A model generated the notes under the pieces. It had not been told where the DNA came from and did no database searches. It saw nothing but the letters and a program-made list of their open reading frames with translations. Of a stretch of 38,491 bases of DNA, positions 1 to 38,491 are shown in pieces. Position 1 is the first letter of the stretch, and the number at the start of each line of letters is the position of its first letter. The stretch lies in NCBI GenBank assembly GCA_021323995.1, contig JAJPJY010000153.1, forward strand, positions 1-38,491. Direction: 5' to 3'. A program made the position numbers and the translations under genes. The DNA comes from a bacterium (GTDB taxonomy: Archaea > Thermoproteota > Bathyarchaeia > 40CM-2-53-6).

Positions 1-63
1 GAGATTCACTTCCGTGTTCGAAATGGGTACGGGTCCTAGCTCCCAGCTATGGCCGCCAACCCC
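1..63 (-). rRNA. rrf: 5S rRNA, partial (3' part runs off the window start)
   Basis: Reverse complement reads GGGGTTGGCGGCCATAGCTGGGAGCTAGGACCCGTACCCATTTCGAACACGGAAGTGAATCTC, matching the conserved archaeal 5S 5' half (GGCGGCCATAGC...CCCATTTCGAACACGGAAGT). Confidence 0.9.
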
Positions 64-105
64 AAGACCGGGCAGAGAAAACGGATAGTTAAGCCTTCCC
101 GGAAA

Positions 106-2052
106 CTAGTAGCTGAAAGCGTCGTTAGCCGGTGGATAACGGTACTCCGTCTTCCTCTTCCGAACAATTACGGCAAGAAGCAATAGAAAGATGACCACGC
201 CCACGGCTACCAGAAGGAAGAACGAGGTTCCGGCGACTTTGAGAGTTGTCAGATTTGGAACCCCGTTGACAGCCACAGTCGTCTGTCCTTGCCCACTAGT
301 GAAATCGGGCTTGGAAGCCCGAACAGTCACTACAGGATCTGAAGCCTGAAGAGGAGTGCTGAAAATCGCAGTATAGTTACCATTACCAGAATCGGTAACG
401 GAATAGAAGCTTCCCCCCGCAGTGGAGGAGAGCTGCAACGAGGCACCAGAGATCAGCAAGGTTCCATTGGTGACTCTAATCATGAGGGTAATTTCGCCAC
501 CAGGAGTGATAGAGGATGGTTTCGGGGACACCGTAACTGTGAGTGTCGGAAATGGATTCACAGTAATGCTCGTCTCATTCGTGGCACTGAGATATCCCGT
601 CATGCTGGCAGTGATTTGAATGACAATAAGCGTAGTTGAAGAGACCATGGGCGCTGTAAAGTTAGCTTGATAATTTCCAGCCCCTATCGAAACGGGTTGA
701 GACAAAGTCCCACCATTTAGCGATGTGAGAGTCAGATTCGCAGCTGATTGTGGTGAGGTATTGTTTCTAACGGTAATCGTGATCGTCGCGTTCTGTCCCG
801 GCTCAAGAGCGTTAGAGTTTGACGCAATGGTGTCGTAGAGTTTGGGCTCAATGGCGCCAAGGGCGTAGACTCTGTGGTCTTTTGATCCGAAGAATACCCG
901 ACCATTGGCGACAGCGGGCGATGATGAAACCTGCCCGCCGGTCAGGTACCTCCACAATACGGCGCCGGTAACCAGGTTCAACGCGTAGAGATAGCGATCA
1001 TTCGATCCAACATACAAAGAATTGGAACCTAAGGCTATGGCCGGAGAGGAAGTGACTGCTCCCCCCGTCGTTCGCGTCCAGATTTGAGCACCTGTCGTAG
1101 CATTCAGCGCATAGACTATTCTTCCGCCAGTACCAAAGTATACTACTCCGTTATTGATCGCTGGCGAGGTCGCGTTTGACCCGCCTGGAGTTGGGAAAGA
1201 CCAGATAAGTCCACCAGTTGTTTGGTTTAGCGCAATCACCGATGTACTATCCAAGCCTACGAATAATTTCCCATATGCGACCGCGGGAGTCGTAGAGACC
1301 GACGATGATACTCCCGTATTGTAGCTCCAGAGGGAGGCTCCAGAGGTTTCGTTTAGCGCGATAACAAATGCAGGATTGGGAACTCCGACCCCGATGAAGA
1401 CTCGGCCATCGCTGACAGAAGCTCCACCTTCGACATATTCGGACAGCACATCATATTTCCAAACCACCGAGCCGGTCTGAGCGTTGACAGCGATGACTTC
1501 TGAAAATCCGGCGCTTGGAGATTCGAACGTTCCGTAGAAAAGCATGCCATCGGCGATCACAGGCGATGATGTGACTGGGGTCAGATTGTCATTTGCTAGG
1601 CTCCAAATCACCGACCCTGTCTGCTCGTTGAGCGCGTAAACGTATCCATTTTTTGAGGCGACATACACAACCCCGTTGGCGATAGCAGGTGTCGCGAAGA
1701 CGTTTCCGCCCGTTGCGAAAGACCAGATGAGGGATCCAGTATACTCGTCTAGGGCATACAATGTACCGTCGTATGATGGTATGAAGACGTAGCCGTCTGT
1801 TATGATCGGCGATGGATAGACAATGTTGCCTGTTGTATAGCTCCACATGAGATTTGGTGAGGCTGGCCCGGAAGCCGGAGTGACTCCATCGCGGAGTTGG
1901 TCGTAATGGAACATGGTCCATGGATAATCTGTCTGACCTGAAGGACCGGAATTCAGAACTGCTGGGGGTCTGCTGTTCGACTGGTTTGGAATGACGGGTA
2001 GAACAGAGAGAGCCGATAGGGCGAGGAACAATAGTAAGAACAGTTTCCTCAA
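106..2052 (-). CDS. Secreted, membrane-anchored PQQ-like beta-propeller repeat protein with Ig-like C-terminal domains
   Basis: N-terminal signal peptide; repeated VYALNxxTGxxIWS blades; C-terminal TM followed by RKRK. Confidence 0.9.
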   Translation of the reverse strand: MRKLFLLLFLALSALSVLPVIPNQSNSRPPAVLNSGPSGQTDYPWTMFHYDQLRDGVTPASGPASPNLMWSYTTGNIVYPSPIITDGYVFIPSYDGTLYALDEYTGSLIWSFATGGNVFATPAIANGVVYVASKNGYVYALNEQTGSVIWSLANDNLTPVTSSPVIADGMLFYGTFESPSAGFSEVIAVNAQTGSVVWKYDVLSEYVEGGASVSDGRVFIGVGVPNPAFVIALNETSGASLWSYNTGVSSSVSTTPAVAYGKLFVGLDSTSVIALNQTTGGLIWSFPTPGGSNATSPAINNGVVYFGTGGRIVYALNATTGAQIWTRTTGGAVTSSPAIALGSNSLYVGSNDRYLYALNLVTGAVLWRYLTGGQVSSSPAVANGRVFFGSKDHRVYALGAIEPKLYDTIASNSNALEPGQNATITITVRNNTSPQSAANLTLTSLNGGTLSQPVSIGAGNYQANFTAPMVSSTTLIVIQITASMTGYLSATNETSITVNPFPTLTVTVSPKPSSITPGGEITLMIRVTNGTLLISGASLQLSSTAGGSFYSVTDSGNGNYTAIFSTPLQASDPVVTVRASKPDFTSGQGQTTVAVNGVPNLTTLKVAGTSFFLLVAVGVVIFLLLLAVIVRKRKTEYRYPPANDAFSY

Positions 2053-2221
2053 AAGTATCCCTAGTGGTTCGGAGTCATCATCACTGAGGGGCTAGTGGAA
2101 GCTCTCTAAGAAAAGAGGGATGTTACTCCGACGGGGAACCGTAAAGAATAGTGTGGAGCGAGGGATGTGCCGAAAACCAGATTAATCCATCCATGTTCGG
2201 AACTGTGCAAGGCGCAAACCC

Positions 2222-2500
2222 ATGATATTCGCTTTCCTAATCTTTTACAGGGTCCGACCCTTGACTGAGGCGGACAAGAAAAAGGCTGCAACCGGCTGGG
2301 AAGAATTCAAGAAGAAATTGCCCAAGGATGTTGCAATAGTATCCGAGTACGCGCACATCTGGGGCACTACATACAACGGCATGATCCTCGTGGAGTCCCG
2401 AGACCTCTCCGCCTTCCATGACTTTTGGCACAGATTCCGGGAAACGACTCGCTGGTATGTGCCAGAGACAAAGACCTACATCGCCCAGAAAGAAGAATAG
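2222..2500 (+). CDS. Small conserved hypothetical protein (DUF3303-like)
   Basis: 92-aa ORF with protein-like composition; family assignment tentative. Confidence 0.6.
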   Translation: MIFAFLIFYRVRPLTEADKKKAATGWEEFKKKLPKDVAIVSEYAHIWGTTYNGMILVESRDLSAFHDFWHRFRETTRWYVPETKTYIAQKEE

Positions 2501-2613
2501 AATTCGTCCGCGTATCTGGGACTATGCCGGGTTTTTCTGCCACTCCGCCAGTATCTTTATACTGACAATTTCCGACCGTCGCCTCGGTGGGGCCCACCTT
2601 CGACAGTATCGGA

Positions 2614-2806
2614 GGGGCCGTAGTCTAGCCAGGCTCGTTCAAGCGGAACGGGTCCTAGAGAGGAATGACGACGGGCTCCAGAATATAGCGTCGGGTATGC
2701 CGATGCCCACATTTGGGCGGGATGAGGAAATTCGGGAGCGCGTGAGGATACCCGTAGACGACAGACTCGGCGGATGTCGTGGGTTCAAATCCCACCGGCC
2801 CCACCA
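2614..2806 (+). tRNA. tRNA-Trp(CCA) interrupted by three introns
   Basis: Acceptor GGGGCCG/CGGCCCC+A+CCA; T arm GTGGG-TTCAAAT-CCCAC. Removing 2631-2660 (D loop), about 2682-2749 (37/38) and 2758-2775 (variable loop) gives D arm GTCT-AGCCAGGAA-TGAC, anticodon arm ACGGG-CTCCAGA-CCCGT and variable loop AGGTC (74 nt to the discriminator). Confidence 0.82.
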
Positions 2807-2871
2807 TTGAAAATGGCCGGCCGTCAACTCACGGAGGGTGTGAACTTCTCGCGTCTCCAGCTAACACGCGT

Positions 2872-3078
2872 TCAGTGGCCAAGGGCCTTGAGTGACTTGT
2901 CCATCTCGTTGAGGCTCCTCTCATGATCTACCATCACCTGAAGGATCATAGCAGTCTCTACTAGCGAGAAGCCGAATTCACGAGATTCCTTTACAGGCAA
3001 CGATTCGAACTTTTTCAGGAGATCCAGACCAGCCTCCTTGTCACATGCCTTTTGGGGACTGACAAATTTCCCGAACAT
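2872..3078 (-). CDS. Hypothetical protein (start at internal Met; 68 aa)
   Basis: C-terminal part of the 134-aa ORF (MFGKFVSPQK...SLKALGH) looks protein-like; the N-terminal extension would overlap the divergent gene's promoter. Confidence 0.4.
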   Translation of the reverse strand: MFGKFVSPQKACDKEAGLDLLKKFESLPVKESREFGFSLVETAMILQVMVDHERSLNEMDKSLKALGH

Positions 3079-3266
3079 TTCAATAAGGCTCAAGAAGAAA
3101 TCAACGACAAGAACGCAAAGAGCATGATATGGGTCTGAGTGGAGTGCGAAAACGACGAGGTCATGCTTGAGAAGGCAAAGCAGTAAATAGAAATTAGTCC
3201 CTTTGCGCTCGTTTTTTTCGCATTGGCGAAAGCTAAAGTTCGAGACTCTACGGCTTCTCTCCGTAC

Positions 3267-3746
3267 ATGAGACCATCGAAGACTATCGGGGAATCGAAGA
3301 CGATAATTTCAACCCAGATGCTTCCAAGTGATGCTAATCCTATGGGCAATGTTCACGGAGGCACAATCCTCAAGCAGGTTGATGTTGCAGCAGGAGTCAC
3401 CGCTCTCCGACATGCGCGGATGAACACTGTGACCGCTAGCATAGACCGTATGGACTTCTATAACCCGGTCTTCGTCGGAAACCTTCTCACCCTCAAGGCC
3501 TCGGTCAACTACTGCGGTAAGACATCAATGGAGGTGGGAGTGAGAATCGAAGCTGAGGACCTAAAGACCGGTAAGGTCACGCACACCGGTTCTTGTTATC
3601 TCACCTATGTCGCGCTTGACGATGCGGGACGGCCTACCGAAGTCCCCGACGTTATTCCAGAGACTCGGGAAGAGAAGAGCCGATGGGAAGCAGGACGGAA
3701 GCGAAGGGACGAGCGCTTGCGGCTTATTGACAATAAACACGAATGA
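3267..3746 (+). CDS. Acyl-CoA thioesterase (hotdog fold)
   Basis: MLPSDANPMGNVHGGTILKQVD...NPVFVGNLLTLKASVNYCGKTSMEVGV is typical of the YciA/BACH family. Confidence 0.9.
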   Translation: MRPSKTIGESKTIISTQMLPSDANPMGNVHGGTILKQVDVAAGVTALRHARMNTVTASIDRMDFYNPVFVGNLLTLKASVNYCGKTSMEVGVRIEAEDLKTGKVTHTGSCYLTYVALDDAGRPTEVPDVIPETREEKSRWEAGRKRRDERLRLIDNKHE

Positions 3747-3941
3747 GCATCTTCGTATCGAGGAAGCTTTGGAGGACGGCGATTCATTCGAAAAAACGGC
3801 TCGGTAGAAGTACAGTATTAAGAGTCACGGAAATGCCTTCCCGCGGGTGAAACAAGTGCCCCTACAAGCTCATCTCCCAAGACAAGACCTGTCTACTTGT
3901 CCATATGAGTGGGGGCTTCGGAGTCTCTACAAGGGAAGAGA

Positions 3942-4829
3942 ATGAAGGTCGCAGTCGTAGGATTCGGAATGATGGGTCGACAGATCGCCCAAGTCTTCGC
4001 CCAGCACGGACATGAAGTAGCCGTCACGGACGAGAGCAAACAGGCTCTAACAACCGGCATCGACGAAATATCGAACGGACCCTTTGGAATCAGGTCAGCA
4101 ATTGCGAAGGGCAAACTGACCGCAGAAGAGGGAGCCCGGGCACTTCAACTCATCAAAGTAGCTCCCACCATCGAGGAAGCATGCCTAGATTCAGATCTAG
4201 TGATAGAGGCCGTTTTCGAGAACTTTCTGCTAAAACAGAAAGTCTTGCACATGATAGACTCCATTAGTCCCAGGACTGCGCTGCTGGGGTCCAACACCTC
4301 TACACTTGGAATTTCGAAAATAGCCTTAGGGGTTGACAGGAAGGAACGAGTAGTGGGAATGCATTTCTTCAACCCTGCACAAGTTACGAAGCTAGTCGAG
4401 ATAGTCAAAGGAGAACAGACCTCCCAAGACTCGGTGGAGCAAGCTTCCAGAATTGTTCAGATGATAGGCAAGACCCCAATCACAGTTCTGGACGAACCTG
4501 GGTTCGTGGCTAACCGGCTCGGCCTCACACTCTACGTCGAGGCATCTCGGCTCTTCGAAGAGGGAGTCGCTACCATAAGGGACATCGATCTAGCAATGAA
4601 ACTGGGATACGGTCATTCAATGGGACCCTTCGAAGTCGCGGACATAGTAGGACTCGACACGAGACTCCGTAATCTGGAAGCGCTCCATCAACAGACCGGC
4701 GACGAGAAATGGATCCCGCCAAAGACCCTTAGAGAAATGGTGAACAACGGCTATCTCGGAGACCCGTCCCGAAGAGCCGGAAGCAAAGGCGGCTACTACG
4801 AGTACGCTAAATCGATTCGGCCGAACTAG
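3942..4829 (+). CDS. 3-hydroxyacyl-CoA (3-hydroxybutyryl-CoA) dehydrogenase
   Basis: N-terminal Rossmann motif MKVAVVGFGMMGRQIAQVFA; SNTSTLGIS; HFFNPAQVTKLVEIV; GFVANRL. ORF track start is 3909; the Rossmann start at 3942 is preferred. Confidence 0.93.
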   Translation: MKVAVVGFGMMGRQIAQVFAQHGHEVAVTDESKQALTTGIDEISNGPFGIRSAIAKGKLTAEEGARALQLIKVAPTIEEACLDSDLVIEAVFENFLLKQKVLHMIDSISPRTALLGSNTSTLGISKIALGVDRKERVVGMHFFNPAQVTKLVEIVKGEQTSQDSVEQASRIVQMIGKTPITVLDEPGFVANRLGLTLYVEASRLFEEGVATIRDIDLAMKLGYGHSMGPFEVADIVGLDTRLRNLEALHQQTGDEKWIPPKTLREMVNNGYLGDPSRRAGSKGGYYEYAKSIRPN

Positions 4830-5094
4830 AAGATCTCCGCAAGATTTTTGTCCGGAAAATCTGGACATACAACAGATCCTGCTCGCTTTCCTTCGGGTTC
4901 CCTCTCGTTTCCGGTTACTCAGAATAGAGCATCAACCTTTGAAAATGCGCCAGAACTTCGAATCAAGCCCAAATCCGGATTATCTGACGTTGAACCCTCC
5001 TTCCTGGCGGGCCTTCCCTTCATAGGAAGAGAGGAATCCGGCCGCCGAACTCTTTTAACACATGAACAAATGGCCGCTCAATTGAGTCGCGGCT

Positions 5095-5868
5095 TTGACC
5101 TACAATAACATCCTTGTGGAGGCCCACCCTCCTCTCGGAATTATCCGTCTCAACCGGCCTAAGGTCCTCAACGCACTGAACTTCGAACTCCTCCGCGAAG
5201 TCGTCGACGCACTAGAGGCCTTTGACAACGACGAGAGGATCCGAGTCAACATTCTGACAGGCAGCGACGACGCGTTCTCCGCGGGAGCAGACATCAAGGA
5301 ACTCTCTGAAGCTACACCTGTCGATCTCATCAACGAGAACAAGTTCGCTCTCTGGGATCGTCTGAAGAAGATCGCCAAACCGATCATTGGAGCAGTCAGC
5401 GGCCATACGCTCGGTGGAGGCTGTGAACTCGCTATGAACTGCGACATAATCATCGCCTCAGAGACGGCGAGGTTTGGACAACCAGAAATCAACATAGGAA
5501 TAATGCCAGGCGCAGGAGGAACGCAGCGACTGACAAGAACAATAGGAAAGTTCCGTGCGATGGAGATGATCCTAACCGGCCAGCCGATCACGGCCAGGGA
5601 GGCTGAGAAGCATGGACTCGTCAACAGGGTAGTCCCAGTAGAAGCTTACTTCGAAGAGGCTAGAAAGCTAGCACTACAAATCGCCCAAAAAGCCCCAGTC
5701 GCCGTCCGACTGGCCAAGGAAGCGGTCCTGAAATCATTCGACACACCCCTCGACGAAGGACTTCAATTCGAACGGAGAAACTTCTACCTACTATTCTCAA
5801 CCGAAGACATGAAAGAAGGAATGAAAGCCTTTACAGAAAAGCGACCCGCCAATTTCAAGGGACGATAG
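5095..5868 (+). CDS. Enoyl-CoA hydratase/isomerase family protein
   Basis: LNRPKVLNALN, AFSAGADIKEL, GGGCELAMNCDIIIAS, PGAGGTQRL crotonase motifs. Confidence 0.93.
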   Translation: MTYNNILVEAHPPLGIIRLNRPKVLNALNFELLREVVDALEAFDNDERIRVNILTGSDDAFSAGADIKELSEATPVDLINENKFALWDRLKKIAKPIIGAVSGHTLGGGCELAMNCDIIIASETARFGQPEINIGIMPGAGGTQRLTRTIGKFRAMEMILTGQPITAREAEKHGLVNRVVPVEAYFEEARKLALQIAQKAPVAVRLAKEAVLKSFDTPLDEGLQFERRNFYLLFSTEDMKEGMKAFTEKRPANFKGR

Positions 5869-5869
5869 A

Positions 5870-6664
5870 ATGGGCTACGATACCATCATCGTAGAGAAGA
5901 AAAACCAGATCACAAGGATCACACTCAACCGACCACAAGCCCTCAACGCCCTCAATGATCAGATGGGAGAAGAATTGTACGCGGCACTAAAGCAAGCGGA
6001 GAAAGACCCGGAGACCCGATGCCTCATCATCACTGGAGCCGGACGAGCATTCAGCTCTGGAGAAGACGTCTCGGGGCTGAAAGAGAGATACGCTGGAGGA
6101 TCACATCCCCCTCTAGGAGACCATCTCCGAAAGAAGTACCATCCGATCATCATCCGCATCCGCACCATGGAGAAGCCCATCATCGCAAGAGTCAATGGAA
6201 TCGCCGCAGGCAGCGGGGCGAGCATCGCCCTCGCCTGCGACATCCGAATTGCCTCCGAGGAGGCAGGCTTCAAACAAGCCTTCGTCGGAGTAGGCTTAGT
6301 ACCAGACTCCGGCAGTAGTTACTTCCTCACAAGGGCAATCGGTCCGGGACGAGCCCTAGAACTCATCATGACTGGAAGAACGGTTTCAGCCAAGGAGGCC
6401 GAAACACTCGGACTCGTTAACAAGACCGTACCACCGGCAGACCTTGACAAGACAGTGGACGAACTTGCGGCTAAACTTGCAACCGGTCCTACGAGAGCCC
6501 TAGGGCTTTCGAAGAGAGTCGTCAACCAAGCGGGCAGACTCGAACTCTCTGAGGCGCTTGAATACGAGGCCCAAAACCAAGACATTGCCGGCAAGACGAA
6601 GGATCATCTCGAAGCGGTGAGCGCCTTCTTAGAGAAACGACAGCCCAAATTCTCAGGCAGTTGA
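5870..6664 (+). CDS. Enoyl-CoA hydratase/isomerase family protein
   Basis: LNRPQALNALND, AFSSGEDVSGL, AAGSGASIALACDIRIASEEA; start 1 nt after the upstream stop codon. Confidence 0.93.
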   Translation: MGYDTIIVEKKNQITRITLNRPQALNALNDQMGEELYAALKQAEKDPETRCLIITGAGRAFSSGEDVSGLKERYAGGSHPPLGDHLRKKYHPIIIRIRTMEKPIIARVNGIAAGSGASIALACDIRIASEEAGFKQAFVGVGLVPDSGSSYFLTRAIGPGRALELIMTGRTVSAKEAETLGLVNKTVPPADLDKTVDELAAKLATGPTRALGLSKRVVNQAGRLELSEALEYEAQNQDIAGKTKDHLEAVSAFLEKRQPKFSGS

Positions 6665-6725
6665 CTACCGGATCCAAACTCACATGTTTAAGTAAAATTG
6701 AAAAAGTTCGCAGGCAGAACACTCA

Positions 6726-7724
6726 ATGCCTAAGCCGCCGAAGAACAAGACTCCAGAACTGAACATCTTTCCAGGAAACTGGACGATCAAGAACGAGCAG
6801 ATGTTCAAGGCATTCGATCTCTCGTTCGCGCAACACTGGAACCCGGCAAGCTTTCCATGGGACCAGTTGGACGCAAAGAACTTTGATCCGAAGGAGCGCA
6901 TCGCACAAGCATACTGGATGTCCAAACTTGCACTCTTCGAAAAATCGGGGATAGGAGCATTCGGCTTCGGAATGGTCAGAGCAGCAGAGTTGAACCTCGA
7001 AGATCCGACCAAAAAAATGCTCGCATCCATCACATACGATGAGTGCCGTCACGACGAGGTCTGTAGGCGAGCCTGCAACAAACTATGTCCGAACTGGCCC
7101 TATGGGTACAAGCCCCAATCAGATTTTGAACAAAAAGCACTGAGAAACATCGAGGCCCTCTATGAGGAGGGCAGACGATACTGGGAAGGGTTCAAAGGCG
7201 CCTGGGATTATCTAACTCCAGAACTGTTGTTCGCAGGATTCTTCTTCGCGGAGATAGGGGCCGAGACTATCTTCAACGCAATGCGTCAGACCAGCAAGCT
7301 CGAAATCTACCGGCAGTCGTTCCAGAACATTACCCGAGACGAGACACGTCACCTGGTTGCGACAATGGCCCTTCTGCGAGCAATGGCTCAGGAGTTCACT
7401 GAAGAGCAGAAGCTGACAGTGACTCGGCAGATGAAGCAGGGATTCATCTTTCTCTCACCGCTCCTCTACCAACACCAAGCAACTTTCTGGCACCTGCCCT
7501 CGGACTTTGACCAGGTGGACCAAGAGGTCGAGGAGATCGCGAGAAACGCGGGGCTCGGCGTCTTGACCATGGAAGAAAAGGTAAGGTACTGGAGGCAAGC
7601 GATTGAAAAGAAGAGAGGAGAGATCGAGAGCATGGGGGTCAAGGTCCCAGCGATTCCTGAACTTGGCGTCGAGGGGGTGGAAGTACAGGTTAAGAAGAAC
7701 GAGACCATCGCGACTAGCTTCTAG
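6726..7724 (+). CDS. Ferritin-like diiron-carboxylate protein (R2-like), function unknown
   Basis: Two carboxylate/His clusters (TYDECRHDEV and TRDETRHLV) on predicted helices, plus Glu residues in AAELN and FAEIGAE. Confidence 0.75.
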   Translation: MPKPPKNKTPELNIFPGNWTIKNEQMFKAFDLSFAQHWNPASFPWDQLDAKNFDPKERIAQAYWMSKLALFEKSGIGAFGFGMVRAAELNLEDPTKKMLASITYDECRHDEVCRRACNKLCPNWPYGYKPQSDFEQKALRNIEALYEEGRRYWEGFKGAWDYLTPELLFAGFFFAEIGAETIFNAMRQTSKLEIYRQSFQNITRDETRHLVATMALLRAMAQEFTEEQKLTVTRQMKQGFIFLSPLLYQHQATFWHLPSDFDQVDQEVEEIARNAGLGVLTMEEKVRYWRQAIEKKRGEIESMGVKVPAIPELGVEGVEVQVKKNETIATSF

Positions 7725-7733
7725 GAGATCAAT

Positions 7734-8045
7734 ATGACTGCCAAGATCATAGTTCTATTTGGCAAGCCAACTGATCCCGAGCTGTTCGACAAACAATACT
7801 GGGAGGATCACGTTCCGATCGCGAAGAGCATGCCAGGTCTTCGAAAGTATACGGTGCACAAGGTTGCAGGCGCGCCACGGGGCGAACCGGCGTACTACCA
7901 AGTCGTGGAACTCGAGTTTGACAATATGGACAGTCTGAAGAACGCGATAGCGTCTCAAGCTGGCAAGGATTCGGGTCGGCACGGCTTCAAGATCGCCACC
8001 GGCGGAATGACATTCCTCTACACGGAATCAAAGGAAGCAATCTAG
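7734..8045 (+). CDS. EthD-family protein
   Basis: IIVLFGKPTDPELFDKQYWEDHVPIAKSMPGLRKYTVHKV is characteristic of the EthD dimeric alpha-beta barrel family. Confidence 0.85.
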   Translation: MTAKIIVLFGKPTDPELFDKQYWEDHVPIAKSMPGLRKYTVHKVAGAPRGEPAYYQVVELEFDNMDSLKNAIASQAGKDSGRHGFKIATGGMTFLYTESKEAI

Positions 8046-8104
8046 TCAACCACCAAGCAACATTCTTCTAAGGCAAGAAACCCTAGACCTATGGAATCCT
8101 GTAA

Positions 8105-9259
8105 ATGGCTAGAGTAGCGATAGTAGGCGTAGGCCAATCCAAATTCGGAAAAAGAAACGACGCCTCTCTCAGAGAACTTGCTTTCGAGGCTTACAGTAGC
8201 GCACTGGACGATGCAGAGATTGAGTCATCTGTCATCGATGGCTCCGTCGTCTGCTCAGCAACACACTATGACAAGCAACGATCTCCTGCCGGTGTAGTCG
8301 CCGAGTATCTCGGGCTTAACCCTAAGCCAACCTTCAACGTTGAAGCAGCGTGCGCGTCGAGCGCGGTTGGACTGCGAATCGCCTGGTCGCTGGTATCATC
8401 GGGTCTTCACGATGTTATGGCGGTTGTGGGGGTCCAGAAGATGACCGAACTTGCCTCGAAGGAGATACAGGAGCTCATGGGGAGAGCGGGCGATGTGATG
8501 TGGGAGTCGCCTTTCGGCACTACAATGCCTGCCTATTATGCAATGTACGCCACCGCGCATATGGCGCGTTACGGAACGTCCGAGGAGGATTTGGCTAAGG
8601 TAACGGTGAAGAACCGCAAGTATGGGGCGAAGAACCCCAAAGCCATGTTCCAAAAACCGGTCAGTGTCGAAGAGGTTCTCAAATCGCGTCCTGTGGCAAC
8701 ACCGCTCAAGCTCTTCGACTGCTGCGCAAACGCTGACGGCGCGGCCGTCCTGCTGGTCGCTAACGCGCAGAAGGCCAAGAAGATCACCGACAGCCCAGTC
8801 TGGATAGCCGGACTAGGTTTGGCTTCTAGCCCGATGGCCCTTGCAGGACGACGGGGACCGATGACAAGCTTCGAAGTAACAAAGAACGCAGCGAGGTCAG
8901 CCTACGAAATGGCCCGAGTCAAACCTTCAGAAATTGACGTTGCAGAGGTCCACGATTCATTCTCGATCACTGAGCTCTTGAACTACGAGGATCTAGGATT
9001 CGCAAAGCCCGGAAAGGGAGCGAAGCTTCTCAAGGACGGCGACTCTGAGTTAGGGGGCAAGATTCCTGTCAATATTGATGGGGGTCTAATATCCAAGGGT
9101 CACCCGGTTGGGGCGACCGGGGCGTCACAGATCGCTAGCCTGGTCCAGCAGCTCAGAAAAGAGGCGGGTGATGTCCAGGTGGATGGAGCGAAGCTGGGTC
9201 TTGCTCAGAACATTGGTGGAATCGGAATGTATGCCGCGGTCACGATTCTCAGAGCGTGA
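8105..9259 (+). CDS. Thiolase / acetyl-CoA acetyltransferase (SCP-x type)
   Basis: VAIVGVGQSKFGKR; NVEAACASSAVGLR; ISKGHPVGATGASQ; QNIGGIG. Confidence 0.93.
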   Translation: MARVAIVGVGQSKFGKRNDASLRELAFEAYSSALDDAEIESSVIDGSVVCSATHYDKQRSPAGVVAEYLGLNPKPTFNVEAACASSAVGLRIAWSLVSSGLHDVMAVVGVQKMTELASKEIQELMGRAGDVMWESPFGTTMPAYYAMYATAHMARYGTSEEDLAKVTVKNRKYGAKNPKAMFQKPVSVEEVLKSRPVATPLKLFDCCANADGAAVLLVANAQKAKKITDSPVWIAGLGLASSPMALAGRRGPMTSFEVTKNAARSAYEMARVKPSEIDVAEVHDSFSITELLNYEDLGFAKPGKGAKLLKDGDSELGGKIPVNIDGGLISKGHPVGATGASQIASLVQQLRKEAGDVQVDGAKLGLAQNIGGIGMYAAVTILRA

Positions 9260-9678
9260 TCTGGGTGGGTTTCGAAAAGTTTGGACAGTCGGCGTACATA
9301 TCACAGACGAAAGTTACACCACTGATCTCGTACCTTGAAAAGGGAGTTATTGTTGGAACACGTTGCAAGAAGTGTGGGAAAATGTATTTTCCGCCGCGGG
9401 CGGACTGTGTGGACTGTCGAACGAGCGAGGTTGAGTGGGTCCCCATTGAGGGCAGAGCTAGGCTCATCACGTTTACCGAGGTCTATTTTGGTCCTCCCGC
9501 TTTCGAGCAGTCTACCCCGTATGTCCTCGGACTTGCAGAGTTTGACAACGGGCTGAGGGTGTTTGCTCCTATCAGTCGTAATCTCGACCGCGAGCAGCTG
9601 AAGATGGATCTTGAGCTAGTTTTGAAGCCGAGGCACTCTGGTGAGGGGGTCTTCTACCAGCTGGAGAAGCCTGACTGA
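9256..9678 (+). CDS. DUF35 Zn-ribbon/OB-fold acyl-CoA-associated protein
   Basis: GTRCKKCGKMYFPPRADCVDC rubredoxin-like ribbon plus OB-fold; directly follows and overlaps the thiolase. Confidence 0.9.
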   Translation: MIWVGFEKFGQSAYISQTKVTPLISYLEKGVIVGTRCKKCGKMYFPPRADCVDCRTSEVEWVPIEGRARLITFTEVYFGPPAFEQSTPYVLGLAEFDNGLRVFAPISRNLDREQLKMDLELVLKPRHSGEGVFYQLEKPD

Positions 9679-9685
9679 AGAGATT

Positions 9686-11143
9686 CTAGCCAAGGTTTAC
9701 TGAGACGTTCTTTGTTCGAGTGTAGTGCTCCAGGGCCCTGAGTCCGTTTTCATGGCCTATTCCGCTGTCTTTGTAGCCGCCGAAGGGTGTCTGGGGGAAA
9801 GTCACCAGGTACTCGTTTATTGCGACTCCGCCGACTTCGAGTCTAGACGCTACTTCATGAGCCGTCTTCAGATTGTTGGTCCATATGCCGCCGTAGAGTC
9901 CGTATTCAGTATCGTTTGCCATGGCGACAACCTCGTCAGTCGTCTTGAACTTGGTTATGCCGAGTACTGGTCCGAAGATTTCGTCACGGCCCACTCTCAT
10001 GTCTCCGGTTACGTTCTCGAAGATCGTGGGTTCCAGAAAGTTCCCCTTGTCTAACCGTGGATCTTTGGGATTTTTCCCACCGCAGAGCAGTTTTGCTCCT
10101 TCCTCCTGTCCGTCTTTGACGAATCCGAGGATGATTTCCTGTCTGGACTTGGACGCTACTGGACCCATCTCTGAGGACTCTTCAATTCCAGGTCCGATTT
10201 TTATCGCGGCTGTCTTGTCAACGAGTTCTCTGACGAAGCCCTCGTAGACGGACTCGTGTATGAACGCGCGTGATCCTGCCCAGCACATTTGTCCCGCGTT
10301 TGTGAAGATTCCGTCTTTGACTGCTCGGATGGCTTTCGGAATGTCCGCGTCTGGGAAGACGATGTGAGGGTTTTTGCCTCCCAGTTCCATTAATACATGT
10401 GTAACGTTTCGCGCGGCTGCCTCCATAACCTGTTTTCCTGTCTCATCCGATCCGGTGAAGATTATACCATCGACATCCTTGTCGGATACTAAGTGGGAGC
10501 CCACTTCAGCACCGGACCCGGTCACGATGTTCACGACTCCCTTCGGCGCTCCAGCTTTCGTGGCCAGTTCTCCCAGTTTGATCGCAGTCAGTGGTGTAGT
10601 CTCTGAGGGCTTCATCACGACGGTGTTGCCTGCAGCTAGTGCCGGGGCAAGACTGCGCGCCGCCAAAGCAATCGGATAATTCCATGGAACAATGTGGACA
10701 GTAACTCCCAGCGGCTCTCTCAAGGTATAGTCGAACCGTTTTGGCGGGACAGGAACTGTTGCTCCTTCGATCTTGTCGGCAAGTCCAGCGAAATATTCGA
10801 AGGCCCTTGCTGCCCAGGCAACATCGCCCTTTGATTCTCGAAGAGTCTTCCCTTCGTTCAACGTTTCGAGTCTTGCTAGCTCGTCCGAGTTTTCCCTGAC
10901 GAGACCTGTGAGTTTAGTCAGAATGCGTCCCCGTTTGGCGGGGTCCATGTCGCGCCACTCTGGCGAGTGGAACGCAGCCTTCGCCGCGTCAACGGCGGCC
11001 CTAGCATCCTGCTTGGTCCCGCGAGGCACTTCGGCGATTATCTGGTTGTTCGACGGGTCGAGTATGGAGGTGGCCAATCCATTGGCGCTGTCCTTCCACT
11101 CCCCGCCAACAAGCATCTTGAATCGTTGGAGCTGAACTGTCAA
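9686..11143 (-). CDS. NAD(P)-dependent aldehyde dehydrogenase
   Basis: HIVPWNYPIALAARSLAPALAAGNTVVMKPSE; FTGSDETGKQV; ELGGKNPHIVFPDAD; NAGQMCWAGSR. Confidence 0.95.
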   Translation of the reverse strand: MTVQLQRFKMLVGGEWKDSANGLATSILDPSNNQIIAEVPRGTKQDARAAVDAAKAAFHSPEWRDMDPAKRGRILTKLTGLVRENSDELARLETLNEGKTLRESKGDVAWAARAFEYFAGLADKIEGATVPVPPKRFDYTLREPLGVTVHIVPWNYPIALAARSLAPALAAGNTVVMKPSETTPLTAIKLGELATKAGAPKGVVNIVTGSGAEVGSHLVSDKDVDGIIFTGSDETGKQVMEAAARNVTHVLMELGGKNPHIVFPDADIPKAIRAVKDGIFTNAGQMCWAGSRAFIHESVYEGFVRELVDKTAAIKIGPGIEESSEMGPVASKSRQEIILGFVKDGQEEGAKLLCGGKNPKDPRLDKGNFLEPTIFENVTGDMRVGRDEIFGPVLGITKFKTTDEVVAMANDTEYGLYGGIWTNNLKTAHEVASRLEVGGVAINEYLVTFPQTPFGGYKDSGIGHENGLRALEHYTRTKNVSVNLG

Positions 11144-11662
11144 AGTCGGCCAAAGTGGCCACTAATCTGGTATAAAGGGGGAATCGTGCTTGAAATCGCG
11201 AAAGCTGTTGAGATCCATTCGGGCTCCCTCCTAGGGTCGCCGATGTGGGCGTTTCTTCGATCCATTAAGGGCTAATAAACGAAAATCGCTCAGAATGAGC
11301 CCCGATCCGGAGTCCGTCGGTGACAAGTCACCTTTTTGGGGGTTTAATCGGGCTTTACTCGCACTTTCCGAAGTGGAAGATCAGCCCATTCCGAGCCCGG
11401 ATCATGCAGACCCGCCAAGAAAGCAGGTTACCAGCAAATTCTTCTTTCGAAAAATTTATGGTTGCAGTCGATCCCCGCGACACAAAACTGCCTCTCGATG
11501 AGACGCGTCAGGGGACGACTTGACTCAATTGAGCTCGGGGAGTTCGCGATTCACGGAAATTCATGGGTTAAGCTGGTTGTAACTAGTGAAACAGGGCTTG
11601 CGGTTTCGCGAGCTTCTAAGCCTGCAACATTGGTAGACGGCCAAGTCGAGGCTAGGCGCGCC

Positions 11663-12721
11663 GTGAAAGCAAGAGCCCCAATCATACTCCTAACCTTACT
11701 CGCCTCGTTCGTAGTCCCCATTATGATCGGAAACGTGAATGCGGCAAGCTGCCCACCAGGAAATTGTCAAGCCTCGGTAAACTCGAACGTTCCGTCCGGC
11801 GATGGGACCATCTGGGTCGAAGTAGACAATAACACGAGCAATGAGGTTCCCCTCCCTCAAACATTCAACTTTGCGTATAACACTACTCACACTATCACAG
11901 TCCTCAACACCACCTCCTTCACAGGTCCCTCGACAGGCGGACATTATGTCTGGAAGGACTGGGCGAACTATTATGGAACATCCGTGTGTCCAGGCAATCA
12001 GTGCGTCTGGACAACGACCCCGATGCTCAGAATCTCGGCCGGCGGACCGAACGGAATCATATACAACTACACAGGCACAGTCGGCTTTACTGCCGTATTC
12101 GATAAGCAGTACCAGGCAACGCTCTCGTTCAGCGACATCAACGGCAACCCGCTAAACCCAGCACCCGCATCGCTGACACTTCAACCACAAGGAAGCACTA
12201 CGACCACGACAATCACTAGTTACACCGGATACATGTCAGCAAACTTGTACACGGTCACGTTAGCCCACTGGGAGGGCACCGACCTTGTGCCCACGACAAT
12301 AACCGAAACAATAGACCTTACAAATGGACCCGCGACAGCCACGATCTCACTCAAGGCGTACCCGGCTACAATTCAGATCGTCGACAACAACAATAACCCT
12401 GTGCCAAGCGCAAGCGTCACAATCACCTTTGTCAACTCTACCAGCCAAACCTACTTCAGCAACAGCAAAGGCACGGTCAATCTCGGAGACATACCAGGCG
12501 GATCGTTCGGAGCAACGGTCCATTATCAGAACCAGGCGTATGGACCCTACAGCCTCACTGCTATCAACAATCCAATCAACACTATCGGCGTCAACGCTGG
12601 CTCCACACCGACCACAACAACCACGGCTATTGTACTCTTGGCAATCTTTGGAATAGCGTTCTTTCTTATCCTTCTCGCGATTAAAGTGAGAAGACCTCCA
12701 GGCCCGCCCAGGATATCGTAA
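11663..12721 (+). CDS. Secreted surface protein with C-terminal TM anchor
   Basis: Signal sequence VKARAPIILLTLLASFVVPIMIGNVNA from a GTG start; Thr-rich linker; C-terminal TM plus basic tail. The ORF track start at 11462 is probably too far upstream. Confidence 0.75.
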   Translation: MKARAPIILLTLLASFVVPIMIGNVNAASCPPGNCQASVNSNVPSGDGTIWVEVDNNTSNEVPLPQTFNFAYNTTHTITVLNTTSFTGPSTGGHYVWKDWANYYGTSVCPGNQCVWTTTPMLRISAGGPNGIIYNYTGTVGFTAVFDKQYQATLSFSDINGNPLNPAPASLTLQPQGSTTTTTITSYTGYMSANLYTVTLAHWEGTDLVPTTITETIDLTNGPATATISLKAYPATIQIVDNNNNPVPSASVTITFVNSTSQTYFSNSKGTVNLGDIPGGSFGATVHYQNQAYGPYSLTAINNPINTIGVNAGSTPTTTTTAIVLLAIFGIAFFLILLAIKVRRPPGPPRIS

Positions 12722-12792
12722 CACAGGCCGAGTCTCTGTTCTCAGACAGTCTTGTGAATAACGCTTATACTTACAATCGCCGAAATTCCTCT

Positions 12793-12927
12793 ATGCCGTC
12801 AAACGAGAAAAACAGACCAAAGCTTTCCGAGGACGACTTCGAAGATATCAGCGTCGTCAAGAACCTTCTCGAAGTGCAATCTCGTTTGAGAAAGAGTACC
12901 GACTCGATCGAGAATCTCGCACACTAG
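12793..12927 (+). CDS. Small hypothetical protein (44 aa)
   Basis: ATG...TAG ORF MPSNEKNRPKLSEDDFEDISVVKNLLEVQSRLRKSTDSIENLAH preceded by TATA-like CTTATACTT about 25-30 nt upstream; below the ORF-track size cutoff. Confidence 0.45.
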   Translation: MPSNEKNRPKLSEDDFEDISVVKNLLEVQSRLRKSTDSIENLAH

Positions 12928-13308
12928 CGCGATTCTGCCTTCAATGTCCTCGAATTGACATGACCTCAAGTACAAGACTGTTCTTCTAGAAATTCCAGCC
13001 TACCTCTCCTGACACTTCTCAAACTCCCTCGTCATGATTAACTTCGAAGTCGTCTCATGATTTTTCCAGCTACTCTCCTGGAGTGGTCACGAGGCGTAGC
13101 AGATAGAGACAACCAGTACCGCTTCCGCTTTTAGAGGCGGCTCTCGATCCGTTGCAAGCGGACAAGACGCGTGAGCCTTCCTCAATCATGGTATTCTTTC
13201 AAGAAGTCAATGCCGGTTACAATTCACATTCATACCGCCCGCCCTGTCATCGATCATTGTTGTTCGACAGGGTCAGCACTACGATCCAAGGCCGAACGTG
13301 GTTGAAGA

Positions 13309-14070
13309 ATGGAGAATACAACTAGCCCTTTCCGAGAGTTCTACGCGCTCTTCGGCGGAAGCCTACCAGACGCGTCTTCCATTCTAATATCAGGCGATCC
13401 GGGTAGTGGAAAGACCACACTGGCCCAGCAAATTCTATACGACGAACTCTCAAGATCAAAGCCTTGCATCATAATCACCTATGACACATTTCCATCCAAT
13501 ATTATCGAGAGAATGAACGAATTCGGATGGGACCCGAAAAAGTATCAGCTGATGAATAAGCTCGACATTATCGACTGCTACTCCTCGACAGCAGGCATCA
13601 CCGAAGGAGTTGTGCCCCAACCCTTTGACCTGACCAACGTAAGCATATACCTCTCAACCATCATGGAAAAACTCGGAAACCAGCAAATAACAATCGTCCT
13701 CGACTCTCTGATACCCATATTCAGCGAGACTGAGAGCAAGCACGCAATAAGCTTCATTCAAAGCATTGCAGGAAAGGTCAAGAAAGCCGGGGGAAAACTC
13801 ATCATCACACTCTCTTCTGGAAGCGTACACCCCGAGCTCTTCCACAAGGTCGAGAGTCTCGTGGACGGAGTCGTCGAACTGAGGATGGTCGAAGAGGGAC
13901 AAATGCTCCGAAGATACCTACTCGTCCGAAAAATGGACCGCCGACACATTACTCCACGCCTCGTCCAGTTTGACATTATTGGCGGCAGAGGCATACAGCT
14001 CAAACTCTCAAGACTTGGATTCCTCTGGCGAAGAGGAGGAATCGAGCACTCATCGATTGCAAGGAACTAG
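13309..14070 (+). CDS. KaiC/RadA-like RecA-superfamily ATPase
   Basis: Walker A SGDPGSGKTTLAQQIL; Walker B-like ITIVLDSLIPIF; RAD55/KaiC-like arrangement. Confidence 0.85.
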   Translation: MENTTSPFREFYALFGGSLPDASSILISGDPGSGKTTLAQQILYDELSRSKPCIIITYDTFPSNIIERMNEFGWDPKKYQLMNKLDIIDCYSSTAGITEGVVPQPFDLTNVSIYLSTIMEKLGNQQITIVLDSLIPIFSETESKHAISFIQSIAGKVKKAGGKLIITLSSGSVHPELFHKVESLVDGVVELRMVEEGQMLRRYLLVRKMDRRHITPRLVQFDIIGGRGIQLKLSRLGFLWRRGGIEHSSIARN

Positions 14071-14164
14071 AGAATCCTGAGCGTATCGCGGGCAAGAGGT
14101 CTCTCCATCGAATCCTCCATTCGCGAAACGCTGGACAGACCACAAACCGAGCGAAATACTGAAG

Positions 14165-14175
14165 CCCATATCTAT
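14165..14175 (+). repeat. Candidate att-site direct repeat, left copy (CCCATATCTAT)
   Basis: Exact 11-bp match to 19663-19673. Confidence 0.5.
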
Positions 14176-14210
14176 ATGTCGCCCAGTTACTTAGGCATAT
14201 CTGAAATCTG

Positions 14211-14411
14211 TCAGCCGCCGCGCACGGCTCTGAAGAACTTGCTGACGGCATCCAACATCGTGTTGAAGGAAGTAGGGTCAGCAACATACCAGACGGTCAA
14301 GAAACCAGCGAAGATTAGAAGAGGTCCGAAGAGGTAGATTGTGTGGTTAGCGGTTCGCTTTCCAGCCCTAATCGCTCCTTTGATGGGGCTGGTCCTTCTT
14401 CTTCGACCCAC
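14211..14411 (-). CDS. Small membrane protein (66 aa)
   Basis: Basic N terminus then hydrophobic TIYLFGPLLIFAGFLTVWYV; GTG start; TATA-like CTTATATTC upstream on the minus strand. Confidence 0.55.
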   Translation of the reverse strand: MGRRRRTSPIKGAIRAGKRTANHTIYLFGPLLIFAGFLTVWYVADPTSFNTMLDAVSKFFRAVRGG

Positions 14412-14503
14412 GGCGTGCTCTCAAAGAGGACTCATTCGAAGAATATAAGAATTGATGAAACTGATGCGGGAAGAAACAGTGCCCGCGTTGGATTGTTGAA
14501 GAA

Positions 14504-14665
14504 CTACTCCTTTGTCGCTGTCTCGGAAGTGCCTGACTCTGCGTCTTTCATAGCCCTCTTCGCTTCACCGATTGTCTTAGCCCAACCGATGACTTTGCCT
14601 CTGCCAAAGAAGAATACTGCTCCGACGAGAGCCGCCACAATAGCGACTTCGATTCCACTAATCAG
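14504..14665 (-). CDS. TatA-like small membrane protein (about 53 aa)
   Basis: Frame ISGIEVAIVAALVGAVFFFGRGKVIGWAKTIGEAKRAMKDAESGTSETATKE*: TM, FG hinge, amphipathic helix as in TatA. No ATG/GTG/TTG start found; CTG at 14665 or ATT just downstream, overlapping the upstream stop. Confidence 0.45.
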   Translation of the reverse strand: MISGIEVAIVAALVGAVFFFGRGKVIGWAKTIGEAKRAMKDAESGTSETATKE

Positions 14666-14886
14666 TTCTGTTTCACCGCCTCTGCAACCTTTGACTTCTC
14701 TACGAGTTTGCGAGCTTCCTCCAGTTTAGCCGCTTCCTGTTGCTCCTTCTGACGAGCTTGAGCGTAATAGACAATCACGCCGTCAAGACCCCAGTAGATG
14801 TCAGAAGCGTTCTTCTCCAGAATAGAGACTCTCCGCTGTATAGCGATGACCTCGTTCATCATCTTCTCGATTTCTGTTTGTTCCAT
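14662..14886 (-). CDS. Small coiled-coil protein (74 aa)
   Basis: MEQTEIEKMMNEVIAIQRRVSILEKN...KLEEARKLVEKSKVAEAVKQN, heptad-like. Confidence 0.65.
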   Translation of the reverse strand: MEQTEIEKMMNEVIAIQRRVSILEKNASDIYWGLDGVIVYYAQARQKEQQEAAKLEEARKLVEKSKVAEAVKQN

Positions 14887-15002
14887 TGTGTTTGTTCACC
14901 CCGCGAACGGGAGTCGGATGTGCGAGGAGGAAACATCGCCCCGCAGTTGGGAGTTTGCTCGCTCTTGACCCAGAGCGAAGGGTTAGGACTCAGTGGGTTG
15001 AA

Positions 15003-15188
15003 TTAACCCAGAAGTCCGTGCTTCCGCATTGCACCCAGAAGTACCAGGATGAGCAAAGCCGCTCCTGTTACTGCCGTAGCGGTGAAAGCCGCCTGAATCT
15101 GAGTATTTGCGAAAACGTTACCGATTATGCCTATGACCAGTAGGACCACAGCAAAACCGATGACTTCTTTCGAATATCCGTCAGCCAT
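15003..15188 (-). CDS. Small two-TM hydrophobic protein (61 aa)
   Basis: MADGYSKEVIGFAVVLLVIGIIGNVFANTQIQAAFTATAVTGAALLILVLLGAMRKHGLLG; start overlaps the stop of the upstream gene. Confidence 0.7.
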   Translation of the reverse strand: MADGYSKEVIGFAVVLLVIGIIGNVFANTQIQAAFTATAVTGAALLILVLLGAMRKHGLLG

Positions 15189-15432
15189 TATTTGTTTCGA
15201 CCTCCGCGGGTTTCGGTTTGCCCGCCGTACCGCTCGGCAACCGCGAGTTTGAACTCTTGGTTGTGGCTTCTCCAGTCTGGAGATGAGTTCCAACGACGTA
15301 ATACTCGAACACGCGTTCCAGAGCCTCGTCTGGGTGTTCAAGTCCTTCATTTTCCATAACCAACTTCACCATGTGCCAGAGCCTCGGATTCCAGGCAAGT
15401 TGTCGCCAGTAGAGTTTCTTGTCAGCAGTCAA
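15181..15432 (-). CDS. Hypothetical protein (83 aa), element-encoded
   Basis: Overlaps its neighbours on the same strand; charged helical N-terminal part. Confidence 0.6.
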   Translation of the reverse strand: MTADKKLYWRQLAWNPRLWHMVKLVMENEGLEHPDEALERVFEYYVVGTHLQTGEATTKSSNSRLPSGTAGKPKPAEVETNNG

Positions 15433-15950
15433 TTTTCGTAATCCCTATCTTCGTTCATCTTGCGCTTGAAACGCATCTTAGCCCGAGCACGTTCGTTCAG
15501 ATGCTTCTTCAACTTCGGAGCATGTTTTACTTCAAATGAAAACTGTCTCTTGAGTTCTGTTGTAGAGCACTGCATCAGAGAGCGAGGAACGCGATTCTTC
15601 TCTGCGTCTATTGCACCAGTCATGCCGTGAATATCCATTACAAGTCGAACATCTTCGAATCCAGAGCGCACAACTGGAATAGAATGAGATTCAGTCTGCA
15701 ACCTATCTCCCATTGGAGTATCGCCGAATGGAGTCTGTTCCCGTAAATCATTGGACAGGAATCCTTCATCAGCAAGACCGCCGCGACAACCACGAGACTC
15801 GATATCAGCGAAATGTTGACCCATCGGTTCTGTTTCAAGACGAACTGGAAACGCTGATTCGCCGCAGAGATAGCAATAGCCAAAGCGGTAGCAGTGGTCA
15901 ATTTGGAAGATTGTACCACTTGAGGCGACCAGATATTGGCACATGCTCAT
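15429..15950 (-). CDS. Hypothetical Cys/His-containing protein (173 aa), element-encoded
   Basis: YCYLCGESAFPVRLETEPMGQHFADIESRGC suggests a metal-binding module; basic C terminus; ATGA-type overlaps with neighbours. Confidence 0.65.
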   Translation of the reverse strand: MSMCQYLVASSGTIFQIDHCYRFGYCYLCGESAFPVRLETEPMGQHFADIESRGCRGGLADEGFLSNDLREQTPFGDTPMGDRLQTESHSIPVVRSGFEDVRLVMDIHGMTGAIDAEKNRVPRSLMQCSTTELKRQFSFEVKHAPKLKKHLNERARAKMRFKRKMNEDRDYEN

Positions 15951-16099
15951 TTTGAAACAGCTTCAATCATCTTTCTAAGCATCAAACGGTCGGTCTTGAG
16001 TTCCTGGAGACATTCTGAACACAGTGGTTTGCCGTGTGGACAACGCCACGGAGCCAGAAGCTTGAGTAACTTAGCATCAGTTTCAGCCTCAGAAACCAT
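15947..16099 (-). CDS. Small Zn-ribbon-like protein (50 aa)
   Basis: ATG ORF MVSEAETDAKLLKLLAPWRCPHGKPLCSECLQELKTDRLMLRKMIEAVSK; stop/start overlap with the 15950 gene; below the ORF-track cutoff. Confidence 0.6.
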   Translation of the reverse strand: MVSEAETDAKLLKLLAPWRCPHGKPLCSECLQELKTDRLMLRKMIEAVSK

Positions 16100-16581
16100 C
16101 ACCAAGACAACTCCTTCTCTCTGCGTCGAAGCCTGTCGCGGTTAGTTCGTGGAACCATACACCGCCAATCGTGGAAGTTCCAGCTTCGAAGCCAGAACCG
16201 AGGATTCTGAAAGTAGAACTCGGAGTAGATTTTATGCCAAGTATCGAATCCTCCTGCTCGACGCTTAGAATCACGGGCGTAGAGATTGATGTGTTTGGTG
16301 TTCTTGCATTCGAAGGTCGGCTTAGAGTGACGCTGTTTGCCGCACGATTTGCAACGATTAACAACGGTTCTAACGTGCTCCCACGCAATCGAGTGTTGAG
16401 GAATCGAGCAATCTTTCGCGGGAGACTGAGAGCGGAAACGCCCACACGATAACGATTTCACTACCATCGGGTGTCGCAACTTCGACAGCAGGAGCGTTGC
16501 CAAGATGCAACCTGCTACTCTCGGGTTGATAGTGAACGATTTCATCAAAGAGTCCTGTCTCACCGAGCATATCGAGGGCAA
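16099..16581 (-). CDS. Hypothetical Zn-finger-like protein; C-terminal ~95 aa most credible, start uncertain
   Basis: RCKSCGKQRHSKPTFECKNTKHINLYARDSKRRAGGFDTWHKIYSEF; N-terminal half overlaps the 16370-16672 frame. Confidence 0.5.
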   Translation of the reverse strand: MPSICSVRQDSLMKSFTINPRVAGCILATLLLSKLRHPMVVKSLSCGRFRSQSPAKDCSIPQHSIAWEHVRTVVNRCKSCGKQRHSKPTFECKNTKHINLYARDSKRRAGGFDTWHKIYSEFYFQNPRFWLRSWNFHDWRCMVPRTNRDRLRRREKELSW

Positions 16582-16672
16582 GATTCGGTTTGGTCTTCGC
16601 TCGCTCTAAGGTCGTAGACTTGTCTTCTTGCCGTGCCTTTGTGCTGTAATCCTTACGTTTGGAGTACGTCAT
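16370..16672 (-). CDS. Hypothetical protein (100 aa), coupled to the methyltransferase
   Basis: Start overlaps the end of the methyltransferase gene (16669); may be out of frame with its true C terminus. Confidence 0.5.
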   Translation of the reverse strand: MTYSKRKDYSTKARQEDKSTTLERAKTKPNLALDMLGETGLFDEIVHYQPESSRLHLGNAPAVEVATPDGSEIVIVWAFPLSVSRERLLDSSTLDCVGAR

Positions 16673-18051
16673 AGAGTTCGCTGACCACGAACGTCTTTCT
16701 TCTCATTGTTTCCAACGAGTTCTTTGACGGTGATGAGTCTAATGTTCAAGTGCTCATGTAACTTGGCTCTGGCGACCTCTTCGTTGGCACCTTTGCCAAA
16801 GCCGAAAGCCACGATTATCCCTTCAGTTGCTCTCCTCCGTCTCATTGCGGTCTCAAAGTTGTCTACAACGTTTCGCCCTACATCCTCGGATTGCTTGACC
16901 TGGATTGGAAAGCCCTCTAACGTTACGCCGTCTATTCCCATGTCAGCGGATTTCCTGTCCGAGACTCGCCCATAGAGCCGCTGAACAACCCAGTTTTGAA
17001 ACTCGAAGGGTGGAAGTTTGTGAAGGTCTTCTGCACCCATAGGCATACCGACAAGCGGAGGGGTGATTCCCAATTTCTCCATTCTCTGGACCATGAGTCT
17101 ACATGCAGTCGGAGAAACATCAATTCCAATCCATCTCCGTTTGAGTTTGTGGGAAACTGCAATAGCCGTTCCGCATCCACAGAACGGGTCGAGAACTACT
17201 TCCATTGGACCGCTGGAGCCTTTGACTATCCGTTCGAGTAAGGCTTCTGGCTTCTGTGTAGGATAACCCAGTCTCTCTTTCGACTGGCTGTGTATGACTC
17301 CAACGTCATCCCAAATATCAGGCACCAAAGTACCTTCCTTCTCGTCAAGATACTGCTTCACGCTCGGGATTCCCGATTTGGAATAAACCAGTAGACCTTT
17401 CTTGTCGAGTTCTTCCATCTTCTGTTTGGTGTAAGCCCAGTGACGACCCTTTGTCGGACTGGCTCCTTTCCATTTGTAGTCGGTTTTCGTTTCGCCCGAG
17501 CCAGTTGTTATTACGAGCCGATACCTTCTTCCATCTGGTTCTGTGAAACGGAAGAAATTCTTGACATAACTCTCAGAATATGGCACATGTTGACGGTTGA
17601 ACTCGAAATTGTCGGTCTTCGAATAGAACAAGATTGTATCATGAATGCGGCTGAACCCTGTTTCCCCTCCACCATGAGCGAAAGTTCTTCGCCACACTAT
17701 TTCGTTTCTGAAGTTGGTAATCCCAAAGATTTCATCCATCTCGACTTTCAAGTAATGACTGGCGTGCGGGTCACAGTGAAGATACATCGAGCCAGTCTTC
17801 TTCAGAACTCGTTGACACTGTGTTAGTCTATCAGCCATCCAAGAAATGTAGTTGTTGATTCCTCCTTTCCATCGGTCTTCGAATGCCCTAATCTCGTAGC
17901 CGTCTCCCCAAATCACTTCGTATTGTTGGTTGGAGAAGAATGGAGGGTCAGCGTAGATTAGGTCAACCGACTCCGCTGGAAACTTGCTCAGAACGTCTTT
18001 GCAATCGCCACAGTAGATAGTATTCGGGCGATAGAATTCTGGAATTCCCAA
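16669..18051 (-). CDS. DNA methyltransferase (beta-class N4/N6) fused to a C-terminal Mrr/PD-(D/E)XK-like domain
   Basis: Motif IV DPPF (YADPPFFSNQQYE) precedes motif I DPFCGCGTAIAVS (beta order); C-terminal MGIDGVTLEGFPIQVKQS resembles a D...QxK nuclease core. Confidence 0.88.
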   Translation of the reverse strand: MGIPEFYRPNTIYCGDCKDVLSKFPAESVDLIYADPPFFSNQQYEVIWGDGYEIRAFEDRWKGGINNYISWMADRLTQCQRVLKKTGSMYLHCDPHASHYLKVEMDEIFGITNFRNEIVWRRTFAHGGGETGFSRIHDTILFYSKTDNFEFNRQHVPYSESYVKNFFRFTEPDGRRYRLVITTGSGETKTDYKWKGASPTKGRHWAYTKQKMEELDKKGLLVYSKSGIPSVKQYLDEKEGTLVPDIWDDVGVIHSQSKERLGYPTQKPEALLERIVKGSSGPMEVVLDPFCGCGTAIAVSHKLKRRWIGIDVSPTACRLMVQRMEKLGITPPLVGMPMGAEDLHKLPPFEFQNWVVQRLYGRVSDRKSADMGIDGVTLEGFPIQVKQSEDVGRNVVDNFETAMRRRRATEGIIVAFGFGKGANEEVARAKLHEHLNIRLITVKELVGNNEKKDVRGQRTL

Positions 18052-18108
18052 TTCGTCACCGCTCCTCGGGGCTTGTCCTAATAAGTTGGCTATGGGCTAA
18101 CCAATCCC

Positions 18109-18444
18109 ATGTCCGAACCCAACAAAGACAAACCGCCGAATGCTCCACCGCCTCCACCGTGGAAGTCAGAGGATTGGGTCACATTCTTCAAAGCGGCAGA
18201 ACCCTACGCCGACAAGTTGCTTCAGTTTGTTCGAGAGCGAGGAGTCGAAGAACAACAACTTGCCAAGTTGGGCACTTCCCACGATTGGAGAATCGCCACT
18301 ATCTCGTTCGTCTTCCTCGGAGCACTTGTAACAGCGATGAGTTGGCTAACGGCGATTGGTCGAGTAAGCGGCGACGCTTTGCTCTTTCTGGTTGGGACGA
18401 TTACTGGCTACATCTTCAGCATGATAGTGAAATTCAGGTACTAA
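18109..18444 (+). CDS. Small two-TM membrane protein with Pro-rich N terminus (111 aa)
   Basis: ATISFVFLGALVTAMSWLTAIG and ALLFLVGTITGYIFSMIV; the only plus-strand gene in the element. Confidence 0.6.
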   Translation: MSEPNKDKPPNAPPPPPWKSEDWVTFFKAAEPYADKLLQFVRERGVEEQQLAKLGTSHDWRIATISFVFLGALVTAMSWLTAIGRVSGDALLFLVGTITGYIFSMIVKFRY

Positions 18445-18470
18445 GGTGGACCAGTAGCCGAAGAAGAGGA

Positions 18471-19667
18471 TTAGGTCGAACGCGTCGATTTGTCAGTCAG
18501 TTTACGTTGTCCGAATTCCAACAACTTCTTTCTGTAGTGCTTGTCTAATCGGTCAAGCGTTTCAGTTGGCAAGTGTTGTACTAATGACTGCACAACATCC
18601 TTCAATTCATCAGATTGGCGTTTCAAAGCATCGAATTCGACCTTCTGGGCGGTCAGTAGTTCAGTGGACTTGTTGAATGTCAGAGCAGGCTCGCAGAGTT
18701 CGACCCAACGCTCCTCAATCTCGTCCCAATCTTTGTAAGAACCAGAACTTCCGAGTTGGCTCCTATGACCGATAATGAGCAGAATGTATTTGCGGTCAAG
18801 TCCTGCACGACTCATCTGCTTGTCAGCGAAAGTTCTGAACGAATGAGGACTGTAGATTTCGTCCTCTGAGTCTTCAAGCCCTGCGAATGAGAAGAGTCGC
18901 TTGATTTGGAACCACGCAGTTGAATCGCTCAAGTGATTTCCAAGTTCACCAGGGAAGACCCAGCCATTGTCGGGAAGGTAGAGATGATACTGCTTAATCC
19001 AGTCCACAACCTCTTTCGTCAAGAACGAATAGCGTTTGGTCCTCGCCTTCGTCTCAGACGCTTGGAGTTTGACACGCGCATGACCGTCATCTCTAATCTC
19101 CAAGTCCGACATCTTCCGAGTGAGCCATTCTGTGATTCTCATTCCAGTGATTGCAAGTCCTCCGACGAAGGCACGATATTGGGGAGTAGCGAGTTCCAGC
19201 ATGTAGCGAACGTTATCGGGCTTCGGAATCTTCTTGGTCACCAGAACGTATGGCTTTGCAACTGGAACAAGACGGTCGAAGACGGACTGCTTGAAGGACA
19301 GTTCTCCGAGCGTGGACTTGAAGAGTGGACCGATGAAAGAGCGATACTGGAAGACGGTATTGGGAGACATCTTACTATCGCGAAGGAAATCCACGAAATG
19401 TCTTGCCGACTGGTAGATGTTCAGTTTCCCAAAGCGGATTTCCTCAAGAACCTCTTCAGCGGTAGACTTGCCGTTCGACTGCGCGAAGAGAGTTAGAACG
19501 CGCTTGCGATTCTGCCGCGTGGAAGCAGACTTCGAAGAGTCGTTGACCCAATCCTGAACGGCAATCGTTTCACCGTCAGACAACACAATGCCGTTACCAC
19601 TCGACGCTCCATTGGAGTTAGGGAGAGTGTTACCAGAGTCAATTATGTCCAAGTTTGATGCTCCCAT
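18471..19667 (-). CDS. Tyrosine recombinase / integrase
   Basis: Catalytic signature: GLAITGMRITEWL (Arg I), YSPHSFRTFADKQM (HxxR), LLIIGHRSQLGSSGSYKDWDE (H...Y). Confidence 0.9.
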   Translation of the reverse strand: MGASNLDIIDSGNTLPNSNGASSGNGIVLSDGETIAVQDWVNDSSKSASTRQNRKRVLTLFAQSNGKSTAEEVLEEIRFGKLNIYQSARHFVDFLRDSKMSPNTVFQYRSFIGPLFKSTLGELSFKQSVFDRLVPVAKPYVLVTKKIPKPDNVRYMLELATPQYRAFVGGLAITGMRITEWLTRKMSDLEIRDDGHARVKLQASETKARTKRYSFLTKEVVDWIKQYHLYLPDNGWVFPGELGNHLSDSTAWFQIKRLFSFAGLEDSEDEIYSPHSFRTFADKQMSRAGLDRKYILLIIGHRSQLGSSGSYKDWDEIEERWVELCEPALTFNKSTELLTAQKVEFDALKRQSDELKDVVQSLVQHLPTETLDRLDKHYRKKLLEFGQRKLTDKSTRST

Positions 19668-19673
19668 ATCTAT
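19663..19673 (+). repeat. Candidate att-site direct repeat, right copy (CCCATATCTAT)
   Basis: Exact 11-bp match to 14165-14175; overlaps the integrase start codon. Confidence 0.5.
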
Positions 19674-19684
19674 TTATCTCCGGA

Positions 19685-19702
19685 CTGACTATCAGTAGTC
19701 AG
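19685..19702. promoter_or_regulatory. Inverted repeat CTGACTA-TCAG-TAGTCAG at the element/host junction
   Basis: Perfect 7-bp arms, 4-nt spacer, immediately upstream of the 19711 gene and of the integrase. Confidence 0.5.
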
Positions 19703-19710
19703 AGCCTGGC

Positions 19711-20970
19711 ATGGCCGAGCAAAACTCGCCAGAATATCCTCCGGCACTCGAACTCGAGAAGGAACTTACCCGTAAGGAACGGCAGATCGAATACCTCCAG
19801 ACAGAACTACGCCGTTACCACAACCTAATGGAAGAACTCAAGCAGGGAATGAGGCCAATTGGGACTATTGAAGAAGTGAAGGGTGACACAGCCCTTGTCC
19901 GGTTATCTGGAGGCCAAGCTTTCCAGGTCAGTATTCCTCCCGAGATACGAGATAGAGTGGGCACTAACGTTGACGCAGTGCTCTCGCCAACAAAGGGCGT
20001 CATAGTCGACGTAATCGAACGGATCAAGGACCGAAGCCTCCTGGAGTACCAAGTCGAAAAGGCTCCGAAAGTCTTCTATGAAGACATCGTTGGATTGAGA
20101 AAGGAACTGCTCAGCCTAAGACAGGCAATCGAATGGATTCTGGACCCCGGGACCAGAAGTAGGAGAGAGCAGATAATACGGGACCCTAGGATGCTCGAAG
20201 AAGCGGGCTCCGTTCTACTGTTTGGACCGCCTGGCGTGGGTAAGACGTTCATGGCTAAGGCTGTTGCGGGAACGATCAGCAATCGTGGCCAGAATACGAA
20301 CTTTCTCAAGATTGAAAGCTACGAAATAGTCTCGAAGTGGCTCGGAGAATCCGCAAAGAACGTCAAGGAAATATTCAAACTCGCACGGGAATCCGCGCCG
20401 ACCGTCCTCTTCATCGATGAGGCCGATGCGATAGGCAGGGCGAGAATGGAGGCAACGACCGACGCAGGGAGAGATGTGCAGGGAATGCTTAATCAGATAT
20501 TGACCGAGCTCGGCGAGGGATTCCATGTCAATCGCAATGTTGCAGTCATCTTCGCGACAAACTATCCGAGCGTTATCGACCCAGCCCTGCTGGATAGGAT
20601 GAAGCGGATCATCTACGTGCCTCCACCAAAGACACGCGAAGAAGTCAAGAAGTTGCTTGACTCGTATCTTGCTAAGGTAGAGATGGATCCGGGTATCTCT
20701 ACATACGACGGCGGACTCACAGAGGAATCATTCGAAGAAGTGTGGCGAATAATACGCTCACGGCGCCAGACCTACGAAACGTCCATACCTGACCGTGGAA
20801 TCGCGGTACGAGACCAGTACGTTATCACGCCGCGGGATATGAAGAACGTTGTCCAGGAGGCAGCAAGCGAAGCATCCTTTGCCGGAGAACAGTATGTCTC
20901 GATGGAGAGACTTCTCAACCTCTTTCGGAGCCTCTCTTCAGAGCAGCCCCACTCACGAGTCGTCAGCTAG
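19711..20970 (+). CDS. AAA ATPase, proteasome-activating nucleotidase (PAN/ARC)-like
   Basis: N-terminal coiled coil, OB domain, Walker A LFGPPGVGKT, Walker B VLFIDEADAI; C terminus HSRVVS has no HbYX. Confidence 0.85.
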   Translation: MAEQNSPEYPPALELEKELTRKERQIEYLQTELRRYHNLMEELKQGMRPIGTIEEVKGDTALVRLSGGQAFQVSIPPEIRDRVGTNVDAVLSPTKGVIVDVIERIKDRSLLEYQVEKAPKVFYEDIVGLRKELLSLRQAIEWILDPGTRSRREQIIRDPRMLEEAGSVLLFGPPGVGKTFMAKAVAGTISNRGQNTNFLKIESYEIVSKWLGESAKNVKEIFKLARESAPTVLFIDEADAIGRARMEATTDAGRDVQGMLNQILTELGEGFHVNRNVAVIFATNYPSVIDPALLDRMKRIIYVPPPKTREEVKKLLDSYLAKVEMDPGISTYDGGLTEESFEEVWRIIRSRRQTYETSIPDRGIAVRDQYVITPRDMKNVVQEAASEASFAGEQYVSMERLLNLFRSLSSEQPHSRVVS

Positions 20971-21006
20971 CATCTTCGTTTAATCCTCTCGATACAAGGA
21001 CAGGGT

Positions 21007-21861
21007 ATGAGCTCTAGGATTAGAGCGGGCACGCTGTCTCTCCAAGACGGGGACGAGACGACAGATCGAATTGTCCGTTTCCTCAAGACTAATGCAGCCA
21101 GGATTGGTGCAAGATATCTCATTGTTGGGATGTCTGGAGGACTTGACTCGAGTGTCGCGGCAGTCCTCTGCTCGATGGCCGTCGGTGGACGCAGAACCCT
21201 CGGATTTTCTCTTACGGAGGAGGATACTGTGAATCCATCAGATCTGCGAGACGCCGAACAAGTCGCAAGAAAGCACGCGATACAATTCGAGTCGCTCGAC
21301 ATCACGGCCCTGGTCAAGACTGCTCGACAACTGCTTCACCCTTCAAACAAGGTCGGCAATGTTCCCATCGGAAACATAAAAGCGCGGCTCAGAGCGATGA
21401 TCCTCTACTACTACGCCAACACCCGCAACGGCCTGGTTGTTGGGACTGGTGACAAGAGTGAGATCATGCTCGGTTACTTCACCAAGTACGGCGATGGAGC
21501 ATGCGACATCCAGCCACTGGCAGACCTTTACAAGACTACGCTGAGAGATTTGGCGAGATACCTGAAGCTTCCATCGAAGATATACTCTAAACCTTCCAGC
21601 CCTGACCTCTGGCCCGGACAGACCGCTGAAAAGGAACTTGGATTATCATACGAGAAACTAGACTTCATTCTGTGGGGACTTGAGAGATGGATGCCCTCTT
21701 CAGACATTAGCAGCGATCTGGGCATTCCACTGAAAACCGTCGAAACCGTCAGAGAGCGATGGCTCCTCGCCGAGCATAAGCGTCGACCTCCATTGCCGAT
21801 GAAGCTGGGATACCGCACACCGGGCCAAGATCTACGCATCCCGATTGGTCTATCAGAATAA
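21007..21861 (+). CDS. nadE: NAD+ synthase
   Basis: VGMSGGLDSSVAAVL (PP-loop), GNIKARLRAMILYYYAN, VVGTGDKSEIMLGYFTKYGDGACDIQPL. Confidence 0.95.
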   Translation: MSSRIRAGTLSLQDGDETTDRIVRFLKTNAARIGARYLIVGMSGGLDSSVAAVLCSMAVGGRRTLGFSLTEEDTVNPSDLRDAEQVARKHAIQFESLDITALVKTARQLLHPSNKVGNVPIGNIKARLRAMILYYYANTRNGLVVGTGDKSEIMLGYFTKYGDGACDIQPLADLYKTTLRDLARYLKLPSKIYSKPSSPDLWPGQTAEKELGLSYEKLDFILWGLERWMPSSDISSDLGIPLKTVETVRERWLLAEHKRRPPLPMKLGYRTPGQDLRIPIGLSE

Positions 21862-22368
21862 GATAGGGCCGCCTGACAAGCTATTTCGGGGAGTTTGTAT
21901 CTTGATCTATAATGAGAGTGCTAGCCGGAATAGGACTTGCCACATTTCTTCGAAGTCTCGCCATTTCCAAAGAAGATCCGGTGGGCATCTTCGAGCCAAG
22001 ACACTGGCTAGAACGATAGGTAAATCGGAACCACTGTTTTTGCTGGCGGAACAAGATGAAGGCGCAGAATGAACCTTGACCACAAATCGGAGCGCGCGTT
22101 TTGACCTAGCGCCATTCTGCACATTGACCGGTACGCTGACCTGCTCGATCTTCAAAACGCCTTATCAAGCGATACTGCGCCTTCATCTGGAGAATAAGCC
22201 CAATATGGTTTCAACTGGCAAGACCCCCCTCGAAAATCTCCAGAGCTCGTTTACTCGCGACACAAAGTCGTTTTGGAGGAGAACTCTGTCTAGAATTCGC
22301 CCCTGAACAGATCCCGATTCGTGACCAGGAGGGAAGGGCCCAATTCAGCCAACGTTAGCCCGTTTCGT

Positions 22369-22407
22369 AAGCGTGAAAGGGCCCTACCGGCGATAGGAAT
22401 CACGCTT
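22369..22407 (+). other. Strong imperfect hairpin in intergenic DNA
   Basis: AAGCGTGA...TCACGCTT 8-bp stem enclosing CCTA-CCGGCGA-TAGG. Confidence 0.4.
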
Positions 22408-22477
22408 GGACCGATCGAAAACAAAAATTTTCCCGCGACACGAAATGGGGTCTCCGGACGGTTGTGTATAGTTGGGG

Positions 22478-23407
22478 CTAGGTTAGTTCGTTGAGGAGCG
22501 GTGTGACGTCTCTGTTGTAAATGTCTTGTTCGACGAACGGTTTCTCTCCCAGAGCGGGCATACGGTTCGCAAGCTGATCCTCGAACGTTGCGACTTCCAT
22601 CTTGAAGAATATACCGATCGGTATCTTGTCACCCCACTCGAACGATTTTAGAAGCGCGTTTCCCTTCTTCGAATTGACCTGTTCTCTAACTGTCGGGTCA
22701 GCTACGCGACCGTCGTAGCCAGTCTCTTCAAGCTTGTACAACCTAGGAGCCTTCGACGGCAGGTCCTCACCAGCATACCATTCCTTGGTGTTGATGTCGT
22801 TGTAGGTGGGGCAGGTCTGAAGAACGTCGACAAAAGCGCTGCCGCGGTGTTCGATGGCCGCTCGTAGCGTGGTCTTCAAGTGTCTAACGTCCAGCGCGTA
22901 GCTTCGGGCTACGAAGGTGTAGCCGGAGGCGACGGCCATGGCTACAGGATTCACTCCCTCTTGTATTGATGGAGCCGGCATGGATTTCGTCTTCAATCCC
23001 TTTGGGAGAGTGGGAGAAGCTTGTCCTTTAGTGAGCCCGTAGACTCCATTATTGTAGAGAACATAGGTGAAGTCTAGATTCCGACGACCGGTGTTGACGA
23101 AATGACCGGCACCTATCCCCAGGCCGTCACCATCTCCCCCGACCGCGATGACCGTGAGACTCGGGTTTGCCAGTTTTCCTCCCGTCGCGATCGGCAGGAC
23201 CCGGCCGTGGAGAGTGTGGAAGCCGTATGCGTTGATGTAGTGCGGGGTCTTGGCCGAGCAGCCTATTCCGGAGAATATCGCGACACGGTGAGGCTCCAGC
23301 TGCATTTCCAGCAGAGTCATCTGGATCGCGTTGACGATCCCAAAGTCTCCGCAGCCGGGACACCAGTCATTGTGGACCTGTGTCCGGTAGCTCTTGAGCT
23401 CAAGCAT
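22478..23407 (-). CDS. 2-oxoacid:ferredoxin oxidoreductase subunit beta
   Basis: WCPGCGDFGIVNAI; GIGCSAKTPHYINAYGFHTLHGR; VIAVGGDGDGLGIGAGHF (TPP motif). Confidence 0.95.
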   Translation of the reverse strand: MLELKSYRTQVHNDWCPGCGDFGIVNAIQMTLLEMQLEPHRVAIFSGIGCSAKTPHYINAYGFHTLHGRVLPIATGGKLANPSLTVIAVGGDGDGLGIGAGHFVNTGRRNLDFTYVLYNNGVYGLTKGQASPTLPKGLKTKSMPAPSIQEGVNPVAMAVASGYTFVARSYALDVRHLKTTLRAAIEHRGSAFVDVLQTCPTYNDINTKEWYAGEDLPSKAPRLYKLEETGYDGRVADPTVREQVNSKKGNALLKSFEWGDKIPIGIFFKMEVATFEDQLANRMPALGEKPFVEQDIYNRDVTPLLNELT

Positions 23408-25256
23408 GGCTCAGCGAAACCTCCCGCATACCATCCTTGACAACATCCTTGACGCCTTCATAAATCTCGTTTTGCGAAAACGGGCGCCCGTCAAACTTCA
23501 GGACCTTGCTGTCTACAGCTATACCCGTTGTCTCGCGGATTAGACCGGCCATCTGGGCCGTGTAGTTGCCCTCGATCGCGATCTTTCGGCCAGATCCAGA
23601 TAGTATCCTCGTGACAAGTTCGGTCGGAAATGGGTTGACGTATCGTATCTGTAGAAAGTTTGTCTCGATCCCGCTTGCCCTCAACTCTTCCATCCCGTCA
23701 AGTATTGCCCCCTTGGTCGAACCCCATCCTACGATGGTTGTTGGAGCAGATCTGGGCCCGTGGAGTGTTGCCTTCTTTGAATCTGGAATGACCTGGCTGG
23801 CTAGTTCAACCTTCCTCATCCTCTTGTTCATCATTCGAATCCGAATATCTGCAGCCTCAGTGATGTGCCCATACTCGTCGTGTTCGTCCCCGGTCGTCCA
23901 GAAAATCCCTCCCTTCTGACCTGGCCGACTCCTTGGCGAAATCCCTAGATCTGTAAACTGATACCGCTTGTAGTCCGGATTCTTGCCAAGATCAGACTCT
24001 TGTAATATGTCGCCTCTGTCCACCTTCATCCCGTCCGTGTCAAACGGCGGAACATCCCTGTACGTGCTTGCGAGGAACTTGTCAACCAGCAAGATAACTG
24101 GCACTTGATAGCGTTCTGCGTAGTTGAACGCGTCAAACGTGTCGTAAAAAGACTCGACAACATCACCTGGCGCAATGATCAGTCTGGGAAACTCACCATG
24201 GGCCGCATGCAACGCAAAGCGCAGATCAGCTTGCTCAGTCCTCGTCGGCATACCAGTCGCCGGACCCGCCCTCTGCCAGAGAACTATAACCGGACCCGGC
24301 GCTTCGGTTATCCCCGACCATCCGAGCCCCTCAGCCATAAGTGAAAACCCGGGCCCAGACGTCGAGGTGGAAGATCGTAGGCCCGCATGCGCAGCACCTG
24401 TCGCCATATTTATCGCAGAAATCTCATCTTCAGCCTGGACAACTATCATGTTGTATTCTTCTTGGTGTGACTCCAGAAACTCACTCTCGTCCGTTGCAGG
24501 AGTAATCGGATAGTATGTCTGGAACCCGCAGCCTGCTTTTACCTTTCCAATGGCAACCGCCTGAACGCCGCGCACCATCATCCTCTTGGCGCCCAAGGTC
24601 TGTCTTTGCAATCTAATCGAGAATGGATTATGACCAAACATCTTCTGGGCATAGTCATAGCCGTGCTGAGCGGCGCTGACATTCAGGTCCCCCAAGGATG
24701 CTTTCCTTCCGGTGAAGCCTTCCTTGATAGCCTCCGAGGCAAGGCCGAAGTCATAGCCGACAAGCCCCAAGGATGCGCCGAGTGCGATCGTATTGACCAT
24801 GACCTGATACTTGCTAAGCTCTCGATCTTTCCCAAAAGCCTTCAAGGAGTCAATCAGGAGATCCATGTACGGAACTGGAAAGAGCGAGATGTCATCTCTG
24901 CCAAATGACTCGGGTGCCAGCTTGAAGGCCGCATCGTAAATTATTCCGCCTCCCGGGCTGACCTCGTGCCGATGGCCCTTGTGGGTCGGATGTGCCTTAT
25001 TCAGATCACCAAACAGGGTCTCCTTGTCTAGGGCGACCAGAAGATCCACCCAGTCTACGTGAGAGTGCAGTTCGCGCGAGTCAACTCTAAGACGATAGTA
25101 GCTGTGTTCTCCTTTGATGTTAGAATGGTACTCGATATTGGCAAAGATATGAAGCCCACCACGTATGCAGGCCTTTGCGAAATTCTCGGCGACGGAGTTT
25201 ATCCCGCTGCCTTGAGGACCTCCGATCATCCAAGTTAGACTGTTGGCGACACTCAA
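23400..25256 (-). CDS. 2-oxoacid:ferredoxin oxidoreductase subunit alpha (gamma-alpha fusion)
   Basis: IGGPQGSGINSVAENFAKAC gamma domain plus YYPITPATDESEFLE, TSTSGPGFSLMAEGLGW alpha domain. Confidence 0.95.
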   Translation of the reverse strand: MSVANSLTWMIGGPQGSGINSVAENFAKACIRGGLHIFANIEYHSNIKGEHSYYRLRVDSRELHSHVDWVDLLVALDKETLFGDLNKAHPTHKGHRHEVSPGGGIIYDAAFKLAPESFGRDDISLFPVPYMDLLIDSLKAFGKDRELSKYQVMVNTIALGASLGLVGYDFGLASEAIKEGFTGRKASLGDLNVSAAQHGYDYAQKMFGHNPFSIRLQRQTLGAKRMMVRGVQAVAIGKVKAGCGFQTYYPITPATDESEFLESHQEEYNMIVVQAEDEISAINMATGAAHAGLRSSTSTSGPGFSLMAEGLGWSGITEAPGPVIVLWQRAGPATGMPTRTEQADLRFALHAAHGEFPRLIIAPGDVVESFYDTFDAFNYAERYQVPVILLVDKFLASTYRDVPPFDTDGMKVDRGDILQESDLGKNPDYKRYQFTDLGISPRSRPGQKGGIFWTTGDEHDEYGHITEAADIRIRMMNKRMRKVELASQVIPDSKKATLHGPRSAPTTIVGWGSTKGAILDGMEELRASGIETNFLQIRYVNPFPTELVTRILSGSGRKIAIEGNYTAQMAGLIRETTGIAVDSKVLKFDGRPFSQNEIYEGVKDVVKDGMREVSLSHA

Positions 25257-25564
25257 CCATCAATCAATCTCGAGTTGTTTGAGTAACAGAGAGAAGCTTC
25301 CTTCGCAAAAATTGCAATCCATTTGAAATCTAGGTACTCGTTTGAACCAGCGTTTCCCGCTCGCTCGGTAAAAAGAGACGCTATATAGGCTAAGTTGTCC
25401 AAGGCTAATTCTTCGTGTCAGGGTGCGTGACGTGACACGTCCGAAGCTATCTCATCCTGGTGAAAGGCAACGGATTACTAACGGTTCGGCCCCAGCTGGA
25501 CCCTCAAGAGTTGCCCTTGCCGGTATCAGCTGACTACGATTCCCAAAACAAAATTGGCCTATCC

Positions 25565-25870
25565 TTACGATGGCGGAGTGTAGCCCGGATTCACTCTCTG
25601 GTTGATCTCGTTGGCAAGGGCATGACCATACAGTATTACTGTAACCTTGCTGACCCCATCCAATTTCGACGTAAGCTGCCGAATGTTCATTCCAATATCC
25701 TCCGCAAAAATCGGAGGACAGAACGGGGCCGTGAGATGATATTTTATGAAAACCTCTCCATCCTCCTTTATCGCTATTTCATCGACAAGGTGCATCTCAG
25801 TTATCGGAAGCCCAATCTCAGGGTCTACGACCTTCTCTAACTCACGTGTGACCTCATCGACAGTGACCAT
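25565..25870 (-). CDS. MIP18/DUF59-family metal-sulfur cluster assembly protein
   Basis: VTRELEKVVDPEIGLPITEMHLVDEI...LTAPFCPP; start at MVTVDEV preferred over the ORF-track start at 25906. Confidence 0.88.
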   Translation of the reverse strand: MVTVDEVTRELEKVVDPEIGLPITEMHLVDEIAIKEDGEVFIKYHLTAPFCPPIFAEDIGMNIRQLTSKLDGVSKVTVILYGHALANEINQRVNPGYTPPS

Positions 25871-26066
25871 GTAACTTCTCCATTCTAAATCAGTGAGTGA
25901 GTTCATTTATACATTCGTAAGTTCAAGTGCGACATCCAGTCCCCTTTCCGGTTCTAGAGAACGTTGCCCAAGGTAATCACGGTATTGTTGCCCAACTTCG
26001 ATCGTCGGACAATATGACGTAAGTTATGTTTAAATATGCTACGGCCATTTTTGTAATGTTTGCTTT

Positions 26067-26531
26067 TTGATAATTCCCTGCGAGATAGCGTCCAAGTCTG
26101 TCGTCCCGGCACTGCGAGCCATGGTAGCCCGTGAACTGATCGAACACTATGGGCTGAAACAAGAGCAAGTAGCTACGAGACTAGGAGTAACGCAGGCTGC
26201 GGTTAGCAAGTATAGTCACCAAGTCCGGGGGGAAGCGATTCAACTGCAATCAGCTCCAGAAGTAAGGAGCATGAGCAGGGATATTGCTTCGATGCTGTCA
26301 CAGAATCCTGACCCAATTGCCGTTTCTCAGAAACTGTGCCAGGCATGCACGGACATCCGTGCACTCGGATTGATGTGCGAGACTTGTCACAAGGTTGATC
26401 CGACCTGGGATGTCGAACACTGCACAATATGCTTCGGCAATCACAGCTGCTCCGAACTGGTGAGCATTGAACCAGCTAGTTTGGGCAAGTATAGACGTAT
26501 CCCTATTCGCTCAATAGAGCCTGTCGCCTAG
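26067..26531 (+). CDS. HTH transcriptional regulator with Cys-rich C terminus
   Basis: HTH EQVATRLGVTQAAVSKYSHQVRG; CQACTDIRALGLMCETCHKVDPTWDVEHCTIC; TATA-like TTTAAATA upstream at about 26028. Confidence 0.8.
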   Translation: MIIPCEIASKSVVPALRAMVARELIEHYGLKQEQVATRLGVTQAAVSKYSHQVRGEAIQLQSAPEVRSMSRDIASMLSQNPDPIAVSQKLCQACTDIRALGLMCETCHKVDPTWDVEHCTICFGNHSCSELVSIEPASLGKYRRIPIRSIEPVA

Positions 26532-26716
26532 TACTTGATGAGTCCCCCACTGGACGCCTTTCGGTAAGGCCCTCTCTTTCTCTTTCTAGACTTCTCCTTC
26601 TGCTCGCGTCGTCTAATCATCCTGTCCTCGGTGCTCAAGCCTGGTCGTCATCACCATGGTCGGTTACGCTATGAGCCTTACGGAATGAACTCTTAAATGG
26701 GCTAATTCCCACGCAT

Positions 26717-27145
26717 TTGGAGCTAACGAGGCGGTGGCGATTGGCAATCGGATTGTTCGGAAAGAAAAAGGATGGTGTGCCTTCTGGAGAGAATCATGAG
26801 CCGGTTGTAACGAACAAGCTTCAGGAAGTTACGGGAAACGATCCAGAATTGTACCAGTCGCTCTCCAGGCTCCTATTTCTCGACCCCAAGAGGATCAATA
26901 CGTCACTCGAAGACGTGTTGGTTCAAGCGAGTGCGTTCGAAGCGAGTGGCGATAAGATGAGGGCAGAATTGTGGTATCGGATAGCGGGTGGAATATCACT
27001 GTATCGTGGTGATGTTGGCGGGGTTAGGAAGTATTTCGAAAAGGCTGTTTCTCTTGCGGTTAATCCAAAACCGGAGTACAAGATCTTAGTTACTCGAGCG
27101 GGAGACGCGGTGAGTGTCGCGCAGAAGTTTTACGAGATCATGTAG
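26717..27145 (+). CDS. Hypothetical protein (TPR-like helices)
   Basis: GDKMRAELWYRIAGGISLYRGDVGGVRKYFEKAVSLA resembles a TPR pair. Confidence 0.6.
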   Translation: MELTRRWRLAIGLFGKKKDGVPSGENHEPVVTNKLQEVTGNDPELYQSLSRLLFLDPKRINTSLEDVLVQASAFEASGDKMRAELWYRIAGGISLYRGDVGGVRKYFEKAVSLAVNPKPEYKILVTRAGDAVSVAQKFYEIM

Positions 27146-27331
27146 ATAACGGAACTAGTTACTTTCCGTTGCGAATTTAAGGCTTAGAACAGGGCGTCTT
27201 CCTCAGAACCTCTTGCCCTACAGAAAGACGATAATCATCTTTGTGGCCGCGATTCATGTTGGAGGTCCAGGACATTCCCTCGAGTAAAGTAATCCTTCGG
27301 GATTTTACGCTGGGAGTGTTTCCCTCATCTA

Positions 27332-27463
27332 TGGTGCTCCGGGCGGGAGTCCCAGACTCAAGCCGAGTCTTTTGAACTCGCGGACTTCACCGTATGCCGG
27401 CGAGTCTCCCGCGATCAACGGCTCGAAAGGCCGCTATGCAAAACCGGGCTACACCACCGGAGC
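27332..27463 (-). tRNA. tRNA-Glu(TTC) interrupted by two introns in the T arm
   Basis: Minus strand: GCTCCGG TG GTGT-AGCCCGGTTTT-GCAT A GCGGC-CTTTCGA-GCCGT TGATC GCGGG [31-nt intron] TTCAAA [22-nt intron] T CCCGC CCGGAGC ACCA. Both introns fold into hand-checked bulge-helix-bulge motifs. Introns: 27377-27407 and 27349-27370. Confidence 0.9.
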
Positions 27464-27579
27464 GACAGTACTCTTTAGAAAGGTTTCATTTACCTTTTGG
27501 TAGCAATCTGGAACTAGGAAGACGGGGCCCTATGCGACGCTGGACCCTTTCGCGGTTCTACTTAGTTCTGACCCTTTGG

Positions 27580-27855
27580 TTAACGCGTGATCTTGAACCC
27601 ATGGAATTCTCCCGTGCAAACTGACCATTCGACCTCGACATTGCGCACTCTCGCACCAGATGGTCCTACGTAGCAGAAACGAATGAGCTCTTCGAGTTTT
27701 GACTTTTGGCCCTCGGCGAGGGCTTCGACACGCCCATCGGGAAGGTTCCTCACCCATCCAGCGACGCCAAGTCTCCGGGCGAGGTCAGTAATTTCTCTTC
27801 GAAAGAAAACGCCTTGGACCAGCCCGCTGACGGTTATTCTCGCTCGGGCGTCCAT
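27580..27855 (-). CDS. acyP: Acylphosphatase
   Basis: ITVSGLVQGVFFRREITDLARRLGVAGWVRNLPDGRVEALAEG. Confidence 0.95.
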   Translation of the reverse strand: MDARARITVSGLVQGVFFRREITDLARRLGVAGWVRNLPDGRVEALAEGQKSKLEELIRFCYVGPSGARVRNVEVEWSVCTGEFHGFKITR

Positions 27856-27931
27856 TGTAGGAAGTTATTCGTCTGCGTCATTTGTCTCTTCCGCTAAAAT
27901 TGGGGTAAGCGAACCCGAGTAAACATGAACG

Positions 27932-28408
27932 TCAAGTTGCCGGAGGTGTTGCAACGGTCCGGATTTGCGGTTGCGAAGACTGTGGGGGAAGCTCCTTCGA
28001 CGCAGTGTGAAGCTCCTCCACTAGGCTGTTAGTCGCAAGACCATGAATTGCCGAAAACACGTTCAGAGTCATGTAAAGGTAGCCAGCCTCTTCAACATCT
28101 AACCTGAGTCCGTGCCTCACCAGCACGTCTCTCGTTCTCGGGAAGGCTACGATAAGGTCCCCTAGAGTAGTTTCACCGCCGATCGAGGCGATCTCAATGG
28201 AAAATATGGGACGACTTGGCACCTCGACTGGTTGCGAGGAATGAATCACAACTTGGGCACTTGCGGGAGTTGACTTGGAATCTTTGGGAAGAAGTCTCGG
28301 CAGAGCTTTTCGGTCGGCAGGGGGTCTGACGGTCCGATTGGGTTTCCTTGTAGGTTTCAACTGCTTGCCCTTGTGGTTTTTGGTTTTCTTCCCGGCCATG
28401 GCTTTCAC
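27932..28408 (-). CDS. DUF1858-like domain protein with basic disordered N terminus
   Basis: ETTLGDLIVAFPRTRDVLVRHGLRLDVEEAGYLYMTLNVFSAIHGL resembles DUF1858; Lys/Arg/Pro-rich N terminus. Confidence 0.6.
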   Translation of the reverse strand: MKAMAGKKTKNHKGKQLKPTRKPNRTVRPPADRKALPRLLPKDSKSTPASAQVVIHSSQPVEVPSRPIFSIEIASIGGETTLGDLIVAFPRTRDVLVRHGLRLDVEEAGYLYMTLNVFSAIHGLATNSLVEELHTASKELPPQSSQPQIRTVATPPAT

Positions 28409-28479
28409 TACTTTCCATTCGACTGATGCTGTTCTCCCTACTAGAGCGTAGGGCTCATATTAATGCGTGTCCGGGAACG

Positions 28480-29628
28480 TCAGGTCTTTGACGGTTCAAC
28501 GGACCATGCGATTGGGAGCCCTTGCATAAGTTGCTGTGCTTGGCTCGAGGCTCTGAGTCTGAGTTTGTCAGTCAGCGTTTTAAGGACATCTGTAGAGTAA
28601 TCCTCGATGCGTCCCTCGTCAGACTTCTGCGCGATCACCGGATCGAGCGGAATTGTCCCGAGGAATGGTATCCCGAGGGTTGCTGCTAGTTTTTCACCTT
28701 TGGTCTCACCGTATACGTTGAGCTTTTCCCCACAGCTTGGGCATTGAAGATAGCTCATGTTCTCGATCAGTCCTAGGAGTTCTGCGTTCATTTTCTTTGC
28801 CATATTGACTGCTTTTGTGACGATCAAAGAGGCCAATTCTTGTGGGGACGATACGACAATTGCGCCATCGAGTGGGAGTGATTGGAACACGGTTAGCGGT
28901 GCGTCGCTCGTCCCGGGGGGTAGGTCTACAAGAAGATAGTGGAGTGGTCCCCAATCTACTTCCCAGTAGAGCTGTCGAATTACGCTGTTGACGATAGGGC
29001 CTCGCCAGATTACAGGCATTTCGGGGTCGTCGAGGATTAGGTTGATGGACATGACCTTGATTCCCGTCTGCGTTCTTATCGGAGTGATGGCTCCGTTAGA
29101 AGTCTTGGTGGGTCGACCCTTAAGCCCGAAGACCTTTGCAATGCTTGGCCCAGTCAAGTCGGCGTCTAAAACTCCGACCTCGTAGCCTTGTCTGCGAAGT
29201 TCGCACGCGAGCATGCTTGTGACGAATGATTTTCCCACGCCGCCCTTGCCTGAGACGACGGCAATGATATTCCGGATATCGCGTTTTCCAAGACGCTCGA
29301 TGCCAGGAGCAGGCCCTGTCCTTGGTTCGGTCGTGTTCCTTGTTCTGTTTTCGAGCCTTTTTCTGAGGTCATCGAGCTCTGATTTCGACATAGAAGTCGT
29401 GTCTACGGTGACCGTCCGAATCTCGCCTGATTTCTTTAGTGCCTGTTCGATGTCTGATTGGAGGGTCTTCGCGAGAGGGCAGTGGGCTACTGTTAGAGCG
29501 ATTTTTACTTTTACGGCGTCCCCATCGACGGTGATGTCCCGGACCATATTTAGGTCGACAATGCTGATGCCGATCTCAGGATCCAGCACTCCGCGTAGAT
29601 TCTCAAGAACGGCCTGCTTGTCGATCAA
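28480..29628 (-). CDS. Mrp/NBP35-family Fe-S carrier ATPase with N-terminal DUF59 domain
   Basis: VVSGKGGVGKSFVTSMLA; DADLTGPSIAKVFG; LQCPSCGEKLNVYG; N-terminal DPEIGISIVDLNMVRDI. Confidence 0.95.
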   Translation of the reverse strand: MIDKQAVLENLRGVLDPEIGISIVDLNMVRDITVDGDAVKVKIALTVAHCPLAKTLQSDIEQALKKSGEIRTVTVDTTSMSKSELDDLRKRLENRTRNTTEPRTGPAPGIERLGKRDIRNIIAVVSGKGGVGKSFVTSMLACELRRQGYEVGVLDADLTGPSIAKVFGLKGRPTKTSNGAITPIRTQTGIKVMSINLILDDPEMPVIWRGPIVNSVIRQLYWEVDWGPLHYLLVDLPPGTSDAPLTVFQSLPLDGAIVVSSPQELASLIVTKAVNMAKKMNAELLGLIENMSYLQCPSCGEKLNVYGETKGEKLAATLGIPFLGTIPLDPVIAQKSDEGRIEDYSTDVLKTLTDKLRLRASSQAQQLMQGLPIAWSVEPSKT

Positions 29629-29732
29629 TCGCGAAAGACCCAGTGGACCAAAAGGTTGAGAAGGTATTTACATGCTATTGTGCTGCAAACAGTTTGCGCC
29701 TGTGACGGGTCGTCGATGGTGTTTGTATACTA

Positions 29733-30494
29733 ATGGTTGTGAGCGATAAGACGCGAAGAGCTTTGAAAGAGTTCGGCCTTACCGAGTATGAAGCAAAGGC
29801 CTACATCTCGCTTGTCGAGTCTGGTGCCCTCGCTGCTAGTGAGCTGAGCAGAATCGCAACCATTCCTTATTCCAAGATCTATGAGATTATTGGAAATCTT
29901 GAAAGGAAAGGATGGGTTGAATCTGAGCAGGGGCGGCCGAGCAAATACTATTCCAAGGCGCCTTCCACAGCTCTCGAGTCGTCGAGAGTCCGTTTCGAGA
30001 CGACACTGAGGGCAAGTGAGGCTGAGGCGCTACAGGAGCTTCAGCCCTTGTACGAGAAGAAAGGAGTCCAGGAGAAGCCGGATATCTGGATCGTGCGCGG
30101 CCAGGACAACATTCTCGACAAGATTAGGGAAACATTGGCAGACACTCGTCGAGAGCTGATGGTGGCGATGCCCGTTGCTCCAGAGTCTATTGTCTCGATG
30201 GCCATCTCAATATTAGCTCTCCTAAGGGGCAAGGGCGTGAACGTATCCGTGATGCTTCCAGAGACGGCGCGACGAGAAACGATCAGACGGCTGAAGGAGT
30301 TTTCTCAGGTCCGGACGAGAGAATCACTCTTTGGCGGGGGAATCATTTCTGACGATAACAGGATCATACTGCTCCTTGGAGAAGATCCTGAAAAAGGATT
30401 GACACTAGCCATATCCTCAGACCATATCGGTCTGGTGAGGTTTGGCAAGAGCTACTTCGAATATCTCTGGGAGAGCTCAAAACCAATACTCTAG
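29733..30494 (+). CDS. TrmB-family transcriptional regulator
   Basis: LKEFGLTEYEAKAYISLVESGALAASELSRIATIPYSKIYEIIGNLERKGWVE wHTH plus TrmB-like C-terminal domain. Confidence 0.92.
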   Translation: MVVSDKTRRALKEFGLTEYEAKAYISLVESGALAASELSRIATIPYSKIYEIIGNLERKGWVESEQGRPSKYYSKAPSTALESSRVRFETTLRASEAEALQELQPLYEKKGVQEKPDIWIVRGQDNILDKIRETLADTRRELMVAMPVAPESIVSMAISILALLRGKGVNVSVMLPETARRETIRRLKEFSQVRTRESLFGGGIISDDNRIILLLGEDPEKGLTLAISSDHIGLVRFGKSYFEYLWESSKPIL

Positions 30495-30655
30495 ATGCTG
30501 ACACAGAGAATGACTTACCAGGGCGCTTCTAGCTGAAGGTTGGGCCGAAGCTTAGCCATGCCTGAAGACATGTTTTGATATCCTAGCCCCTGCATATGTG
30601 CGAATAGTCTTAATTTGCATCGTTAGGGACAGACTAAAGCGAGATCTGAATACGC

Positions 30656-30767
30656 GCGGGGGTACCAGAGCCAGGTCTAATGGGCAGAAGGCTAAGTCTG
30701 AGCCTGCCTTGGGCTTAGGACCCTGTGGCGAAGGCCTTCGTGGGTTCGAATCCCACCCCCCGCACCA
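30656..30767 (+). tRNA. tRNA-Leu(TAG) with a 24-nt intron in the anticodon stem (29/30)
   Basis: GCGGGGG...CCCCCGC+A+CCA; T arm GTGGG-TTCGAAT-CCCAC; class II variable arm; removing 30688-30711 restores the anticodon arm CAGGG-CTTAGGA-CCCTG. Confidence 0.9.
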
Positions 30768-30925
30768 TTATGCCATAGACACCCCGCTCGAACTGCCAAA
30801 TCTTTTGTTGCAGCCCGACCAGTCAATGAGTCGATTGGAGTCAAGCGCTTCTCTTTCATGGCCGAGTGTGGAAGGACTAAATGCTCGGATCGACACAACG
30901 TTGACCGACTCTTCATGTCCATCAC

Positions 30926-31921
30926 CTAACGCTTGGGCTTTCGTTTGATCGTCTTGTTCAAGATCCTTCTTTCAAGTACTAAGCTGATCGCGAGTACAGC
31001 GACTCCCACTACTATGATTGTAGTCATGAGAAGCTCTGAGTTGTCATTGAATACGGCGACTATTGCATCCCCCTGCACATAGGATCTTGAGGGTGCGGAC
31101 ACCGACGCCTGTATTGTGTATATCACACCATTCGTTGTCGGAGTAGCTTGAGGCTCGCTTGGCGTTTCTGTGATCATCAAGCCGAGAATTTGGTTTACGC
31201 CGAAAGACCATGTTACCGAGCTGGGCGAATAGTCATAGCTTTCTTGCCACGAGTCTACCGATGGAAAGAGCTGGGTGAAATTAAGCAGATTGACCCGATT
31301 CGTGGCGGACACTAGGTTGGCCGGTGTTACGCGGAAGTAGTTCACGATGTTCTCGTAGGTGATCAAGTTTCCCGAGGAGGCGCCGCGCTCAAGGGATGCG
31401 ATCTTGCCAGCTACGCCGGGGAGATATGCTACGCCGATATTGTTGACTTCGACTCCTCCTACTGTGACGTTCTGTGGGACGTCAAACGACTTCCAGTCCA
31501 TGCTCACAAGTTGGAGACCTGATTGGGATGTTTGAATACCAGAGAGCCGAAACTGGACGGAAACGTTGAACCATTGATATTGGGTGTTTTGCAACGATGT
31601 CGAGGCCAGTTGTAGGATTAAATCGGATACTACTGCGGCAGGAGCCTTGCTGCGGATAGCCGTCTGAAAATCGGAGGCAGTATTCGTCGCGTTATCTCCG
31701 GCCAGGATCCCGTTGAAAGAAGGCAGAGTGAAAGACGATTCAATCTGTGTAAGGTTTTGGTAGACTTGGAGTTTGAGGGAGACCTGAACATAGTCGGAGA
31801 GGAGGGTAGCGTCGAAGGTCGAATTCGGGGGCGACGACGCATGGGCCGGGTGAATGACCAGACCGGCTGATAATGTCACAATGAGAAGCATGATCGAACA
31901 GAAAAGTCTTAGGGCTCTCAA
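30926..31921 (-). CDS. Secreted protein with C-terminal TM anchor
   Basis: N-terminal signal MRALRLFCSIMLLIVTLSAGLVIHPAHA; C-terminal TM TTIIVVGVAVLAISLVLERR followed by basic tail. Confidence 0.8.
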   Translation of the reverse strand: MRALRLFCSIMLLIVTLSAGLVIHPAHASSPPNSTFDATLLSDYVQVSLKLQVYQNLTQIESSFTLPSFNGILAGDNATNTASDFQTAIRSKAPAAVVSDLILQLASTSLQNTQYQWFNVSVQFRLSGIQTSQSGLQLVSMDWKSFDVPQNVTVGGVEVNNIGVAYLPGVAGKIASLERGASSGNLITYENIVNYFRVTPANLVSATNRVNLLNFTQLFPSVDSWQESYDYSPSSVTWSFGVNQILGLMITETPSEPQATPTTNGVIYTIQASVSAPSRSYVQGDAIVAVFNDNSELLMTTIIVVGVAVLAISLVLERRILNKTIKRKPKR

Positions 31922-32015
31922 GGCCGATTCTCACATCCAGCTTGATAAAAGAATAGAAAACGATGCTCTTAAAGGAAGCCGTCGCAGAAAATATGCATGG
32001 GAGAGTTTCGCGAAG

Positions 32016-32939
32016 ATGGGATCGAGAAAGTCACGGCCCTTCTCCCACAAGATCATATTGGCCATTGTGGTCATAGCAGTAGTGGGCCTCTTCACCTATT
32101 TCTACTACATCCAAAACGTTGATTCCGCTAATAGCAGTATACTGATTGATTGGCGGCTGAAAATAACCTTCAATGATGCTCGGACAAACACTAACTACAC
32201 GCTTCCGGCATACATCGGAACATCGAGTGGAGCATGGTCAAATCACACGCTCGACGCTTTTGGGCCGCCAGGATACTCCCCGATGAGCACAAGAGACACG
32301 AGCAGCACTATCTGGATACAATCTACGGAGCCGGCAGTGTTCAACTTTGGAGACTTCTTCAACGTTTGGGGGCAAGAGTTCAACCAGGGCTGTGTTTCTT
32401 ATGCGGGAATACTAGAATCCCATGGGTCCACAATGGCAGGCACTTATTGCTCGTCCGCCGCGGAGCCCGTTATCTATGATGTAAAAGGTAACAATCTCTA
32501 CGACCCAACCACCGACAACGTGAGTGAAGTCAGCGACCTAGCCGTTCAAATGCCTTCAGCGGGTGCTACACTCAGCTCGGACTCACACATTCTATTCATC
32601 AGTGTTGGAAGCAGCAGTGTGTGGAATGTGAACGAGACGGTTGTCTATGATTCTGATGGGGATCGTGTTTACAACCCATCGACTGATCCGATAATCCATC
32701 CGGGCGCTAACTCGACTGCGGGCGCTGCGCTGAGTTCGGATTTGCGGCTGAAGTTCTACGACTGGAACGGTAACGGCAAGTGGGATGCATCAGTACCACC
32801 ACCAGTGCTCTCCGATGGGACGACAGAGAGATGCTTAGGCAGAGGAATAAATCTCTCGAATGGAAAGGATTGGCTAATAATTCTCTGGTCCGGGCTCTAC
32901 CGAGAAGTATCCGGAGGATGCCCACCCTCGGGTTCCTAA
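32016..32939 (+). CDS. Membrane-anchored extracellular protein with three Asp/Gly-rich Ca-binding-like loops
   Basis: N-terminal TM IILAIVVIAVVGLFTYFYYI; loops YDVKGNNLYDPTTD, YDSDGDRVYNPSTD, YDWNGNGKWD. Start at internal Met preferred over 31854. Confidence 0.7.
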   Translation: MGSRKSRPFSHKIILAIVVIAVVGLFTYFYYIQNVDSANSSILIDWRLKITFNDARTNTNYTLPAYIGTSSGAWSNHTLDAFGPPGYSPMSTRDTSSTIWIQSTEPAVFNFGDFFNVWGQEFNQGCVSYAGILESHGSTMAGTYCSSAAEPVIYDVKGNNLYDPTTDNVSEVSDLAVQMPSAGATLSSDSHILFISVGSSSVWNVNETVVYDSDGDRVYNPSTDPIIHPGANSTAGAALSSDLRLKFYDWNGNGKWDASVPPPVLSDGTTERCLGRGINLSNGKDWLIILWSGLYREVSGGCPPSGS

Positions 32940-33009
32940 TGAAGAATTAGGACGGCAGTGGAATAAGTCTTGCAACGATTCCTTAGCCCTCTGTAGTTCG
33001 GTTGCGACT

Positions 33010-34038
33010 TTATGCGGGTTGGTCCGAGCCGTTGTTTCCTGTACCTATGAGATGGCATGCGACCCAGTGTCCCTTCTCTACCTCTACGAGGGGAGGGTCC
33101 TCGTATGAGCATCTGGTGTGTGCGTAGGGGCATCGCGTGTGGAATCTGCATCCGCTTGGGGGGTCGATTGGGCTAGGTATCTCGCCGCTTATCACTTGTC
33201 CTGACCGCTTGGAGTCCGGGTCTGGAACAGGAACGGCGGCGATGAGTGCGTTCGTGTAAGGATGGAGTGGCTTGTTGATGATAGTGGGCGTGTCTCCTGC
33301 TTCCACAACTTTGCCGAGATACATGACTACAATTCTGTCGCACATGTGACGGGCTAGGGCGAGGTCGTGGGTAACGTAGAGAAAGGACGTGCCTCTCTTC
33401 TGAACGAGTGCGAGCATCAGGTTTAGGATCTCTGCCCTTATGGATACATCGAGCATTGATACGGGCTCGTCCGCGACAACAAATTCTGGATCGAGCACGA
33501 AGGCTCTAGCTACGGCGACCCTCTGCCTCTGTCCACCGCTCAATTCGTGGGGGAATCTTTGCATGAATTCTTCAGGCGGAGTCAACTCTACTTCGTTTAG
33601 GATCTGCTTGACCCTCTCCGTGACTTCCTCAGAGGATTTGGCAACGCGTTGGATGCGCACGGGCTCTGCTACAATATCCTTAACCAGCATCCGAGGGTCC
33701 AATGATTCAAAAGGGTCCTGGAAAATAATCTGCATTTCTCGGCGGAGTGGTTTCATCTCGCCACTCGTCAGGTGAGTGATATCCTTGCCCTTGTAGAAAA
33801 TGTTCCCTCCGGAGGGTTCCACCAGGCGGAGCAATAGTTTGCCAGTAGTCGTCTTGCCGCTCCCGCTCTCGCCGACGAGCCCTAAAATTTCCCCTTTTCT
33901 GACGAATATGCTTATTCCGTCAACAGCCTTCACCGAAACTGGGCTGCGAGAAACTATTGTAGAAAGGAAGCCCTGTTTTACTGGAAAGTGCTTTTTCAGG
34001 TTCTCCGCTGAAATGATCACTTCAGTTTCTGTGGACAC
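33010..34038 (-). CDS. Peptide ABC transporter ATP-binding protein (DppF/OppF-like)
   Basis: GLVGESGSGKTTTGKLLL; ELSGGQRQRVAVARAFVLDPEFVVADEP; C-terminal CxFHTRCPYA oligopeptide signature. Confidence 0.93.
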   Translation of the reverse strand: MSTETEVIISAENLKKHFPVKQGFLSTIVSRSPVSVKAVDGISIFVRKGEILGLVGESGSGKTTTGKLLLRLVEPSGGNIFYKGKDITHLTSGEMKPLRREMQIIFQDPFESLDPRMLVKDIVAEPVRIQRVAKSSEEVTERVKQILNEVELTPPEEFMQRFPHELSGGQRQRVAVARAFVLDPEFVVADEPVSMLDVSIRAEILNLMLALVQKRGTSFLYVTHDLALARHMCDRIVVMYLGKVVEAGDTPTIINKPLHPYTNALIAAVPVPDPDSKRSGQVISGEIPSPIDPPSGCRFHTRCPYAHTRCSYEDPPLVEVEKGHWVACHLIGTGNNGSDQPA

Positions 34039-34055
34039 TATTCATCTCACCTGTC

Positions 34056-35021
34056 TCAGTAGAGGTGGCAAGCAACGTAGTGTTCGCCGGAACCCTGTTT
34101 CTTAAGTTGTGGATTCTCCTTTTTGCAGATGTCCATGGCGTATGGACATCTTGGATGGAATCGGCACCCAGTGGGTGGGTTGAGAAGGTCTGGCGGCTGC
34201 CCAGGTATCGATACTAGTTTCTGTCTCTCGCCCTTGATCGTCGGAAAAGCGCGCATTAGTCCTTGAGTGTACGGGTGCAGTGGTTCTTTGAATACTGATT
34301 TCACGTCGCCGTACTCTGCCACGTTGCCCGCGTACATTATTGTGAGTTTCTCGCACACCTCTGCCACGATTGAGAGGTCGTGACTAATCATCATCATTGA
34401 AAGTCCTAGTTTTTCCTTGAGATCTCGCATCAATTGTAGGACTTGGGCTTGTACAATGACGTCAAGAGCGGTTCCCGGTTCGTCAGCTATCAAGAGTTTA
34501 GGATTGCAAGCCAGCGCCATCGCGATGAGAGCTCTTTGCCTCATTCCACCGCTGAACTCATGAGGATAGTTTGAAACTCTGGAGCTCTCCACTCCAACCA
34601 TCTCAAACAAAGCCTCGGTTCTTCTGATCGCATCATCTTTCGAGACGTCAGGTTCGTGAAGTCTGATTGCTTCAACAACCTGATCTCCCACTTTGAAGAC
34701 GGGATTCATCGCGTTCATAGCCCCCTGGAAAACTATCGATATTCCCTTCCATCTGATCTCTTTACGCATCGCATCATCAGACAGAGGGACTAGATCCTTA
34801 CCGTCGAAGAGGATCTTACCCCTCCTGATTTTGGCGCCCGGAGGAAGAATCTTCAGTATCGACAGGGCAATGGTGGTCTTGCCGCATCCAGATTCGCCGA
34901 CCAGCCCCATTGCCTCGCCTCTCTCTATTTCGAAGTTGACATTCTCTGCGGCGTGTACCCAGCCACGGAGCGTTAGATAGTTCGTTGTGACAGCGTCTAG
35001 CTTTAGGATGGGATCAGGCAT
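34056..35021 (-). CDS. Peptide ABC transporter ATP-binding protein (DppD/OppD-like)
   Basis: [60 protein letters not shown]. Confidence 0.93.
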
Positions 35022-35131
35022 GACTTACCTGCACAGGGTCCTGTAAATTAGTGTGCAGGGAAAAGGTTCAGATAAGCTTTGGGTAGTGTGTAGCTTGCCA
35101 GTCGAGAAAGCGCCGGAAAGGAATACGTGAT

Positions 35132-36571
35132 TTATCGGCGTCTTCTGAGTCGTGGATTGAAGAGTTCGTCCATCGCGTAACCTAGCAAGATAAACGCCAG
35201 GGAGATCAACGCGATTGACAGTCCCGGTGGAAGGATCCACCACCACGCGAGGTTTGAGACAGTTGCACCAACTGAATTGGCGGCTCCGAGCATTGATCCC
35301 CAGGTTATTACGGTAGGATCGCCGAGACCTAGAAAGCTCAAGGCTGCCTCAGTTACGATCGACGCTGGCACCGTTAGCGCTAGGTTCACGTAGGTCAAGG
35401 AGACTATGTTCGGGAATATGTGTCGTACAGTGATGTAGCCGGTTCCTGCTCCTGACGCCTTCGCGGCTTCGATGAAGGGCCGCTCTCGCAAGCTGAGGAC
35501 CTGTGAACGTATGACTCTAGCGAAACCCATCCAGCTAAAGAATCCGATCAGGAGTATGATGTAGATCAGGCTCGGGCCTATTGTGGCTACCAGCACTATT
35601 AGGAGCGGAAGGAATGGAATGACGAGAAGCATGTCAGTTGTCCTCATCAAGACCTCGTCGACGATCTTTCCAAGGTATCCTGCCATCAATCCGATCAAAA
35701 GTCCAAGTCCTATCCCTATGCCTGTTGCGACAAGCCCCACTTCAAGAGAGAGCCTTGCACCGTACACTACCTGGGTGAAAATGTCGTGGCCGGCATCATC
35801 AGTGCCAAAGATCCCCCACGTGTTTCCGAACAAATTCAGGTCGAAACTAGACACGTTGATGCGTCCACTAAATCCCGCCGGCACAGAGATCGTTAGAACG
35901 TACTGGTAGTTTGCCTTCTCCGCCGCAAAGACGTAGTTGGCTGCTGAGAACTGCTGACCTATGCCTAGCTGGGAGTTGAAAGCAGGATTACCAGAGTTGA
36001 TGGCTGGGCTCGGGTTATAAGTTCCGGTCTTGTTGATCGTTGTTGGGGACCAGAAGAGGAATCTGCTGACCCCGATCCGGTTCACGTAGGCTGTGACGTT
36101 GAAAGACTTGTTGAGTGCACCTGAACCTGGGATGAGTATCATAGCGTCGCCGATTATTTGTTTGGGCGATCCTTGGTAAGGATACGAGAGCGTTTCGGTG
36201 ATTTGCACTGTTCCACCCGGAGAGGAACCCGCGAAGTCTAGGGCCACAGAATTCCCGGTCTTGGTTGGTATTGTGGCCAATCCCGAGGACGACATGTTTA
36301 CTGATAACGCAGAGAACTGGGCGTTCTGGCTGTATCCGACGGGCCCATTTATCAGAGTTATCCATGTGGGAGGATCGTAATTCGCTGACACTGCGTTGCC
36401 GGTCGGACGGTAAGGCGTGAGGAGAGGAGCAGCTGCAGCCATGACTACGAACATCAAGAGAAGAAACATGCCAACAGCTGCTAGTCGGTTGCTTAGTAGG
36501 AGAACGAGAAAGTTCCGGAATCTGATTAGCCAGAACGGCACCCGCGTGGTTTTGGACAAGAACCAAGTCAC
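35132..36571 (-). CDS. Peptide ABC transporter permease (DppC-like) with large extracytoplasmic insertion
   Basis: FGTDDAGHDIFTQVVYGARLSLEVG and EAAKASGAGTGYITVRHIFPN motifs; about 190 extra residues after TM1. Confidence 0.92.
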   Translation of the reverse strand: MTWFLSKTTRVPFWLIRFRNFLVLLLSNRLAAVGMFLLLMFVVMAAAAPLLTPYRPTGNAVSANYDPPTWITLINGPVGYSQNAQFSALSVNMSSSGLATIPTKTGNSVALDFAGSSPGGTVQITETLSYPYQGSPKQIIGDAMILIPGSGALNKSFNVTAYVNRIGVSRFLFWSPTTINKTGTYNPSPAINSGNPAFNSQLGIGQQFSAANYVFAAEKANYQYVLTISVPAGFSGRINVSSFDLNLFGNTWGIFGTDDAGHDIFTQVVYGARLSLEVGLVATGIGIGLGLLIGLMAGYLGKIVDEVLMRTTDMLLVIPFLPLLIVLVATIGPSLIYIILLIGFFSWMGFARVIRSQVLSLRERPFIEAAKASGAGTGYITVRHIFPNIVSLTYVNLALTVPASIVTEAALSFLGLGDPTVITWGSMLGAANSVGATVSNLAWWWILPPGLSIALISLAFILLGYAMDELFNPRLRRRR

Positions 36572-37593
36572 TCGTATTTTATGCGGGGATCGATCATCCC
36601 ATAGACGATGTCAGAGACTAGGTTCGCGCCGATCACGCAAAGGGCAATGATGTAGAACATGGCCTGCAACACTGGAAAGTCGTGCCAGTAAATCGCGTTA
36701 TAAAGCCAAAGACCTAGTCCATCCCAGTTGAAAACCGTCTCAGTAATTATGGCTCCGCCAAGAATCCCTCCAAATGCTAATGCCGCGTTTGTCACAATCG
36801 GTAGCGATGCGTTTCTCAATGCATGTTTGAAAAGCACAGTACGTTCAGGCAGGCCCTTGGCTCGAGCGGTCGTGATGTAGTCCTCCGTTAAGGCCTCACC
36901 CATGGTCGCCCTTGTTAGCAGGAGATTCCCGCCGTAGAAGAAGAGCGTGAGAGTGAGAGCCGGTAGGAACAGGTATCTGATCCTAGTAAGGATCTGCTGC
37001 AGTAACGGAGGCGTTCCAAGCAACCATGTTGAAGGAGTTACGCCTCCAGAGGGGAACCACGGGAGATATAACGCGAAGACGAGGATGAGAAGCAGCCCCA
37101 TGAAGAACGTTGGTAGAGAAAATGTTGTTAGCGATACGGTGACCATTGTACTGTCGAACACGCCTCCTCGCCGAGCGGCCACTACTACTCCAAGGAGGAT
37201 TCCTACGATTAAGGAAATCGCGGTTGCAGTGCCAAGGAGTTCCAGCGTATTCCACAACCTCCCGGTCCCGATCATGTCGTGCAGGACGGAGTTCCCAGTT
37301 TGCTGAGACTGGCCAAAGTTAAATGTCAGCATGTTTTGGAAGTAAACAAAAAATTTGCTCCACAAAGAGGGAGGGATGCATTTGCCGTTGGAGTCGAAGC
37401 TCTGACATAGTCCGAGCTGAAGTTGCAAATTGTGTATGGCTTGCGGGTTCCCCTTTGCCCTGCCTGTCAGGTTCGCGATCGCGCCGTTAGGACCGGGCAG
37501 GAGTTCGAAGATAACAAAGTTGAGGATTATTACGAATATTACGAGTACGACTGTGTTCAGAAGCCGTTTTACAAGGTATCCTCTGAGACCCAA
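36568..37593 (-). CDS. Peptide ABC transporter permease (DppB-like)
   Basis: N-terminal GYLVKRLLNTVVLVIFVIILNFVIFELLPG; EDYITTARAKGLPERTVLFKHALRNASLPIVT. Confidence 0.93.
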   Translation of the reverse strand: MGLRGYLVKRLLNTVVLVIFVIILNFVIFELLPGPNGAIANLTGRAKGNPQAIHNLQLQLGLCQSFDSNGKCIPPSLWSKFFVYFQNMLTFNFGQSQQTGNSVLHDMIGTGRLWNTLELLGTATAISLIVGILLGVVVAARRGGVFDSTMVTVSLTTFSLPTFFMGLLLILVFALYLPWFPSGGVTPSTWLLGTPPLLQQILTRIRYLFLPALTLTLFFYGGNLLLTRATMGEALTEDYITTARAKGLPERTVLFKHALRNASLPIVTNAALAFGGILGGAIITETVFNWDGLGLWLYNAIYWHDFPVLQAMFYIIALCVIGANLVSDIVYGMIDPRIKYE

Positions 37594-37746
37594 GACGATC
37601 AGCCTCCGTCAAGATGTGAAATGTAATTTAGCTTTGCGGTTGCTACCCCTTCTGTACCCCTGAAAAGGGTCCGTTATACAAAGTGTAGTCACGTCTGGTG
37701 CTTGAATAAAGAAAAGGAGGGGGTTTGGATAGGTTTGGGTACTGTT

Positions 37747-38491
37747 CTAGCATCCGGTTATGGGGCAGAAGAACGGGTCTATCTGGGGGTCTATGCCCGT
37801 CAAACTTGACAGGTTCGACGCTCCACCGAAGCTCGTTACGCCTGCGCCAAAGTAGAATGCTACTGTTGCTAGGTCAGAGATGTTGACTGTGGTGCCTGGT
37901 GCAATGTTCGAGTTGACCCAATAGCTAGACTGGGCACTTGTACAGAGAGGTCCAGTGCTACCTGAAGCGATGCCGAAGCACGCCGCTGCAGCCGCAAGAT
38001 CCTGAATGTTCACTATGCCGTCGTTATTCGCGTCAGCATAGCTGATCTTGTAGAGACTGGTAGACGTGTCACCGGTGCCGCTCGGGCAACATCTGACGTA
38101 GAGACTGTTCTTCTGTAGCAAGATTCTGCCGTCGGTGCCAACTGCTTGGCCGGTCAGAGTGCTGCTAGCGCTCTCAGTACATGATCCACCAACATGTCCT
38201 GCGTTGGTGAAGCCTGTAGGAACGACACAGCTGAACGGACCGTCGCCGACGAAGATACCTGGAGTGCTAGTCAATGGGTTGTTCGCGGTCATTGGATCGA
38301 AGGCAAGACTTGCACACTGGGATGTCGAAGCATTGGATATGCCGTTACCAGCCAATCCTCCGGCGCCTGTTACAGCACCGCAGTATGGCTGCCATAGAGC
38401 CTGCTCAAGGATGAAAGCGCTTCCAATGTTAATCTCGTAGAATGGGCTCTGTAGCGCTAGTACCACTTGTAGAGTCTTGCAAGGCTGTCCC
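37747..38491 (-). CDS. Partial extracellular substrate-binding protein of the peptide ABC system with C-terminal dockerin-like pair
   Basis: Frame stays open to the window edge (GQPCKTLQVVLALQSPFYEINIG...); C terminus has YADANNDGIVNIQDLAAAAACFG and VNSNIAPGTTVNISDLATVAFYFG. SBP assignment is inferred from operon context. Confidence 0.65.
   Translation of the reverse strand, partial: GQPCKTLQVVLALQSPFYEINIGSAFILEQALWQPYCGAVTGAGGLAGNGISNASTSQCASLAFDPMTANNPLTSTPGIFVGDGPFSCVVPTGFTNAGHVGGSCTESASSTLTGQAVGTDGRILLQKNSLYVRCCPSGTGDTSTSLYKISYADANNDGIVNIQDLAAAAACFGIASGSTGPLCTSAQSSYWVNSNIAPGTTVNISDLATVAFYFGAGVTSFGGASNLSSLTGIDPQIDPFFCPITGC

Follow-up and report, generated by a model that had tools for sequence, protein, structure and literature searches.

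A tRNA-Glu(UUC) gene of a Bathyarchaeia archaeon with two predicted bulge-helix-bulge introns in the T arm

Structure of the gene and its introns

The window, which is the whole stretch of 38,491 nucleotides analysed here (contig JAJPJY010000153.1), contains a tRNA-Glu(UUC) gene with an encoded CCA end that is read from the sequence on the minus strand at positions 27463-27332 (Table 1). The acceptor stem is formed by GCTCCGG (27463-27457) and CCGGAGC (27342-27336), after which come A73 and CCA (27335-27332). The anticodon loop, CTTTCGA, contains the anticodon TTC, and GCGGG (27412-27408) pairs with CCCGC (27347-27343) in the T stem. All of these elements had been named in an earlier note on this DNA and were found at the positions given there, and the stems are all intact. 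The same note had placed a spurious open reading frame over part of the locus; mechanical ORFs of 29-76 aa do overlap it, while none of at least 80 aa is present there. At the contig edge, positions 1-60 of the window hold a partial 5S rRNA on the minus strand.

Table 1. Features of the tRNA-Glu(UUC) locus, with coordinates in the window (BHB, bulge-helix-bulge)
Feature	Coordinates	Strand	Description	Basis
Upstream element	27481..27500	-	CCAAAAGGTAAATGAAACCT, 18 to 37 bases before the tRNA, conserved	similar block in relatives
Exon 1	27408..27463	-	tRNA positions 1-53: acceptor 5' strand, D arm, anticodon arm (TTC), variable loop, T-stem 5' strand GCGGG	sequence
Intron A	27377..27407	-	31 nt, at 53/54	strict BHB; motif as good as the real one in 99 of 200,000 dinucleotide shuffles
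Exon 2	27371..27376	-	six nucleotides TTCAAA, T-loop positions 54-59	sequence
Intron B	27349..27370	-	22 nt, at 59/60	strict BHB; motif as good as the real one in 261 of 200,000 dinucleotide shuffles
Exon 3	27332..27348	-	position 60, T-stem CCCGC, acceptor CCGGAGC, A73, encoded CCA	sequence

The block upstream of the gene is alike, and lies at equal distance, in four relatives (L007, L011, L012 and L051); it is likely to be an archaeal BRE/TATA promoter.

The exon-intron junctions were assessed with a strict criterion for BHB motifs, namely two 3-nt bulges around a 4-bp helix with the cuts two bases into each bulge. In intron A, the central helix CGCG/CGCG has 4 of 4 pairs and the inner helix GACT/AGTC has 4 bp. 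The central helix of intron B, TTCA/TGGG, likewise has all four pairs, two of them G-U, and its inner helix, GACTC/GAGTC, comprises 5 to 6 bp. The folds proposed earlier thus hold for the central and inner helices of both introns, while the outer helix of intron A is imperfect, consisting of TTGA/TCAA plus one additional unpaired T. The proposed limits of the two introns agree with the strict motifs, with the comparison of about 45 loci and with the shuffles. The boundaries of intron B are free of ambiguity. For intron A, the spliced alignment also allows an edge 1 nt earlier (52/53), giving an identical product, and the position 53/54 was adopted because it is the one picked by the BHB geometry. 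As a possible sign of intron transposition, a second copy of intron A with up to 3 mismatches was sought in the host genome, and none was found.

Conservation in relatives, detection and splicing machinery

Relatives were sought with the conserved 5' end of the gene in 100 related genomes and in the GTDB collection, where the matches were metagenome-assembled genomes, nearly all of Candidatus Bathyarchaeota; their sample-depth names indicate that the hosts probably come from soil. Almost all same-genus genomes contain a single matching tRNA-Glu gene. The exceptions are G011 (52% complete), with no matching gene, and G003, with a second, degenerate-looking match. The latter (L004) begins like a tRNA-Glu gene at its 5' end, but no 3' part can be recognised, and it is possible that it represents a pseudogene or one half of a split tRNA.

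The predicted spliced product is identical to the same-genus consensus at 78 of 79 positions. Exon 1 equals that of the same-genus relatives apart from position 21 (27440, D loop), where the window gene has T and every aligned relative has A. The counterpart of exon 2 in relatives is TTCAAA or TTCGAA, and the exon 3 junction, GCGGGTTCAAATCCCGCCCGGAGCACCA, runs unbroken in four relatives that have no T-arm introns (L023, L025, L031 and L033). The T arm is uninterrupted in several same-order relatives and is identical to the product predicted for the window gene, GCGGG-TTCAAAT-CCCGC, as the earlier note had foreseen. Among the relatives the spliced sequences are nearly invariant, while the introns differ in length and sequence and are not always present. 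The 59/60 intron occurs in all same-genus tRNA-Glu(UUC) genes but one, and both 53/54 and 59/60 are filled in five relatives (L006, L020, L022, L026 and L030); in these and in the window gene the 53/54 motif is strict (6/6). The one gene without a 59/60 intron (L017, tRNA start near locus position 1498, plus strand) has no T-arm intron and carries a 32-nt acceptor-stem intron at 70/71.

Neither ARAGORN nor Rfam detected the tRNA-Glu gene in the unspliced window DNA; the spliced product is reported by ARAGORN as tRNA-Glu(ttc). A search for another intact tRNA-Glu(TTC), proposed as a check on whether this copy is dispensable, found none in the assembly, which is 85.7% complete, so that the window gene is the only UUC copy found. 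The other tRNA-Glu found in this genome (L003) reads CTC and has D-loop and 59/60 introns. Introns at 59/60 were also seen in further tRNAs of the same genome (L087, L088 and L090, besides L003), and L090 has in addition an insertion of about 100 nt between the anticodon and the variable region. A pattern search of the genome for 59/60 introns gave 7 matches versus 8 in the reversed control, that is, no excess; four of the matches are clearly tRNAs by eye. Only 17 tRNAs are seen by Rfam in the assembly.

Two proteins of the splicing-endonuclease family PF01974, of 189 and 185 aa, are encoded by the host genome. The first closely resembles archaeal EndA chains of known structure (E 1e-43 to 1e-34); the second is divergent, and no catalytic histidine motif is recognisable in it by eye. 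The combination of one EndA-like chain with one divergent chain without this motif suggests that the two proteins are the alpha and beta subunits of an (alpha-beta)2 enzyme. RtcB is also encoded.

Thirteen same-genus relatives combine a 34/35 intron with a 38-42-nt insertion at 37/38 that lacks a direct strict BHB motif. In nine of the 13 (L005, L006, L008, L009, L010, L013, L014, L015 and L018), exactly one split divides this insertion into two abutting introns such that excision of the second gives the first a strict canonical motif. Of single-base shuffles of the insertion, 0 to 4% can be split in this way; the abutting introns share one GGAG-type segment. For L020 the split requires one relaxed pair; a different split is possible in L012 and L016, and none in L017. 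The odds are about even that the 37/38 pair is stacked, the small intron abutting the 3' end of the other and blocking the canonical motif until it is excised, so that tRNA-Glu(UUC) of soil Bathyarchaeia would contain up to five BHB introns and the window gene would be a simpler member of the group; since the relatives are not independent of one another, the evidence for stacking is only suggestive. Stacking, if right, gives many genes four introns, and five in G004 (L006) and G005 (L020): at 34/35, two at 37/38, 53/54 and 59/60. Without it, four introns are counted in G004, G005 and G025. The gene L026, from a same-order genome, has four introns irrespective of stacking, at 20a, 34/35, 53/54 and 59/60. 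The stated maximum per archaeal tRNA is three introns (PMC8450103, PMC4033280), and in the literature searched neither Bathyarchaeia tRNA introns nor archaeal tRNAs with at least four introns were found. The intron count in relatives is the lead most worth following.

Order of intron removal and function of the gene

The order of splicing was examined by cloverleaf-constrained folding at 37 C, because unconstrained minimum-energy folding failed to yield a cloverleaf even for the mature tRNA and was dropped. In the full precursor the helix probabilities are 0.18 for the T stem, 0.71 for the central helix of intron A, and 0.00 and 0.99 for the central and inner helices of intron B. Removal of intron A raises the T stem to 0.99, in line with the earlier claim that the outer helix of intron B is the T stem and forms once intron A is gone. 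Removal of intron B first gives 0.88 for the T stem and leaves the central helix of intron A at 0.11, which would disfavour later removal of intron A. As this helix and the T stem cannot use their shared bases at once, the model favours A before B, and it is somewhat more likely than not that intron A leaves first. It had been claimed that ordered splicing is required; the preference for A survives, whereas the obligation was put too strongly, since, even with intron A removed, the predicted minimum is 3.9 kcal/mol more stable than the strict motif of intron B, and the same fold test was mixed across the five relatives with both introns, the energy gaps in the test (1 to 5 kcal/mol) being near the model error. 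A paper on whole tRNA sets also describes archaeal splicing as not dependent on the final tRNA structure (PMC4307357). The proposed order is plausible, favoured rather than required.

The same two introns might instead be removed in either order or concurrently, with intron B cut via a relaxed motif that does without the T stem as its outer helix. Such a course fits the mixed outcome in relatives, the probability of 0.99 for the inner helix of intron B in the full precursor, and the B motifs of several relatives, which have just 3 of 4 central pairs; (alpha-beta)2 endonucleases are described as accepting relaxed motifs (PMC3978253, PMC7714728). It is weakened by the loss of the central helix of intron A when intron B leaves first, and appears to be a tentative option, at less than even odds. 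Ordered removal of nested or close archaeal tRNA introns has already been described (PMC3978253, PMC8450103), which makes the removal of intron A ahead of intron B less surprising, and tRNAscan-SE 2.0 iterates its intron search because of nested introns (PMC8450103).

The window gene probably encodes (probability about 0.88) a functional and probably essential tRNA-Glu(UUC), the two T-arm BHB introns of which would be spliced by an (alpha-beta)2 endonuclease and RtcB. The transcript would bear both introns in the T arm, and the host endonuclease would cleave each at its own BHB motif. As long as intron A is present, its central helix would occupy the 5' strand of the T stem; after its removal the T stem could form and serve as the outer helix of the intron B motif. 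Ligation of the exons by RtcB would then yield a normal tRNA-Glu. This reading is supported by the conservation of the product at 78 of 79 positions while the introns vary, by the exact predicted junction sequence in relatives with an uninterrupted T arm, and by two BHB motifs that outperform shuffled sequence. The single UUC copy found, the conserved upstream element, the two PF01974 proteins and RtcB point the same way.

The T at position 21 could reflect an error in base calling, a substitution that the tRNA tolerates or the onset of decay. Decay is the basis of a different explanation, in which this T, like the second T-arm intron, is a sign of a degenerating pseudogene, and the real tRNA-Glu(UUC) lies in the missing 14% of the genome. 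The incompleteness of the assembly and a base unlike that of all aligned relatives are compatible with it; against it stand the intact stems and conserved exons, the conserved upstream element, the strict BHB motifs and the presence of a single matching gene in nearly all same-genus genomes, so that a pseudogene is very unlikely. That the locus is no tRNA and merely resembles one by chance, as could be supposed from the silence of Rfam and ARAGORN on the unspliced DNA, is refuted by the comparative data and has a negligible probability: a gene with the same exons is found in nearly all same-genus genomes, the near identity of the product to the genus consensus excludes such a resemblance, and ARAGORN accepts the spliced product. 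The proposal of a tRNA-Glu(TTC) with two T-arm introns, made in the earlier note, is borne out by this consensus and by the strict motifs at both junctions. Judged from its sequence, the window gene is a real archaeal intron-containing tRNA gene, ordinary in kind, the T arm of which is unusually crowded with introns.

Significance and comparison with known systems

Heavy non-canonical interruption of tRNA genes extends, on this evidence, to Bathyarchaeia that probably live in soil. With ARAGORN and Rfam, which both fail to detect the only tRNA-Glu(UUC) found, the genome would seem unable to read GAA. The T arms of the closely related genes contain from zero to two introns and their anticodon loops up to three insertions, which makes these genes a natural series for testing intron gain, loss and splicing order.

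Multi-intron pre-tRNAs with non-canonical BHB introns have been described in Thermoproteales (Pyrobaculum and Thermofilum) by Sugahara et al. (2007, 2008), as reported in PMC3218864, PMC4033280 and PMC8450103. As in the genes outlined in these reports, the system considered here has several short BHB introns per gene at non-canonical positions including the T arm, and an (alpha-beta)2-type endonuclease, here predicted from sequence. Unlike the hyperthermophilic Thermoproteales, the host of the window gene appears to be a soil Bathyarchaeia archaeon, and, in contrast to the Thermoproteales genes as portrayed there, both introns are located in the T arm with an exon of 6 nt between them.

Nested archaeal tRNA introns, in which the last BHB motif is formed only after the others leave, were described by Tocchini-Valentini et al. 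(2009) and Sugahara et al. (2007), according to PMC3978253. Similarly, the motifs of the window gene overlap, and one intron would probably precede the other; unlike in the nested introns as summarised in that source, the shared element is the T stem, and the order is derived from folding alone. Finally, the T-loop splice position 59/60 is shared with the permuted tRNA genes of Thermofilum pendens, which are joined at 59/60 (PMC3218864), but the exons of the window gene are in the normal order.
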